Of a stretch of 64,000 nucleotides of DNA, positions 1-64,000 are shown one piece after another. Numbering within the stretch: position 1 is the first letter of the stretch; each line of letters begins with the position of its first letter. Origin of the DNA: Pseudonocardia benzenivorans CB1190 (lineage in GTDB: Bacteria; Actinomycetota; Actinomycetes; Mycobacteriales; Pseudonocardiaceae). The notes beneath the pieces were generated by a model. That model was not told the DNA's origin. It saw only the letters and a list, made by a program, of their open reading frames with translations, and did not search any database. The position numbers and the translations under genes were made by a program. Location: assembly GCF_000196675.2 (NCBI RefSeq), contig NC_015312.1, forward strand, positions 3,472,001 through 3,536,000, read 5' to 3'.

Positions 1-581
1 GACCGTCCGGCGCGTTCGTTGATCAGCTCGTAGAGGTCGTCGGCCTGGGCGGCGGTGAGTTCGCGCATGCCGAAGTCGTCGAGGATCAGCACGGCGGGGC
101 GGGCGAGCTCGCGCAGCCGGCGGGCCCAGCTGTGATCGGCGTGGCCGCCGGCGAGCTCGGCCAGGACTCGGCTGGTCTTAGCGAACCGGACGTCGGCGCC
201 GTGGCGAATGGCCTGGTGACCGAGGGCCTGTGCGACGAAGGTCTTGCCGACTCCGACCGGCCCGGTGAGGATCACCGACTCGCCGGCGTCGAGCCAGCGC
301 AGCGCGGCCAGGTCTCGGATCTGCGCGGCGGGCAGCTTCGGGTTGGCGTGGAAGTCGAAGCCTTCCAGGGTGACCTGTTCTTCGAAGTGGGCCCGGCGCA
401 GCCGGCGCGCGAACGCGGCCTGGTCGCGGCGGGCGACCTCGTCCTGGCAGAGGACTTGGAGGAAGTCCAGGTGGCCGAGCTCGCCGGCGCGGGCCTGAGC
501 CAACCTGGCGTCAAGGGTGTCGAGCATCCCGGACAACTTCAGCGCCCGCAGCGCCCCGCGCAGTCCGTCGTCGGCGCTCAC
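1..581 (-). CDS. istB: IstB-like ATP-binding transposition helper protein (partial, C-terminus off window)
   Basis: This is the AAA+ helper ATPase of IS21 transposition, which loads on target DNA and activates the IstA transposase. The visible 193 codons begin with a GTG whose bases overlap the istA stop (GTGA overlap), so the two proteins are translationally coupled. A Walker A motif GPVGVGKT lies near residue 107 and a Walker B-type segment VLILDDFGM near residue 168. The N-terminal helical region matches IstB-like proteins. Family members are about 250 residues, so roughly a quarter lies outside the window. No interrupting stop is seen, so the element may still be intact. Confidence 0.9.
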   Translation of the reverse strand, partial: MSADDGLRGALRALKLSGMLDTLDARLAQARAGELGHLDFLQVLCQDEVARRDQAAFARRLRRAHFEEQVTLEGFDFHANPKLPAAQIRDLAALRWLDAGESVILTGPVGVGKTFVAQALGHQAIRHGADVRFAKTSRVLAELAGGHADHSWARRLRELARPAVLILDDFGMRELTAAQADDLYELINERAGR

Positions 582-2260
582 CGCTGCCGCGCCTTCGGGT
601 GTGAGCTCTTGGTGCCAGGGACGGACGCGATGGACAGGGGGACGACGTTCGCGGACGTGGCGGTCGAGGGGACGACGTCCGCCGGGGACGCGACGACGTC
701 CGGCGGGTCGGCGAACAGGCGCTCGGGTCCATGCAGGTGCGCGGCGGCGCCGCCGTCCCCGGAGGCGCGGACCACGGCCCGTGCCTCGGTGCCCGCGGCC
801 AGGATGCCCTTGACGGTGCGGTAGGTCGGGTCACCGACCTCGACCGCGCGGGCGCAGGCCGCTTCCAGACGGGCCGGCCCGTAGCGGTCGGCCAGCCCGA
901 GCACCCCCTGCGCGGCGCGCAGCCGGAACAGCGCGTTGACCTCCAGCAACTCGTCGACCACCCGGGTGCAAGCGTCGCCGACCTCGGCGGCGCGGTCTCG
1001 ACACCAGGTTGGAGTGCGCATGTGGAACGCGATCTTCTCCGGCGGGTAGTCGGCCGTGTCGGTCTGTCGTCCCCACGGCTTGGTGACATGGGTCTTGACC
1101 AGCACGCCGTCGTGGAAGATCTGCACCGTGGTCGGGGTCTCGCGGACGTCGACGTGCTCGCCGATCAGCCGCCAGGGCACCGAGTAGAGCGTCTTCTTCC
1201 CGACCTTGACGTGGATGTCCGGGCCGACCTTCGGCCGCGACCACGATGCGAGTTCGAACTCGCTACGCGGCAACGGCAGCAGCGCCGGCTGCTCGACCGC
1301 CGCGAACACCGCCCCGGGCGCGGCTCCGTCCAGCGGCCGGCAGGCCCGGGTGCCGGCGACCTCGACACACCAGCGCAGCGCCGCGGCCTGCATCTGGGCC
1401 AGGCTGGCGAACTCACGGCCGCGCCAGAAGCTGTCCCGGACATAGGGCATCGGGCGCTCCACCCGCGCCTTGTCCCGCGGCTTGCGCGACCGGGCCGGGT
1501 CGATCAGCACCCCGTAGTGCTCGGCGAGCTCCCCGTAGGACCGGTTGAGCAGCGGGTCGTAGAGATCCGGACGATCGACCCCGGTCTTGAGGTTGTCGGG
1601 CACTAGCCGGGCCGGCGCACCGTCGAAGAATGCGAACGCGTCCACGTGGGCCCGGGTCCACTCCCGCTGGTCCATGGTCAGCACCGGGCGCACGAACATG
1701 TGTCGTGAGCAGGCCAGGACCAGCACGAACGCCCACACCGCCCGTCGACGGCCGGACTGCGGGTCGATCCACATCCCGAGCTTGCCGTAGTCGACCTGGC
1801 CCTCCGAGCCTGGCACCACGTCGTCCGGGCGCAGCACCCGTACCTGCTGCCGGCGGGACTCTTCAGGCAGGTTCGCCCGCACCCAGCGGCGCAGGCTGGC
1901 CACCGACGCCTCCAGGCCCCGCTCGTCACGCAGCCGCTGGTGAATCGTCGCCACCGTCACCGCCGCCTCGAGCTGGGTGACGATGTAGTCGCGGTGGGGC
2001 TCGATCTGTGGCCAGGACACCTGCCGCAACGTGGTGTCGACCAGCTCCGGGAACCACTCCCGCACCCGCCGAGCCCACTCGGCGGACGGCACCGGCGGCC
2101 CGCCCGGGACGAACCCGGCGGCCTCGGCCGGGGCCAGATACTTGCGCACCGTCTTTGGGTCCACCCCCAACGAGGCGGCCACCTCGGTCTTTGGCCGCCC
2201 CGCATACCAGTGGACCAAGATCTCGGTCACGTCGATCACGGTGAAACTTCTCCTCGCCAT
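578..2260 (-). CDS. istA: IS21 family transposase IstA
   Basis: DDE transposase of 560 residues. Residues 25-44 (around EVAASLGVDPKTVRKYL) form a helix-turn-helix for terminal repeat binding. The integrase-core catalytic triad is visible as D157 (GQVDYGKLG), D222 (VPDNLKTG) and E268 (DKARVERP). The ATG at 2260 is preferred over an upstream in-frame start because a GAGGGA ribosome-binding site sits about 6 bases before it and the sequence then begins MARRSFTVIDV, as usual for the family. The downstream istB overlaps its stop by 4 bases. Length and motifs are complete, so it is probably active. Confidence 0.92.
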   Translation of the reverse strand: MARRSFTVIDVTEILVHWYAGRPKTEVAASLGVDPKTVRKYLAPAEAAGFVPGGPPVPSAEWARRVREWFPELVDTTLRQVSWPQIEPHRDYIVTQLEAAVTVATIHQRLRDERGLEASVASLRRWVRANLPEESRRQQVRVLRPDDVVPGSEGQVDYGKLGMWIDPQSGRRRAVWAFVLVLACSRHMFVRPVLTMDQREWTRAHVDAFAFFDGAPARLVPDNLKTGVDRPDLYDPLLNRSYGELAEHYGVLIDPARSRKPRDKARVERPMPYVRDSFWRGREFASLAQMQAAALRWCVEVAGTRACRPLDGAAPGAVFAAVEQPALLPLPRSEFELASWSRPKVGPDIHVKVGKKTLYSVPWRLIGEHVDVRETPTTVQIFHDGVLVKTHVTKPWGRQTDTADYPPEKIAFHMRTPTWCRDRAAEVGDACTRVVDELLEVNALFRLRAAQGVLGLADRYGPARLEAACARAVEVGDPTYRTVKGILAAGTEARAVVRASGDGGAAAHLHGPERLFADPPDVVASPADVVPSTATSANVVPLSIASVPGTKSSHPKARQR

Positions 2261-2360
2261 CGCGGGTCCCTCGCCGTCGACACACACGTCGACCGCGCAG
2301 GCTGGGCACTGCGAGGACCAGGCCCCCGACAACACGCCGCAGCGCGTACGTCGTCCCCAC

Positions 2361-2432
2361 GGGAATTCCGTGATCGCGGTAGGGAATTACGTGATCGCGA
2401 CACCCACTCGAGCAGGGAATTTCATGATCGCC
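2361..2432. repeat. Three IS21 terminal repeats (transposase-binding type)
   Basis: Three copies of GGGAATTNCRTGATCGC occur at 2361-2377, 2382-2399 and 2415-2432, the last touching the element terminus. The copies differ mainly in the two or three bases after GGGAATT. Multiple subterminal repeats of this sort are where IstA multimers bind in IS21. They also lie between the terminus and the istA start, so they probably overlap the istA promoter. Confidence 0.75.
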
Positions 2433-2436
2433 GACA

Positions 2437-2663
2437 GCCGGCCGGTGTTGGACAGCGAGGGTCGGGCGTTGGCGAACTCGTCGAGCAGGGTCCGGATGAA
2501 CCGCAGCTTTTCCGGTTCGTCCGCGCGCAGTGCCGGCGGGTGAACCGGCGCCTGATCCCGAGCGGGGTGCAGGTCTCGGTCCAGCGTCGTCCGACCCAAT
2601 GGGCCTGGCGTTGTCGGTGAGGACTCGCTCGACGATGGCTCCGTGTGCGGCGAACCAGGCCAT
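2437..2663 (-). pseudogene. IS481/IS3-like transposase remnant interrupted by IS21
   Basis: Fragments of an integrase-core transposase remain on the minus strand but in different frames. One frame reads MAWFAAHGAIVERVLTDN, the catalytic-Asp region, and another reads RFIRTLLDEFANARP followed by SNTGRLSA. These are adjacent parts of the normal IS481-type protein, so frameshifts separate them. The gene is cut at 2436 by the IS21 end and has no intact N-terminus. It is a dead relic. Family assignment rests on recalled motif similarity. Confidence 0.65.
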
Positions 2664-3008
2664 CCTGCTCCGACTACGCGCGGTGCGCAGGAAGGGGCGT
2701 TGACCTCGACCCGGGCCGAGGGGCGAGTTCAGTCAAATCACGCATGGACGTGCTCGAGGCCATGTCGCCATCGCCGGCGTCGACCGCGGGGTCGGAAGCC
2801 TCGACGGATAGTGCGATGCCGGCACGCTGCTGCCCGCGCGCTCGACGAGATGGTGGTCGCAATTGTGGCGCCGTCGTCGTGCTCCTCGTCGGACACCGGG
2901 CCGGGATGATCTCGGCCGGCCGGGTCATCGGCCTCCGCAACATCCTGGTGTTCGCGGCGATGCTCGGCGCCAGAGTCGTCTCCGCCGCTCGGAGTACGCA
3001 TGCTGCGA
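2664..3008. other. Gene-free stretch between transposase relic and monooxygenase
   Basis: About 345 bases with short overlapping open frames on both strands but no recognisable protein, no ribosome-binding site and no convincing hairpin. It is probably decayed DNA next to the insertion-sequence scar and the 3' flank of the monooxygenase gene. Confidence 0.5.
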
Positions 3009-4220
3009 TCAGGCTGCGACCGCGACGGTCGAGACCGGTGTGTCCCAGTCGATTCGGTATGCGTCGCGCCACGCCGTCTTCTCCGGCGTGACGAACCGGC
3101 GCATCACCGTGGGCAACAGCGCGTCGCGCAGCACGCGGCCCACCGGTCCCGCTGCCTTCGCGCTGTTGGTCCGTGCTGCCATCGCGATGATCTTCTCCAC
3201 CCGGGGCCGGCGGATCGTCTCGTAGGCGGCGAAGGCCTCGGTGTGCGGTAGGTCGCGCAGGCAACGGGCCAGCTCGACGGCACTCTCCGCGGCCAGCGAC
3301 GCGCCCTGACCCGAGCTGGGCGACGTCGCGTGTGCGGCGTCGCCGACGAGCACGACCCGACCGTGGCTCCACGTCGGGACCGAGGGCAGGTCCTCGGTGG
3401 CGCCGAGCAGTAGCAGGTCGTCGTCGGCCGTGCGGTCGACCAGGTCGAGCGCCGGACCGCGGTCGTCGGCGAATGCCGTGTGCAACACGTTCCGCCAGTG
3501 CGGGACACCCAGCTCGCGGGCCTGCGCGGCGGTCATTCGGCGCTGGTCGGGGAGGTTGGCGAACCAGCCGCCGCTGCCGTCGTCGAAGACCTGGTAGCCG
3601 AAGAACGCCCGCCTCCCGAAGATCATGTGCATCGCGCCGGCCGTTGGGGCGAGCCCGGTGTCGGGCACCGCGGCACCGACGTTGAGCAGCCCGCAGTTGC
3701 GGGGGCCCGGAGCGGCGGGGTCGATCAGGGGGCGCACCGCCGAGCGGAGGCCGTCGGCGCCGACCAGTACGTCGGCGGTGGCGGTCGTGCCGTCGGCGAA
3801 CCGCGCGGTGACGGCGGCGCCGTCGTCGTGCAGGCCGGTGAGCCGCTTGCCGAAGCTCACCCGGACGCCTCGGCGTTCGGCCTCGTCGTGCAGGGCGCGG
3901 TAGAGATCGTGGCGGTTGACGAACTGCGGCGTCGGCAGGTCGGGCGCGGTGCGCAGCTCGGCGAGCCGCTTGCCGGTGCCGCTCTGCAGGACCATGGCGA
4001 CCATCGGCTGCCCGGCCGCCCGGACCGCCTCGTCGACGCCGACGACCGCCAGCGCGTTGATCCCGTTGGGCGCCAGGCCCAGGGCCCCGCCGACGCCGTC
4101 GGCGCCACCGGGGTAGGCCTCGACGATCGTGGCCTCGATGCCGGCCTTGGCCAGCGCCATCGCCGCTACCGGGCCGGCGATGCCGCCGCCCACGACGAGA
4201 GCCGTGCGGGTGTCGTTCAT
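3009..4220 (-). CDS. FAD-dependent monooxygenase (PHBH/UbiH-like fold)
   Basis: A 403-residue group A flavoprotein monooxygenase, expected to hydroxylate a small aromatic or polyketide-like substrate with NAD(P)H and O2. The Rossmann motif GGGIAG (residues 11-16), the DG motif VGADGLRS (153-160) and the second FAD motif VLVGDAAHATSP (290-301) are all present. The ATG at 4220 overlaps the stop of the preceding PadR regulator (ATGA), so the two are co-translated and the regulator probably senses a substrate or drug related to this enzyme. Rifampicin monooxygenase is longer, so that identity is unlikely. The substrate cannot be read from sequence. Confidence 0.85.
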   Translation of the reverse strand: MNDTRTALVVGGGIAGPVAAMALAKAGIEATIVEAYPGGADGVGGALGLAPNGINALAVVGVDEAVRAAGQPMVAMVLQSGTGKRLAELRTAPDLPTPQFVNRHDLYRALHDEAERRGVRVSFGKRLTGLHDDGAAVTARFADGTTATADVLVGADGLRSAVRPLIDPAAPGPRNCGLLNVGAAVPDTGLAPTAGAMHMIFGRRAFFGYQVFDDGSGGWFANLPDQRRMTAAQARELGVPHWRNVLHTAFADDRGPALDLVDRTADDDLLLLGATEDLPSVPTWSHGRVVLVGDAAHATSPSSGQGASLAAESAVELARCLRDLPHTEAFAAYETIRRPRVEKIIAMAARTNSAKAAGPVGRVLRDALLPTVMRRFVTPEKTAWRDAYRIDWDTPVSTVAVAA

Positions 4221-4837
4221 GAGGGATCCCCCTGTCCGAAGGTGGTGCGGTGGAACCGGGCCCACTCCGGCCCCCAGCCGGAGTCGGGATCGGTGGTGCG
4301 CGCGACGAACCCGTCGACGAAGGCCGCCTCGGCGTCCAGCAAGGCCAGCCGGTACTGCTCCTCGACCAGGAAGAGCTCCGGGACGCCGCGAGCCGATGCC
4401 TCGTCGACCGTCGCGACGATCTCGGCGCGGAGGGCGGCGAGCCGCGCGCGACGCCGCCCCAGCAGTGCGACGACCTCGCCCGGTGGCAGCGCCGCGACCA
4501 GCGAGAGCGCCGCGACGAACTGCGGGTACTCGTGCCCTGGCTCCGCGACGAGATCGGCCAGCCAGTCGTGCAGCTCGGCGCGGCCGGAGTCGGTGAGCGC
4601 GTAGACGGTGCGCTCGGGCAGCTGCCCCTCGCGACTGGTCTCCCGCGGCTCGACGAAGCCCGCCTTCGCCAGCTGCCCGACGACCATGTAGAGCGAGCCG
4701 TGGTTGAACTTGATGCTGCGGTCATCGCCGTTGTCGCGCAGCGTGCGACTGATCTCGTAGGGGTGCATCGGCCGTTGCAGCAGGTACGCCAGCACGGCGA
4801 GCCCCAGTAAGTTCCGGACCTTCCGCTTCCGCGCCAC
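4217..4837 (-). CDS. PadR family transcriptional regulator
   Basis: A 206-residue PadR protein: an N-terminal winged helix (LLGLAVLAYLLQRPMHPYEI and following, with FNHGSLYMVVGQLAKAGFV as recognition region) and a C-terminal helical dimerisation domain. The GTG at 4837 is chosen over an upstream ATG because AGGAGGGG lies 2-3 bases before it. The family represses genes for aromatic-acid or drug response and releases DNA on ligand binding. It heads an operon with the FAD monooxygenase and probably represses its own promoter. Confidence 0.85.
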   Translation of the reverse strand: MARKRKVRNLLGLAVLAYLLQRPMHPYEISRTLRDNGDDRSIKFNHGSLYMVVGQLAKAGFVEPRETSREGQLPERTVYALTDSGRAELHDWLADLVAEPGHEYPQFVAALSLVAALPPGEVVALLGRRRARLAALRAEIVATVDEASARGVPELFLVEEQYRLALLDAEAAFVDGFVARTTDPDSGWGPEWARFHRTTFGQGDPS

Positions 4838-4863
4838 AACCCCTCCTCGACTAGCCGAAATCA

Positions 4864-4892
4864 ACTATCCAGGCATGACTAGTCAATGTCAA
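4864..4892 (-). promoter_or_regulatory. Promoter with embedded palindromic operator for the PadR-monooxygenase operon
   Basis: On the minus strand TTGACA (4892-4887) and GATAGT (4869-4864) are separated by 17 bases, a good sigma-70 type promoter about 25 bases before the PadR start. Between them lies the perfect 10-base palindrome TGACTAGTCA (4876-4885). The block beginning ATAGTTGA and ending CTAGTC occurs twice as a direct repeat about 28 bases apart across the promoter. This is a plausible PadR autorepression site; the binding protein is inferred from adjacency. Confidence 0.6.
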
Positions 4893-4905
4893 CTATGCTG
4901 TACAG

Positions 4906-5217
4906 GTTGAGATCTCGACTCGGGGCCCGGAGCCGGCGCGGATCGAGCTGACCGACGATGAGCGAGCCCAGCTGGAATCCTGGGCGCGGCGGCGGACTTC
5001 CGCGGCCGGGCTGGCAGCGCGGAGCAGGATCGCGTTGGCCGCGGCTGCGGGCCTGGGGCGGCTGCGAAGGAGCCCCGCATCGTGCATCCGATGCAATGAT
5101 GCTCCCTCTATCTGTCATAACGTCGATTATCGGCTGATAACGCACGGGAGTCTGCATCTGATGCAAGAACTCCCGGCCGATGGCGATGGCCGCAGGTCGG
5201 CGCGCCCTTGGGCGTGA
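4906..5217 (+). pseudogene. IS630-type transposase N-terminal remnant
   Basis: An open frame without a normal start reads ...RIELTDDERAQLESWARRR..., then SRIALAAAAG, which is the characteristic N-terminal DNA-binding segment of IS630-family transposases. After roughly residue 50 the similarity stops and the frame continues into unrelated sequence until a stop at 5217. No catalytic part is found nearby. This is a truncated relic; the frame end is not meaningful. Confidence 0.55.
5083..5165. repeat. Cluster of three short inverted repeats in a gene-free region
   Basis: TGCATCCGATGCA (5083-5095) and TGCATCTGATGCA (5153-5165) are two versions of the same 13-base palindrome exactly 70 bases apart. 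TTATCGGCTGATAA (5127-5140) lies between them. The AT content is higher than around it. No gene with a ribosome-binding site follows on either strand, and 5166-5410 holds nothing I recognise. They look like operator sites orphaned from their gene, perhaps by the IS630 event. Confidence 0.5.
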
Positions 5218-5410
5218 CGCCCCATGCACTGACAGCCGGCTCGAGGGTGTCGCCCTCGCGGTGGCCGCTGAGGCGTCCTGCGTTGACGCAGCACTCCACG
5301 GTCGATGTGTGCGGCGAGGGCGGCGCGCGGGCTGGTTACGGCGACCGTCGAGACCCGGGCTCGTCTTGTCATAAGTTGCGGGAGTTCATGGGCGATATCC
5401 CGTGGGGTCC

Positions 5411-6154
5411 TCAGTCGACGCGGAACTGCTCGAGCGTTCGTTGGGCGGCGTCGAGCTCCGCGCGCAGGTGCGCGACCCGCTCCTCCTGTTGCCGACGAGC
5501 CTCCGCCAACGCCGACATCATCGCCTCGGCCACCGCGGGCGGGAGGGAGCGAGAGACGGCGGCAACGTCGGTGGCCGGGACCGGCGTCGGCGTCACGATC
5601 TTCCTCGTGCCTGCCAGCACCTCGACCGTCCATTCACCCTCGACGGTCGAGGTCAGGTTGACGGTCAAGGGTCCTGGGTGCTCGGCGCGCCGACGAGCGC
5701 GGGGCTTCCTCGCGGCTCTCTCCACCGTGCCGTCCGGCGTCCCGGGAACGTCGGGCGCCGGCACCGACGGCGCCCTCGACGTCGATGTCGAGGGCCTGTC
5801 GGCCCGCCGTGCGCTGCTGGGAAGCATCGGTGGTTCCTGGGGTGTCGTCGCCTCGTCCGGTGCCTTCTCCCGGCGCTGCCGCGACGATGCCGGCCTGCGG
5901 GCGGGTCGACTGCGTGTGAGCTCGCCCGGCGAGCAGAACAGCGCGTCACGCGAGCCCGCGGGGCGGACCTGAATGAAGTCGCCCTCAGCGATGTCACCGA
6001 CGGCCACGACCTTGGCGGATCCGCCCGCCGGCACCCCGACAGCGGCAGCGGTGAACCAGACCGTCACCGTCTTCCCGGCTGACACGTCGTCGCGTACCGC
6101 CGCCACGTCCTCGTCGGTCAACGCGCCCGGTGCGGCCGAACCCTGTGCTGCCAC
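5411..6154 (-). CDS. Conserved hypothetical actinobacterial protein (possibly DUF6319-like)
   Basis: A 247-residue soluble protein with no signal peptide. Residues 1-80 form a compact domain (GKTVTVWFTAAAVGVP and EGDFIQVRP). A long basic Ser/Pro/Arg-rich linker of about 70 residues follows, and then a C-terminal beta-rich segment (GEWTVEVLAGTRKIV) ending in a coiled-coil helix rich in Glu, Gln and Arg. The two-domain plan resembles proteins annotated DUF6319, which I recall only loosely. It stands alone with no operon partner. Function is unknown. Confidence 0.6.
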   Translation of the reverse strand: MAAQGSAAPGALTDEDVAAVRDDVSAGKTVTVWFTAAAVGVPAGGSAKVVAVGDIAEGDFIQVRPAGSRDALFCSPGELTRSRPARRPASSRQRREKAPDEATTPQEPPMLPSSARRADRPSTSTSRAPSVPAPDVPGTPDGTVERAARKPRARRRAEHPGPLTVNLTSTVEGEWTVEVLAGTRKIVTPTPVPATDVAAVSRSLPPAVAEAMMSALAEARRQQEERVAHLRAELDAAQRTLEQFRVD

Positions 6155-6324
6155 TCCTCAGCTCCCTACTGCTCAACGGTGAGACTCTCACCCGGGGTCA
6201 TGCGCATGCGATCACGCCGCCCGGCGAGTCGCCCTGTCCGGACCCTCGACGTCGTCGGCCTCACGATCGCGTATCGCGTCGCGGCCGCTGCGCCGGACCC
6301 GGACGTCCGGCGTTCGCCGCCGCG

Positions 6325-6561
6325 ATGAAGGAGCAATCCGTCGAACACCGAGCCCAGCTGGGAAGGTCCGCCGAGGTGCGCTCGGATTCAGTCGCCGACG
6401 ACTGCCGAAAGACGGCTCCCCCGCTGACGAACTGGCTCGTCAGCTGGACCGGCCGCGACCGTTCCTACGACATCACCGCCGCGAGGACCGAACTGGGTTA
6501 CACGCCTGACGTGACCCTGCAGAAGGGCCTGGCAGAGATGACGTCTCAGCTCGCCGTCTGA
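6325..6561 (+). pseudogene. C-terminal fragment of NAD-dependent epimerase/dehydratase-like protein
   Basis: The last 50 or so residues read WTGRDRSYDITAARTELGYT and then PDVTLQKGLAEM, the usual C-terminal pattern of extended SDRs of the epimerase / 3-beta-hydroxysteroid dehydrogenase type. The Rossmann fold and catalytic YxxxK are absent upstream, where sequence is scrambled. No credible start or ribosome-binding site is seen. I read it as the tail of a deleted gene. Confidence 0.45.
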
Positions 6562-6686
6562 TTTCGGGCGGCGGCCGCCCGGGTCTGGCCGGTGGCGCCG
6601 CACATACGGGTACGCGCCCGGGGCGAGGCCCATCGCCCGGGCGCGTAACCGCTTCCTGATCGATCCTCCCCCCACGAGAGGACCGG

Positions 6687-6968
6687 TCAGCTGTTGCGGT
6701 GGGAGTACTTGTCGTCGTGGCAGCCCCACTTGTCGTCGTCCCACTTGTCGTTGCGGTCGTACTTCGAGTCGCAGTCCCACTTGTCGTTCTCGTAGTGGTC
6801 GGACCTGCTGTCGTGGCAGCCCCACTTGTCCTCGTACTTGTCGTGGTGCTTGCCGCCGCCGTAGCCGCCCCACTTGTCGTCGTACTTGTCGTGGTTCTTG
6901 CCGCCGTAGCCGCCGCCGTCGTTCCACTTGTCGTGGCCGGACTTGGAGGGGCAGGTGCTCTTGAACAT
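6687..6968 (-). CDS. Small Asp/Lys/Trp/His/Gly-rich repetitive protein, unknown function
   Basis: A 93-residue protein made almost entirely of DKW- and DKY-centred repeats: HDKYDDKWGGYGGGKHHDKY, EDKWGCHD, NDKWDCD and DDKWGCHDDKYSH. It has six Trp, several Tyr, many Asp, Lys and His, four Cys and a Gly-rich stretch near residues 18-40. No signal peptide, membrane segment or known fold is visible. The ATG at 6968 follows a GGAG at a proper distance and starts MFKSTCPSKSG. The frame stays open much further upstream, but that part reads as unrelated sequence. The composition suggests a disordered metal-binding or condensate-forming protein, which is conjecture. Confidence 0.6.
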   Translation of the reverse strand: MFKSTCPSKSGHDKWNDGGGYGGKNHDKYDDKWGGYGGGKHHDKYEDKWGCHDSRSDHYENDKWDCDSKYDRNDKWDDDKWGCHDDKYSHRNS

Positions 6969-8056
6969 TTGGGGGCTCCGTCGCTTCTCGTATGGGGAGA
7001 GACTTTCGTGTCGCTCCGTCCGATGAGAAGAACTTTGCCCGTTTCGCGAACCGCGGGACAGCGAGCGGGCCCCCGTTCCCGCGGGGGCAATCCCTACTCC
7101 CCCTTGGCCCTCGGGACGAGGACACGCATTGTCATAACGTTCCCCCCGCGACTCCCGGGCCGACAGAAAACCTGCACATGTCACTGGCCTGGTGTTCGTC
7201 AGCGTCTGCTTGACAGGCCTCGACATCGCACTACCGACACCGCTCGACCAGCAACCCGGTGTTCCGCGGCTCCTCCCCCGCCGAGCGCATCCGTGGCGCC
7301 CCTGCGGGCCGCCATCGATCTCGGCGTCCGTCCGGCGCCGGCTGCGCAGGGCTGCCCATACCGGCTGGCCCGCGCGGTCGCTGTGCTCGGCACGGCGACA
7401 TCGCTGCGCGACGCCGCCGCGCTCGCCGAGCTCGACCTGGGCGTGCGGCGGCGGGGGCTGCATGAACGCGTTGGTCCATTCCACGACCGGACGGGCGGCC
7501 TTGCTCGCGGACGCCGGGCGCGTACCGGGCGAGCAGATCGAGCACCCGCGGTCGAGGCTGCGCGCCGCGGCCCGACGCAGCAGGTCGACGACCGCGCCGT
7601 CCTCCCGGGGCTCCCCGGCCAGGGCGTGCGGCGCGACGCTCTCCGCACCCCGGCCTCGGCGAGCTGCCGGGCGGCGGTGGAGTGCAAGAGGCTGCGCTCC
7701 GCGGCCGGGATCGCGTCGTAGAGCGCAGGACCTGCTCGGCGCCGCGGCCCGCCACCAGCAGGTGGCCGACGCCTTCATCGACAACTTCGACGACCCGGCC
7801 GCGATGTGGCACGTGCTCTCGGATCCGGCGCACACCGCAGAGTGGCTCGACCGGCTCGGCGCCCGGACGCCGGTCGGCTGACCCGAGCCGCCCGTTCGGC
7901 CACCGCCGGCACGACGTGCTCGCCGCCGGCCCGGAGGCGTGGCGGCCAGGTCGCCGACGATCCGGCCGTCGTGCGCGCGCTGCACACGACAAGGGGTCGT
8001 GCGTGGCGATGGTCGCCACGCAGGAGTACTCGACGTGCCGCGGGTGTGGCGGTTGC
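6969..8056. other. Degraded region without an intact gene
   Basis: About 1.1 kb with long open frames in several phases but no start with a ribosome-binding site and no full domain. Near 7770-7881 the plus strand reads AFIDNFDDPAAMWHVLSD and ends ...EWLDRLGARTPVG before a stop, which has protein-like codon use and looks like the C-terminus of a lost gene. The first ~150 bases are the 5' flank of the DKW protein gene. I see no RNA gene. Confidence 0.45.
8001..8021. terminator. Hairpin downstream of MarR gene
   Basis: A 9-base perfect stem, GCGTGGCGA, pairs with TCGCCACGC around a TGG loop. A second imperfect hairpin lies immediately before it (7982-8000). It sits about 35 bases past the MarR stop. 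The core GTGGCGATGGTCGCCAC recurs in the strong terminator at 41939-41980. No T-run follows, which is usual in actinobacteria. Confidence 0.4.
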
Positions 8057-8491
8057 TCATGGGCCCGTCGGCTCGGCGGGTTCCGGCGCCTCCCAGCTGG
8101 GCAGGGCGAGAACGGTGCCCATGCGCTCCAGCTCGCTGCGGTGCAGGGCGCTCAGTTCGGCGAGGGCTCGCTCCCCCTGCGACGTCAGGCCCACCCGCAC
8201 CATGCGGGCGTCGTCCGGGTCCGGGGCCCGCCGCACAAGCTTCTGTCCCTGGGCCCGGTTCACCAGCTCGACGGTGCTGTGGTGGCGCAGCTGCAGGCGT
8301 TCGGCGAGCTCCCCGACCGTGGCCCAGTCACGCCCCGGAAACCCCTTGAGCGCGAGGAGTAGCTGGTACTGCTGCGGGCTGATGCCGTGCCGGCGCACGA
8401 TCTCCTCGCTGAACCGCAGGTAGCGCCGGATACCGAAGCGGAACCGAGCCAGGGCTTCGAAGTCCTGCTTGGTCAAGGGCGGTGGCGGCAA
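8057..8491 (-). CDS. MarR family transcriptional regulator
   Basis: A 144-residue winged-helix regulator: GISPQQYQLLLALKGFPGR, then the recognition helix WATVGELAERLQLRHHSTVELV, then the beta-wing RRAPDPDDARMVRVGLTSQG. A TTG start at 8491 is supported by GGAGG about 6 bases upstream. It is divergent from the DUF3040-SPFH-DUF488 operon, with a perfect palindrome between the two, so it probably represses both sides. Ligand unknown. Confidence 0.85.
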   Translation of the reverse strand: MPPPPLTKQDFEALARFRFGIRRYLRFSEEIVRRHGISPQQYQLLLALKGFPGRDWATVGELAERLQLRHHSTVELVNRAQGQKLVRRAPDPDDARMVRVGLTSQGERALAELSALHRSELERMGTVLALPSWEAPEPAEPTGP

Positions 8492-8536
8492 AGGTCCTCC
8501 TGATCAGGCCGCGTTCCGGGCCGCGAGAGACCGTTC

Positions 8537-8565
8537 TTGCGATTTCTATCGTACTACGATATAAC
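8537..8565 (+). promoter_or_regulatory. Promoter and MarR-type operator in the divergent intergenic region
   Basis: TTGCGA (8537-8542) and TATAAC (8560-8565) are 17 bases apart and point towards the DUF3040 gene. The perfect palindrome TATCGTACTACGATA (8547-8561) fills the spacer and overlaps the -10 element, so a protein bound there would block RNA polymerase. Assignment to the adjacent MarR gene is inferred from position. Confidence 0.65.
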
Positions 8566-8599
8566 GTGCTGGACGTGCCTGTGAAGTAGGAGGTGCGTG

Positions 8600-8884
8600 G
8601 TGTTCGACGAACATGACCACCGCACGCTGGACGAGCTCGAACGGAACCTCTCGATGGAGGACCCGGAGTTCGTCATGAGGTTCGATCGCGGGCAGCAGCG
8701 GATGTCGTCGACTTTCCGGCGACGACGCGGGAACCGGATCGCACTCACCGTGGCCGTGACGCTGGGGGTGCTGCTGCTGGTGCTCGGCAGTCCCGTCGGC
8801 GCCGTGGCGGCGGTGCTGAGCACCGGGCTGGTGTGGCTGGCCTGGCGCTATCCGGACGCCTTCATCGGGTCCTACCCCATGTGA
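8600..8884 (+). CDS. DUF3040 domain membrane protein
   Basis: A 94-residue protein with the DUF3040 layout: an N-terminal acidic helix (HRTLDELERNLSMEDPEF), a short Arg-rich stretch (FRRRRGNR) and two closely spaced transmembrane helices (IALTVAVTLGVLLLVLG and VGAVAAVLSTGLVWLAW). Two GTG codons compete at 8597 and 8600. The second has the better distance (6 bases) from AGGAGG at 8588. It leads the likely operon with the SPFH protein. Molecular role is unknown for the family. Confidence 0.8.
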   Translation: MFDEHDHRTLDELERNLSMEDPEFVMRFDRGQQRMSSTFRRRRGNRIALTVAVTLGVLLLVLGSPVGAVAAVLSTGLVWLAWRYPDAFIGSYPM

Positions 8885-8959
8885 CGTCCTCCCCACCCGG
8901 CTGTGCCGGCGCCCGGCCGCGCCCGGGGCGGCATCGAATCTCCTGATCGGAGGCATCTG

Positions 8960-9862
8960 ATGGTCGTTCTCTGGATCGTGCTCGCGGTGGGAGCACTGTG
9001 TCTGCTGGGCGTCTCGACGAGCGTGCGGGTGGTGCAGGAGTTCGAGCGGGGGGTGGTCTTCCGGTTCGGCCGGGTGCGTCCGCAACCGCTGGGCCCGGGG
9101 ATCGCGCTCCTCGTCCCGGTCGCCGATCGCCTGCAGAAGGTCAACCTGCAGGTGGTCACGCTGCCCATCCCCGCGCAGGACGGCATCACCTCCGACAACG
9201 TCACCGTCCGGGTCGACGCCGTCGTCTACTACCGGGTGGTCGACCCGATGCGGGTGGCTGTCGACGTGCAGGACTACAGCTCGGCGATCTTGCAGGTGGC
9301 GCAGGCGTCGCTGCGATCGATCATCGGCAAGAGCGAGCTGGACGACCTGCTGTCGAACAGGGAGCGGCTCAACCAGGGCCTCGAACTGATGATCGACAAT
9401 CCGGCGGTCGGGTGGGGTGTGCACATCGACCGCGTGGAGATCAAGGACGTGGTCCTGCCGGAGTCGATGAAGCGGTCGATGTCCCGGCAGGCCGAGGCCG
9501 AACGCGAGCGGCGCTCCCGGGTGATCACGGCCGAGGGCGAGCTGCAGGCCTCGCGCCAGCTCGCCGAGGCCGCCGAGGTGATGACCACGCACCCGGCCGC
9601 GCTGCAGCTGCGGCTGCTGCAGACCGTCGTCGAGGTGGCGGCGGAGAAGAACTCCACGCTGGTCCTCCCGTTCCCGGTGGAGCTGTTGCGGTTTCTCGAA
9701 CGGTCGACCCCGGCCGACGCCGCCACCGCCGGTCCTGCCGACGGTCGGGGCGCAGACCCGGCGACGGGTCTCGAGGCGACGTTGAAGGCCGTCTCGTCGC
9801 GCCAGCCCCAGTCGGCGTTCCCGGCCGAGTCCGGGAACGCCGAGGACCGGGCCGTGCCGTGA
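8960..9862 (+). CDS. SPFH/band 7 (stomatin-like) membrane protein
   Basis: A 300-residue stomatin/prohibitin-type scaffold protein. One N-terminal transmembrane helix (VVLWIVLAVGALCLLGV) is followed by the SPFH core (VQEFERGVVFRFGRV ... VTVRVDAVVYYRVVDP) and a helical C-terminal arm (RQAEAERERRSRVITAEGE). The ATG at 8960 has CGGAGG six bases before it, which decides against the longer open frame. No NfeD partner is adjacent. The last ~40 residues are Ala/Pro-rich and probably disordered. It overlaps the next gene by 4 bases. Confidence 0.88.
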   Translation: MVVLWIVLAVGALCLLGVSTSVRVVQEFERGVVFRFGRVRPQPLGPGIALLVPVADRLQKVNLQVVTLPIPAQDGITSDNVTVRVDAVVYYRVVDPMRVAVDVQDYSSAILQVAQASLRSIIGKSELDDLLSNRERLNQGLELMIDNPAVGWGVHIDRVEIKDVVLPESMKRSMSRQAEAERERRSRVITAEGELQASRQLAEAAEVMTTHPAALQLRLLQTVVEVAAEKNSTLVLPFPVELLRFLERSTPADAATAGPADGRGADPATGLEATLKAVSSRQPQSAFPAESGNAEDRAVP

Positions 9863-10281
9863 CGCCGGCTGAACTGGCCTGGGAGAACGAAGGCGGGCGG
9901 CTGCGCAGGCCGGCGCAGGTCCGGACGCGCCGCGTCTACGATCCGCCGACCGAGCACGACGGCGCACGCGTGCTGGTCGACCGGCTCTGGCCCCGGGGCC
10001 TGGGCAGGGCCGACGCCCGGCTCGACGAATGGTGCCGCGACGTCGCCCCGTCGACCGGCCTGCGCCGTTGGTACGGCCACGACCCGGCGAAGTTCGCCGA
10101 GTTCCGGCGCCGCTACCGCGCCGAGCTCACCACCGGGGACCAGCGCCGCGCGCTGCGACACCTGGCCGAGGTCGCCGCGCGCGGTCCGGTGACACTGCTG
10201 ACCGCGAGCAAGGACCTCCCGACGAGCCAGGCGACGGTCCTGGCCGAGGTCCTCGCCGACTGCGGCGGGGCACCGGGCTGA
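9859..10281 (+). CDS. DUF488 family protein
   Basis: A 140-residue protein with the DUF488 signature: RVYDPPTEHDGARVLVDRLW, PRGLGRADARLDEWCRDVAPS, WYGHDPAKFAEFRRRY and TLLTASKD. Its GTG overlaps the stop of the SPFH gene (GTGA), so translation is coupled. Biochemical function is unknown. The operon link to an SPFH scaffold under MarR control suggests a stress or detoxification role, which is inference. Confidence 0.85.
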   Translation: MTPAELAWENEGGRLRRPAQVRTRRVYDPPTEHDGARVLVDRLWPRGLGRADARLDEWCRDVAPSTGLRRWYGHDPAKFAEFRRRYRAELTTGDQRRALRHLAEVAARGPVTLLTASKDLPTSQATVLAEVLADCGGAPG

Positions 10282-10282
10282 C

Positions 10283-10312
10283 CGGCCGGCACCCGTTCCC
10301 GGGGCCGGCGGG
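10283..10312. terminator. Possible hairpin between convergent genes
   Basis: A GC-rich inverted repeat (CCGGCC ... GGCCGG) lies just after the DUF488 stop and before the convergent hydrolase stop at 10351. It is short and lacks a T-run, so support is modest. Confidence 0.3.
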
Positions 10313-10350
10313 ACGGTCCGGGGTCGGACGCGCCGGTTGTCCGGCATCCG

Positions 10351-11067
10351 TCACGCCGGGTGCCGTTGCCGGACGAGATCGTGGAGCTCCGTTGCCGTCT
10401 CGCCCCCGATGAGCAGCGCCGCCACCGCCTCGGGGGCCTCGTGCATCGCGTCGTGGCCGGTCGGAAGGTCGTGCACCTGCCACCCCGGATCGGCCCCGAG
10501 CCGGGCGCGGAGCTCGGCGAACGGCGTCGGGTCCTCCCATCCCGCGCAGTAGACGAACTCGCGACGGGGCACCTGGGTGTGCGCGCCCGTGAGCCGGACC
10601 CGCTGCAGGAACGAGCCGAGCGGATGGGGACGGCGGCGGGGGTCGCCGCCGCCCGGCGGACGCACGGTGTAGCCGGTGCCGCCGGCGCCGTCGGCGAACA
10701 GCTCCCGGAAGTGGTCGTTGGTCGACGACCAGCACGACTCGCCGTCGTGCGGGACGTAGGCGTCGAGGTGCACAAGACGTGCGATTCGCCCGCCCGCACG
10801 GTCGGCGGCCGCGGCGATCACCATGCCGGCGTAGCTGTGGCCGACGAGCGTCGCGTCGGTCATGTCGTGACGATCGAGGTGCCGCACCACGTCGTCGGCG
10901 TGCGTGTCGAGGTTGGCGGCCGCGACCGTGGGGCCGTCGTCGTCGGGCCGCAGACCGGTCAGGGTCAGTGCGTGGACGGTGTGGCCCGCGCGCTCCAGCA
11001 GCGGGACCACCGCCTCGTACGACCACGAGCCCTTCCAGGCGCCGGGCACGAGCACGAACGTCGCCAT
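10351..11067 (-). CDS. Alpha/beta hydrolase (salicylate esterase / EstC-like)
   Basis: A 238-residue alpha/beta hydrolase. The first strand and oxyanion loop read FVLVPGAWKGSWSYE, the nucleophile elbow is GHSYAG (Ser near residue 97) and the catalytic His is in PTGHDAMHEAPE near the C-terminus. The ATG at 11067 follows AGGAG. The shape matches plant-type methyl-ester esterase relatives common in actinobacteria. It is divergently transcribed from an AraC regulator that probably controls it. Substrate unknown, likely a small ester. Confidence 0.85.
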   Translation of the reverse strand: MATFVLVPGAWKGSWSYEAVVPLLERAGHTVHALTLTGLRPDDDGPTVAAANLDTHADDVVRHLDRHDMTDATLVGHSYAGMVIAAAADRAGGRIARLVHLDAYVPHDGESCWSSTNDHFRELFADGAGGTGYTVRPPGGGDPRRRPHPLGSFLQRVRLTGAHTQVPRREFVYCAGWEDPTPFAELRARLGADPGWQVHDLPTGHDAMHEAPEAVAALLIGGETATELHDLVRQRHPA

Positions 11068-11213
11068 GCGTGTCTCCTGTGTCGTGACGGCATCGGGACG
11101 GCTGCCGCGATGCCACGCCGTGCAGCGAGGCCGCTGCGCGACCGCGGGCTGCACCGCACGGACGCAGTCTCGGCCGACGACGGGGTGGCGGCCCACCGCT
11201 ACATTGCCAACCG

Positions 11214-12053
11214 ATGCCTGTTCGCCGCCAACCCCGGTCGACCGCTGCGACGTCGCACGTGTGGCCGTCGGGTGGCCGGCATCTCTGGCCGTCCGGCGGT
11301 GCGAGCACGGTGGCATCCCACGCACGGGGGCATCTGGTCTACGCCGCCGTCGGCGTCCTCGCGGTGCACACGGAGCGCGGCACGTCGATCGTGCCCGCCA
11401 ACCGGATCGCCTGGACCCCGGCCGGATCCGCCCACCGGCACCGCGCCCACGGCGACACCGACATGCGGATCCTCTTCCTCTCCCCCGCCTTGGCCCGGCT
11501 CGTGCCGGACCGGCCCGCCGTCTTCGCCGCCTCCGGTCTCGCCCGCGAGGTCGTGCTCGCCCTGACCGGTCCGCACGAGGCCGGCGCCGCCGGCGCCGCC
11601 GGCGCCGGTGCTGCCCTCGACGGCACCGCGCCCGGTGGACGCAGCCGCGCCGCGCGCGCCCGCCTCCTCCGGGTCCTCGTCGACGAGCTGAGTGACTCGC
11701 ACGAGCAGCCCTTGCACCTCCCGGAGCCGCACGACGACCGGCTCCGCGCCGTCGCCCGGATACTGCACGCGACGCCGTCGGACGACGCCACGCTGGCCGA
11801 GCTGGGGAGGGCGGTCGGGGCGGGCGGTCGCACCCTCAGCAGGCTGTTCCGCTCCGAGCTGGGAATGACCTTCTACGAATGGCGCACGCAGCTGCGTGTC
11901 CACCACGCCCTGGTGCTGCTCGCCGAGGGCCACGACATCAACCACATCGCCCACGCCTGCGGCTGGTCGAACCCCAGCAGCTTCATCGCCGCGTTCACGG
12001 GCGTCGTCGGAACCACCCCCGGCCGCTACCGGACGGGCCACCGGGGCGGCTGA
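11214..12053 (+). CDS. AraC family regulator with N-terminal cupin domain
   Basis: A 279-residue AraC protein: a cupin-type sensor (residues ~30-110, GHLVYAAVGVLAVHTERG and VPANRIAWTPAG), a low-complexity Ala/Gly loop near residues 120-140, and two helix-turn-helix motifs at the C-terminus (ATLAELGRAVGAGGRTLSRL and INHIAHACGWSNPSSFIAAF). The ATG lies 8 bases after TACATT, so the mRNA is probably leaderless. The extreme N-terminus contains WPSGG twice, an accidental-looking repeat. It is divergent from the hydrolase with 146 bases between. Confidence 0.85.
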   Translation: MPVRRQPRSTAATSHVWPSGGRHLWPSGGASTVASHARGHLVYAAVGVLAVHTERGTSIVPANRIAWTPAGSAHRHRAHGDTDMRILFLSPALARLVPDRPAVFAASGLAREVVLALTGPHEAGAAGAAGAGAALDGTAPGGRSRAARARLLRVLVDELSDSHEQPLHLPEPHDDRLRAVARILHATPSDDATLAELGRAVGAGGRTLSRLFRSELGMTFYEWRTQLRVHHALVLLAEGHDINHIAHACGWSNPSSFIAAFTGVVGTTPGRYRTGHRGG

Positions 12054-12062
12054 CGGCGCCCG

Positions 12063-12185
12063 TCAGGAACGGTCGAGCCCGGTGCGGCCCGGGGCGCGGT
12101 CGGCCTCGGCTGCCTTGTCGAGCTTGTCGACGAGCGCGCCGCCCTCCTCGGCCCGGTCCCGCCGGCCGGCGGCGCGGGGGGTCAC
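12063..12185 (-). CDS. Possible small translationally coupled ORF after P450
   Basis: A 40-codon frame starts with a GTG that overlaps the P450 stop by 3 bases and has a clean end. The product is charged (RRDRAEEGGALVDKLDKAAE) and predicted helical. The coupling geometry is what one expects for a real downstream cistron, but the length is too short to exclude chance in GC-rich DNA. It is not a ferredoxin. Confidence 0.3.
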   Translation of the reverse strand: MTPRAAGRRDRAEEGGALVDKLDKAAEADRAPGRTGLDRS

Positions 12186-13393
12186 GCCGGTGACACCGCG
12201 ACAGGCACGCGTGCCCAGCCCTTGAGGGTGTTGTTCGGCGTCGGAACCGGGTCCCCTGCGGGCTCGAGCGTGCGCACCCGCCGCGCCAGCGCCTCGATCA
12301 CCAGCTCGGCCTCCAGCCGGGCCACCAGTTGCCCCACGCATCGGTGCACGCCCATACCGAACGCGACGTGGCCTGCCGCGTGCCGGGCGATGTCGAAGCT
12401 GTCCGAGTCCGGGCCCCAGCGCCGCGGATCGCGGTTGGCGGCGCCGAGGAACAGCAGGACCTTCGTCTCTTCGGGGATCGTCGTCCCGGCGAACTCGGTG
12501 GGCCGCACCGTGGTCCGGAAGAACGTCTGCACCGGCGACTCCCAGCGCAGCGCCTCGTCGAAGACGAACTTGGCGCGCGCCGGGTCGTCGTGCAGGAGCC
12601 GCCACTGCTCGCGGTGCCTGCTCAACGCGTAGAGCGTGTTGCCGAGCCCGTGGACGGTGGTGTCGAGCCCGGCGGTCAGCAGCGATCGGACCAACAGCGG
12701 CGCCTGGTCGTGGCTGATCTCACCGCGGTCGGCGGCCTCCCAGATCCGCGCACCGAGCCCACCGGGTGCGAGATTCTCCCGCCGGCACTGCTCGAGCACC
12801 CACGCCTGCACCGGTGCCGCCGACTCCAGGGCCGCGCGGCGCAGCTCGTTGTCCGGGCCGAACGCGTTGAACGCGAGACCGCCGTAGGGCAGCAGGTTCT
12901 CCCGCCCGTCCGGGCCCAACCCGACCGCGTCGGGAAAGACCTGCAGCGGGTAGACGGACGCGAGGTCGGTGACGGCGTCGAAGGTGCCTCGCTCCACCAG
13001 CTGCTCGACGAGCTGCTCGGCCGGCGCACGGAAGGATTCGCGCAACGCGCGGACCGAGCGGGGCGACAGCACACCGTTCATGGCCTTGCGCACGACCGTG
13101 TGGTCCGGTGGGTCGGCCTCCAGCAGCAGGCTCGGCGGCCGCCAGGGCTTCTCGCGCGCGAAGTCGCTCATCCCGGCGCCGCGGCCGGAGACGAACGACG
13201 CCCAGTCCCGTAGCGCGGCGTCGACCTCGGCGAACCGGCCCGACGCGTAGATCCCGTAGCGGGACAGGCGGACCACGCCCCCGGCGTCGCGGAGCCGGCG
13301 GTGGAAGTCGTAGGGATCGAGGAGGACGTCGAGGTCGAACGGGTCGTCGTCGAGGACGGGGACGTCCGCCGTGGGCAGATCGGCGATGGGCAT
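12182..13393 (-). CDS. Cytochrome P450, CYP199A-like (4-substituted benzoate monooxygenase)
   Basis: A 403-residue bacterial class I P450. The I-helix reads AGLDTT (241-246), the K-helix ExxR is EALR (280-283) and the heme-binding loop is FGMGVHRCVGQ with Cys352. Long stretches match my memory of CYP199A2/A4 from Rhodopseudomonas, enzymes that O-demethylate or hydroxylate para-substituted benzoates. Residues that grip the benzoate carboxylate there appear conserved: R85 and S88 (WRPPS) and R236 and S237 (LLVRS), with the further Ser replaced by T240. GGAGG precedes the ATG. No ferredoxin or reductase gene is next to it, so the redox partner must be elsewhere. Confidence 0.85.
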   Translation of the reverse strand: MPIADLPTADVPVLDDDPFDLDVLLDPYDFHRRLRDAGGVVRLSRYGIYASGRFAEVDAALRDWASFVSGRGAGMSDFAREKPWRPPSLLLEADPPDHTVVRKAMNGVLSPRSVRALRESFRAPAEQLVEQLVERGTFDAVTDLASVYPLQVFPDAVGLGPDGRENLLPYGGLAFNAFGPDNELRRAALESAAPVQAWVLEQCRRENLAPGGLGARIWEAADRGEISHDQAPLLVRSLLTAGLDTTVHGLGNTLYALSRHREQWRLLHDDPARAKFVFDEALRWESPVQTFFRTTVRPTEFAGTTIPEETKVLLFLGAANRDPRRWGPDSDSFDIARHAAGHVAFGMGVHRCVGQLVARLEAELVIEALARRVRTLEPAGDPVPTPNNTLKGWARVPVAVSPA

Positions 13394-13591
13394 GGTCGCC
13401 TCCAGTGGGCATCGTGCGGTCTCCGGCGGCCGTGCGGACCGCCCCTTCCATCTGCCGGAAAGTCGAGCGGTCGATGAACATGTTCCGCCCTCCTTCGTCG
13501 GCCCGCTGGTCGTCGGCGGTCCGGTGGCGCTGCACCGGAGCCCCGGGACCGTGCTCAGCGTGGTCGGGTGTCCTGACCTGACTCCCGGTGC

Positions 13592-15982
<2,391 letters not shown>

Positions 15983-16019
15983 CGTGTCTCCCTCGGGTGT
16001 GACGGGGCGCGGCCGTGCG

Positions 16020-16057
16020 GCGCGACCCCCGTCGGCGAGGGGCCGGCGGGGTCGCGC
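16020..16057. terminator. Hairpin between VOC gene and UvrA-like gene
   Basis: GCGCGACCCC (16020-16029) pairs perfectly with GGGGTCGCGC (16048-16057) around an 18-base loop that can fold further. It lies just past the VOC stop on the minus strand, before the UvrA-like start. Confidence 0.55.
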
Positions 16058-16082
16058 GGTGGTCGGACGCGAGCCGCGGGGA

Positions 16083-16490
16083 TCAGCGCAGCTCCTGGAT
16101 CCGGACCATGTTGCCCGCGGGATCGCGGAACGCGCAGTCGCGCACGCCGTAGGGCTGCTCGGTGGGCTCCTGGACGACCTCGGCGTCGGTCGCCTGCACC
16201 TTCTCGAACGTGCTGTCGAGGTCCTTGGTGGCCAGCAGCACGCTCCCGAAGGTGCCCTTGGCCATCATCTCCTCGATCGTGCGCTTCTCGTCGTCGGTCA
16301 GCCCGGGGTTGGCCTGCGGCGGGTACAGCACGATCGATGTCGACTGGCCGACCGGCCCGACGGTGATCCAGCGCATGCCGTCGTACCCGACGTCGAGGCG
16401 CACCTCGAACCCGAGTGCGTCGCGGTAGAAGGCCAGCGCGGCCTCGGGGTCGTCGTGCGGGAGGAAGCTGGAGTGAATGGTGATGTCCAT
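16083..16490 (-). CDS. VOC (glyoxalase/bleomycin-resistance fold) protein
   Basis: A 135-residue protein with paired beta-alpha-beta-beta-beta modules: FLPHDDPEAALAFYRDALGFEVR at the start and CAFRDPAGNMVRIQELR at the end, the latter carrying the usual metal-ligand Glu. Antibiotic-binding or small-molecule dioxygenase roles are typical. It starts 5 bases after the AraC stop, so both are one operon, and the AraC regulator probably controls it. Confidence 0.82.
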   Translation of the reverse strand: MDITIHSSFLPHDDPEAALAFYRDALGFEVRLDVGYDGMRWITVGPVGQSTSIVLYPPQANPGLTDDEKRTIEEMMAKGTFGSVLLATKDLDSTFEKVQATDAEVVQEPTEQPYGVRDCAFRDPAGNMVRIQELR

Positions 16491-16495
16491 GCCGG

Positions 16496-16948
<453 letters not shown>

Positions 16949-17012
16949 GGATGTGATCGTGCCACGCGAAGCCGACGATCCGCCCGTGCGAAGCGTCCGC
17001 GGCGCCGGGCGG

Positions 17013-17267
17013 TCAGCGGCCGCGGCCGGTGACCGCCTGCAGCTCGTCGATGCGCTTCGACGCCTCGGCCTTGCTCAGCGAGGCCAGGTCGTCGGTGCGC
17101 TCCCGGCCGGCCTGCTGCAGCAACGTCTCCAGGTACGACAGCTGCGGGCCGGTGATCGGCTCGTCGCCGGTGGCCCACTCGTCGGGGTCCTTCGCGGCCG
17201 GGCCGGCGGCGGTGGTCCCGGTGGTGGTCGTCCCGGTGGCGGTCTCGGTGCGGGTTCGGTCGCTCAT
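17013..17267 (-). CDS. DUF3072 protein
   Basis: An 84-residue protein. The first 30 residues are Thr/Ala-rich and probably disordered. The remainder holds the DUF3072 signature DEWATGDEPITGPQLSYLE and SKAEASKRIDELQ, a small helical domain. The ATG lies 6 bases after TATGTT, so the mRNA is probably leaderless. A near-perfect SOS-type palindrome spans that -10 element, suggesting LexA control. Function of the family is unknown. Confidence 0.85.
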   Translation of the reverse strand: MSDRTRTETATGTTTTGTTAAGPAAKDPDEWATGDEPITGPQLSYLETLLQQAGRERTDDLASLSKAEASKRIDELQAVTGRGR

Positions 17268-17289
17268 CGTTCGAACATACCTTCGAACG
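17268..17289. promoter_or_regulatory. LexA/SOS-like operator at DUF3072 promoter
   Basis: CGTTCGAA and TTCGAACG form an 8-base perfect inverted repeat around 6 bases, touching the start codon. The inner sequence TCGAACATACCTTCGA (17271-17286) matches the mycobacterial SOS box pattern TCGAAC-N4-GTTCGA at 11 of 12 fixed positions. It overlaps the -10 of the gene. The role is inferred from motif and position. Confidence 0.55.
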
Positions 17290-17346
17290 TGCCGCGTCGC
17301 CCGCCGGCGTGGTGCCGACGGGCGACGGTCGCGAGGACCGGCCGGA

Positions 17347-17832
17347 TCAGCCCGGCGTCGGCGGCTGGTCGACGAGCTGGGCGAGGTAGAGCTGCTCGCC
17401 CAGCTTGTCCATCAGCTCGAGGTTGGTCTCGATGTAGTCGATGTGGTGCTCCTCGTCGGCGAGGATCTCCTCGAAGATGTTCGCCGTCGTGATGTCGCCC
17501 TTGGACCGGCACAGCGCGATGCCCGGGCGGAGGCGTTCCACCACCTCGAGCTCGATCGCCAGGTCGGACTGCAGCTGCTCGCGGACGGTCTGGCCGACCC
17601 GCAGCTGGAAGAGCCGCTGGTAGTTCGGCAGACCCTCCAGGAACAGGATCCGGTCGGTGATCTTCTCGGCGTGCCGCATCTCGTCGATCGACTCGGCGCG
17701 CGTGTACGACGCGAGCTTCGTGAGACCCCAGTTCTGCTGCATCTTCGCGTGCAGGAAGTACTGGTTGATGGCCGTGAGCTCGCTCGTGAGCTGCTCGTTG
17801 AGCAGGGAAATGATCTCTGGGTCGCCTCGCAT
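17347..17832 (-). CDS. bfr: Bacterioferritin
   Basis: A 161-residue heme-containing ferritin storing iron as a 24-mer. All ferroxidase ligands are in place: E18, E51, H54, E94, E127 and H130. Met52, the axial heme ligand at the subunit interface, is also present (SIDEMRHAEKI). The gene neighbours its ferredoxin partner bfd on the same strand, 119 bases downstream of the bfd stop. An IdeR/DtxR-like sequence lies upstream. Confidence 0.95.
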   Translation of the reverse strand: MRGDPEIISLLNEQLTSELTAINQYFLHAKMQQNWGLTKLASYTRAESIDEMRHAEKITDRILFLEGLPNYQRLFQLRVGQTVREQLQSDLAIELEVVERLRPGIALCRSKGDITTANIFEEILADEEHHIDYIETNLELMDKLGEQLYLAQLVDQPPTPG

Positions 17833-17888
17833 GGGGGTGAGGCTAGTGGTTCACGCGATCACACGAAGCGTGCAGGACCGGCTACCCA

Positions 17889-17906
17889 GAACATAGGCTG
17901 ACCTTG
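17889..17906 (-). promoter_or_regulatory. Possible IdeR/DtxR box upstream of bfr
   Basis: On the minus strand AAGGTCAGCCTATGTT resembles the IdeR consensus TTAGGTTAGCCTAACCTAA at about 11 of 19 positions. A related sequence sits upstream of bfd (18169-18188), and both share CCTATGTTC. IdeR is known to activate iron-storage genes in mycobacteria. The match is partial. Confidence 0.35.
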
Positions 17907-17951
17907 TATTTCGGTCACCTTTCCGAACTTCGCCGGGTTCTCCGACCGTTG

Positions 17952-18149
17952 CTAGGCCGTCATCGGCAGACCGGCGATGTGCGACGGGCACCTCGTGGCG
18001 GCCAGGAAGACGTCGACCGTGTCGACGCACCCGCCGCAGCCGGTGCCGGCACCGCAGGCGTCGCCGACCTCGTCGACGGTGCGCGCACCGCTGTCGATGC
18101 ACGTCCGCAGCTCCGTCTCGGTGACGGCTGCGCAGATACACACATACAT
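17952..18149 (-). CDS. bfd: Bacterioferritin-associated ferredoxin
   Basis: A 65-residue [2Fe-2S] protein that reduces bacterioferritin to release stored iron. The four ligands have the canonical spacing C4-x-C6 ... C38-x2-C41. Two further Cys (17 and 32) are present. The ATG begins MYVCICAAVTETEL, the usual family start. It precedes bfr in the same direction. Confidence 0.93.
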   Translation of the reverse strand: MYVCICAAVTETELRTCIDSGARTVDEVGDACGAGTGCGGCVDTVDVFLAATRCPSHIAGLPMTA

Positions 18150-18168
18150 GAAGGTGATCCTTTGCGAC

Positions 18169-18188
18169 GGTCAGGCAAGCCTATGTTC
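18169..18188. promoter_or_regulatory. Possible iron-regulator site upstream of bfd
   Basis: GGTCAGGCAAGCCTATGTTC contains the palindrome-like core AGGC-AA-GCCT and shares GGTCAG and CCTATGTTC with the site before bfr, differing by a 4-base insertion. It lies 20 bases before the bfd start and about 45 bases before the divergent LigD-like gene. Confidence 0.35.
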
Positions 18189-18230
18189 GCATTCGGATCG
18201 CCGTCACACAAGGCTCTTAGCCTGACGCTC

Positions 18231-20168
18231 GTGCCGCTGGAGGAGTACCGCCGCAAGCGCGACCGGTCGCGCACCCCGGAGCCCGTGCCCGACACCGATC
18301 CGGCGGCCGACGGGTCCGACCACGACGGCGGCCGGTTCGTCGTGCAGGAGCACCACGCGAGCGCGCTGCACTGGGACGTCCGGCTGGAGCGCGACGGCGT
18401 GCTGGTCTCGTGGGCGGTGCCGAAGGGCCTGCCGGTCGACACGGAGACGGTCCGGCTCGCCGTGCGCACCGAGGACCATCCGATGGAGTACCTCGACTTC
18501 TCCGGCGAGATCCCGGCGGGCGAGTACGGCGCCGGCACGATGACGATCTGGGACGCCGGGACCTACCGGACCGAGAAGTGGTCGGCGCGGGAGGTGGCCG
18601 TCGTCCTGCAGGGCCAGCGCGCCCGCGGCCGGTTCGTGTTCGTGCGCAGCGACCGCGAGCGTCGCGACGGCTGGATCCTGCGGCGCTCGGATCCCGGCAC
18701 CGCGCGCGACCCGCTGCCGCGCGACACGCTGCCGATGCTCGCCACCCCCGGTCCGCTCCCCCTCGGCGACGGCTGGTGGCTGCAGGTCGGGTTCGGCGGC
18801 GAACGCGTCGTCGTGCGGGTCGACGGCGGCCGCGCGCGGTTCACCGACGCCGACGGGGCCGAGCTGGAGGTGCCGGCGCTGCGGGCGTTCGGGCCGACGG
18901 TCGGGGCCACCCCGCTGCTGCTCGACGCGGAGCTCGTCGGCAACCCACGTCGCGACGCCGTGCTCTGGATCGGCGACCTGCTGCACCTCGACGGGCGCGA
19001 CACCCTCGACGTCCCGTTCGCCGACCGGCTGGCGCTGCTGGAGGGCCTCGAGCTCGTCGGCCCCGCGTGGCGCCCGGCCCCGGCCTACCGCGACGCCGGG
19101 CAGGCGGTCGTCGACGCCGCCGCCGAGCAGGGCCTGCCGTTCGTCGTCGCGAAGCGCGGTGACTCCCCCTACCGGCCCGGCAGGCGCAGCGACGACTGGA
19201 TCGAGGTGGCGACGACGGCGCCCGCACCCGCCGCCCGCCGGGACCGCCCCGCGACGGCCGCGCGGCCGGGGCGGCGCGACGGTGTCGGCCGCGCGCGGCT
19301 GACCAACCCCGACAAGGTGCTCTACCCGCTCACCGGGACGACCAAGGCGCAGGTCCTCGGCCACTACCTGGCCGTCGCCGAGGTGATGCTGCCGCACCTG
19401 CGCGACCGGCCCGTCACGATGGTGCGCTGGCCCGACGGCGTCGAGAAGCCGTCGTTCTTCGAGAAGGACGTCTCCCGGCACGCGCCGGGCTGGATCCGGA
19501 CCGCGCGCGTCGGCACGCCGGGCGGGCGGTCGGAGTCCGCCGACTTCCCGCTGCTCGACGACGCCGAGGGCCTGGCGTGGGCGGCGAACCTCGCGGCGCT
19601 GGAGCTGCACGTCCCGCAGTGGCGCGTCGGTCCGCGCGGCGGCCGCGGCCTGCCCGACCTCGTCGTGTTCGACCTCGACCCGGGCGAGGGGGCGAACGTC
19701 GTCGACTGCTGCCGCGTCGCCGAGCGCATCGCCGACCTGCTCGCCGCCGACGGGCTCAGCGCCCACCCGCGCACCAGCGGCAGCAAGGGCCTGCAGCTGT
19801 ACGTGCCCGTCACCGTCTCGCGGGCCGAGCGGACCGCCGAGTACGCCCGCGACATCGCTGCGACGGTGGCCGGGGAGTCGCCCCGCACGGTCACGGACGT
19901 GATGGCGAAGGCGCGCCGCCGCGGCAAGGTCTTCGTCGACTGGAGCCAGAACAACCCCGCGAAGACGACGATCGCGAGCTACTCACTGCGCGGCCGGCCC
20001 CGCCCCACCGTCGCGACGCCGGTGACCTGGGACGAGGTCCGGGCCTGCCGCACCGTCGACGACCTGGTGTTCACCCTCGACGACCTGCCCGGGCGCATCG
20101 CCGAGCACGGTGACCTGATGGCGCCGCTGCTGTTCACCGAACGGCCACGCCTTCCTCGTCGCGGCTGA
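18231..20168 (+). CDS. ligD: LigD-like NHEJ protein: phosphoesterase, degenerate ligase domain, polymerase
   Basis: A 645-residue protein of bacterial end joining. Residues ~1-155 are the 3'-phosphoesterase domain (QEHHASALHWDVRLE with its His and Asp ligands; EDHPMEYLDFSGEIP). Residues ~165-330 align with the ATP-dependent ligase adenylation domain but have lost the chemistry: KxDGxR is GFGGER (187-192), the motif IV Glu is P303, and both motif V lysines are replaced (E325 and A327). Residues ~350-645 are the primase-type polymerase domain (VLYPLTGTTKAQVL, VVFDLDPGEG with D481/D483, TSGSKGLQLYVPV). The GTG follows TAGCCT by 7 bases (leaderless); an upstream ATG at 18183 is possible. Sealing must come from another ligase. 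No ku gene is in view. Confidence 0.88.
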   Translation: MPLEEYRRKRDRSRTPEPVPDTDPAADGSDHDGGRFVVQEHHASALHWDVRLERDGVLVSWAVPKGLPVDTETVRLAVRTEDHPMEYLDFSGEIPAGEYGAGTMTIWDAGTYRTEKWSAREVAVVLQGQRARGRFVFVRSDRERRDGWILRRSDPGTARDPLPRDTLPMLATPGPLPLGDGWWLQVGFGGERVVVRVDGGRARFTDADGAELEVPALRAFGPTVGATPLLLDAELVGNPRRDAVLWIGDLLHLDGRDTLDVPFADRLALLEGLELVGPAWRPAPAYRDAGQAVVDAAAEQGLPFVVAKRGDSPYRPGRRSDDWIEVATTAPAPAARRDRPATAARPGRRDGVGRARLTNPDKVLYPLTGTTKAQVLGHYLAVAEVMLPHLRDRPVTMVRWPDGVEKPSFFEKDVSRHAPGWIRTARVGTPGGRSESADFPLLDDAEGLAWAANLAALELHVPQWRVGPRGGRGLPDLVVFDLDPGEGANVVDCCRVAERIADLLAADGLSAHPRTSGSKGLQLYVPVTVSRAERTAEYARDIAATVAGESPRTVTDVMAKARRRGKVFVDWSQNNPAKTTIASYSLRGRPRPTVATPVTWDEVRACRTVDDLVFTLDDLPGRIAEHGDLMAPLLFTERPRLPRRG

Positions 20169-20194
20169 TCGGTCCGAGCTGGCAGGCTGACGTC

Positions 20195-21004
20195 GTGACG
20201 CGTCACCCCTACTTCGACGGGCCGTTCCCCCGCGCGTACGCCCACCGCGGCTGGCACCTGGGCGACCTGACGGGCTGCGAGAACACGCTGGCGGCGTTCC
20301 ACCGTGCCGTCGACGAGGGGTTCGGCTATCTCGAGATGGACGTGCACGCCAGCGCCGACGGCGTCGTCATGGTCCACCACGACCGCTCCCTGGACCGCAC
20401 GACCGACGGGGCGGGGCTGCTCGCGGAGCTGCCGGCCGCCGAGATCGCCCGCGCCCGCGTCGGGGGCCGGGAGCCGGTGCCGCGACTGGACCGGGTCCTC
20501 GCCGAGCTCCCGCCGACGACCCGGGTCACGATCGAGATCAAGTCCGCGGCCGCGGTGCTGCCCACGCTCGACGTCCTCGACCGGGCCGACGCGTGGCACC
20601 GGGTCTGCCTCGGCTCGTTCGACGAGCGCTGGCTGCGCCGGGCCAGGATCGCCGCCGGCGACAAGCTGCTGACGTCGATGGCGCAGCTGTCGGCGTTCGG
20701 GTTGCGCGGCCGGGCCTGGCTGGGCGCGCTGCCCGACCCGTTGTCGCTGCTCGCCAGAATGCCGGTGCTGCCGCCGGTCGTCGGCGGGCTCGCGCAGCTG
20801 CCCCGCCGGTTCGGCGCGCTCACCGTCGTCGACGCCGCGCTGCTCGCGATCGCCCACGCCGCCGATCGCGAGGTGCACGTGTGGACGGTCGACGACGCCG
20901 ACGAGATGGGCGAGCTGCTGGACATGGGCGTCGACGGACTGCTGTCCGACCGTCCCGACGTGCTGCGCGACGTCCTGCAGGACCGCGGCGTGTGGGCGGC
21001 CTGA
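20195..21004 (+). CDS. Glycerophosphodiester phosphodiesterase family protein
   Basis: A 269-residue GDPD TIM-barrel enzyme that hydrolyses glycerophosphodiesters to glycerol-3-phosphate and an alcohol. The motifs are AYAHRGWHLGDLTGCENTL, then the metal-binding EMDVHASADGVVMVHHD, then EIKS on the opposite strand; HVWTVDDADEM is typical of the C-terminus. There is no signal peptide, so it is cytoplasmic. It starts with GTG 26 bases after the LigD-like stop on the same strand. Confidence 0.9.
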   Translation: MTRHPYFDGPFPRAYAHRGWHLGDLTGCENTLAAFHRAVDEGFGYLEMDVHASADGVVMVHHDRSLDRTTDGAGLLAELPAAEIARARVGGREPVPRLDRVLAELPPTTRVTIEIKSAAAVLPTLDVLDRADAWHRVCLGSFDERWLRRARIAAGDKLLTSMAQLSAFGLRGRAWLGALPDPLSLLARMPVLPPVVGGLAQLPRRFGALTVVDAALLAIAHAADREVHVWTVDDADEMGELLDMGVDGLLSDRPDVLRDVLQDRGVWAA

Positions 21005-21044
21005 AACCGGACCTCACGGGCGGTCGCGCCGCTACGCTGCGCGC

Positions 21045-22385
21045 GTGAGCACCGCCGCCCCGCTGGAACCGCCCGCGCCGGTCCGGGTGCCCCGTCGCCG
21101 GGTGCTGGCGTGGGGGCTGTGGGACTCCGGGTCCGCGGCGTTCAACGCGGTGATCCTCACCTTCGTCTTCTCCGTCTACCTGACCGACTCCGTCGGCAAG
21201 GACCTGCCGGGATCGATCAGCGCGAACAGCTGGCTGGGCTGGTCGTTGGGGATCTCCGGGCTGTTCATCGCCCTGCTCGCCCCCGTCATCGGACAGCGTG
21301 CCGACGGCGGCCGGCGCAAGGTGTCGGTGGGTATCTGGACGGCGGTGACGGTCGCGTCCATGGCGGCCATGTTCGCCGTCCGCGACGACTACCACTACCT
21401 GTGGCTCGGCCTGGTCCTGCTGTCGATCGGCTCGGTGTGCTTCGAGCTCGCGTCGGTGTCCTACAACGCGCTGCTGCGCCAGGTCTCCACCCCGGCGACC
21501 ATCGGACGGGTCTCCGGGTTCGGCTGGTCGATGGGCTACTTCGGCGGGATCGTGCTCCTGCTGCTGGTCTACGTCGGGCTGATCGCGGGCGAGGGCGGCG
21601 CGCTCGGCGTCGGCACCGGGGGCGGGCTCAACATCCGGGTCGTCGCGCTCGTCTCGGCCGCGTGGTTCGCGCTGTTCGCGATCCCGCTGTTCCTCACCGT
21701 CCCCGAGCCGCCGGCGCGGGCGCGCGAGGTGCGGCTCGGTGTCGTGGCCTCGTACAGGCGGCTGTTCCTGGACCTGCGCGACCTGTACCGGCACGCGCCG
21801 CACACCGTCTACTTCCTCGGTGCCAGCGCGTTGTTCCGCGACGGGCTCGCCGCGATCTTCACCTTCGGCGCGGTCCTGGCGGTGACGGTCTACGGCATCG
21901 ACCCGGGCGACGTGCTGATCTTCGGCGTCGCGGCGAACATCGTGTCGGCGATCGGTGCCCTGACCGCGGGCTGGATCGACGACCGGGTCGGCCCGAAGGC
22001 CGTCGTCATCGGGTCGCTCATCGGGCTGCTGGTCTTCGGGACGACACTCGGCCTGGTCTCGGGTCCGACGATGTTCTGGATCTTCGGGCTCGCGCTGTGC
22101 CTGTTCGTCGGACCGGCGCAGGCGTCGGCCCGGACCTACATGGCGCTGCTGGCCCCGCCCGGTCGCGAGGCCCAGCTCTTCGGCCTCTACGCGACGACGG
22201 GTCGCGCGGTCTCGTTCCTCGCGCCGACGCTGGTCGGCGCGTTCACGTTCTGGTTCGGTTCCGACCGCGCGGGCATCGTCGGCATCCTCGTCGTGCTGCT
22301 CGCGGGCCTGCTCGCGATGTGGAAGGTGCACCCGCCCGAGCGGACCGGAGCCCAGCGCCCGGAGCCCGAGACGGCCGACGCGTAA
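21045..22385 (+). CDS. MFS transporter, UMF1/Atg22-like family
   Basis: A 446-residue membrane protein with about 12 hydrophobic helices. The N-terminus (LAWGLWDSGSAAFNAVILTF, VFSVYLTDSVGKDLPGS) and the motif APVIGQRADGGRRKV match the UMF1 (Atg22-like) branch of the major facilitator superfamily. The GTG lies 6 bases after TACGCT, a leaderless configuration. Substrate unknown. The C-terminal tail is short and Pro/Glu-rich. Confidence 0.88.
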   Translation: MSTAAPLEPPAPVRVPRRRVLAWGLWDSGSAAFNAVILTFVFSVYLTDSVGKDLPGSISANSWLGWSLGISGLFIALLAPVIGQRADGGRRKVSVGIWTAVTVASMAAMFAVRDDYHYLWLGLVLLSIGSVCFELASVSYNALLRQVSTPATIGRVSGFGWSMGYFGGIVLLLLVYVGLIAGEGGALGVGTGGGLNIRVVALVSAAWFALFAIPLFLTVPEPPARAREVRLGVVASYRRLFLDLRDLYRHAPHTVYFLGASALFRDGLAAIFTFGAVLAVTVYGIDPGDVLIFGVAANIVSAIGALTAGWIDDRVGPKAVVIGSLIGLLVFGTTLGLVSGPTMFWIFGLALCLFVGPAQASARTYMALLAPPGREAQLFGLYATTGRAVSFLAPTLVGAFTFWFGSDRAGIVGILVVLLAGLLAMWKVHPPERTGAQRPEPETADA

Positions 22386-22561
22386 CGCGACTTTTCGGCT
22401 GTGTGAACAAGTGACAGAACGGCGGTGAGTCAAGTCACAAGTAGCTGACGCGTCACAACCACGTGTGTCAGAGGCCTGGATGGTGAACACTCTCGTGTCG
22501 GGCGCCACGCATCGGGCGACGGTCGACATTGACCGACACCTGGTCGGGCGCCCCTCGAATG

Positions 22562-22587
22562 GGAATGACGCCTGTACCGGCGACGTT
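22562..22587 (+). promoter_or_regulatory. SigR-type promoter of rbpA
   Basis: GGAAT (22562-22566) and GTT (22585-22587) are separated by exactly 18 bases, the consensus of the thiol-stress ECF sigma factor SigR/SigH. In Streptomyces coelicolor rbpA is a known SigR target, so the match is biologically coherent. It predicts a leader of about 60 bases. Confidence 0.7.
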
Positions 22588-22613
22588 ACACCGTGTGGCA
22601 GGTACGCAAACGT

Positions 22614-22632
22614 CGAGGGACGCAGTCCCTCG
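22614..22632 (+). promoter_or_regulatory. Hairpin in the rbpA 5' leader
   Basis: CGAGGGAC pairs perfectly with GTCCCTCG around GCA, between the SigR-type promoter and the ribosome-binding site (GGGAGG near 22642). It is not followed by a T-run, so it is more likely an RNA stability or translation element than a terminator. Confidence 0.45.
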
Positions 22633-22654
22633 GCTGAGGACGGGAGGATGACGC

Positions 22655-22996
22655 ATGGCCGACCGCGTGCTCCGTGGCAGCCGGCTCGGGGCCGTCAGCT
22701 ACGAGACCGACCGCAACCACGATCTCGCGCCGCGGCAGATCGTCCGCTATGTGTCGCCGAACGGTCACGAGTTCGAGGTGCCCTTCGCCAACGACGCGGA
22801 GGCCCCCGCCACCTGGGAGTCCCCCCAGGGTGGCCTCGGTAAGCGGGTCGATGGGGCCGAGCCCGAGCAGAAGAAGTCGAAGCCGCCGCGCACCCACTGG
22901 GACATGCTCCTCGAGCGCCGTTCCCTGGGTGAGCTCGAGGAGCTGCTCTCCGAGCGGCTCGAGCTGCTGCGCGAGCGGCGGGCCGAGATCGCCTGA
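22655..22996 (+). CDS. rbpA: RNA polymerase-binding protein RbpA
   Basis: A 113-residue actinobacterial transcription factor that binds RNA polymerase and group 1/2 sigma factors and stabilises open complexes. The N-terminal tail (MADRVLRGSRLGAVSYETDR) and core (RQIVRYVSPNGHEFEVPF) are followed by the basic linker and the C-terminal sigma-interaction helix (RTHWDMLLERRSLGELEELL, LSERLELLRERR). Core zinc-type cysteines are absent, as in several homologues. A SigR-type promoter precedes it. Confidence 0.95.
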   Translation: MADRVLRGSRLGAVSYETDRNHDLAPRQIVRYVSPNGHEFEVPFANDAEAPATWESPQGGLGKRVDGAEPEQKKSKPPRTHWDMLLERRSLGELEELLSERLELLRERRAEIA

Positions 22997-23035
22997 TGTA
23001 GTACCGCGGCTGTCGCAGGAACCGGACGCCGCGTG

Positions 23036-23080
23036 ACGCCGGAGCCGGGCCACCTCCCGTGGGGCCCGGCTCCGGCGTTT
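23036..23080. terminator. Strong bidirectional terminator
   Basis: A 14-16 base GC-rich stem (23036-23051 pairing with 23063-23078) around an 11-base loop, ending in TTT on the plus strand. It separates the convergent rbpA and polyprenol-phosphate-mannose synthase genes. Confidence 0.8.
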
Positions 23081-23096
23081 CCGTGTCCGGCCCGGG

Positions 23097-23855
23097 TCAG
23101 GCGCGGGCCAGCGCGCGGCGGACGTGGCGCAGCCGGTGCGACACGCCCCAGCCCGCGATCCGCCACAGCGCCTCGGCCATCACCTCGACGCTCATCTTCG
23201 ACGCCCCCAGCTCGCGCTCGGTGAAGGTGATCGGCACCTCGCGGATCCGGAAGCCCGCCTGCTGCGCGCGCCACGCCATGTCGACCTGGAAGCAGTAGCC
23301 GGTCGAGGCGACCGTCGTGATGTCGAGGTCCTCCAGGACCTGGCGCCGGAACGCGCGGAACCCGCCGGTGATGTCCTTGACGGGCGCGCCCAGGGCGAGC
23401 CGTGCGTACAGGTTGGCGCCGCGCGAGAGCAGCTGGCGGTGCGCCGGCCAGTTGACCACCCGCCCGCCCGGCACGTAGCGCGAGCCCAGCACGAGGTCGG
23501 CGCCGCCGTCGGACTCCAGGGCCTCCAGCAGCTCGGGCAGGTCCTCGGGGGCGTGCGAGCCGTCGGCGTCCATCTCGACGACCACCTGGTACGGGCCTTC
23601 GAGTGCCAGCGAGAACCCGGCCACGTAGGCGGCGCCGAGGCCTGCCTTCTCGGTGCGGTGCAACACCCGGATGCGCTCGTCGGCGGCGGCCAGCTCGTCG
23701 GCCAGCTCGCCGGTGCCGTCGGGGCTGCCGTCGTCGACGACGAGCACATCGGCCTCCGGGACCGACGCGTGCACCCGCTTCACGATCGGGGCGAGGTTCT
23801 CCCGTTCCTGGTACGTCGGGATCACCACGAGCACCGGCCCCGCGGGCTCAGCCAT
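23097..23855 (-). CDS. ppm1: Polyprenol monophosphomannose synthase
   Basis: A 252-residue GT2 glycosyltransferase that makes polyprenyl-phosphomannose from GDP-mannose, the donor for lipoglycans and protein mannosylation. The fold signatures are VVIPTYQERENL, VVDDGSPDGTG and VEMDADGSHAPED (DxD), with GGFRAFRR and QVDMAWRAQQAGFRI. It overlaps the end of lnt by 8 bases. In M. tuberculosis the two activities are one fused protein (Ppm1), so the arrangement here is the unfused version. Confidence 0.92.
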   Translation of the reverse strand: MAEPAGPVLVVIPTYQERENLAPIVKRVHASVPEADVLVVDDGSPDGTGELADELAAADERIRVLHRTEKAGLGAAYVAGFSLALEGPYQVVVEMDADGSHAPEDLPELLEALESDGGADLVLGSRYVPGGRVVNWPAHRQLLSRGANLYARLALGAPVKDITGGFRAFRRQVLEDLDITTVASTGYCFQVDMAWRAQQAGFRIREVPITFTERELGASKMSVEVMAEALWRIAGWGVSHRLRHVRRALARA

Positions 23856-25497
23856 GTCCGTCCTCTCCTGCCTCGGGGGCCGCGTCGTGCGGCTCTCCCG
23901 CCACTGTGCTGCCGGCCACGAACGGGCGACGGCGCCGCGCGAGGAACACCGCGGCGCCGATCGCCAGTACGCCCACGGCGGTCAGTGTCCACTCGGGCAC
24001 CGACCGCAGCCGGGTGGCCAGCGTAGTCGTGGACCTCAGGTCGGTTCGATCGACCAGCACGCCCGGCACGAACTGCCCGGTCGACGCCGTGACCGTGCCG
24101 CTCGGCGTGATCGTCGCCGAGACCCCCGACGTCGTCGCCACGATGACCGAGCGGTCGTGCTCGACCGCCCGCACCCGCGACATCGCCAGCTGCTGGAACG
24201 TCATCTCCGAGAGGCCGAACGTCGCGTTGTTGCTGGGGACGGCGAGCACCGTCGCGCCCGCCTCGACGCTGTCGTCGACGAGGTCGTCGAACGCGATCTC
24301 CCAGCAGATCGCGACGCCCACCTGCACCCCTGCCATGTCGACCACGCCGTTGCCCTGCCCCGGCACGAAGTTCCCGGCGCGGTCGACGTAGGAGGAGAAC
24401 AGCCGGAAGAACGAGCGCCACGGCATGTACTCGCCGAACGGCATCACCCGGCGCTTGTCGGTGCGCTCGACGACGCCCAGCCCCGGCTGCCACACCAGGG
24501 CGGAGTTCGAGGTCGTCCGGCCGTCGGGGTTGACCAGCACCGCCCCGACGAGGATCGGGGCCTTGATCGCGGCGGCCGCCTGGTCGATCTCGAGTGCCGC
24601 GTCCGGGTTCTGCAACGGGTCGATGTCGCTGGAGTTCTCCGGCCACACCACGATGTCGGGCTGCGGTTGGCGGCCCGCGGCGACGTCGGCGGCCAACTGC
24701 TCGGTGACCCGGACGTGGTTGTCGAGGACGGCGCGCCGCTGCGAGTTGAAGTCCAGGCCCAGCCGCGGCACGTTGCCCTGGACCGCGGCGATGGTCGTCG
24801 TCGTGTCGGGGGCGGTGCGGGTGACCGGTGCCAGCAGCGCGAGCGGCCCGGAGGCGATCGCCAGTACGAGCAGCAACGCCGGCCACACCGCGGTCCGTTG
24901 CCGTCCGGGTTCGGAGAGCCTGCGGGCGATGTCGGCGATGGCGAGGCCCCCGAGGACCGTCACGAAGCCGAGGAGGGTCACACCGCCGACCGACGCGACC
25001 GGCAGCAGCGGGCTGTCGGGCTGGCCGAACCCGATCCGCCCCCATGGGAACCCGCCGAACGGCACCCGGCTGCGCACGGCCTCGCCCGCGATCCACACCG
25101 CCGCCGCCCAGAGCGGCCCGGCCGGCAGCAGCGAAACCCGGGCCATCCCCGCCGCGGCCGCTCCCATGAAGACGGCCTCGGCGACGGACAGCGCGACCCA
25201 CGGCAGCGCCCCGACGTAGCCCCCCGTCCAGTGCAGCAGCGGCAGCAGGAAACCGAGACCGAACACCAGGCCCAGCACGAACCCGGCCCGGGCCCGGCGG
25301 CCTCGCAGAACGGCACCCAGCAGGGCGAACGCGATCGGGGCGAGCCACCACACCGTCCGCGGCGGGAAGCTCGCGTACAGCAGGGCGCCGGCCCCGGCGG
25401 CGACGACGAGCCGCAGCAGCAGCGCCGCGCGAGCGGGTCCGCGTGCCGGCGTCGGCTGCTCGGGTGCCGTCCCGGCGTCGAGGGTGGGTGCGGCCAC
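23848..25497 (-). CDS. lnt: Apolipoprotein N-acyltransferase
   Basis: A 549-residue membrane enzyme adding the third acyl chain to lipoproteins. Seven or so N-terminal hydrophobic helices precede the nitrilase-type catalytic domain, whose Glu-Lys-Cys triad is visible in VVWPENSSDID, ERTDKRRVMPFGEY and VAICWEIAFDD. A final hydrophobic helix and a charged tail follow. The GTG start lies 6 bases after TAGGCT (leaderless). It leads the lnt-ppm operon. Confidence 0.93.
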   Translation of the reverse strand: MAAPTLDAGTAPEQPTPARGPARAALLLRLVVAAGAGALLYASFPPRTVWWLAPIAFALLGAVLRGRRARAGFVLGLVFGLGFLLPLLHWTGGYVGALPWVALSVAEAVFMGAAAAGMARVSLLPAGPLWAAAVWIAGEAVRSRVPFGGFPWGRIGFGQPDSPLLPVASVGGVTLLGFVTVLGGLAIADIARRLSEPGRQRTAVWPALLLVLAIASGPLALLAPVTRTAPDTTTTIAAVQGNVPRLGLDFNSQRRAVLDNHVRVTEQLAADVAAGRQPQPDIVVWPENSSDIDPLQNPDAALEIDQAAAAIKAPILVGAVLVNPDGRTTSNSALVWQPGLGVVERTDKRRVMPFGEYMPWRSFFRLFSSYVDRAGNFVPGQGNGVVDMAGVQVGVAICWEIAFDDLVDDSVEAGATVLAVPSNNATFGLSEMTFQQLAMSRVRAVEHDRSVIVATTSGVSATITPSGTVTASTGQFVPGVLVDRTDLRSTTTLATRLRSVPEWTLTAVGVLAIGAAVFLARRRRPFVAGSTVAGEPHDAAPEAGEDGHG

Positions 25498-25538
25498 CCG
25501 CAGAGCCTACGGCCCGCGGTGATGGGGTCCGGATGAGG

Positions 25539-26345
25539 TCAGGCCGCCGCGGCCATCGTGCCGGCGAGCAGGTGGGCGTTGCCGAGGGCGTCGAGCACGC
25601 CCGGGCGGCCGCTGCGGACGAACCACTCGTAGCCGTAGGCGGGCGCGAGGTCGGCCGGCAGGTGCTCGGGACCGATCTGCGACGAGTGCGCGGCGATCGC
25701 CGCGCGCTTGATGTCGAGGTGCCGCTGGTCGCCGGTGACGGCGAGGGTGATCTCGGCCGTGGTGCGACCGAAGCCGACCTGCGCGGAGCGCGCGGCGCCG
25801 TGGACCAGGTGACCGTCGGGGGCGGCGAGGTGCAGGTGCTCGCGGTCGACGGTCATCCGGTAGCCGGTGGCGCCGGTGAGCTCGGCGGCGATGGCGCCGA
25901 CGGTGTGCGCCATCCGGTGGTCGGGGTGGCCGTAGATGCCGGACTCGTCGTCGTAGATCAGGGTGTCGGCACCCTCGGCGTCGGCCACCTCGGCGACGCG
26001 CGAGGCCAGCGCGAGCGGCTCGGCGGCCGCGAGCGCGAGCGGGTGGCGGCCGCTGGCCCAGCCCGGCAGCCCGGAGTCGCGGCGGCCGAGCAGCACGAGG
26101 CGGTCGACCCCGAGCAGCGCGGCGGACTCCTCGAGCTCGGTGACGCGGCGGCGGGCGACGGTCTCGCCTGCGCCCAGCGGGGTCCGGGACTCGCCCATGT
26201 CGCCGTTGGTGGCCATGACGAGCACGACGCGGGCGCCGGCGTCGGCGAGGCGCCGCAGCGTGATGCCGGTGAAGATCGACTCGTCGTCGGGGTGGGCGTG
26301 CAGGGCGAGAACGGTGTGACCGGTGAGGTCGGGGGTGCGGATCAT
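25539..26345 (-). CDS. PIG-L family deacetylase (LmbE-like)
   Basis: A 268-residue zinc-dependent N-acetyl-sugar deacetylase. The AHPDDE motif (residues 17-22) supplies zinc ligands and base, and the second His is in DDESGIYGHPDHRMAH. The family includes MshB and Mca of mycothiol metabolism, but the internal sequence differs from both, so the substrate is open. There is no good ribosome-binding site at the ATG. A polycysteine mini-ORF lies 57 bases upstream on the same strand, suggesting cysteine-responsive control and a link to thiol metabolism. Confidence 0.87.
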   Translation of the reverse strand: MIRTPDLTGHTVLALHAHPDDESIFTGITLRRLADAGARVVLVMATNGDMGESRTPLGAGETVARRRVTELEESAALLGVDRLVLLGRRDSGLPGWASGRHPLALAAAEPLALASRVAEVADAEGADTLIYDDESGIYGHPDHRMAHTVGAIAAELTGATGYRMTVDREHLHLAAPDGHLVHGAARSAQVGFGRTTAEITLAVTGDQRHLDIKRAAIAAHSSQIGPEHLPADLAPAYGYEWFVRSGRPGVLDALGNAHLLAGTMAAAA

Positions 26346-26367
26346 CGCAGGCTCGCAGGGTGTGAGG

Positions 26368-26383
26368 TGCCGCGGTGGCGGCA
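26368..26383 (-). promoter_or_regulatory. Hairpin between polycysteine ORF and PIG-L gene
   Basis: TGCCGC pairs with GCGGCA around a CACC loop, 20 bases after the mini-ORF stop and 22 bases before the deacetylase ATG. It could act with ribosome stalling on the mini-ORF, or simply shape the deacetylase start region. Confidence 0.35.
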
Positions 26384-26402
26384 GGGTGGACTGGTCCGGG
26401 GG

Positions 26403-26477
26403 TCAGCTGTGACAGAGACAGCGACAACAGCCCGGACAGCAGACGCCCTGGGGGCGGGTGCTGGTCCACGTGTTCAC
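26403..26477 (-). CDS. Leaderless polycysteine short ORF (candidate cysteine attenuator)
   Basis: A 24-residue ORF starting with GTG and ending in the Cys-dense tail GVCCPGCCRCLCHS, six Cys in the last 12 residues. A -10-like CATCAT lies 7 bases before the GTG, so it would be translated from a leaderless mRNA. Polycysteine leaderless short ORFs are known in mycobacteria as cysteine-responsive attenuators of the downstream operon. Here the downstream gene is a PIG-L deacetylase, a family that includes mycothiol enzymes. The upstream terminator at 26513-26530 isolates this unit from the amidohydrolase gene. Confidence 0.6.
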   Translation of the reverse strand: MNTWTSTRPQGVCCPGCCRCLCHS

Positions 26478-26512
26478 GGGAAGAATGATGCCAGAGCGCC
26501 CGGCGCCCCCGG

Positions 26513-26530
26513 AGTGGGGCACACCCCACT
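26513..26530. terminator. Terminator after the amidohydrolase gene
   Basis: AGTGGGG and CCCCACT form a 7-base perfect stem around CACA, 16 bases beyond the amidohydrolase stop on the minus strand and just upstream of the polycysteine ORF promoter. Confidence 0.6.
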
Positions 26531-26545
26531 TCTGCGCGGGTGAGG

Positions 26546-28111
26546 TCAGCCCCCGGCGGCGGCGAGTCCGCCGGGTCCTCGGCCGTGGCCGTGTGCGTCG
26601 TGCAGGAGCCGGCCGCGGACGACGGTGCGCAGGCACGTCGCGGCGCCCGCGAGCGGATCGCCGTCCCACACCGCGTAGCCGGCCGGCGCGCCCGCGATGA
26701 TCCGGCCCGCCAGCGGGTCGGTGCTGCGGGCGGCGTGATGGCCGCCGGTGACGTGCGCGGCGAGGGCCGTCGCCGGGTCGACGCCGTACCCCGGCGTGCC
26801 GTGGTCCACCGCGGCACGGACCCCTCCCCACGGGTCGAGCGGGGTGACCGGCGAGTCCGAGCCGAACGCCAGCGTCACCCCCGCGGCCGCGAACGCGGCG
26901 AACGGGTTCATCCGGGCCGCGCGCTCGGCACCCAGCCGGGCCGAGTAGAGGCCGGCGGGGCCGCCCCACGCCGCGTCGAACGCGGGCTGCACGCTCGCCA
27001 CGACGCCGAGCTCCGCCAGCAGGCCGAGCCGCGCGGCGTCGGGCATCTCCAGGTGTTCGAGGCGGTGCCGGGCGTCGCGCACCATCTCGACGGGCACCGC
27101 CCGTGCCGCGGCGGCGAGCGCGTCGAACACGATGTCGGCCGCGGCGTCGCCGATGACGTGGAATCCGGCCTGCACGCCGGCCGTCGAGCAGGCGACCAGG
27201 TGGGCGGTCACGGCCTCCGGCGTGAGATAGGTGCGTCCGCAGTGCTCGGGCGCGTCGGTGTAGGGCGTCCGCAGCGCGGCGGTCCGCGAGCCGATCGACC
27301 CGTCGACGAACAGGTCCCCCGCCAGTCCCCGTGCGCCCGTGGCGGCCAGCAGGGCGCGAGCGTCCCGCGCGGTGTCGACGGCCTCGCCCCAGTACCCGAC
27401 GACGTCGACGCCGGTGTCCAGGACGAGCAGCGCGGCGAGGTCCTCGCGGCCGGAGACGAGCGGTCCGGCGCACTCGTGGACGGTGCCGACACCGGCCCGC
27501 GCCGCGGCGCCGAGGAAGGCCCGCTGGGCCCGGTCGCGCTGGTCGCGGGTCACCGCACCGAGCGCCGCGCGCCGCACGAGATGGTGTGCCTCGGCCGTCA
27601 GCGGGCCGGCCGCCGACCAGCCGGCGGCACCGACCGCGTCGCGGGCCCGGTCGACCAGCGCCGAGGACACCAGCGCGGAGTGGACGTCGACCCGGGTGAG
27701 GTACGCGGGCCGCCCGCCCGTGGCGCGGTCGAGCGCGGCCCGGCCCGGCGGCGTGGGATCGACCCAGTCGTCCTGGGCCCAGCCGTGGCCCCAGATGACG
27801 CCGTCGGGGTGGGTGCGGGCGAAGCCGGCGACGGCGTCGAGGCAGTCCTCGGCGCTGCGGGAGCCGCCGAGGTCGAGCCCGTCGATCAGCAGCCCCGACG
27901 AGGTGGCGTGGACGTGGGCGTCGACGAACGTCGGGGTGAGGGTGGTGCCGTCGAGGTCGAGGACCTGCGCCCCGGGGGCGCGCGCGGCGGCCGCGGCCGC
28001 CGGCCCGACCCAGGTGACGGCGTCGCCGTCGATCTCCACCGCGGCCGGACCGGCCACGGCAGCGCCTCCCGGATCGAGGATCCGGACGCCGACGAGCAGG
28101 GTGCGGGGCAC
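26546..28111 (-). CDS. Amidohydrolase family protein (YtcJ-like, amidohydrolase 3)
   Basis: A 521-residue metal-dependent hydrolase. Zinc-ligand motifs are FVDAHVHATSSG (about residue 62), GFHVIGDAAAD and HRLEHLEM in the barrel, and AFGSDSPVTPLDPWGG near the end, the YtcJ-type pattern. It starts with ATG at 28111 and is bracketed by hairpins on both sides, so it is transcribed alone. Substrate unknown; related proteins are usually annotated as exoenzyme-regulatory or imidazolone-like amidohydrolases. Confidence 0.85.
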   Translation of the reverse strand: MPRTLLVGVRILDPGGAAVAGPAAVEIDGDAVTWVGPAAAAAARAPGAQVLDLDGTTLTPTFVDAHVHATSSGLLIDGLDLGGSRSAEDCLDAVAGFARTHPDGVIWGHGWAQDDWVDPTPPGRAALDRATGGRPAYLTRVDVHSALVSSALVDRARDAVGAAGWSAAGPLTAEAHHLVRRAALGAVTRDQRDRAQRAFLGAAARAGVGTVHECAGPLVSGREDLAALLVLDTGVDVVGYWGEAVDTARDARALLAATGARGLAGDLFVDGSIGSRTAALRTPYTDAPEHCGRTYLTPEAVTAHLVACSTAGVQAGFHVIGDAAADIVFDALAAAARAVPVEMVRDARHRLEHLEMPDAARLGLLAELGVVASVQPAFDAAWGGPAGLYSARLGAERAARMNPFAAFAAAGVTLAFGSDSPVTPLDPWGGVRAAVDHGTPGYGVDPATALAAHVTGGHHAARSTDPLAGRIIAGAPAGYAVWDGDPLAGAATCLRTVVRGRLLHDAHGHGRGPGGLAAAGG

Positions 28112-28139
28112 CCGCCAGGTCTACCCGACGGGTGCCCCG

Positions 28140-28171
28140 GTGCCGGCGCCCGCCCCCACCGGCGCCGGCAC
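28140..28171. terminator. Strong hairpin between PspC and amidohydrolase genes
   Basis: GTGCCGGCGCC (28140-28150) pairs with GGCGCCGGCAC (28161-28171), an 11-base perfect stem with a 10-base loop. It ends the PspC transcript before the amidohydrolase start. Confidence 0.65.
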
Positions 28172-28222
28172 GGACGGCTCACGAGCCGCGCACGAGCGGC
28201 CCGGCAGCCGCCCACCGGGTTC

Positions 28223-28414
28223 TCACCAGCCGCGGCGCGGGATGAGGACCCAGAGCACGAGGTAGATGACGAACTGCGGCCCGGGCAGCAGGCACGACAG
28301 CAGGAACAGCAGCCGGACGGTGCCCACGTTCCAGCCGAACCGTTCGGCGAGTCCGGCGCACACTCCCGCGATCATCCGGCCGTTCTCCGGGCGGGTCAGG
28401 GTGGTGGTCGTCAC
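28223..28414 (-). CDS. PspC domain membrane protein
   Basis: A 63-residue PspC-type protein. The domain hallmark GRMIAGVCAGLAERFGWNVGTVRLLF is followed by a single or hairpin hydrophobic segment (LSCLLPGPQFVIYLVLWVLI) and a basic end. The GTG at 28414 has AAGGAG about 8 bases upstream. PspC proteins sense membrane stress; this one is stand-alone. Confidence 0.88.
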   Translation of the reverse strand: MTTTTLTRPENGRMIAGVCAGLAERFGWNVGTVRLLFLLSCLLPGPQFVIYLVLWVLIPRRGW

Positions 28415-28636
28415 GGGCTGGCTCCTTCCAGGTGCGGCGTCTCTCGCCGCTGACGTCCACGATGCCCCGCTGGGATGCCCGGGGCCTCGGGGAAGCCCCC
28501 GATCCTGCCCCGGACCTCCGGCCCGCGGCTCGGGGTCGGGCTGGTGACGAGGCGGTTGTCCACAAGTGACCGGGGTGTCCACAGACCGGCGTCGGCGTCC
28601 CCGACGACGGTGTCCCCGGCGTTAGCGTCCCCGGAC

Positions 28637-29695
28637 GTGATCAACTTTCCACGCGGCGCGACGCTCGCCGTACTGCTCGTCGTGCCGGTGCTCGGGGTGC
28701 TCCTCGCCGGCCGGGCCGCGGCGGCCGCCCCGGGTACCGGACCGCCGGCCGGACCCTCGACCGTCGTCGCGCTCGGCGACAGCGCCGCCTCCGGCGAGGG
28801 CGCGGGCGACTACGAGCCCGGCACCCGCGGGGAGGCCGGCGACTGGTGCCACCGCTCCCCCGCCGCCTACGTGCACCACGCCGGACTGGGCGAGCGGTCG
28901 GTGAACCTGGCGTGCTCGGGCGCGGCGTCGCGGGACGTGCGGTTCGGGTCCGGCGCACACCACACCGAGGGCTCGCAGGCCGCCCGGCTGGCCGCGCTCG
29001 CCGCGACGCAGCGGGTGCGGACGGTGACGCTGCAGGTCGGCGCGAACGACGCCCCCGCGCTCGGCGACGTCGCCGTGGCGTGCATCCGGACGTTCGTCGA
29101 CCCGACGGTCGGGCCGTGCCGCGAGACCGTGGGCGGGAAGTGGGAGGCGCGGGTCGCGGCGATGGTCCCGGAGGTGGAGGGCGCGGTCGCCGACGTGCGG
29201 GCGGCGATGCGCGGCGCCGGGTACACCGAGGCCGACTACGTGCTCGTGCTGCTGTCCTACGGCTCACCCGTCACCGAGCGGATGGATGCCCTGCACGGCG
29301 CCCGCGGCTGCCCGTTCAGCCGGCCCGACGCGGGCTGGACACGGACCGTCGCGTTCCCCCGGCTGTCGGCGGCCCTCGCCCCGATCGCCGCCCGCGCCGG
29401 GGCCCGGTTCCTCGACCTGTCCCGGGCCACCGAGGGCCGGGAGGCCTGCAGCCGCAGCTCGCCGGCCGAGGAGTGGCAGCGGCGGCTCACCGTCGACGCG
29501 CGTGCCCTCGTCGACGACCGGCTCGACGCGCCGGGCCGGCACCTGTTCCAGGAGTCGTTCCATCCCCGCGCCGCCGGGCACGCGGAGATCGGACGTTGCC
29601 TGGGCGAGTTCGTGCGCGGCGGCGCGCCGCGGGCGGTGTGCCTCGCGACGGCCGACGGCACGCTGCACCCGAGTGTCCCGGCGGTGACGGCGTGA
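28637..29695 (+). CDS. Secreted SGNH/GDSL hydrolase
   Basis: A 352-residue exported esterase/lipase. A signal peptide ([24 protein letters not shown]) precedes the catalytic fold: the nucleophile block [15 protein letters not shown], the Asn block LQVGANDAP and the C-terminal [11 protein letters not shown] with catalytic Asp/His region. Six or more Cys fit disulphides of a secreted protein. The GTG is 8 bases after TAGCGT, a leaderless start. Similar enzymes from Streptomyces hydrolyse lipids. Confidence 0.88.
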
Positions 29696-29730
29696 GCGCG
29701 CCCGTCCCGGCCGGGGCCGGGGCGTGCCAT

Positions 29731-30861
29731 TTAGTCGAGCACGACCAGGTCGCGCGGGCGGGCGTTGAGCCGCTCGCAACCGCCCTGGGTGACCACGACG
29801 ATGTCCTCGATCCGCGCGCCCCACACGCCGTCGACGTAGATGCCGGGCTCGACGCTGAACGCCATACCCGGTTCGAGCGGCAGCGAGTTCCCGCCGACGA
29901 TGTAGGGGTCCTCGTGCACGTCGAGCCCGATGCCGTGGCCGGTGCGGTGCACGAACTTCTCCCCGAACCCGGCGGCGGTGATCGGCTCACGGGCGGCGGC
30001 GTCGACCTCCTCGGCGGTCACGCCGGGCTTCACGGCGGCGACGGAACGCTCCTGGGCGTCCTGCAGCACCGCATAGGTCTCGGCGATCTCGGCCGACGGT
30101 GCGGTGCCCACCGCGTAGGTGCGGGTCGAGTCGGAGTAGTAGCCGCCGGGCAGCGGGCCGCCGATGTCGATGACGACGACGTCGCCGCGCTCGACGACCC
30201 GGTCCGACACGTCGTGGTGCGGGCTCGCGCCGTTGGGCCCCGATCCGACGATGACGAACGCCGCGCTGGAGTGGCCCTCCTCGACGATCGCCGCGGCGAT
30301 GTCCGCACCGATCGCGGCCTCGGTCCGGCCGGGCTTCAGAAACTCCGCCATCCGGGCGTGCACCCGGTCGATGGCGGCCCCGGCGTCGCGCAACTGCGCG
30401 ACCTCGGCGGCGTCCTTGCGCATCCGCAGCTCGCGGATCACGGGTCCCGCGAGCCGCTGGGTGACGTCGGGCAGCGCGTCGCGGACCCCGAACACGTGCA
30501 CCGCGGGCATGGTGTCGGCGACCGCGATCCGCGTCGGTCCGCCCGCCAGGTCGCTGACCAGCAGGTAGGGGTCCTCGCCATCTGTCCAGGTGACGACGTC
30601 GACGCCCAGGTCCGCGAGCGGGAGCCCGTCGTAGCCGGGGGCCTCGAGACGCGGCACGACGATCGCGGGCGGCGCGCGGTGCCCGGCCGCGGGCACGACC
30701 AGGCACGTGAGCCGCTCGTGGGACTCGCCGCCGGCCCCGATCAGGTAGCGCAGGTCGGTTCCGGGAGTGATCAGCAGCAGGTCGACGCCCTGCTCGGCGG
30801 CGACCTCGCCGGCGCGGCGGAGCCGGTCGGCGAGCAGCTCGGTGGGTACGGCCGGAGTCAT
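29731..30861 (-). CDS. M24 family metallopeptidase (Xaa-Pro aminopeptidase-like)
   Basis: A 376-residue aminopeptidase P-type protein: an N-terminal creatinase domain followed by the pita-bread catalytic domain. Metal ligands are visible in [21 protein letters not shown] (two Asp), [13 protein letters not shown] (His), FSVEPGIYV (Glu) and ARIEDIVVV (Glu). The ATG follows CATAGT by 8 bases, probably leaderless. It cleaves X-Pro peptides, and is cytoplasmic. Confidence 0.92.
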
Positions 30862-31077
30862 GCCCGCAGACTATGCCGGGGTGGCCCGGAGCGGACCAGA
30901 GCCGGGCCGTGGGTCGTGACGCGGCGCCCGGGTGCCGGTGTTGCCGGGTGCCGGTGTTGCTGTGTGCCGTGCCGGTTCGGTCGGCGATGTGTCCGTGGCC
31001 CCGGCCCGGCTGCACCGGCGCCGGTGCGTCCGGCCGGTCGCGCGCGGCGCGGGCGGGCTGCCTGGCAAGCTGCCTGG

Positions 31078-32037
31078 GTGACGCCGCCACCGACGCTGAT
31101 GCTCCTCGACGCCGCGAGCATGTACTTCCGCGCCTATTACGGCGTGCCGGAGTCGATCACGGCCCCCGACGGCACACCCGTCAACGCCGTGCGCGGGTTC
31201 ACCGACATGGTCGCCCGGCTGGTCGCCGAGCGCCGCCCGACCCGTCTCGTCGCGTGCCTCGACCTCGACTGGCGGCCGAGGTTCCGGGTGGACGCACTGC
31301 CCTCGTACAAGGCGCACCGGGTCGCGGGCACGGAGCGCGACACGGTGCCCTACGGCGTCCCCGAGGAGGTCCCCGACACGCTCGCGCCGCAGGTCCCGAT
31401 CCTGCTGGAGGTGCTCGCCGCGGCGGGGATCGCCACCGGCGGTGCGGTGGGCCACGAGGCCGACGACGTCATCGGCACCCTCGCGGGGCGCGAGCGGACC
31501 GACGCGGTGTCGGTCGTGAGCGGTGACCGCGACCTGATGCAGGTCGTGCGGGAGGAGCCGACGCCGGTCCGGCTGATCTACGTCGGGCGTGGGCTCGCGA
31601 AGGCGGAGACCCTCGGCCCGAAGGAGGTCGCGGAGAAGTACGGCGTCCCTGTCGACCGCGCGGGCGAGGCCTACGCGGAGATGGCGATGCTGCGCGGCGA
31701 CCCGTCCGACGGGTTGCCCGGCGTGCCGGGGGTGGGGGCGAAGACGGCGGCGACCCTCGTCAGCCGGTTCGAGTCGTGGGACCAGTTGCGCAACGCGGTC
31801 GACGACCCCGGGGACAAGCGGCTGAGCCCGCCGGTGCGGTCGAAGCTGGCCGCGGCCAAGCCGTACCTGGCGGTCGTGGAGCCGGTCGTGCGGGTCGCGC
31901 TGGACGCGCCGGTCGAGCTCGACCGCGACGACACGCTGCCGAGCGCACCGGCCGACCCGGCCCGACTGGCGGAGCTGGCGTCGACGTGGGGGCTGGCCGG
32001 GTCCGTCGATCGGCTGGTGGCGGCTTTGGCCCGCTGA
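31078..32037 (+). CDS. 5'-3' exonuclease (Pol I N-terminal nuclease-like)
   Basis: A 319-residue flap-type nuclease homologous to the N-terminal domain of DNA polymerase I without a polymerase. Acidic residues of the active site lie in [43 protein letters not shown] and [12 protein letters not shown], and the helix-hairpin-helix in [17 protein letters not shown]. The GTG follows CAAGCT by 6 bases. It probably removes RNA primers or flaps. Such stand-alone enzymes are usual in actinobacteria. Confidence 0.92.
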
Positions 32038-32372
32038 CGGGTCGCGCCGGGCCCACGCGGCGGCCCACCGGGATGAGACTTCGGGGTCGGCGCCGCCCGC
32101 CGCGGCCCGGCCGGTTCACAGCCGTGCCCTCGGCAGCCGGCCGTTGCACGGCGTCACAGCCGCCAGCCGGTCGACAGCCCGGACATCCAGACGCCGGAGT
32201 CCCGGGCCCTCGGACCTGCGTCACGGCACGAACCACGCCACGCCGCCCGGGCGCGCCCGGCAGCTCCCGCCTGCGCCCGCGGCACCGGGCAGCGCTCGTG
32301 GGCCCAGGGGGCCGCACGCGTGGGCTCCCCGCGGGCCCGGGGCCCGCGGTCAGTTGCGGGCGGCGCCGGCGG
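32038..32372. other. Intergenic region between convergent genes
   Basis: About 335 bases of very GC-rich sequence between the exonuclease and the DUF4333 gene. Apart from the terminator at 32329-32349 nothing recognisable is present on either strand. Confidence 0.5.
32329..32349. terminator. Terminator after the DUF4333 gene
   Basis: CCGCGGGCCC and GGGCCCGCGG form a perfect inverted repeat with one central base (so a stem of about 8 pairs and a small loop), 24 bases beyond the DUF4333 stop. Confidence 0.55.
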
Positions 32373-34424
32373 TCAGACCCGCCCGACCTCGTAGTTCCCC
32401 TCGCTGCTGGTCACGTGGATCGGGACCTGCGTGTTCGGCTCGCCGTCGACGGTCGCCGAGCACTGGAAGGTGTCGCCGCTCTTGACCTCGCGGTTCGCGG
32501 GGCAACTGACGGCGGAGACCTGGTGGCCGTAGTCCGTCGTCAGCACCTTCTCGACGCCCGCCTGCAGCGCGGTCTGGTCGAACACGCGGGTCACGACGAA
32601 GCCCGGCTTCCAGAACAGCAGGACCGCCGCGACGGCGGCGACGACGACCAGCGCACCGACGAGGATCCAGGGCAGCGCACGCCGCTTGCGTGGCGTCTCG
32701 ACGGTGCCGCCCCCCTGCTGCTGCCCCCACTGCTGCCCCGGCTGCGGAGGCTGCTGGCCCCACGCCGCGGCCGAGCCACCCGCCTGCGACCAGGCCTGCT
32801 GCGGGGCCTCGCCCTGACCGGCTCCCCAGGCACCCGGTCGGTTCTGCTGCGCCCACGGGTCGGTCTGGCCGGGCGCGGCGCCCCACGCCGCCTGCTGCTG
32901 GGCGCCCCACTGCTGGTCGCCGCCTGCGAACTGGGCGGTGGGCTGCTCGCCGCCGGTGTGCCCTGCCGGCTGCCCCCACTGTGCGGCTGCCGACGAGGGC
33001 AGGTGCTGCGTCGCCGCGCTGTCGAATCCCGCGCCGCTCTCGCCACCCGGGCCGCTCTCGCCACCCGTGCCGCGGTCGACGCCCGTGGCGCCGTCGGTCG
33101 ACGAGGCCGCCGGTTCGGGCGGGGCGCCGGTCGCGTCGTCCGCGCCGTCGGCCGCCGCAGCCGCCGCGGCTCCCCCGGCCGCAGCCGCCGGCGCCCACGG
33201 TGACGCACCGCCGCCGTACTGGGTGCCGGCGTCGGCCGACGCGTGACCCCACTGCGCGGTTGTCCCGGCCTGCTCCCCCGACGACGACCCCGGGTCGGAC
33301 GGTGCCGACGACGCGGCCGGCGTGCTCTCGCCGGCCCCCGGGGACGTGGTCGCCGGATCGGGGCTCGTGTCGGTCCGACCGGGCGCGGTCGCCGGCTGCG
33401 GGTCGGCAGCCGGTTGTGCCCAGCCTCCCGCCTGTGGCTGAGCCCACTGCTGGCCGGTCTGCTGTTCGGTCGGGACGCCTTGCTGCCCGTACTGCCCCTG
33501 CTGCGGGTACTGGCCTGCCTGCGGGTGCGGGTTCTGCTGCGGGTACTGGCCCGGCTGCGCGTACGGGTTCTGCTGCGGGTACTGCTGCTGAGCAGCGGTC
33601 CCGGGCTGCTGGTACGGCTGGGCGGGCTGCTGGTACGGCTGGGCGGGCTGTTGCTGCAACCACGCCGGGTGCACCCATTGCCCGCGCTGCGGGTCCCACA
33701 CCGGCTGCGCGTCCTGCGCCGGCGGGGACCATTGCTGCGGCGGCTGCTGCCCCCAGCCCGGCTGCGTCCCCCACTGCTGCTGGTCCCACTGCGTCGGCGG
33801 CTGCTGCTGTCCCCACGGACCGGCCTCCTGGCCCTGAACCTGTGGCTGGCCCTGCGCCGGCGGCTGGCCCTGCGCCGGCGGCTGGCCCTGCGCCGGCGGC
33901 TGGCCCTGCGCCGGCGGCTGGCCCTGCGCCGGCGGCTGGCCCTGCGCCGGCGGCTGGGCCTGCGCCGCCGGTTGGTCCGCGGCCGGGGCGCCCCACGTCT
34001 GCGCCTGCGCGGCGGCCTGTCCCGGTGCGCCCTGCGGTGGCACCGCGGCCTGCGGCGATCCCGCCGCAGGCTCCCCCGGGTGCGCGGAGGCTCCGGGCTG
34101 CAGGATTTCGCCGCCCTGCGCCGGGATCTGCGCCGCGGTCTCGCCGGTCGCCTCGACGTCGGCCGGTGACGACGGCGTCGCGGCCGGCACGCCCTGCTGC
34201 AGCGTCGGCGAGTCGACGCCCGCGTCGGCGTCCGAGTCCCCGGCAGGAGCACCCGAACCAGGAGCCCCCGAACCCGCGGCCTCCGAACCCGCGGTCTGCG
34301 AACCCGCGGTCTGCGAACCCGCGGTCTGCGACGCGTCGGTCGAGGACGTCTGCGGGCCCGCGGCGCGGGCGGCCTCGTCGCGCTCCCGCGCTGCGTCGTC
34401 GCCGCTGTGCGGGGGGTTGCTCAT
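32373..34424 (-). CDS. DUF4333 membrane protein with long Gln/Pro/Ala-rich N-terminus
   Basis: A 683-residue protein. About 570 N-terminal residues are low complexity: SQTAG repeats near residue 32-50, PPAQGQ repeats near 158-195, then Gln/Tyr/Trp/Pro-rich segments (QQPAQPYQQP, YPQQNPYAQPGQ). A basic stop (PRKRRALPW) and a single transmembrane helix (ILVGALVVVAAVAAVLLF) follow, and the extracellular C-terminus is a DUF4333 domain (VSCPANREVKSGDTFQCSATV with a Cys pair). The cytoplasmic tail is expected to be disordered and prone to condensation. GGAAGG precedes the ATG. Function unknown; envelope-associated. Confidence 0.85.
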   Translation of the reverse strand: MSNPPHSGDDAARERDEAARAAGPQTSSTDASQTAGSQTAGSQTAGSEAAGSGAPGSGAPAGDSDADAGVDSPTLQQGVPAATPSSPADVEATGETAAQIPAQGGEILQPGASAHPGEPAAGSPQAAVPPQGAPGQAAAQAQTWGAPAADQPAAQAQPPAQGQPPAQGQPPAQGQPPAQGQPPAQGQPPAQGQPQVQGQEAGPWGQQQPPTQWDQQQWGTQPGWGQQPPQQWSPPAQDAQPVWDPQRGQWVHPAWLQQQPAQPYQQPAQPYQQPGTAAQQQYPQQNPYAQPGQYPQQNPHPQAGQYPQQGQYGQQGVPTEQQTGQQWAQPQAGGWAQPAADPQPATAPGRTDTSPDPATTSPGAGESTPAASSAPSDPGSSSGEQAGTTAQWGHASADAGTQYGGGASPWAPAAAAGGAAAAAAADGADDATGAPPEPAASSTDGATGVDRGTGGESGPGGESGAGFDSAATQHLPSSAAAQWGQPAGHTGGEQPTAQFAGGDQQWGAQQQAAWGAAPGQTDPWAQQNRPGAWGAGQGEAPQQAWSQAGGSAAAWGQQPPQPGQQWGQQQGGGTVETPRKRRALPWILVGALVVVAAVAAVLLFWKPGFVVTRVFDQTALQAGVEKVLTTDYGHQVSAVSCPANREVKSGDTFQCSATVDGEPNTQVPIHVTSSEGNYEVGRV
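33844..33957. repeat. 18-base tandem repeat inside the DUF4333 gene
   Basis: GGCTGGCCCTGCGCCGGC repeats about six times in perfect register, encoding PPAQGQ hexapeptides on the minus strand. The near identity at DNA level, including third positions, indicates recent slippage expansion, so copy number probably varies between strains. Confidence 0.85.
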
Positions 34425-34618
34425 GGCAGACCTTCCTCGTTGCGACTGCGCCGTCGGGCAGCCGTCCGCGCGCCGAACACCTGCGCGACAGGCACCGTCA
34501 CCCGGTCCGGCGTGCCACGTCGTGACCCGGGGATCAAAGCACAAGGACCGGTGCCCCGGCAGGCGGACCGGGCGAACCGGGCGGCCCGATCGGGTGTCGT
34601 CGTGCGGCGCCGCACCGC

Positions 34619-37393
34619 CTACGCCACCCCCGCGGCGACGACGCCCCGCCGGACCGCGGCGGCGGCCTCGACCGCGACCCGGCCGAAGGACGTCGACCGG
34701 CCGACGACCCCGGCGATCTGGTCGAGCAGGTCGAGCACCTGCCGGCACCAGCGGACGAAGTCGCCCGCGGAGAGCTCGTGACCGTTCTGCTCCGCCGCGG
34801 CGAGGACCTGGGCCAGCGACTCCCCGCGCGCCCACCGGTGCACCGGCCACGCGAACCCGAGGTCGGGCTCGCGGGTGCGGTCGATGCGGTGACGACGTTC
34901 GTCGGACTCCAGGTCCGCCCACAGCCGGACCGTGTCGGCCAGGGCCTCCGACACCGCCCCGGCCGGAACCCGCGGGACCGGACCGTTGTCCCGACGCGAC
35001 TCGTAGACCAGCGCCGACACGACGGCGGCGAGCTCGGGCGCGGTCAGCCGCTCCCACACACCGTGGCGCAGGCACTCGGCGGCGAGCAGATCGGACTCCC
35101 CCCACAGGCGGGCCAGCCGTTCGCCGTGCTCGGTGACGGCGTTCTCCCCGTCGGCGTCGGCGCGCACGTAGCCGCGCTCGTCGAGCAGCGCCCGGATCCG
35201 GTCGAACTGGCGGGCCAGCGAGTGCGTCGTCGCGCGCACCTTCTGCCGCAGCTGCTCGGTGTCGCGGTCGAGCCGGTGGTAGCGCTCGCCCCAACGGGCG
35301 TGGGCCTCGCGGTCGGCGCAGCCGTGGCAGGGGTGGGCGCGCAGGGCGCGGCGCAGCGTCGCGAGCTCGGGATCGTCGTGGGCGTTGCCCCGGCCACGCC
35401 TGCGCTGCGGCGGCGGCGCCTGGATCCCGGTGTTGCGCAACGACGACGCGAGGTCGCGACGGCCGCGGGGAGACCGGTGGTCGACGTGGCGGGGCAGTTT
35501 GACCCGGCCCAGCGCCTCGACGGGCGTCGGGAAGTCGGCAGCCGACAGGCGCCCGGACCAGCGGTCCTCGGACACGACGAGGGGCCGGACGTCGCCGTCG
35601 TCGTCGACGCCCGGGTCGATGACGACCGCCAGCCCGGACCGCTTGCCACCGGGGACGGCGATGACGTCGCCGGGTCGCAGCGCCCGCAGCGACTCCGCCG
35701 CCGCGGTCCGCCGGTCGGCCACGCCCTGCCGCGACAAGGCCTTCTCCCGGTCGGAGACCTTGCGCCGCAACGCTGCGTACTCGGCGAAGTCTCCGAGGTG
35801 GCACTCCATCGACGACGCGTACCCCGCGAGGGTCTCCTCGTTGCGTTCGATGCGCCTGGCCATGCCGACGACGGAACGGTCGGCCTGGAACTGCCCGAAC
35901 GACATCTCCAGCAGCTCGCGCGAGCGCTGCGCCCCGAGCCGGGCGAGCAGGTTGACGGCCATGTTGTAGCCGGGCCGGAACGAGCTGCGCAGCGGGTAGG
36001 TGCGGGTGGAGGCGAGCCCGCCGACGCGCTCCGGGTCGACGCCGGGCTGCCACACCACGACGGCGTGGCCCTCGACGTCGATGCCGCGGCGGCCGGCCCG
36101 GCCGGTGAGCTGCGTGTACTCCCCCGGTGTCAGCTCGACGTGGGCCTCGCCGTTGTACTTGACGAGGCGTTCGAGCACGACGGTCCGGGCCGGCATGTTG
36201 ATGCCGAGCGCCAGGGTCTCGGTGGCGAAGACGCACCGCACGAGACCTCGGACGAACAGCTCCTCGACGGTCTCCTTGAACGCGGGCAGCAGGCCGGCGT
36301 GGTGCGCGGCGATGCCGCGTTCGAGGCCCTCGCGCCACTCCCAGTAGCCCAGGACCCCGAGGTCGCCCTGCGGGAGGTCGCCGGTGTGCTTCTCGACGAT
36401 GCGCCGGATCTCGGCGACCTCGTCGTCGGTGGTGAGCCGCAACCCCGACCGCACGCACTGCCCGACCGCGGCGTCGCAGCCGTTGCGGGAGAAGACGAAC
36501 GTGATCGCGGGCAGGAGCCCGTCGCGGTCGAGCCGGTCGATGACGGTGACCCGTGACGGCGGCCGGAACCCGACGCGGCGCGGCGCGGACCCCTGGCGGC
36601 CGCGACGGCCCCGGTCCCACACCGCCGTCGAGGACTGCCGGTCGAGCTCGCGGGTCTGGCGGACGAGGTCGGGGTCGACGCGCAGCTCGGCGGCGGTGGG
36701 GTCGTCGGCGGCGCCGCTCTGCACGAACAGGTCGAGCAGCCGGTTGCCGACCATCATGTGCTGCCACAGCGGCACGGGCCGGTGCTCGTCGACGACGACG
36801 GTGGTGTCCCCGCGGACGGTGACCAGCCAGTCGCCGAACTCCTCGGCGTTGGACACCGTCGCGGACAGGCTGACCAGCGCGACGTGCTCGGGGAGCTGGA
36901 GGATGACCTCCTCCCAGACCGCCCCACGGAAGCGGTCGGCGAGGTAGTGCACCTCGTCCATGACGACGTAGCCGAGCTGGTCGAGGTGCCGCGAGCCGGC
37001 GTAGATCATGTTGCGCAGGACCTCGGTGGTCATGACGACGACCTGGGCGTCGCCGTTGACCGAGGTGTCGCCGGTGAGCAGCCCGACGGCGGACTCGCCG
37101 TGCCGGGCGACGAGGTCGGCGTACTTCTGGTTCGACAGCGCCTTGATGGGTGTCGTGTAGAAGCACTTCAGGCCCTGGGCGAGGGCCAGATGGACGGCGA
37201 ACTCGCCGACGACGGTCTTGCCGGCGCCGGTCGGCGCGCAGACGAGCACGCCGTGCCCGTCCTCGAGCGCGTCGCACGCGGCGCGCTGGAAACCGTCGAG
37301 TTCGAAGGACAACCCGGCGACGAACTCGGTCAGCCGGGGCCGCGCGACGCGGGACTTCGCTGCGGCGTACGCCTCAGCAGGACTGCTGGCCAC
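34619..37393 (-). CDS. helY: Ski2-like DEAD/DEAH-box RNA helicase HelY
   Basis: A 924-residue superfamily 2 helicase. Motif I is CAPTGAGKT (near residue 50), motif Ia TTPIKALSNQKY, motif II MDEVHYLAD, motif III LSATVSN, motif V ATETLALGINMPARTVV and motif VI QLTGRAGRRGID. A CHGC pair and helical C-terminal region follow, as in M. tuberculosis HelY (Rv2092c). The neighbouring tatC, tatA, pafC and pafB genes are in the same order there. It probably unwinds structured RNA. Confidence 0.92.
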   Translation of the reverse strand: MASSPAEAYAAAKSRVARPRLTEFVAGLSFELDGFQRAACDALEDGHGVLVCAPTGAGKTVVGEFAVHLALAQGLKCFYTTPIKALSNQKYADLVARHGESAVGLLTGDTSVNGDAQVVVMTTEVLRNMIYAGSRHLDQLGYVVMDEVHYLADRFRGAVWEEVILQLPEHVALVSLSATVSNAEEFGDWLVTVRGDTTVVVDEHRPVPLWQHMMVGNRLLDLFVQSGAADDPTAAELRVDPDLVRQTRELDRQSSTAVWDRGRRGRQGSAPRRVGFRPPSRVTVIDRLDRDGLLPAITFVFSRNGCDAAVGQCVRSGLRLTTDDEVAEIRRIVEKHTGDLPQGDLGVLGYWEWREGLERGIAAHHAGLLPAFKETVEELFVRGLVRCVFATETLALGINMPARTVVLERLVKYNGEAHVELTPGEYTQLTGRAGRRGIDVEGHAVVVWQPGVDPERVGGLASTRTYPLRSSFRPGYNMAVNLLARLGAQRSRELLEMSFGQFQADRSVVGMARRIERNEETLAGYASSMECHLGDFAEYAALRRKVSDREKALSRQGVADRRTAAAESLRALRPGDVIAVPGGKRSGLAVVIDPGVDDDGDVRPLVVSEDRWSGRLSAADFPTPVEALGRVKLPRHVDHRSPRGRRDLASSLRNTGIQAPPPQRRRGRGNAHDDPELATLRRALRAHPCHGCADREAHARWGERYHRLDRDTEQLRQKVRATTHSLARQFDRIRALLDERGYVRADADGENAVTEHGERLARLWGESDLLAAECLRHGVWERLTAPELAAVVSALVYESRRDNGPVPRVPAGAVSEALADTVRLWADLESDERRHRIDRTREPDLGFAWPVHRWARGESLAQVLAAAEQNGHELSAGDFVRWCRQVLDLLDQIAGVVGRSTSFGRVAVEAAAAVRRGVVAAGVA

Positions 37394-37484
37394 GCGACCA
37401 GGCTGTCACATCCCCCGGCCGGCCACCGCCCGGACGCCCCGCGCGGGCGCCGACCGGCGTCGCCGCGGCGCCGGCGCACCGGCG

Positions 37485-38465
37485 TCAGGTGACGTCGTCG
37501 AGGTCGTTCTTCGGGTGGGCGGCCGGCGTCGCCGGCGCCGAGGAGGTGACCGGCGCCGAGGGGGCGACGGGTGCGGCCGGCTCGATCCGGCTGGGCGTGG
37601 TGTCGATCGGCGACGGTTCGTCGGGATCCCAGCTGTCCCAGCCCTCCGCGGCCCGCAGCCTGGCCTTCTTGCGGTCGTTGAGCCGAGCGAGCTGGATCGC
37701 GAACTCGAACAGGACGGTGAGCGCGAGCGCGAGCGCCGTCATCGAGATCGGGTCCTGGCCGGGTGTGGCGATGGCGGCGAAGACGAACAGCCCGAAGATC
37801 AGCCCGCGGCGCCACTTGCGGAGCTTGTCGTAGCTGACGACGCCGATCCGGTTGAGCATCACCACGAGCAGGGGCAGCTCGAAGCTCACCCCGAAGATGA
37901 GCAGCAGCGCGATGACGAAGCCGAAGTAGGCGTCGCCGGTCAGCGCGGTGGTCTGGACGTTGCTGCCGATCGTCAGCAGGAACGACAGGCCCTGGGAGAC
38001 CACGAAGAACGCCAGCACGGCACCGGCGAGGAACAGCACGGCCGCGACCGAGACGAACGTCAGCGCGAACTTGCGCTCCTTGGCGTACAGGCCGGGAGTG
38101 ATGAACGCCCACAGCTGGTACAGCCAGATCGGGCAGGCCAGCACGACGCCCGCCGTGGCGCCGACCTTGAGCCGCAGGGTGAACTGGTCGAACGGGCCGG
38201 TACCCAGCAGGGTGCAGGAGCCGTCGGCGGTGAACACCGCCCGCGAGGACGCGGGCAGGGAGCAGTACGGGGTCTTGAGCAGCTCACCGAGGCTGGGCAG
38301 GCCGAACATCGCGACCTCGAACCAGATGTAGCCGAACACCGTGGTGACCGCGATGGCGATGAGCGCGATCGCGAGCCGGTTGCGTAGCTCGTAGAGGTGC
38401 TCGATGAGCGTCATGGTGCCGTCGGGGTTGAGCTTCCGACGGCGCCGCGGCAGGAGGCCGGCCAC
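37485..38465 (-). CDS. tatC: Sec-independent protein translocase TatC
   Basis: A 326-residue integral membrane protein with six transmembrane helices, the receptor for twin-arginine signal peptides. It has the conserved [12 protein letters not shown] near the N-terminus, FVTRLK-like FTLRLKVGA after the first loop, and [12 protein letters not shown]-terminal tail of about 70 residues is Pro/Ser/Ala-rich. It lies 9 bases after the tatA stop on the same strand. The start is GTG. Confidence 0.95.
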
Positions 38466-38474
38466 CGGGGTGCG

Positions 38475-38756
38475 TCAGTTCGTGCTGTCGGGACGCCCCT
38501 GGGTGCTGCTCGGCGCGGGGTTCTCCGCCTGCGGCGCGGCCGCCGGCGGGGTGGGCGGCAGGGCGGCGGGCGGGGTCTGCGGCGCGGCGCCCGCGTCGCG
38601 GGCCTCGTCGTCGCTCTTCATGCCCTTCATCTCGCCCTTGAACACGCGCGCGGACTGGCCGACCGACCGGGCCATGTCCGGCAGCTTCTTCGCGCCGAAG
38701 AGCAGGACCAGGACACCGATGATGATGACGATCTCCCAGCCACCGAGGCTGCCCAT
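38475..38756 (-). CDS. tatA: Sec-independent protein translocase TatA
   Basis: A 93-residue TatA: a short membrane helix ([20 protein letters not shown]), the FGxKKLP hinge, an amphipathic helix ([20 protein letters not shown]) and a disordered Pro-rich tail. It oligomerises into the Tat translocation pore. It sits immediately upstream of tatC. Confidence 0.95.
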
Positions 38757-38836
38757 GAGGGGTCCTTCCGACTCTGGTCCCGTGGTGGGGGCCGACGTGC
38801 CCGACCCCAGCAGGAACGGTACCGGACGCGGCCGGT

Positions 38837-39037
38837 TCAGTCGTTCGGCGCACCCCTGTCCGTCCGCACTGTGGTACGGAGCGCGGCGAGCGCGCCGGTC
38901 CCGGCGCCGACGACCGCGCGCAGCGACCCGGCCTCGCGCGCCAGCCGGCGCAGCCGCACCAGCAGCGGCACCGCGACGAGCAGCAGGAGCAGCAGCGCCG
39001 CGCCGGCGACGATGCCGGCGACCCCGTAGGCGTTCAT
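38837..39037 (-). CDS. Small single-span membrane protein between pafC and tatA
   Basis: A 66-residue protein: one N-terminal transmembrane helix ([23 protein letters not shown]) followed by a basic amphipathic stretch ([17 protein letters not shown]). Its ATG shares a base with the pafC stop (TGATG), so the two are translationally coupled. Small membrane genes at this position occur in related genomes. The helix-plus-amphipathic plan resembles TatA/TatB superficially, but the FG hinge is missing. Function unknown. Confidence 0.7.
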
Positions 39038-40005
39038 CAGGACCTTTCGTTCGTCGGTTCGGCGGCGGCGAGCGCCGCCACGGCCCGGTCGGCCACGGCC
39101 CGGGCGAGCTCCGGCGGCTCCAGGATGCGGGCGCCGCCCCCGAGGCCCAGGACGAGCCGCACGAGCCAGCCGGGGTCGGCGTAACGCAGGCTGACGGTGG
39201 CCCGCCCGTCGCCCGACGGGTCCTCGACGACCTCCTCGACCGGGTAGTACTCGGCGAGCCAGCGGGCCTCGGGCAGCAGCTCGAGAACGGCGGTGCGGTG
39301 GTCCTCGCGCGCGGTGAAGACGCCGTGGGACACGTCGGTGGGCTCGGCGCCGGGCGGGGGCGCGGCGGGCTCGTCGAGCTCCTCGACGGCCTCGACGCGG
39401 TCGAGCCGGAACATCCGGACGCCCTCGGCGCGCCGGCACCAGGCCTCGAGGTAGCCGCGGCCCTCGACGAGCAGCAGCCGCATCGGGTCGACGGTGCGGC
39501 GGGAGACGGCGTCGCGACCCGCGGTGTAGTACGTCATCCGCATGGCGTGGCCGCGTTCGAGGGCGCCGCGCACCGCGGCGGTCGTGGCCTGCTCCTCGGG
39601 GGTGAGGTCGACCGCCACGCCCGCCAGCCCCGCGTCGCCGACGGCCTGCTCGATCTTCGCCGTGGCCCGCCGGACCGCCGCGGTGTCGACGATGCCCGGC
39701 ACGTCACCGAGCGAGCGCAGCGCGACGAGCAGCGCCGTGGCCTCGGCCGTCGTCAGCCGCAGCGGCCGGCGCATGCCGGCGTCCTCGGTGACGGTGACGG
39801 TGTCGCCCGCGAAGGAGAGGTCGACGAGGTCGCCGGGGCCGTAGCCGGGCAGCCCGCACATCCACAGCAGCTCGAGGTCGCGGCGCAGCTGGCGTTCGGT
39901 CGTGCCGAAGTCGGCGGCGGCCTCGGCGATCCGGATGCCCGGCCGCGCCAGCAGGTAGGGGACCAGCGACAGCAGCCGCGGGAGCCGCTCGGCGATCCCG
40001 CTCAC
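39037..40005 (-). CDS. pafC: WYL-domain transcriptional regulator PafC
   Basis: A 322-residue regulator with an N-terminal winged helix ([21 protein letters not shown]), a WYL domain ([23 protein letters not shown] through [22 protein letters not shown]) and a WCX C-terminal extension. PafB and PafC form a heterodimer that activates the LexA-independent DNA-damage response in mycobacteria, responding to single-stranded DNA. It begins with GTG 13 bases after the pafB stop. Confidence 0.93.
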
Positions 40006-40018
40006 GGGGCACGCCCGC

Positions 40019-41026
40019 TCACGTGTGCGCCGCCTCGGCGGCGGGGACCCTGGCGCCGTGGGCCCGCGCGGCCCCGGCCCAGCGCCGCCGGACCGCCGCG
40101 GCCAGCTCGGGCGGGTCGAGGACGACGACGTCGGGGCCGTGCCCGGCGAGCCAGCGCGACACGATGTCGACGCTGCGCAGCTCCAGCTCGAGCTCCTCCC
40201 CCGGCTGCCCGTCGAGCTCGCGGGCGGCGACGACCCGGCCCAGCCTGCGCAACCCGTGCGCGTGCCCGGCCGACACCCAGATTCGGGCGGTCCCGGCCAC
40301 GGGCGGCGCCGCGAACCCGGCCTTGACCTTGGCCAGCAGGTCGACGCCGGGAGGAACGGTCACCGCGCCCGCCGGTCCGAGCGCCGTGACCGGTTCGAGG
40401 ATGCGCGAGATCCGGAACGAGCGGACGTCGTCGCGGTCGCGGTCGTGCCCGACGAGGTACCAGCGACCGCGCCAGGACACGATCCCCCACGGCTCGACGG
40501 TGCGCCGCACGACCTCGCCGGTCGGGCCGCCGCGGCGGTGGTCGAACGTGACGACGCGACCGGCCTGCACCGCGGCCATCAGCGGGGCGAACGCCGCGTC
40601 GGTGGCCCGCACCCGGGGCTGGACAGGGCCGCCGGACTCGTCGACGTCGACGCCCGCGGCCCGCAGCTTGACCAGCGCGCCGTGCGCGGCGCCCGCCAGC
40701 TCCGGGGAGTCCCACAGCCGGGCGGCGAGCGCGACGGCCGCCGCCTCCTCGGTGTCGAGGTCGATGTCGCCGAGCTCGTAGTCCTGGCGGGCGATGCGGT
40801 AGCCGTCGGTGGTGTCGAACGTCGACCGGCGGCCGGTCTCGAGCGGGATCCCGAGCTCGCGGAGCTCCGTCTTGTCGCGCTCGAACATGCGGAAGAAGGC
40901 CTCGTCGCTGGGCGCGTCGGCGTAGCCGGGGACGGTGTCGCGGATCCGCTCGGCCGACAGGTACTGCCGGGTCGAGAGCAGGCAGAGGACCAGGTTGACC
41001 AGTCGCTCGGCGCGGGCGGCGGACAC
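40019..41026 (-). CDS. pafB: WYL-domain transcriptional regulator PafB
   Basis: A 335-residue partner of PafC. The helix-turn-helix is LVNLVLCLLSTRQYLSAERI and following. The WYL core reads GRVVTFDHRRG, EVVRRTVEPWGIVSWRGRWYLVG and RSFRISRILEPV, and a WCX domain follows. The GTG at 41026 lies 6 bases after TACGAT, a textbook leaderless start, which decides against the longer open frame. It leads the pafB-pafC-small membrane protein-tatA-tatC-type transcription direction. Confidence 0.93.
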   Translation of the reverse strand: MSAARAERLVNLVLCLLSTRQYLSAERIRDTVPGYADAPSDEAFFRMFERDKTELRELGIPLETGRRSTFDTTDGYRIARQDYELGDIDLDTEEAAAVALAARLWDSPELAGAAHGALVKLRAAGVDVDESGGPVQPRVRATDAAFAPLMAAVQAGRVVTFDHRRGGPTGEVVRRTVEPWGIVSWRGRWYLVGHDRDRDDVRSFRISRILEPVTALGPAGAVTVPPGVDLLAKVKAGFAAPPVAGTARIWVSAGHAHGLRRLGRVVAARELDGQPGEELELELRSVDIVSRWLAGHGPDVVVLDPPELAAAVRRRWAGAARAHGARVPAAEAAHT

Positions 41027-41241
41027 GTCGGCATCGTACGGCCGTGGCCCCGCGGGCATGCCGCGAAGGGCGGGAACGGTCGCACACCACCCGCCCGTGT
41101 GGGGCGGGGGCGGGCCGGGCCCGGGCGGTGTCTCATGTTGCGACGCCGCGCCGCCTTGACGCCCGGCCCGTGCGGGGAAAGGCTCCCTGTGACCCGGCGC
41201 ACGTCGGAACGATCCCGGAAGCACAGGAGCGAGGCAGCACG

Positions 41242-41487
41242 ATGAGCGAGGCGGACGGCCAGGAGACCTTCAACCCGTGGAGCGTCGTCAACCTGGTGTT
41301 CCATCACCTCGCCGACCTGGGCCTGCACCCGGTGCTCGGTGAGCACGGCGACCCGGCGAAGGCCGCGTCGGAGCTGCTGACGGCGATGGGCATCGGCTCG
41401 GCGCCCGACAGCGCCGGGCCCGCGGCGGCGCCGGTGCAGGACATGTTGGCCGACCTGCGCCGGAAGATGATGCCCGGCGTCGAGTGA
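41242..41487 (+). CDS. Small conserved hypothetical protein
   Basis: An 81-residue soluble protein beginning MSEADGQETFNPWSVVNLVF and continuing HHLADLGLHPVLGEHGDPAKA. It looks like a compact helical bundle with no metal or membrane motif. A GGAGCGAGG precedes the ATG. It is divergent from pafB. I believe homologues occur in related actinobacteria next to pafB but cannot confirm that. Function unknown. Confidence 0.6.
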   Translation: MSEADGQETFNPWSVVNLVFHHLADLGLHPVLGEHGDPAKAASELLTAMGIGSAPDSAGPAAAPVQDMLADLRRKMMPGVE

Positions 41488-41512
41488 CGGGCCCGCGGGC
41501 TCGGGTCGGCCA

Positions 41513-41878
41513 TTAGGCCAGGAGCAGCAGCACGATCCCGACCGCCGCGGGCGCAGCCTGGACGAACAGGATGCGCCGCGAGGCGGTGAGCCCGCCGTAG
41601 ACGCCCGCGACCAGCACGCACGCCATGAAGAACAGGGCGACGGCGTGCCCGAGGTCGCCGCCCGCGATCAGCGACCAGATCAGCCCGGCCGCGAGGAACC
41701 CGTTGTAGAGGCCCTGGTTGGCCGCGAGCGTCGCGGTCGCCTCGGCGAACTCCGGGGTGGTGCCGAACGCCGCCCGGGCCCTGGGCGTGCGCCAGAGGAA
41801 CATCTCCAGCACCAGGATGTACAGGTGCAGGAGCGCGACCAGCGCGACGACGACCACGGCGAGCACCTCGACGACCAT
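41513..41878 (-). CDS. DUF1304 membrane protein
   Basis: A 121-residue protein with four hydrophobic helices and the DUF1304 pattern: LHLYILVLEMFLWRTPRARAAFG and ATLAANQGLYNGFLAAGLIW. No enzymatic motif is visible. Function unknown. It converges with the 41242 gene and faces a strong terminator before pafA. Confidence 0.87.
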   Translation of the reverse strand: MVVEVLAVVVVALVALLHLYILVLEMFLWRTPRARAAFGTTPEFAEATATLAANQGLYNGFLAAGLIWSLIAGGDLGHAVALFFMACVLVAGVYGGLTASRRILFVQAAPAAVGIVLLLLA

Positions 41879-41938
41879 CGGCAGATCATGCCGGTAGCCG
41901 CCCCGGTGCCTGCGGTGGCGCGCCGCCGGCCGGTTCCC

Positions 41939-41980
41939 CGTGAGTGGCGATGGTCGCCACGGCGACCATCGCCACTCACG
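41939..41980. terminator. Very long perfect hairpin after pafA
   Basis: A 20-base arm (41939-41958) is perfectly complementary to 41961-41980 with two bases between, giving an 18-19 pair stem. It lies 9 bases past the pafA stop and also upstream of the DUF1304 start on the same strand. Its core is shared with the hairpin at 8001-8021. Confidence 0.75.
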
Positions 41981-41989
41981 AGCCGCGGC

Positions 41990-43351
41990 TCAGAGTGACG
42001 CGATCAACCGGTCGACGCGCTCGTCGACCGCCCGGAAGGGATCCTTGCACAGCACGGTGCGCTGGGCCTGGTCGTTGAGCTTGAGGTGCACCCAGTCGAC
42101 GGTGAAGTCGCGCCCGGCCGCCTGGGCCGCCGCGATGAAGTCGCCGCGCAGCTTCGCGCGCGTCGTCTGTGGCGGGGTGTCCTTGGCCGCCTCGATCTCG
42201 CCGTCGTCGGTGACCCGCTCGACGGTGCCCTTGCGCTGCAAGAGGTCGAACAGCCCGCGACCGCGCCGGATGTCGTGGTAGGCCAGGTCGAGCTGCGCGA
42301 TACGGGCGTGCGCGAGGTCCAGGTCGTGCCGCTGCCGGTAGCGCTCGACGAGCCGGTGCTTGATCGCCCAGTCGATCTCGCGGTCGATCAGCGACAGGTT
42401 CTGGGTCTCGACGGCGTCGAGCACCCGGCCCCACAGCTCGACGACCCGCTCCATCGTGCGGTCCTCGCTGCCGCGGGCCTGCAGGTGCTCGACGGCCCTG
42501 GCGTGGTACTCGCGCTGGATGTCCAACGCGCTGGCCTCCCGGCCCCCCGCGAGCCGGACCGTGCGCCGCCCGGTGAGGTCGTGGCTGATCTCGCGGATCG
42601 CCCGGATCGGGTTGTCGAGGGTGAAGTCCCGGAACTGGACGCCTGCCTCGATCATCTCCAGCACGAGCGTGGCCGAGCCGACCTTGAGCAGGGTCGTCAC
42701 CTCGGACATGTTGGAGTCGCCGACGATGACGTGCAGCCGGCGGTAGCGCTCGGCGTCCGCGTGCGGCTCGTCGCGGGTGTTGATGATCGGCCGGGACCGG
42801 GTGGTGGCGCTGGAGACGCCCTCCCAGATGTGCTCGGCGCGCTGGGACAGGCAGTACACCGCGCCACGCGGGGTCTGCAGGACCTTGCCGGCGCCGCAGA
42901 TGAGCTGGCGCGTGACCAGGAACGGCAACAGCACGTCGGCGATCCGGGAGAACTCGCCCTGGCGGGCGACGAGGTAGTTCTCGTGGCAGCCGTAGGAGTT
43001 GCCGGCGGAGTCGGTGTTGTTCTTGAACAGGTAGATGTCGCCGCCGATGCCTTCGTCGACCAGCCGGCGCTCGGCGTCGACGAGCAGGTCCTCGAGGATG
43101 CGTTCGCCGGCCTTGTCGTGGGCGACGAGCTGGGTGAGCGAGTCGCACTCGGCGGTGGCGTACTCGGGGTGGGATCCGACGTCGAGGTAGAGGCGCGCGC
43201 CGTTGCGCAGGAAGACGTTGGACGACCTCCCCCAGGACACGACGCGCCGGAACAGATAGCGGGCGACCTCGTCCGGCGAGAGCCGGCGCTGGCCATGGAA
43301 GGTGCAGGTGACCCCGAACTCGGTCTCGACACCGTAGATCCGACGCTGCAT
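41990..43351 (-). CDS. pafA: Pup--protein ligase PafA
   Basis: A 453-residue ATP-dependent ligase that joins the C-terminal glutamate of Pup to substrate lysines. The N-terminus [18 protein letters not shown] carries the catalytic-site Glu pair, and [41 protein letters not shown] and [17 protein letters not shown] are family signatures of the glutamine-synthetase-like fold. The dop paralogue lies 13 kb away in the window. It is separated from the pafBC genes by two small genes. Confidence 0.96.
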
Positions 43352-43393
43352 GCCCTTCAGCGTAAGCGGAGAAGCGCCTCTAGGGTCACGTCT

Positions 43394-44974
43394 GTGTGGG
43401 ACAGGTTGCGGCGCGTCGACCCTCGGGTGAAGGTCGCGGGCACCCGGCCGTTACGCCGGATCGACGTGTGGGACCGCGACATCTCGCGGCGTATCGCCGC
43501 GCGCCCGCCCGGCGCACTGGACACCGCGATGAAGGTGTTGTCGCCCGCGGCGAACCACAGCGTGCTGTGGTTCGCGGTCGGTGCGGTGCTCGCGGCACGC
43601 AAGGGCAAGGGTCGTAAGGCCGCGACCCGCGGCGTCCTGGGCATCGCCGGGGCCAGCCTGACCGCCAACGCCGTCCTCAAGCCGCTGCTGCCGCGGCGCC
43701 GTCCGGCGGCACGCGAGCTGCCCGCCTACCAGACCATCGACGATCCGCCGACGTCCTCCTCCTTTCCGTCAGGGCATGCGGCGTCCGCGGCGGCGTTCGC
43801 GACCGCCGTCGCGCTGGAGAGCCCCCGCCTCGGGCTGGCCGTCGCGCCGCTCGCCGGGGCCGTCGCGTACTCGCGGGTGCACGTCGGGGTGCACTGGGCC
43901 TCCGACGTGCTGGCCGGCGCGGCGCTGGGATCCGGCGTCGCGCTGCTCACCCAACGGTGGTGGCCGGTGCGGCGCAGCGACGAGGCCCGCGCCCGGCCGG
44001 TCGACACCGTCGACCCGCTGCCGGCGGGCCGGGGTCTGGTCATGATCGTCAACCCGAACGCGGGCGAGCAGGGCGTCGACCCGGGCGACGACATCGAGGC
44101 CGAGCTGCCGCAGGCGCGGGTGCTGCGCGTCCGGCCGGGCCTCGACATCGGCGACCAGCTCGAGGACGCGCTCGCCCAGGTCGACGGCTGGGTGCGTGCG
44201 GTCGGCGTCGCCGGGGGCGACGGGACCGTGGGCGCGGTCGCCGCCGTCGCGCACCGGCACGGGCTGCCGCTGGTGCTGGTCCCGGCGGGCACGCTCAACC
44301 ACTTCGCCCGCGACGTCGGCGTCTACGACCTGCAAGAGGCCGTCGACGCCTCGCAGGCGGGCGAGGCCGTCGCCGTCGACCTCGCGCTCGTCGAGGCGCA
44401 CCCCGGCCGCGGCGAGGACCCCTACAGCTCCGAGGTGACCCGCACCCGCTGGTTCCTCAACACCGCCAGCATCGGCTCCTACCCGGAGCTCGTGCGGCTG
44501 CGCGAGAAGTGGCAGCCGCGGTGGGGGAAGTGGCCTGCGTTCGTCGCAGCACTGCTGACGGTGCTGCGCCGCTCGGAGCGGGTCGAGGTCAAGGTCGAGG
44601 ACCGGTGGCACACCGTCTGGTTCCTCTTCGTCGGCAACGGCCCGTACCACCCGCGGGGCATGGTCCCGGCGTGGCGGCCGACGCTGGACTCCGGCCTGCT
44701 CGACGTCCGCTGGATCCGCGCCGACGTCCGGTTCTCCCGGCTGCGCGCCTTCCTCGCGCTGATGCTGGGCGCGCTCGGGCACAGCCGGGTCTACGTGCAG
44801 CGGGAGGTCGACCATCTCGACGTCGAGCTGCGGGTGCCCGGGATGCTCGCGACCGACGGCGAGGTCGTCGAGGAGGCGGGCCGCTACACCTTTCGCGTCG
44901 CGGACAAGCCGATCGCGGTGTACCGGCGCGACGAGGAGCAGTGGTCGGGACGCGACCGTCCCTACCTCGGGTAG
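43394..44974 (+). CDS. PAP2 phosphatase / diacylglycerol (lipid) kinase fusion protein
   Basis: A 526-residue two-domain protein. Residues ~1-205 are a PAP2 lipid phosphatase with several hydrophobic helices and motifs [27 protein letters not shown] and [16 protein letters not shown]. Residues ~210-526 are a YegS/diacylglycerol-kinase catalytic domain ([39 protein letters not shown]). It thus joins opposite reactions on lipid phosphates in one chain, suggesting phospholipid remodelling at the membrane. The GTG lies 7 bases after TAGGGT, leaderless, divergent from pafA. Confidence 0.88.
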
Positions 44975-44985
44975 CCGGCCGGGAC

Positions 44986-46110
44986 TCAGGCCGGCGGGGC
45001 GTAGCGGAGGGTCGCAGCGACGTCCCCGCCCTGCGGGACGTCCTCGCGCCGCACGGCCAGCAGCCGGGCGCCCGAGAGCCACGCCCGCCGCGCGATCTCG
45101 TCGACCACACCGCTCGAGCCGTCCGTGTCCGGCGCCGCGAAGGTCACCTCGCCGAGCGGGTCGACATGCCCGGGCACCTCGGCGTCGATGTCGACGAACA
45201 GCGTCTCCACGGCGCCCCGGGTCGCGAAGCGGGCCAGCTCGGCGACGTCGATCGAGGTGCGGCCCTGCTCGGAGCGTTCGGCGAAGGTCCGCTTCTCCTG
45301 CTCCAGCCGGTCGGCGTACCAGCCGTCGAGGACCGTCCGCGCCTCGGTGACCAGCTCGCCGTCGCCGCGCCCCTCCGGGTTGCCGGGCACGCTGTGCGGC
45401 ACCAGGTCCGGGTAGCGGCAGTGGGCGCGGAAGATGCTGTCGAGCGGTTCTGTCGCGGCCACGACCAGCGGGACCCCGTGGCCCGGCAGCACCTCGCGCA
45501 GCGCGGCGTCGACCAGCCGGGAGAATTGGGCCATCCGCAGTTTCTGCCCCTCCGAGCCCTGCAGCCGGCGGATGGGCGCCCGGTCCTTGATCGACGACTT
45601 GCCGACCGCGCTCGCCACGTCGGTGGGCATGTCGGGGACGCGTACCTCCCGTGGCGGCGCGTCGGGCACGGTCTCCAGCAGCCGGACCGACCCCTGCGCC
45701 AGTGCCAGCACGAACGCCGTCTGCGGGAACGTCACGGCCCGCATGAGCGGCATGACGAGGAACCGGGTCCCCCCGACCGCCCGTGGTGCGAGCCGGTTCG
45801 GCAGCCGGAAGCTGCGCAACGAGGTGGGCGTCGCGAACACGGCCAGGCTGCGGGCCTGGTGCCGCCAGAAGTCCTCGGAGTCCTCGTCCTCCAGGACGGC
45901 GAGCTGCTCCGCCAGCGCCTCGTGGTCCTTCCGGTCCACGTCACCCAGCTGGGCCAACGCCTCCCGGACCCCGTTCTTGTACGCGATCCGCTCAGCGTCC
46001 CCAGAGGACTCGGGCGCGGTCTCCAGGTAGATCGAGACGGCGGCAACCTCGTCCACCTGCACCAGGGCGTCGATCTCGGATCGGGTCGGGATGTCGGTGT
46101 AGAGCGTCAT
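44986..46110 (-). CDS. baeRF family protein (bacterial archaeo-eukaryotic release factor-like)
   Basis: A 374-residue soluble protein. The N-terminal part (residues 1-110) and the central VLALAQGSVRLLETVPDAPP segment, followed by the C-terminal LARFATRGAVETLFVDIDAE and DEIARRAWLSGARLLAVRREDVP, match the eRF1 domain 2/3-like layout of baeRF proteins. GGAGGG precedes the ATG. These are predicted to act on stalled or hibernating ribosomes. I see no GGQ motif, as in most members. It converges on the PAP2-kinase gene. Confidence 0.75.
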   Translation of the reverse strand: MTLYTDIPTRSEIDALVQVDEVAAVSIYLETAPESSGDAERIAYKNGVREALAQLGDVDRKDHEALAEQLAVLEDEDSEDFWRHQARSLAVFATPTSLRSFRLPNRLAPRAVGGTRFLVMPLMRAVTFPQTAFVLALAQGSVRLLETVPDAPPREVRVPDMPTDVASAVGKSSIKDRAPIRRLQGSEGQKLRMAQFSRLVDAALREVLPGHGVPLVVAATEPLDSIFRAHCRYPDLVPHSVPGNPEGRGDGELVTEARTVLDGWYADRLEQEKRTFAERSEQGRTSIDVAELARFATRGAVETLFVDIDAEVPGHVDPLGEVTFAAPDTDGSSGVVDEIARRAWLSGARLLAVRREDVPQGGDVAATLRYAPPA

Positions 46111-46183
46111 GCGTCCCTCCTCGGGGCAGCCGTCCACCCACCCTGCCGTGCCCGCGGGGCCCCGGAAGATCCCGGCCGCGCTC

Positions 46184-47134
46184 TCAGAGGTTCTGGACGT
46201 GCTGGAACCCGAACCGGCCCTTGACGCAGAGGTGGCCGTGGGTGACCGAGTGGTCGGCCGGCGAGGTGACGTTGACGATCGAGCCCTGCTGCACGTGCAG
46301 CTCCAGGTTGCAGCCGACACCGCAGAACGAGCAGATCGTCGTCGTGACGGTCTCCTCCTCGGGATCCCAGTCATCGGCCTCACGCAGCTCGTGCTCGCGG
46401 ACCGACTTCAACGCCCCGGTCGGGCACACCCCGATGCAGTTGCCGCAGTAGACGCACGCGGAGTCGGGCAGCTCGGCGTCGAACTCGGTGGCGATGCGGG
46501 CGTCGAACCCGCGGCCGGCCGCGGAGATCGCGAAGGTGAACTGGGCGTCGGTGCCGCACGCCTTGACGCACTTGTAGCAGAGGATGCAGCGGGAGTAGTC
46601 GCGCACGTAGAGGTCGTTGTCGACCTTGACGGGCTGGGCGACGGTCTCGGCGTGCGAGCCGTCCGGGGCGTGGTGGTGCCCGGCGTGGCGGCGGTCGCGC
46701 TCCCCCGCGGCGGCGGGCGGCGCGGGCGGGCCGTACCGGTCGGCGTCGACGCCGTAGTCCTGCATCCAGCGGGCGACGTCGGCACCGGCCTGGCTCATGT
46801 CGACCGACGACGCCAGCAGCTCCAGGACCATCCTGCGTGAGTGCCGCACCTTCTCGCTGTCGGTGCGCACCTGCATGCCGTCCTCGACGGTGCGCGCGCA
46901 CGACGGCACCAGCACCCGCGAGCCCTCGACCTCGACGACGCACACCCGGCAGGCGTTGATCGGCGTCAGGTTCGGTGCCCAGCACAGGGTCGGGGTGTCG
47001 GCCTGCTCGGGCGTGCCCTCGGCCTTCATGGCCTGCAGGATCGTCGACCCCTCGGGGACGCGGACCTCGCGGCCGTCGACGGTCAGCGTGACGACCCGCT
47101 TGATCTCGCCCAGCATCACCGGCGCGGTTGTCAT
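46184..47134 (-). CDS. Formate dehydrogenase iron-sulfur subunit carrying the FdhA Fe4S4 domain
   Basis: A 316-residue electron-transfer protein. Domains in order: a [2Fe-2S] NuoG-type domain (TLCWAPNLTPINACRVCVVE and VPSCA), the NuoG His-Cys region, a His-rich insert (RRHAGHHHAPDGSH, ~145-160), two [4Fe-4S] clusters (CILCYKCVKACG and CVYCGNCIGVCPTGAL), and a C-terminal molybdopterin-Fe4S4 domain (CSFCGVGCNLELH ... LCVKGRFGF). The last normally forms the N-terminus of the catalytic subunit, which here lacks it. The ATG overlaps the NuoEF-like stop (ATGA). It should wire formate oxidation to NAD reduction. Confidence 0.9.
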   Translation of the reverse strand: MTTAPVMLGEIKRVVTLTVDGREVRVPEGSTILQAMKAEGTPEQADTPTLCWAPNLTPINACRVCVVEVEGSRVLVPSCARTVEDGMQVRTDSEKVRHSRRMVLELLASSVDMSQAGADVARWMQDYGVDADRYGPPAPPAAAGERDRRHAGHHHAPDGSHAETVAQPVKVDNDLYVRDYSRCILCYKCVKACGTDAQFTFAISAAGRGFDARIATEFDAELPDSACVYCGNCIGVCPTGALKSVREHELREADDWDPEEETVTTTICSFCGVGCNLELHVQQGSIVNVTSPADHSVTHGHLCVKGRFGFQHVQNL

Positions 47135-49011
47135 GGTCCGACCCTCCTGTGGCCGTTGGTGGACGGATCGGCCGGCGACGACAGCAGCCGCAGCGACAAC
47201 GCCGACTGCACCGCCGCCGGGGCGGTCTGGCCCAGCCCGCAGATCGACGCGTCGCGCATGACGCGGGCGAGGTCGTCGAGCAGGGCGAGCTCGGTCTCAC
47301 GGTCGCCGAGCGGGGCACCGCGCTCCAGCCGAGCCAGCGCCTCCTCCTGGCGGACCGTCCCGACCCGGCACGGCACGCACTGCCCGCAGGACTCGTCGCG
47401 GAAGAACGCGGCGATCCGGCGCAGGGTCGCGACCAGGTCGGCGTCGGTGTCGAACGCGAGCACCACACCCGAGCCGAGCGTCGCGCCGATCTCGCGGGCG
47501 CCCTCCAGGGTCAGCGGGACGTCGAGCTGGTCGGGCATGACGAACCCGCCCGCCGCGCCGCCCAGCAGGATCGTGCGCAGCTCGCCGCGCAGCCCGCCGG
47601 CGAGGGTGAGCAGCTCCCGCAACGTGGTGCCGAACTCGACCTCGTAGACGCCGGGGACGGCGACGGAGCCGGCGACGCAGAACAGCTTCGTTCCGGTGGA
47701 CCGCTCCGCGCCGACCGAGGCGAATGCCGGGCCGCCGACGTCGAGGACCTGCAACACGTTGTACAGCGTCTCGACGTTGTTGATCACCGTGGGTTTGCCG
47801 AACAGTCCCGACACACTCGGGAACGGCGGCTTGTTGCGCGGCTCCCCGCGGAACCCCTCGATCGAGTTGAGCAGCGCCGTCTCCTCGCCGCAGATGTAGG
47901 CGCCCGCGCCGCGGCGCAGCTCGATGTCGAACGTGAAGCCCTCGCCCAGCACGTCCGCGCCGAGGAAGCCGCGGCGGCGGGCCTCCTCGATCGCGTGCTC
48001 CAGGCGTCGCGTGGCCAGCGGGTACTCGCCGCGGATGTAGAGGTAGCCCCGTTCGCAGCCGGTGGCCCAGCCGGCGATCGTCATGGCCTCGACCAGGCCG
48101 AACGGGTCGTACTCCATGAGCACGCGGTCCTTGAACGTGCCCGGCTCGGACTCGTCGGCGTTGCAGACCAGGTAGTGCGGGCGGACCTGCGCGGTGGCCA
48201 CGCCCTCCCACTTGACGCCGGTGGGGAACGCGGCACCACCGCGCCCGGTCAGCGCCGAGTCCTTCAGCTCCCGCACGACGCGGGAGGCGCCCAGCTCGAC
48301 GGCGCGGCGGAGGGCCTCGTAGCCGCCGTGGGCGCGGTAGTCGTCGAGGCTGCCCGGGTCGACGACACCGATGCGCCGCAACAGCCGCAGCCCCTCCCCG
48401 CGCGGCGCGCGGGTCTGCGGGACGCTCACGCGGGGGTCGGCGAAGGCCGCGTCGGCCTCGACCGCGGTGGCGCCGCCGCGGGCGGCCGCGACGACGTCGT
48501 CGGCGTGCGCGGGGGCCTGGCTGAAGTCCGGCTCCCCCGCCACCTGGAACATGACCGCGGGCGCGCGTTCGCACAGGCCGAGGCAGGGGCTGCGTACCCA
48601 GCAGGCCTCCTCGCCGACGCCCTCGGGGCCGAGGTCGGCCGTCAGCCGCGCGGCCAGGTCCTCCCCACCCACGGGCCCGCAGGCGACGTCGTCGCACACG
48701 TGCACGACCCGCCGCGCGCGCGGCTCGACGGTGAACATCGCATAGAACGTGGCCACGCCGTAGACGTCGGCGGGCGGCACCGACAGCCGGGTGGCGACGT
48801 GGTTGAGCGCGCCCTCCGACAGGTACCCGACCGCGTCGGACACCGCGTGCAGGGCGGGCAGCAGCAGGTGGCGGCGGCCGCGGGCCTCGTGCCCGGAGTC
48901 GGGTCCGGCGCGGTCGTCGACCTCACGCGGGCCCAGCAGCGGGTCCAGCAGGGCGTCGACGGCCGCCCGTTCCTCCGCGGTGGCCTCGGCCGCCGACAGA
49001 CGCAGGTCCAC
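47131..49011 (-). CDS. Formate dehydrogenase NAD-binding subunit (NuoE-NuoF fusion)
   Basis: A 626-residue diaphorase subunit. Residues ~50-175 are NuoE-like with [2Fe-2S] ligands in VCDDVACG and CLGLC. From ~200 the NuoF-like part has the FMN/NADH-binding ALTGRGGAAFPTGVKW, YLVCNADESEPGTFKDR and GAGAYICGEETALLNS, and the [4Fe-4S] motif ESCGQCVPCRVGT. It transfers electrons from the Fe-S subunit to NAD+. AAGGAGG precedes the GTG 12 bases after the fdhA stop, and the stop overlaps the next gene. Residues 30-50 form a polar Arg/Gly-rich linker. Confidence 0.93.
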   Translation of the reverse strand: MDLRLSAAEATAEERAAVDALLDPLLGPREVDDRAGPDSGHEARGRRHLLLPALHAVSDAVGYLSEGALNHVATRLSVPPADVYGVATFYAMFTVEPRARRVVHVCDDVACGPVGGEDLAARLTADLGPEGVGEEACWVRSPCLGLCERAPAVMFQVAGEPDFSQAPAHADDVVAAARGGATAVEADAAFADPRVSVPQTRAPRGEGLRLLRRIGVVDPGSLDDYRAHGGYEALRRAVELGASRVVRELKDSALTGRGGAAFPTGVKWEGVATAQVRPHYLVCNADESEPGTFKDRVLMEYDPFGLVEAMTIAGWATGCERGYLYIRGEYPLATRRLEHAIEEARRRGFLGADVLGEGFTFDIELRRGAGAYICGEETALLNSIEGFRGEPRNKPPFPSVSGLFGKPTVINNVETLYNVLQVLDVGGPAFASVGAERSTGTKLFCVAGSVAVPGVYEVEFGTTLRELLTLAGGLRGELRTILLGGAAGGFVMPDQLDVPLTLEGAREIGATLGSGVVLAFDTDADLVATLRRIAAFFRDESCGQCVPCRVGTVRQEEALARLERGAPLGDRETELALLDDLARVMRDASICGLGQTAPAAVQSALSLRLLSSPADPSTNGHRRVGP

Positions 49012-49023
49012 GTGCCTCCTTAC

Positions 49024-50955
49024 TCAGCTGCCGGCGGCGGGCAGCCGCGGCTCCCCGGAGTCCGCAAGCTTCTCGATCCGGATCGCGGTCGCCTTGAACT
49101 CCGAGGTCCCGGACTTGGGGTCCCAGGCGTCGTTGGTCAGCACGTTGGTGTCGACCTCCTCGGAGAAGTGCGGGGTGAACGACGCCAGCCCGGGCCGCAG
49201 CGACGGGTCCAGCGCCACCGGCGCCTCGACCGCGCCGCGTCGCGACACGACGCGCACCCGCTCGCCGTCGGCGATGCCGAGGCGCGCGGCGTCCTCCCGG
49301 TCGATCCGCAGCGACTCCCGGCGGCGCATCGGCGAGGAGTACCCGCCGCTCTGCACCCCGGAGTTGTAGGCGTCGAGCAACCGGACCGTCGTGAGCCGGA
49401 TCGGGAAGTCCTCGTCGAGCGCGTCCACGGGTGGCACGTGCTCGACCGCGGTGAACGGAGCGGGCCTGCCCAGCTCGGCCGGGTCGTCCGACCACAGCCG
49501 GGCGTGCATCAGCGGCGTGCCGGGGTGGTCGAGGGTCGGGCACGGCCACTGCAGCCCGCCGTGCTCGTCCAGCCGGGCGTAGCTCATGCCGTGGTGCCAG
49601 TCCAGCGACAGCGACCGCAGCTCGTCCCACACCTGCTCGGCCGTCGGCTCGCCCCAGTCGTGGCCGAGGCGGTCGGCGATCGCGCAGATGATGTGGGTGT
49701 CGGGGCGGGCCTGGCCGGGCGGGTCGATCGCCTTGCGGACCCGTTGCACCCGCCGCTCGCTGTTGGTGACGGTGCCCTCGTACTCGCACCAGTCCGCCGC
49801 CGCGGGCAGCACCACGTCGGCCAGCTCCGCCGTCGCCGTCCGGAAGATGTCCTGCACCACCAGGTGGTCGAGCGACTCGAGCAGGTGCCGGGCGTGCGCG
49901 GCGTTGGCCTCGGACTCGGCCGGGTTCTCGCCGATGCAGTACAGCGTCCTGAGGGTGCCGGCCTCCATCGCCTCGAACATCTGCGACAGGTGCATGCCGG
50001 GCCTCGGCGAGACCGGCACTCCCCACGCGGCCTCGAAGCGGGCCCGGGCCGTCTCGTCGCCCAGGTCGTAGCCACCGGGCAGCTTCGCCGGGATCGCGCC
50101 CATGTCCCCGCCGCCCTGGACGTTGTTCTGCCCGCGCAGCGGTACCAGCCCCGAGCCGTAGCGGCCGACGTGGCCCGTCAGGAGGGCGAGGTTGATCAGC
50201 GCGAACACGTAGTCGGCGGCGTTGTGGTGCTCGGTGATGCCCAGCGTCCAGCAGATCTGGGCGCGGTCGGCGCGGGCGTAGGCGTGGGCGAGCTCGCGGA
50301 TCAGCCCCGCGTCGACCCCGGTGATCTGCTCGGCCCGCTCCAGCGTGTACGGCTCGACGGTGCGTGCGTAGTCGTCGAAACCCGTGGTCGCGCGCTCGAT
50401 GAACGCGTGGTTGACCAGGTCGGCGTGGATGATCTCGCGGCCGATGGCGTTGGCCAGCGCGATGTCCGTGCCGACGTCGAGCCCGAGCCACCCGTCGGCC
50501 CAGCGGGCGGTGGAGGTGCGCCGCGGGTCGACCGAGTACAGGCGGGTGCCGTTGCGCAGCCCCTGCAGGACGTGGTGGAAGAAGATCGGGTGGGTCTCAC
50601 GCGCGTTGGAGCCCCACAGGACGAGGAGGTCGGCGTGTTCCGCCTCGACGTAGGCGGAGGTGCCGCCGCCGGCACCGAAGACTGCCGTCAGACCGACGAC
50701 GCTGGGAGCGTGTCAAGTCCTGTTGCAGGAGTCGACGTTGTTGCTGCCCATCACCACGCGGGCGAACTTCTGGGCCGCGTAGTTCATCTCGTTCGTGGCC
50801 TTCGAGCAGCTGAACATCCCGAACTCGTCGGGCGTGCGGCCGCGGAACCCGGCGGCGGCACGGTCGAGGGCTTCGTCCCATGTCGCCGGCCGCAGTACGC
50901 CGTTCTCACGCACCAGGGGCTCGGTGATCCGCACGTGACGGGGACGGCGAGGCAT
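49024..50955 (-). CDS. fdhA: Formate dehydrogenase catalytic subunit, selenocysteine-containing (UGA readthrough)
   Basis: A 643-residue molybdopterin enzyme encoded across an in-frame UGA at 50713-50715 (residue 81). Context is DSCNRT-Sec-HAPSV, where the Mo/W-ligating Cys or Sec and its conserved neighbour His stand in FdhA enzymes. The frame is open on both sides: MPRRPRHVRITEPLVRENG before, and TAVFGAGGGTSAYVEAEHAD, GLVPLRGQNNVQGGGDMG and a C-terminal molydopterin-dinucleotide-binding domain after. A SECIS hairpin follows the UGA. GGAGG precedes the ATG. The chain lacks the usual N-terminal Fe4S4 domain, supplied by the 46184 gene. It oxidises formate to CO2. Confidence 0.92.
50680..50715 (-). 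promoter_or_regulatory. Bacterial SECIS element of fdhA
   Basis: In mRNA sense, UGA (50715-50713) is followed by 18 bases and then the loop GGUCU (50694-50690), closed by a six-pair stem (50700-50695 with 50689-50684, one G-U pair). E. coli fdhF has the same apical GGUCU at the same 18-base distance from its UGA, where SelB binds. The element lies inside coding sequence, as bacterial SECIS elements do. Confidence 0.88.
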
Positions 50956-51011
50956 CGTTCCTCCACGGGTCGACGGTGGCCCCTCAACGATATGCCCGCA
51001 GCGGACGGTCG

Positions 51012-51908
51012 TCAGTCGGGTCGGCCGGATTTGTCCTCGGCGACGACGCGGGCCGGGCCGGGTCCGGCCCGCACGCCCAGGACGTCACCGGTGACCAGCG
51101 GGGTGTCGGGGTCGTCGGCGGCGGTGCTCGCCCGGCACGCGTCCGCGAGCACGACCGCCGCATCGGTACCCACCCGGACGGCCAGGGCGGCTCGTGCCTC
51201 GCCCAGCGTGTGGGCGCGTACCGCTGCGCTCTCGGCGACCGGGACCCGCGGCGCCTGCCGGGCGAGTGCCGCCGCCCAGTCCTGCGGAGTGTTGACGTTG
51301 AGCAGCGAGTCCAGATCGGGATCGAGCCGGGCGAGCACCGGATCGGCGAGCAGCGCGGGTTCGTCGGGCCTGAGCACGCGGCAACGCTCGAACAGGTCGG
51401 GCGGGCGCAGCACCCCGTCGGCGACCAGGCTCGTGACCAGTGCCGACAGCGTGGTGCGATAGGCGGCGGCGAGCGGTTGGGGGAAGCCGTGCACCTGCGG
51501 GACGACGACGTCGGGCGCGTCCGGCCCGCCGAGCAGCGCGAGCACGCGGCGGACGTAGGCGGGGTGCAGCAGCGGCAGGTCGGTGGCGGTGACGAACGCG
51601 GCGTCGGCGCGGTCGGCGAGCGCCGCCAGCCCGACGGCGATGCCCTGCAGCGGACCGCGGCCCTCGACGGGGTCCTCGACGACCTCGACCCGCCTGGGCA
51701 GCGGCGGCAGCGGCTGCGCCGGCGCGCGGACCACGACGACGGGCCCGCCGACCCCCCGGGCCACCAGCGCGGCGACCCGGGCCACCAGCGGGACACCGTG
51801 CCAGTCCAGCTCGGCCTTCGCCGTCCCCATCCGCGACGACCGTCCGCCCGCGAGCACGATCCCCGCCGTCCGTGCGGTCCGCGCGGTCCCCGGTCCGCCG
51901 ATGCCCAT
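51012..51908 (-). CDS. mobA: Molybdenum cofactor guanylyltransferase MobA with C-terminal extension
   Basis: A 298-residue protein whose first ~200 residues are MobA: GIVLAGGRSSRMGTAKAELDW (nucleotide-binding GG-RMG-K), VEVVEDPVEGRGPL, FVTATDLPLLHPAYV and LLNVNTPQDW. It attaches GMP to molybdopterin for the bis-MGD cofactor of the formate dehydrogenase beside it. About 80 extra residues follow, with RAHTLGEARAALAVRVG and a DVLGVRAGPG-like end, faintly like a MoaD/ubiquitin fold without a terminal GG. The ATG lies 8 bases after TAGCAT (leaderless). It precedes fdhA by 56 bases. Confidence 0.88.
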   Translation of the reverse strand: MGIGGPGTARTARTAGIVLAGGRSSRMGTAKAELDWHGVPLVARVAALVARGVGGPVVVVRAPAQPLPPLPRRVEVVEDPVEGRGPLQGIAVGLAALADRADAAFVTATDLPLLHPAYVRRVLALLGGPDAPDVVVPQVHGFPQPLAAAYRTTLSALVTSLVADGVLRPPDLFERCRVLRPDEPALLADPVLARLDPDLDSLLNVNTPQDWAAALARQAPRVPVAESAAVRAHTLGEARAALAVRVGTDAAVVLADACRASTAADDPDTPLVTGDVLGVRAGPGPARVVAEDKSGRPD

Positions 51909-52148
51909 GGGCGGCGATGCTAGCGAGGCGGCGGCGCCGCCGGAGTCGGTGTCGCCGTCCTCGTTCGCGGGTGTGCGGCGCGGTGACCCGGGACGGTGGC
52001 CGTGCGCGCCGGGCTCGCGCGCCGCCGGCCGGAGTCTCCGTGCGACGTCCGGGCGAGCTCCGGTCGATCACCGGCGCGACACGGCGGGCCGCGGGCTCCT
52101 ACGCTGGGCAGTGGGTGGTCCGCGCAGGTCCACCGGACGGGAGTGGAC

Positions 52149-52976
52149 ATGGGTCGGGTCACGGTGCGACGACCGGTGCTGCGGATCGGGCCCGACGGGC
52201 AGCAGCGTCGCCGGCCGGACGCGCTGGCCGCCGAGGAGCCGCTGGAGATCCGCGTCGACGGCAGTCCGTTGTCGGTCACCATGCGCACCCCGGGACACGA
52301 CGTCGAGCTCGCGCACGGCTTCCTGCTCACCGAGGGCGTGATCGGTTCGCCGCAGGACCTGCTGGCCGCGCGGTACTGCGACTCGGTCGACGACCAGGGC
52401 CGCAACACCTACAACGTCCTCGACGTCGCGCTGGCGCCGGGTGTGGAACCGCCGGACACCTCGTTGGAGCGCAACTTCTACACGACGTCGTCGTGCGGGG
52501 TGTGCGGGAAGGCCTCCCTCGACGCGGTGAAGCTGAAGTCCCGCTTCCCCCCCGCCGCCGACCCGGTGCGCGTCGACTACCGCACGATCGTCACGCTGCC
52601 CGACGCGCTGCGCGAGGCGCAGAAGGTGTTCTCCTCGACCGGTGGGCTGCACGCCGCGGGCCTGTTCACCGCCGACGGCGAGCTGCTCGTGGCCCGGGAG
52701 GACGTCGGTAGGCACAACGCCGTCGACAAGGTGCTGGGGCGTGCGCTGCTCGACGGCCGCATCCCCGCGACGGGGACGGTGCTGATGGTGTCGGGACGGG
52801 CGTCGTTCGAGCTGGTGCAGAAGGCGGTGATGGCCGGGGTGCCGATGATGACGGCGGTGTCGGCGCCGTCGTCGCTGGCCGTCGAGCTGGCCCTTGAGAC
52901 GGGCATGACGCTCGTCGGGTTCCTGCGCGGCGAGACGTGCAACGTCTACGCCGGGGACGAGCGGATCGTGCTGTGA
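52149..52976 (+). CDS. fdhD: Formate dehydrogenase accessory sulfurtransferase FdhD
   Basis: A 275-residue FdhD, which passes sulfur from a cysteine desulfurase to the Mo-bis-MGD cofactor before insertion. The essential Cys pair is in [13 protein letters not shown], and [19 protein letters not shown] and [16 protein letters not shown] are hallmarks. GGGAG lies before the ATG at 52149. It is divergent from the mobA-fdh operon and overlaps the next VOC gene by 4 bases. A -10-like TACGCT lies about 45 bases upstream. Confidence 0.93.
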
Positions 52977-53344
52977 ACGGCGTGCGCGTCACCGCCCTCG
53001 ACCACGTCGTGCTCGTCTCCCCCGACCCCGAGCGGCTCCTCGCCTGGTACCGCGACGTGCTCGGGCTGGAGGTCCTGCGGCTGGAGCAGTGGCGGCGCGG
53101 CGAGGTGCCGTTCGCGTCGCTGCGGGTCAGCGCGGACACGATCGTCGACGTGCAGCGCGGCGAGCGCGACGGGGAGAACATGGGCCACATGGCGCTCGTC
53201 GTCGAGGGCGCCGACCTCGCGGAGCTGGCGACCGCGCACGGCGTCGAGGGTCCGCGGTCGCTGTTCGGTGCCCGCGGCCAGGGCCGGGGCATCTACCTGC
53301 GCGACCCCGATGGCAACGGCGTGGAGCTGCGCACCTACTCCTGA
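52973..53344 (+). CDS. VOC family protein
   Basis: A 123-residue protein with the complete VOC fold: [21 protein letters not shown] at the start, GHMALVVEG centrally and [18 protein letters not shown] at the end with the metal-binding Glu and His. The GTG overlaps the fdhD stop (GTGA), so it is co-expressed with the formate-dehydrogenase accessory gene, although no known link exists. Substrate unknown. Confidence 0.82.
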
Positions 53345-53382
53345 CCCTGCGCGGGCCCGGATCCTTCGTGGGCCCGGATCGT

Positions 53383-53432
53383 GCAGGAACGGCACTTTCC
53401 CGCAACCCAGTTGCGGGAAAGTGCCCTTCCTG
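53383..53432. terminator. Long bidirectional terminator between convergent VOC genes
   Basis: An arm from about 53384 to 53406 pairs with 53410 to 53432 with one or two mismatches near the base; the inner GGCACTTTCCCGCAAC pairs perfectly with GTTGCGGGAAAGTGCC around CCA. Twenty or more pairs make this one of the most stable hairpins in the window. Confidence 0.8.
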
Positions 53433-53492
53433 ACGGTCGGCGAGCCCAGCGGCGGCCCCAGCGGCGGCGCGGTGCCCGCCGCTCACGGGCGA

Positions 53493-53861
53493 TCAGGCAT
53501 ACGGCGCCGTCAGGACCTCGAGGACGTGCCCGCTCGGCGAGTCGAAGTACATGCCGCGCCCGCCGTGGTCGGTGTTGTGCCCGGGCCTGCGATGCCACGG
53601 ATCGGCCCAGGTGGCGACGCCGCCCGCGGCGAGCCGGGCGGCGACCTCGTCGAACTCGCGCTCGCTGATCAGGAACGCGTAGTGCTGTGCCGTGGTCTCG
53701 CCGGAGGTCATGAAGTCCAGGCTGACACCGTTGGCGACGGCGACGACGGTGAACGGCCCGTACCGGGTCGGCGCGGGCAACCCGAGCACGTCGGCGACGA
53801 ACGCCGCCTCGGCGTCCTGGTCCCCCGCATGGACGATCGTGTGGTTCAGCTCGACGGCCAT
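53493..53861 (-). CDS. VOC family protein
   Basis: A 122-residue VOC protein: ELNHTIVHAGDQDAEAAFVADVLGLP, FTVVAVANGVSLDFM, and GGRGMYFDSPSGHVLEVLTAPY with the C-terminal ligand Glu. It is a distinct subfamily from the neighbour at 52973, so the pair is not a simple duplication. It lies alone between the terminator and prcA. Function unknown. Confidence 0.82.
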   Translation of the reverse strand: MAVELNHTIVHAGDQDAEAAFVADVLGLPAPTRYGPFTVVAVANGVSLDFMTSGETTAQHYAFLISEREFDEVAARLAAGGVATWADPWHRRPGHNTDHGGRGMYFDSPSGHVLEVLTAPYA

Positions 53862-53911
53862 GCCCCCACCGTGCTCCCTCGACCCGGGTTCAGGTCAAGG
53901 GAGCGGGCACG

Positions 53912-54715
53912 TCACGACTCCGGGGTCGTGTCGGGCTCGGCGCCGGACGCGGCCGGGGCGTCGTCGCCGCCGACCTCGGGCGCGTCGTCCTGGGTCCCGC
54001 GATTGGCGGCGGGCAGCAGCTCGCGCAGCGCGTTGCCGGTGATCCGGCGGAAGGAACGCCGCGGCCGGCCGCGGTCGAGGACGGCGACCTCCAGCGCACC
54101 GACCCCGAGCACGCGCTCCTCGGCGGCCGCGCCGTTGCCCGGCGCGGCCACGGCCTGCAACCCGCCGACGGCGACGGCGATCGCGTCGGCCAGTTCCTGG
54201 CCCGGCTCGAACGTCTCGCCGAGCTTGGCGCTGATCGGCTCCGTCTGACCGCCCATCACGACGAACCGCGGCTCGTCGGTGATCGACCCGTCGTAGGTGA
54301 TGCGGTAGAGCTGGTCGGACCCCGTGTCCTCACCGACCTCGGCGACGCACAGCTCGACCTCGAACGGCTTCTGCTGCTCGATGAAGATCGTGCCGAGGGT
54401 CTGCGCGTAGACGTTGGCCAGCCAGCGGCCGGTGACGTCGCGGCGGTCGTAGGAGTAGCCGCGGACGTCGGCGGCGCGGATGCCGCCGGTGCGCAGGTTC
54501 TCGAACTCGTTGTAGCGGCCGACGGCGGCGAAGCCGATGCGGTCGTAGATCTCGGAGACCTTGTGCAGCGCGGTCGAGTGGTTCTCCGCGACGAACAGCA
54601 CGCCGCCGGCGTAGGTCAGCACGACGACGCTGCGCCCGCGGGCGATCCCCTTGCGCGCCAGCTCCGAGCGGTCGCGCAGGAGTTGGTCGACGGAGGAGTA
54701 GAACGGCATCGTCAC
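53912..54715 (-). CDS. prcA: Proteasome subunit alpha
   Basis: A 267-residue alpha subunit of the 20S core, forming the outer rings that gate entry. The N-terminus [27 protein letters not shown] contains the gate peptide and H0 helix; [19 protein letters not shown] and [16 protein letters not shown] follow as in mycobacterial PrcA. The C-terminal ~35 residues are acidic and disordered. GTG start. It follows prcB by 94 bases. Confidence 0.95.
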
Positions 54716-54809
54716 GGGGAGCGCTCCAGGGTCGTGAGGTCGTGCGCGGCCCCGGCGGGAGACAGGGCTGCGAGCGTCGAGGCTGGGGGCGTCGAAGCGG
54801 GGGCCACGG

Positions 54810-55673
54810 TCAGCCGCCCGGCTTCTCCGTGCGGCCCGCGATCACCTGGTCGACGACGCCGGCGATCTCCTCCTCGGAACGCCGTTGGGCGCCCTCGGCG
54901 GTGATGCTCACGACGATCGGGTAGATGCGGCGCACCATGTCCGGGCCGCCGGTGGCGGTGTCGTCGTCGGCGGCGTCGTAGAGCGCCTCGACGGCCGTGC
55001 GGATCGTCGTCGCCAGGTCGTTCGCGGGGTCGTGCAACTTCTTCAGCGCCGACTTCGCGAAGACCGACCCGGAGCCGACCGAGTAGTAGCCGAGCCACTC
55101 GTCGTAGCGGCCGCCGGTGGGGTCGTAGGTGACGATGCGGCCGGCCTTCGACGCGTCCGGGGCGTCGGTGTCGTAGCCGACGAACAGCGGCACGACGACG
55201 AAGCCCTGCATCGCGGCGCCGAGGTTCTGCCGGACCATCCCGGCGAGCTTGTTGGCCTTGCCGTCGAGCGAGAGCGGCACGCCCTCGATCTTCTCGTAGT
55301 GCTCGAGGTCGACGGTGAACAGCCGCACCATCTCCAGCGCGATACCGGCCGACCCGGCGATGCCGACCGCCGAGTAGGAGTCGGTGACGAAGACCTTCTC
55401 GATGTCGCGCTGGGCGATGACGTTGCCCGCGGTCGCGCGCCGGTCGCCCGCGATGACGACGCCGTCGGCGCAGACGAGTGCGACGATCGTGGTGCCGTGC
55501 GGGACGTCCAGGCCCGCGGCGCCGTGCGCCGCCGCCTGCGCGTGCGTCGACCGGCCGGGCAGCAGGTGGGGCGCGGTGGCGGCGACGTAGTCGGTGAACG
55601 ACGCGGTCGCCGGGGCGGTGAACGGGTCGAGCAGGCCGGGGTGTCGTGCGTCGAACGGCGACCGGTGGTCCAT
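54810..55673 (-). CDS. prcB: Proteasome subunit beta
   Basis: A 287-residue N-terminal-nucleophile protease subunit. A 60-residue propeptide ends at HG and is cleaved to expose Thr61 ([21 protein letters not shown]). Asp, Lys and Ser residues of the active site follow in the same pattern as M. tuberculosis PrcB. Substrates arrive via the ring ATPase Mpa/ARC, not present in this window. ATG start at 55673. Confidence 0.96.
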
Positions 55674-55776
55674 GGTCGGGTGCGTACCTCTCCCTCGTGC
55701 GGCCGGCAACCCTCGTCGGGCTCCCGGTCCCTGATCGTGACGTCCCCCGCGGGTGTGCCCCGGTGGCGGCGTCACA

Positions 55777-55818
55777 CCGCCCGGCGAACCGGCCTGTACT
55801 GACCGGCCCACCGGGCGG
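55777..55818. terminator. Hairpin between pup and prcB
   Basis: CCGCCCGG (55777-55784) and CCGGGCGG (55811-55818) form an 8-pair stem with an internal GGCC-GGCC pairing. It could attenuate read-through from pup into prcBA, setting different levels of Pup and the core. Confidence 0.4.
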
Positions 55819-55872
55819 CACGGTACTGCGCGCGGCCTGGCCGGCGCGCACCGGCCGGGGCCACGAGAGCGG

Positions 55873-56070
55873 CTACTGGCCGCCCTTCTGGACGTAGGCG
55901 CGGACGAACTCCTCCGCGTTCTCCTCCAGGACGTCGTCGATCTCGTCGAGGATGGTGTCGACGTCCTCGCCGAGCTTCTCGCGACGTTCCTGGCCCGCCG
56001 CTTCGGCGCCGGCGCCGTCCTCGTCGTCTCCGCCGCCACCGCCCTGACGCTTGGTCTGCTCCTGCGACAT
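55873..56070 (-). CDS. pup: Prokaryotic ubiquitin-like protein Pup
   Basis: A 65-residue intrinsically disordered tag with the Mpa-binding helix [20 protein letters not shown] and the C-terminus [10 protein letters not shown]. Because it ends in Gln, Dop must deamidate it to Glu before PafA can attach it. A Gly/Asp-rich stretch ([10 protein letters not shown]) precedes the helix. AAGGAGGAG lies before the ATG. It is followed by prcB and prcA and preceded by dop on the same strand. Confidence 0.97.
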
Positions 56071-56200
56071 GGCCGTCTCCTCCTTGCGCCTGGGTCCCGG
56101 GGACGCCGCCAACTGCTGCGCCGGACCGGGGTCCGGTACGTCAACAGTACCGACCGGATCGCCGACACGCCCGTGATCGGGCCGCGCCGGGTCGGCGCGT

Positions 56201-56217
56201 CCCACCCTCCGGGTGGG
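56201..56217. terminator. Hairpin after dop
   Basis: CCCACCC and GGGTGGG pair perfectly around TCC, 28 bases beyond the dop stop and upstream of pup. Confidence 0.5.
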
Positions 56218-56244
56218 TCGGGGGACGGGCCTGCCGGCGCCCGG

Positions 56245-57762
56245 TCAGCCGCGGGTCAGGGCCTCGACGAGCTCCTCGGCGGTCCGCGAGCCGTCGATCA
56301 GCTCGCCGACGTGCCGGCGGGTGCCGCGCAGCGGCTCGAGCGTCGGGATGCGGACCAGTGACTCGCGGCCGAGGTCGAAGATGACCGAGTCCCACGACGC
56401 CGCGGCCACCTCGGCCGGGTAGCGCTCGAGGCAGCGGCCCCGGAAGTAGGCGCGGGTGTCCTCCGGCGGGGCCTGCATCGCCGCGGTGATCTCCTCCTCG
56501 GTGACCAGCCGCTTGATCGAGCCGCGGGCGGCGAGCCGGTTGTAGAGGCCCTTGCCCATCCGCACGTCGGAGTACTGCAGGTCGACCAGCGCGAGCCGGC
56601 CGGCGTTCCAGCCCAGGCCGTCGCGCTCGCGGTAGCCCTCCAGCAGCCGCAGCTTGGCCGTCCAGTCGAGCCGGTCGGCTGTGCTCATCGGGTCGCGGGC
56701 CAGGTCGTCGAGGACCACGCCCCACAGCTGCAGCACCTCGGCGGTGTGCGGGTCGACGTCGGTGCCCTGCTGGGCCTCGACGTGCTCGCGGGCCTTGTCG
56801 AAGTAGACGCGCTGGATGTCCAGGCCGGTCATCTTCCGGCCGTCGAGCAGGTCGACGGTGGTGGTCAGCGACGGGTCGTGGCTGATCCGGTGCACCGCCT
56901 TGACGGGCTCGGCGAGCCGCATGTCGTCGAACCGCACGCCCTTCTCGATCATGTCGAGGACGATCGCGGTCGTGCCGACCTTGAGCAGCGTGGAGTACTC
57001 GCTCATGTTGGCGTCGCCGATGATGACGTGCAGCCTGCGGTACTTGTCGGCGTCGGCGTGCGGCTCGTCGCGGGTGTTGATGATGCCGCGCTTGAGCGTC
57101 GTCTCCAGCCCGACCTCGACCTCGATGTAGTCGGCGCGCTGCGAGAGCTGGTAGCCCACCTCGTCGCTCGACGGGCCGATGCCCACCCGGCCCGACCCGC
57201 ACACGACCTGGCGCGAGACGAAGAACGGCGTGAGGCCGGACACGATCGACGGGAACGTCGTCTGCCGCGACATCAGGTAGTTCTCGTGGGTGCCGTAGCT
57301 GGCGCCCTTGCCGTCGATGTTGTTCTTGTACAGCTGGATCCGCGGGGCGCCGGGCACGGTGGCCGCGCGCATCGCCGCCTCCTCCATGACCCGCTCCCCC
57401 GCCTTGTCCCACACCACGACGTCGCGCGGGGTGGTGACCTCGGGCGTGGAGAACTCGGGGTGCGCGTGGTCGACGTAGAGCCGGGCGCCGTTGGTGAGGA
57501 TGACGTTGGCGGCGCCGAGGTCGTCGAGCTCGGAGTCGTTCTGCGGGGCCAGCGTGGGCGCCGACAGGTCGAACCCGCGCGCGTCGCGCAGCGGCGACTC
57601 GACCTCGTAGTCCCAGCGGGCGCGGCGCGAGCGGGGGATGTCCTGTGCGGCGGCGTAGGCGAGGACGACCTGCGTGGACGTGATGACGGGGTTGGCGGTC
57701 GGGTCACCCGGGACGGAGATCCCGTACTCGACCTCCGTGCCCATGATGCGGCGGGCTGTCAC
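56245..57762 (-). CDS. dop: Depupylase/deamidase Dop
   Basis: A 505-residue paralogue of PafA that deamidates PupQ and removes Pup from substrates. It shows [23 protein letters not shown] at the N-terminus, [19 protein letters not shown] with the characteristic Dop loop, [37 protein letters not shown] and [17 protein letters not shown]. The GTG at 57762 gives [14 protein letters not shown], close to the mycobacterial start; an ATG at 57744 is the alternative. It is the first gene of dop-pup-prcB-prcA. Confidence 0.95.
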
Positions 57763-57869
57763 GAACCGGCCCCGGCGACGACACGAGAGTGCATGTGACG
57801 AGCCTATCCCGCGTGCGCGGGGTGCCGGGGGCGGTGAGCGGCACACGCGGCCCTGCGAGACTCGGCGAC

Positions 57870-58425
57870 GTGCCTGCCGACGACCCCGCCGCCGAGCTCA
57901 TCGCGCTCTACGACGCCGCCGGGCACCAGGTCGGGGTCGCCGTCCGCGGTGAGGTCTACGCGAGGTCGCTGTGGCACGCCAGTGCCGGGGTCGTGCTGCG
58001 CAGCGGGGACGGCGCCCGGGTCTACGTCCACCGCCGGTCCGAGGCCAAGCTCGTCATGCCGGGGATGCACGACTGCATCGCCGGTGGCGTCGTCGGTCCG
58101 GGCGAGACGCCGGAGGCCACGGCCGTCCGCGAGCTCGGCGAGGAGCTCGGTGTCCGCGACGTGCCGCTGACCCCGTTGGTGTCGGCGTCCTGGGAGTCCG
58201 GACCCGGTCCGGGGCTGGGCGGTCCCGACGGGCTGCGGACGCACCTGTTCGCGTTCGAGGCGCGCTGGGACGGCCCGGTCGTGCACCAGCCGTCGGAGGT
58301 CAGCGCGGGCTGGTGGATGCCCCTGTCCGAGCTGCGGGCGCGGCTGGCCGATCCGGGCTGGCCGTTCGCGCCCGACAGCCGGGTGCTCGTCGAGACGTGG
58401 CTGGGCCGGCGAGCCGGTCCGTGGG

Positions 58426-58436
<11 letters not shown>
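57870..58436 (+). CDS. NUDIX hydrolase family protein
   Basis: A 188-residue NUDIX protein. The Nudix box is [24 protein letters not shown], matching GX5EX7REUXEEXGU with its metal-binding glutamates. [23 protein letters not shown] at the N-terminus resembles isopentenyl-diphosphate isomerase-like NUDIX enzymes. The GTG lies 7 bases after GAGACT. It is divergent from dop and its end overlaps the convergent lpd end by 11 bases. Confidence 0.85.
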
Positions 58437-59835
<1,399 letters not shown>

Positions 59836-59925
59836 GACGTCCACCCTATGACGCGGCCGGTGCGGACACCGCCGGGCGACGGCGAGACCCTCGCGACACC
59901 ACCCGGTAGCCGGGAGCGGAGGTCG

Positions 59926-60471
59926 TCACGCCTGCTCCGGTGCGGTCTGCTCCGGGGCGGTCTGCTCCGGCGCCCGGGCCTGCACCGCGCCCGTGTCGCC
60001 CGACATCGGCCACCGGCCCGGGGCCAGGGCCGCGACCAGCGCCTCGCTCGCCTCCCGCAGTGCGTGCTGCTGGGCACGGGTGAGCGGGTCGAAGACGGTG
60101 GCCCGGACGGTCTCGACGTGCCCGGGCGCCGCGGCCTCCAGCGCGGCCATGCCCTCGTCGGTGAGCTCGGCGAAGGCGCCGCGCCGGTCGGTCGCGCAGG
60201 TCGAGCGGCGCACCCAGCCGTTCTCCTCCAGCCGGGCGACCGCGTGCGAGAGCCGGCTGCGCGAGGACAGGGCGTTGTCGGCGAGCGTGCTCATCCGCAG
60301 GGTCCGGCCCGGTGCCTCCGACAGCCGGACGAGCAGCTCGTAGTAGGTCTGCGGCATCCCGGAGTCCTGCGACATCTGGCGCTCGACGCGGTCGAACACC
60401 AGGCGGGTCGCGGACAGGAACGCACGCCAGGTCCGTTGCTCGTCGTCGTCGAGCCAGCGTGTGTGCTCCAC
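59926..60471 (-). CDS. MarR family transcriptional regulator
   Basis: A 181-residue MarR protein: QTYYELLVRLSEAPGRTLRMSTLA, recognition region SSRSRLSHAVARLEENGWV and wing RRSTCATDRRGAFAELTDEG. The C-terminus carries three APEQT-type repeats, likely disordered. GGGAG precedes the GTG. It is divergent from the yceI-like gene with two palindromes between, so it probably controls that gene. Confidence 0.88.
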   Translation of the reverse strand: MEHTRWLDDDEQRTWRAFLSATRLVFDRVERQMSQDSGMPQTYYELLVRLSEAPGRTLRMSTLADNALSSRSRLSHAVARLEENGWVRRSTCATDRRGAFAELTDEGMAALEAAAPGHVETVRATVFDPLTRAQQHALREASEALVAALAPGRWPMSGDTGAVQARAPEQTAPEQTAPEQA

Positions 60472-60486
60472 GTCACTCCCTCTATG

Positions 60487-60539
60487 GTTGAACCATCAAC
60501 TGATGAGTACTAGCGTAGCTCTCAACAGATGAGCGCTCA
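60487..60539. promoter_or_regulatory. Operators and promoter between MarR and YceI genes
   Basis: GTTGA-ACCA-TCAAC (60487-60500) is a perfect inverted repeat overlapping a -35-like TTGAAC (60489-60494). A -10-like TAGCGT (60511-60516) follows 16 bases later, pointing to yceI. A second palindrome, TGAGCGCTCA (60530-60539), lies just downstream in the leader. The region is AT-richer than its surroundings. Binding by the adjacent MarR is inferred. Confidence 0.6.
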
Positions 60540-60560
60540 ACCAATCTTACGGAGGACGAC

Positions 60561-61121
60561 ATGACCGCCGCCACCACTCAGATCCCCGGTTACATCGCGG
60601 GTGTCTGGGACATCGACACCGCCCACTCGGACATCTCGTTCAGCGTCCGCCACATGATGGTCAGCAAGGTCAAGGGCCGCTTCGGCGCCTTCACCGGCGA
60701 GATCACCACGGGCGAGACCCTCGAGTCCTCCAGCGTCTCCGTCACCATCGACGCCAGCTCCATCGACACCAACCAGGAGCAGCGCGACGCGCACATCCGC
60801 TCCGCCGACTTCTTCGAGACCGACGCCCACCCGCAGTGGACCTTCCGCTCCACCGCGGTGCGTGCCGGCGGGGAGGGCCTGCTCGTCGACGGCGACCTGA
60901 CCATCAAGGGCGTCACCAAGCCCGTCACCCTCGACGTCGAGGTCGGCGGCTTCGGCCCGGACGCCTACGGCGGCACCCGCGCCGGCTTCACCGCCACCAC
61001 CACGATCAACCGCAACGACTTCGGCGTCGACATCTCGATGCCGCTCGACGGCGGCGGCGTGGTCGTCGGTGAGAAGGTGCAGATCAGCCTCGAGATCGAG
61101 GCCGTGCTCCGCAACGCCTGA
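60561..61121 (+). CDS. YceI family protein
   Basis: A 186-residue YceI-type lipocalin-like beta-barrel that binds isoprenoid or fatty-acid ligands. Signatures are AGVWDIDTAHSDISFSVRHM, DASSIDTNQEQRDAHIRSADFF and GDLTIKGVTKPVTLDVEVGG. No signal peptide is visible, unlike E. coli YceI, so it is probably cytoplasmic. GGAGG precedes the ATG. A MarR regulator is divergent; such pairs often belong to acid or oxidative stress responses. Confidence 0.92.
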   Translation: MTAATTQIPGYIAGVWDIDTAHSDISFSVRHMMVSKVKGRFGAFTGEITTGETLESSSVSVTIDASSIDTNQEQRDAHIRSADFFETDAHPQWTFRSTAVRAGGEGLLVDGDLTIKGVTKPVTLDVEVGGFGPDAYGGTRAGFTATTTINRNDFGVDISMPLDGGGVVVGEKVQISLEIEAVLRNA

Positions 61122-61283
61122 TCGGGCTCCCCGCGGGGCCTCGGCCCCGGCGCCGGTTCGCCGGCACGTACGTCCCTCCCCACAGCGCTCCGGCGGTGTC
61201 GGTGCCAGCGGCGACGGTCATGACCTGACCGGAGACCGCGAGCGGCCGGCGCCGCCGTCGCTGTCTCGCCCCCGGATCCCCGG

Positions 61284-62144
61284 CTACGGAGCCGGCTGCC
61301 CGAGCACGGTCTCGTGGTAGGTCGTTCCGCGGCTCATCCGGAGGAGAGCAGCGACCGGCCGCACCGTGAGCGCCCTGGCGATCGCGTCGCCGATCCGAGG
61401 CGACAGCGCCTCGCCCAGCAGCAGCGTGTTCGCCCGCCGTGGCAGCACGACCCGTCGCCGTCGGTGTCGCACCGCCGCCACCACGGCGTTCCCCACGGTC
61501 TCGGCCGGCAGCGGGGTCATGTGCCGGAACGGGGCCGGCAGGTCCGCCTCGGCAACGTCCCGCAGCAGGTCCGTGGCGGTCAGTGCCGGATGGATCACCG
61601 ACACCCGGACGCCGTCGCCGGCGACCTCCTGGCGGAGGCTGTCGGAGTACGCCGAGACCGCGTGCATCACGATCGCGTACGAGCCGAAGCGCGCGAAAGC
61701 CTTGCGGCCCATCACCGACGACATGGTGACCACGGTGCCCCCGCGTCGCCGCAGGCTCGGCAGGACGCACCGCGTGAGGTCGATCGTCCCGAACAGGCTC
61801 GCCTGCAGCGTCTGTCGGACGTCGTCGCCGAAGGCGGGGTCCTCGACGCCGCCGACCCGCCCGATCCCGGCGTTGTTCACCAGCACGTCGACGCCGCCGA
61901 AGCGGCTCAGCGCGGAGTCGACCAGCGCTGCCGCCGCGGCGGGATCGGTGACGTCGGTCGGCACCGACAGCACCTCGCCGCCGAGAGCGCGCACCTCGCT
62001 CTCCACCTGGGCGAGCCCTTCCGCCGAGCGGGCCGCGAGCACGAGCGTGGCGCCCTCCCGGGCGAACGCGAGGGCGACGGCCCGGCCGATCCCGCGCGAT
62101 GCTCCCGTCACCAGAACCACTTTGTCCGCGAACGTTGTGATCAT
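61284..62144 (-). CDS. SDR-like protein lacking the catalytic lysine
   Basis: A 286-residue short-chain dehydrogenase/reductase fold. The cofactor motif VTGASRGIGRAVA (12-24) and VNNAG (89-93) are intact, with Ser143 and Tyr156 of the catalytic set, but the YxxxK lysine is Met160 (SYAIVMHAV). The C-terminal part is long and basic (RHRRRRVVLPRRANTLLL). GGAGGAG precedes the ATG at 62144. A palindrome TGTATATACA lies 15 bases upstream, similar to one before the MarR gene that precedes it. Either it uses different chemistry or it is a binding protein. Confidence 0.85.
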   Translation of the reverse strand: MITTFADKVVLVTGASRGIGRAVALAFAREGATLVLAARSAEGLAQVESEVRALGGEVLSVPTDVTDPAAAAALVDSALSRFGGVDVLVNNAGIGRVGGVEDPAFGDDVRQTLQASLFGTIDLTRCVLPSLRRRGGTVVTMSSVMGRKAFARFGSYAIVMHAVSAYSDSLRQEVAGDGVRVSVIHPALTATDLLRDVAEADLPAPFRHMTPLPAETVGNAVVAAVRHRRRRVVLPRRANTLLLGEALSPRIGDAIARALTVRPVAALLRMSRGTTYHETVLGQPAP

Positions 62145-62158
62145 GAGCTCCTCCTTGG

Positions 62159-62168
62159 TGTATATACA
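62159..62168. promoter_or_regulatory. Operator-like palindrome before the SDR gene
   Basis: TGTATATACA is a perfect palindrome between the MarR stop and the SDR start. The related TGTAGATACA occurs at 62682-62691 before the MarR gene, so both are probably bound by the same repressor. Confidence 0.5.
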
Positions 62169-62229
62169 ACATGTGCGTGCGACGTCGGGTCGGCGCGCAG
62201 GACTCGGTGCGCCGCTGTCGCCCGGCGGG

Positions 62230-62670
62230 TCAGCGGGTCGGCGGGTATCCCAGGTCGGCCGCCATCTCCTGCATCGCCAGGACGCCGGCCGTCCCGAGCA
62301 GCTCCGCAGCCTGCTCCTGGGCGCGCCGCCACGCGGGGACCACGGACTCGATCTTGGCGCGGCCCGCCGGGGTGATCGCGACCTCACGGACGCCCTTCGC
62401 GTCCGACGAGCAGGCCTCGATCCAGCCGTGCCGCATGAGCAGTCCCAGGTTCCTGCTGACCGTGGACCGCTCCAGCTGCAGCGTCGCGCCGAGCGTCGCG
62501 GGCGGGCAGGGGCCGATCCGGCCGAGCGCGGCCAGGAGGTTGAGCTGGGCGATGGTCACGCCGTGGCCGTCGAGCGCCCCGTCGTAGAGCGCCGTCACGG
62601 CCCGCCCGATCAGGCGGACGCGGACCGCCAGGCAGTCCTGCACGATCTCCTCGATCGACGAGCTGCTCAC
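62230..62670 (-). CDS. MarR family transcriptional regulator
   Basis: A 146-residue MarR protein with GVTIAQLNLLAALGRIGPCPP, recognition helix LGATLQLERSTVSRNLGLLM and wing SDAKGVREVAITPAG. A GGAG lies 2-3 bases before the GTG. It precedes the SDR-like gene by 85 bases on the same strand. Matching palindromes in front of both genes suggest autoregulation plus separate control of the SDR gene. Confidence 0.87.
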   Translation of the reverse strand: MSSSSIEEIVQDCLAVRVRLIGRAVTALYDGALDGHGVTIAQLNLLAALGRIGPCPPATLGATLQLERSTVSRNLGLLMRHGWIEACSSDAKGVREVAITPAGRAKIESVVPAWRRAQEQAAELLGTAGVLAMQEMAADLGYPPTR

Positions 62671-62681
62671 CGCTCCAGTGT

Positions 62682-62691
62682 TGTAGATACA
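62682..62691. promoter_or_regulatory. Operator-like site before the MarR gene
   Basis: TGTAGATACA, one base from a perfect palindrome and closely matching the site at 62159-62168. It lies 11 bases before the MarR GTG start. Confidence 0.45.
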
Positions 62692-62779
62692 TCATGCGGG
62701 GGTCAAGTCCGGTCGCCGCGGATCCCTGCTCCGCACCCCCGCGACGCGCCGGCCGGTGTCGGTGCCTGCCGCTACGGTC

Positions 62780-63016
62780 GACTCAGTGTCAGGGTGGGAT
62801 TGCCGCTGTTGCGGTGGTTGGGATCCTGGCCGGTGGTGATCTGGCTCCTACGGTCGGTGCCGCCCCTGTGTGGGGTTGGAGTGCATGCGTTGTGCCGATC
62901 ACCGCTGGTCAGGGCCGACCGGCGTGACTTGATAGGAGCGTGGCCGCGCCCCCACTGAGACGTGTCCGCCGGCCGGCCCAGCCGTCCCTCCGAGATGAGA
63001 AGAGGTGACGCCACCC
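62780..63016 (+). ncRNA. IS110 left-end region, probable bridge-RNA locus
   Basis: About 240 bases upstream of the IS110 transposase contain no gene but strong pairing potential: CCGGTGGTGATC (around 62830) with GATCACCGCTGG (around 62899), 10 of 12 pairs, and inside it CCCC-TGTGT-GGGG. In the IS110 group this non-coding left end encodes the bridge (seek) RNA that programmes target choice. The exact element boundary and loops cannot be fixed from one copy. A MarR-to-IS gap of a further 90 bases lies upstream. Confidence 0.45.
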
Positions 63017-64000
63017 ATGGTGGTGCTGGGAGTCGACGTCCACAAGGACACCCACACGACGGTCGCGGTCGACGAGATCGGCCGCGAGATCGGGCAGAAG
63101 ACCGTACCCGCCCGCGATCGCGGCCATGCCGCCTTGGTGCGCTGGGCCCGGGCACACCACCCGGGCGGGCGGATGTGGGCGATCGAGGACTGCCGCCACG
63201 TCTCGACCCGGCTGGAACGGGCGCTGCTGTCCGCGGGTGAGCGGGTGGTGCGGGTCCCGCCCAAGCTGATGGCCGGAGCCCGGGCCGCTGCCCGCACCCG
63301 GGGCAAGTCCGACCCGATCGACGCGCTGGCCATCGCCCGCGCCGCGCTGCGCGAGCCCGACCTGCCCGCCGCCGAGCACGACCGGACCTCGCGGGAGTTG
63401 AAGCTGCTGGTCGACCATCGTGAGGACCTCGTCGCCGAGCGGACCCGGATGCAGAACCGGGTGCGCTGGCACCTGCACGAGCTCGACCCCGACCTCGACA
63501 TTCCCTCCCGCGGCCTGGACCGGCTGCGCGTGCTGGACCGGTTGCTGGCCTGGCTGGGCCAGCACCCTCCGGCGCCGCAGTCGCAGATGGTGGCGCGGAT
63601 CGCCGCCGAGCTGCTGGCCGACATCCGCGCGGTCACGGTGCGGGTCAACGCGCTGGAGCGGGAGCTGTCACGGCTGGTCGAGCAGGTCGCGCCGCAGCTG
63701 CAGGCCGTGCCCGGGGTGGCCGGACTGACCGCGGCAAAAATCATTGGTGAGGTGGCGAACATGTCCCGGTTTCGGTCCGAGGCCTGTTTCGCCATGCACG
63801 CCGGCGTGGCGCCGATACCGGCATCGTCGGGGCGCACGAACCGTCACCGCCTCGCCCGCGGCGGGAACCGGCAGCTCAACGCTGCGCTACACCGGATCGC
63901 GGTCACCCAGGCCCGCCTGCCCGACACTCCCGGCCGCACCTACTACCAGCGACGGCTCGAGATGGGGAACACGAAGATGGAAGCCCTGCGCGCCCTCAAA
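63017..64000 (+). CDS. IS110 family transposase (partial, C-terminus off window)
   Basis: The visible 328 codons hold the N-terminal RuvC-like DEDD domain: VVLGVDVHKDTHTTVAVDE with the first Asp, WAIEDCRH with the Glu, and RGKSDPIDALAIARAAL with the Asp pair. The C-terminal Tnp domain begins at LQAVPGVAGLTAAKIIGEV, with CFAMHAGVAPIPASSGRTNRHRLARGGNRQLN, where the catalytic Ser lies. An in-frame GTG at 63005 is an alternative start. It uses bridge-RNA-guided recombination without terminal inverted repeats. The frame is intact to the window edge. Confidence 0.9.
   Translation, partial: MVVLGVDVHKDTHTTVAVDEIGREIGQKTVPARDRGHAALVRWARAHHPGGRMWAIEDCRHVSTRLERALLSAGERVVRVPPKLMAGARAAARTRGKSDPIDALAIARAALREPDLPAAEHDRTSRELKLLVDHREDLVAERTRMQNRVRWHLHELDPDLDIPSRGLDRLRVLDRLLAWLGQHPPAPQSQMVARIAAELLADIRAVTVRVNALERELSRLVEQVAPQLQAVPGVAGLTAAKIIGEVANMSRFRSEACFAMHAGVAPIPASSGRTNRHRLARGGNRQLNAALHRIAVTQARLPDTPGRTYYQRRLEMGNTKMEALRALK

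Follow-up and report, generated by a model that had tools for sequence, protein, structure and literature searches.

The window, a 64-kb stretch of DNA (64,000 nucleotides) from the soil actinomycete Pseudonocardia benzenivorans CB1190, contains three formate dehydrogenase genes on the minus strand in the order fdhA-fdhB-fdhC, with FdhB standing between FdhA and FdhC. The first gene, fdhA (49024..50955, minus), encodes a 643-residue bis-MGD catalytic subunit with a predicted selenocysteine at position 81 (Sec81) and without the N-terminal Fe4S4 domain. The start codon ATG is located at 50955-50953 and the stop codon at 49026-49024, and the sole internal stop among the 643 codons is the TGA of codon 81 (50713..50715, minus; 50715-50713 in the direction of reading). 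This codon, which we read as selenocysteine, occupies the metal-ligand position in CNRT-U-HAPS. It falls in the same alignment column as the Sec (X) of E. coli FdhH (FdhF; 1fdi/1aa6), where the Sec ligand is also followed by His, and Arg333 of FdhH corresponds to R274. Direct reading and this alignment confirmed the preliminary description, according to which an in-frame UGA falls at the metal-binding residue and both flanks lie in one frame with no other stop. Its remark that a naive annotation would split the gene also proved correct: without recoding, standard ORF calling yields 50713-50955 and 49024-50208. Except for the UGA, the frame is undamaged and retains the conserved residues.

FdhA matches PF00384 at residues 9-429 and PF01568 at residues 520-623. 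With TIGR01591, the match covered model positions 52-672 of 672 and reached 619.6 bits, under the cut-off of 666.25 for a full-length alpha subunit; positions 1-51 are missing. An AlphaFold model of FdhA (mean pLDDT 69.9), used solely for fold assignment, gave E. coli FdhH as the top Foldseek match (TM 0.79 by query length against 1fdi), and Rhodobacter FdsA chains were among the next.

The second gene, fdhB (47131..49011, minus), begins 12 nt after fdhA. It encodes a 626-residue protein in which a NuoE-like [2Fe-2S] domain is fused to a NuoF-like FMN/NAD(H) diaphorase. The third gene, fdhC (46184..47134, minus), overlaps fdhB in the sequence ATGA. Its 316-residue product is a HoxU-like electron-transfer subunit with one [2Fe-2S] and two [4Fe-4S] sites and a C-terminal formate dehydrogenase Fe4S4 domain. 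A diaphorase with NuoE- and NuoF-like modules and a HoxU-like relay, which characterize the FdsABG type, are both present.

Directly upstream of fdhA lies a gene for a MobA-like molybdenum cofactor nucleotidyltransferase (51012..51908, minus), which matches PF12804 and scores below the curated MobA cut-offs. It is followed by the divergent fdhD (51996..52976, plus) for the accessory sulfurtransferase (NF001943, 392.5 bits; cut-off 269), in which the family match starts at residue 52, at about position 52149. For comparison we used a set of 80 loci, the best 80 of at least 578 relatives (the 80-locus set). Among the 43 loci of this set longer than 17 kb, a MobA-like gene was found near fdhA in 6 and fdhD in 16, and both were therefore rejected as fixed neighbours. 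The ORF downstream at 46110 (374 aa) had no match in the 80-locus set and was dropped as a member of the system. A promoter and terminator scan found nothing. The start of another ORF of the window (41990-43351, minus) may resemble the Pup ligase PafA.

The Fe4S4 domain in FdhC

TIGR01591 model positions 1-49 fall on FdhC, which is encoded two genes downstream of fdhA. The detached Molybdop_Fe4S4 domain (PF04879; 46190..46351, minus) comprises residues 262-315 of FdhC (E 9e-20) and contains Cys268, Cys271, Cys275, Cys303 and Lys305. In R. capsulatus FdsA, a single polypeptide carries the HoxU-like part, the Fe4S4 domain and the Mo-binding part in this order, whereas in CB1190 the chain is cut after the Fe4S4 domain. 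Residue 312 of FdhC aligns with residue 302 of FdsA, and residue 8 of FdhA with residue 307. Since these two ends nearly abut, essentially no sequence was lost at the cut. Lys305 sits in a C-V-K-G motif, which aligns with the same motif in FdsA. These alignments show that, as encoded, the formate dehydrogenase chain is divided at the junction of the Fe4S4 domain with the Mo-binding part, and that the first piece is encoded two genes downstream.

The four Cys residues and Lys305 are kept in all of the 70 FdhC homologs. FdhC has 16 conserved Cys, twelve of them in 70/70 homologs and the other four in 69/69 homologs that reach these positions, and this number suffices for three [4Fe-4S] clusters and one [2Fe-2S] cluster. 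The codon and stem counts given below exclude one locus (L197), which falls short of codon 81; its FdhC is among the 70. The AlphaFold model of FdhC (mean pLDDT 59) was too poor for use.

In E. coli FdhH, this motif contains Lys44, two residues after the cluster ligand Cys42, and both activity and retention of the cluster depend on this lysine (PMC12176258). Replacement of Lys44 by Ala, Met, Glu, Gln or His left less than 0.23% of the activity, and replacement by Arg about 7%; with Glu or Met, most of the cluster was gone (PMC12176258). In the E. coli enzyme, the Fe4S4 domain with Lys44 belongs to the same chain as the rest of the catalytic subunit (PMC12176258), unlike in CB1190, where Lys305 would reach the active site from another chain. 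As FdhA and the module carrying the cluster and the lysine are naturally apart, the first electron-transfer step at the Mo centre could be studied by mixing subunits.

It is also conceivable that the enzyme is FdhF-like with another Fe4S4 partner and that the C-terminal domain of FdhC has a different function. One locus (L234, from a Chloroflexi MAG), with a UGA-type fdhA and neither fdhB nor fdhC within 8 kb downstream, would fit this explanation. However, fdhC with the Fe4S4 end lies downstream of fdhA in 20/20 operons of the genus, in 13/13 more distant operons of the sample and in 69/79 loci of the 80-locus set, and in 9 of the other 10 loci the contig ends within 2.7 kb. Moreover, a script found no in-frame CxxCxxxC upstream of any fdhA copy in the 80-locus set. 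Together with the strict conservation of the four ligands and the lysine described above, these observations make another partner unlikely.

The His-Cys3 motif was found in none of the 70 FdhC homologs, and it is present in the Cys-type single-chain formate dehydrogenase of CB1190 itself. Five single-chain loci of a group with about 40% identity (L072, L073, L075, L077 and L080) likewise lack it. Thus, its absence is no marker of the split clade.

Comparison with known enzymes and proposed mechanism

R. capsulatus FdsABG(D) (6tg9) contains the same modules as the CB1190 enzyme, i.e. NuoE-, NuoF- and HoxU-like parts, Fe4S4 domain and bis-MGD part. FdsA is a single chain of 958 residues with Cys386 and a His-Cys3 cluster A4 (PMC7171172). 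The CB1190 enzyme differs in four respects: its chain is divided, it has a NuoE-NuoF fusion and Sec in place of Cys, and the His-Cys3 motif is missing from FdhC. E. coli FdhF, the structural match described above, belongs to formate hydrogenlyase and not to an NAD diaphorase.

The closest described system is FDH3 of Actinomycetospora chiangmaiensis DSM 45062, of which CB1190 fdhABC is the ortholog. The FdhA identity is 74.7%, and the three-gene layout is common to both (640/614/316 residues in FDH3 and 643/626/316 in CB1190). The frames that we read at this locus (L188), 640, 614 (taking one of the possible starts) and 316 residues, agree with the lengths of FdhA3, FdhB3 and FdhC3 in Table 1 of PMC7176365. 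The UGA is at the same site, followed by the same SECIS with 6/6 pairs. Rohwerder et al. (2020, PMC7176365) called FDH3 a cytoplasmic, NAD+-dependent enzyme with selenocysteine in the alpha subunit; the SECIS elements of the Sec-containing formate dehydrogenases of this strain were sought by bSECISearch. All three FDH3 subunits were found by proteomics at low abundance, and formate removal during growth on 2-hydroxyisobutyrate was selenite-dependent (PMC7176365). The same report describes two further Sec formate dehydrogenases in the strain, so that its selenium dependence is not specific to FDH3.

The selenoprotein is, therefore, already known for the ortholog. As for the displaced Fe4S4 domain, the terms 'iron-sulfur', '4Fe-4S' and 'molybdopterin' have 0 occurrences in the main text of PMC7176365. 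Among the open-licence papers listed in literature searches, none describes, by its title or the start of its abstract, a formate dehydrogenase with a separate Fe4S4 domain, and hence the split catalytic chain. The two strains also differ in their other enzymes: A. chiangmaiensis is described as encoding no selenium-independent formate oxidation (PMC7176365), whereas CB1190 carries the Cys-type single-chain formate dehydrogenase. The latter is encoded beside NuoE/NuoF-like genes elsewhere in the genome (L087, C1:3239000-3249500) and is the one with the His-Cys3 motif.

We consider it very likely that the system is a three-gene cytoplasmic, NAD-linked, Mo- and Se-dependent formate dehydrogenase, in which Sec81 is inserted via a SECIS, the Fe4S4 domain of FdhC is supplied in trans, and formate electrons pass to NAD+. 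The NAD link of the CB1190 enzyme is predicted from homology. SelB with Sec-tRNA would bind the GGUCU hairpin and insert Sec81, which together with His82 and Arg274 of FdhA would form the bis-MGD active site. We infer that the C-terminal Fe4S4 domain of FdhC docks in trans on FdhA, where it would provide the first electron acceptor and place Lys305 at the Mo centre. The electrons of formate would then run through the FdhC clusters to the FMN on FdhB, and NAD+ would be reduced. Cofactor maturation would be carried out by FdhD and perhaps also by the MobA-like protein.

Formate dehydrogenases of this fold are reversible, and the physiological direction might accordingly be CO2 reduction by NADH rather than formate oxidation. 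We regard this as very unlikely in view of the selenium-dependent removal of formate by A. chiangmaiensis (PMC7176365), an observation that is not specific to FDH3.

The UGA codon, the SECIS hairpin and the selenocysteine machinery

Codon 81 could be read in 32 of the 33 full-length close copies in the genus, and it was TGA in 32/32. A sequencing error at 50713-50715 is excluded by the TGA in all genus copies read. Over the wider sets of loci, codon 81 is TGA in 74/78 loci of the sample set and in 69/79 of the 80-locus set; the remaining ten of the 79 loci that reach codon 81 have Cys.

A predicted bacterial SECIS stem-loop (50684..50700, minus) follows the UGA. Counting the U of UGA as 1, six pairs are formed between positions 16-21 and 27-32, and the loop GGUCU occupies positions 22-26 (50694-50690). 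We take this to resemble the E. coli fdhF hairpin, with 18 nt from UGA to GGUCU. For the comparison across relatives, 143 UGA sequences were used, 74 from the sample loci (CB1190 included) and 69 from the 80-locus set. Since some genomes occur in both sets, stem counts were made on the 88 distinct segments. The loop GGUCU was found in 88/88 segments, and the stem pairs were standard in 526 of the 528 cells. When the 3′ letters were redealt, none of 2000 shuffles reached 526; their mean was 506 and their maximum 514 (the control ignores relatedness). Pair 18-30 is C-G in 82 segments and G-C in 6, a compensatory flip, and pair 20-28 is U-A in 37, U-G in 30 and C-G in 21. In a set of 49 segments, 257/294 cells still paired with the 3′ arm slid by +3, vs 294/294 in register, so that part of the stem pairing is due to codon bias or usage. 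A single UGA locus (L211) retains 4/6 pairs. Among the Cys-codon relatives, stems were scored in the ten of the 80-locus set (the Cys copies of the sample set and the second copy of L217 were left out); only 3-4 of the 6 pairs are left, and the loop is altered in eight. Judged by these comparisons, the SECIS stem is plainly selected across relatives.

Single-sequence folding failed as a proof of the SECIS. The minimum-energy fold of a 45-nt stretch is another hairpin (z = 0.12), and 104/200 shuffles fold at least as well. Rfam gave no match on the 64-kb window or on a 161-bp region. The six-pair stem and GGUCU loop of the preliminary description are conserved across the 88 segments and do not appear in the fold of the single sequence.

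The genome encodes the selenocysteine machinery that the same description had named as necessary for the host. The tRNA-Sec (C1:4540397-4540488) scored 68.3 bits against a gathering score of 47, and ARAGORN reported tRNA-SeC with anticodon tca. selA reached 418.7 bits (cut-off 267.9) and selD 394.5 bits (cut-off 125). selB adjoins selA at C1:1599634-1602001, and selD, at 1602068, is divergent from selB/selA. SelB scored 241.3 bits with TIGR00475, 0.95 under the cut-off of 242.25, over model positions 2-339 of 581; the next match in the genome had 201.1 bits. In 14 control genomes, TIGR00475 matched in all 14 and exceeded the cut-off in 2, and the cut-offs of tRNA-Sec, selA and selD were reached in 5, 1 and 2 genomes, respectively. 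The SelB call was made because the protein has a C-terminal SelB-wing_3 domain, whose match passes, and because the gene is adjacent to selA.

We also compared the presence of selA with that of the UGA-type fdhA; group sizes in the three samples (genus, family and phylum) are counts made by eye from tables. In the phylum sample (copies at least 62% identical), selA was found in 35/35 UGA genomes, 1/4 Cys genomes and 229/396 genomes overall (Fisher p 4e-4). In 26 of the 35 UGA genomes the UGA itself was read at codon 81, and for the other nine the search reported a TGA of unread position. One copy (G242) begins downstream of codon 81 and is not included in the counts. In the family sample, selA was present in 33/35 UGA genomes vs 15/37 without the stop, where UGA was read in 30 of the 35 and Cys in 2 of the 37. 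A genome with a TGA of unplaced position (G724) was put in neither group. The two UGA genomes without selA at E <= 1e-60 are one with a partial selA match (G050) and an 83%-complete draft (G698). Within the genus, selA hardly discriminates (30/31 genomes with fdhA, 25/31 without). This weak association fits the presence of other selenoproteins. In CB1190, a second likely selenoprotein is the FdnG-like formate dehydrogenase alpha subunit (L158, C1:2560888-2564085, minus; NF041513, 2004 bits), in which the UGA is also followed after 18 nt by GGUCU. Unlike the split FdhA, this actinobacterial alpha subunit is a long single chain, and it belongs to a different class of formate dehydrogenases.

A residue other than selenocysteine could in principle be inserted at the UGA, for example Trp or Cys through a suppressor, or SelB might have a target other than the hairpin. 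Nothing specific points to this, although Cys would also be chemically active, and it is highly improbable given the tRNA-Sec with anticodon tca, selA, selB and selD in the genome and the equal spacing of GGUCU after the UGA of the FdnG-like gene. A dead gene for a Cys-type enzyme, with the UGA due to a nonsense mutation or a sequencing error, has next to no credibility: the single-chain enzyme beside diaphorase genes (L087) could make fdhA dispensable and the best single-sequence fold differs from the SECIS, but the idea is refuted by the conservation of TGA in both locus sets, by the intact frame with its conserved residues, by the loop and stem kept in UGA copies and decayed in the ten Cys copies, and by the Sec machinery. 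The UGA, the conserved SECIS and the tRNA-Sec, selA, selB and selD genes support the earlier proposal that fdhA of CB1190 is a selenocysteine-using formate dehydrogenase gene. Automatic annotation may truncate such genes at codon 81 and label FdhC merely as an NADH dehydrogenase subunit.

Distribution and history of the split enzyme

The 80-locus set contains 12 Pseudonocardia, 14 Actinomycetospora and 7 Streptomyces loci, some other Actinomycetota and many MAGs. The MAG labels, which can be wrong, include Chloroflexi, Acidobacteria, Eremiobacterota, Planctomycetota, Gemmatimonadetes and Dormiibacterota. Relationships were estimated with a quick maximum-likelihood tree of 99 rows (L157 and L197 left out), for which the program warned of long branches and unusual composition. 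A branch with support 100 separates the 93 split-type copies from all other rows. UGA is also found in four single-chain relatives beside the split clade (49-52% identity), whose Fe4S4 domain immediately precedes the Mo domain in the same frame. All 15 split-clade copies with Cys belong to one group of 18 rows with support 99; its other three rows are UGA copies. The split layout occurs in Sec and Cys members alike. Because the single-chain neighbours also have UGA and the Cys copies nest in one group, selenocysteine is probably older than the split and Cys a later change; the tree has long deep branches and was made by a quick method.

We think it probable, on balance, that the members of this clade, from Actinomycetota and from MAGs labelled Chloroflexi, Acidobacteria, Eremiobacterota, Planctomycetota and others, build the Mo-Se site from two polypeptides, with the [4Fe-4S] cluster and the lysine supplied in trans by the HoxU-like subunit. 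The arrangement would have arisen by a single fission in a Sec-using lineage. Members of the Streptomyces and Nonomuraea type would later have changed from Sec to Cys, and one Actinoallomurus operon would keep Sec and Cys subunits that share their partners.

The spacing of the genes varies in two Chloroflexi MAGs (L227 and L229), where about 2-3 kb separate fdhA and fdhB, vs the tight operon elsewhere. A mixture of Sec and Cys was also considered for the genus paralogs with about 40% identity and was rejected, as tblastn found no internal stop in the 11 loci examined (L072-L082); the TGAs reported in these paralogs presumably lie near the ends.

In Actinoallomurus iriomotensis NBRC 103681 (L217:8001-14763), two fdhA genes stand in tandem and are followed by a single shared fdhB and fdhC. 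The first fdhA has the UGA and the GGUCU hairpin, and the second has TGC and the changed loop GGCCT. Sec and Cys members within one clade and this tandem pair offer a natural comparison of selenium with sulfur.
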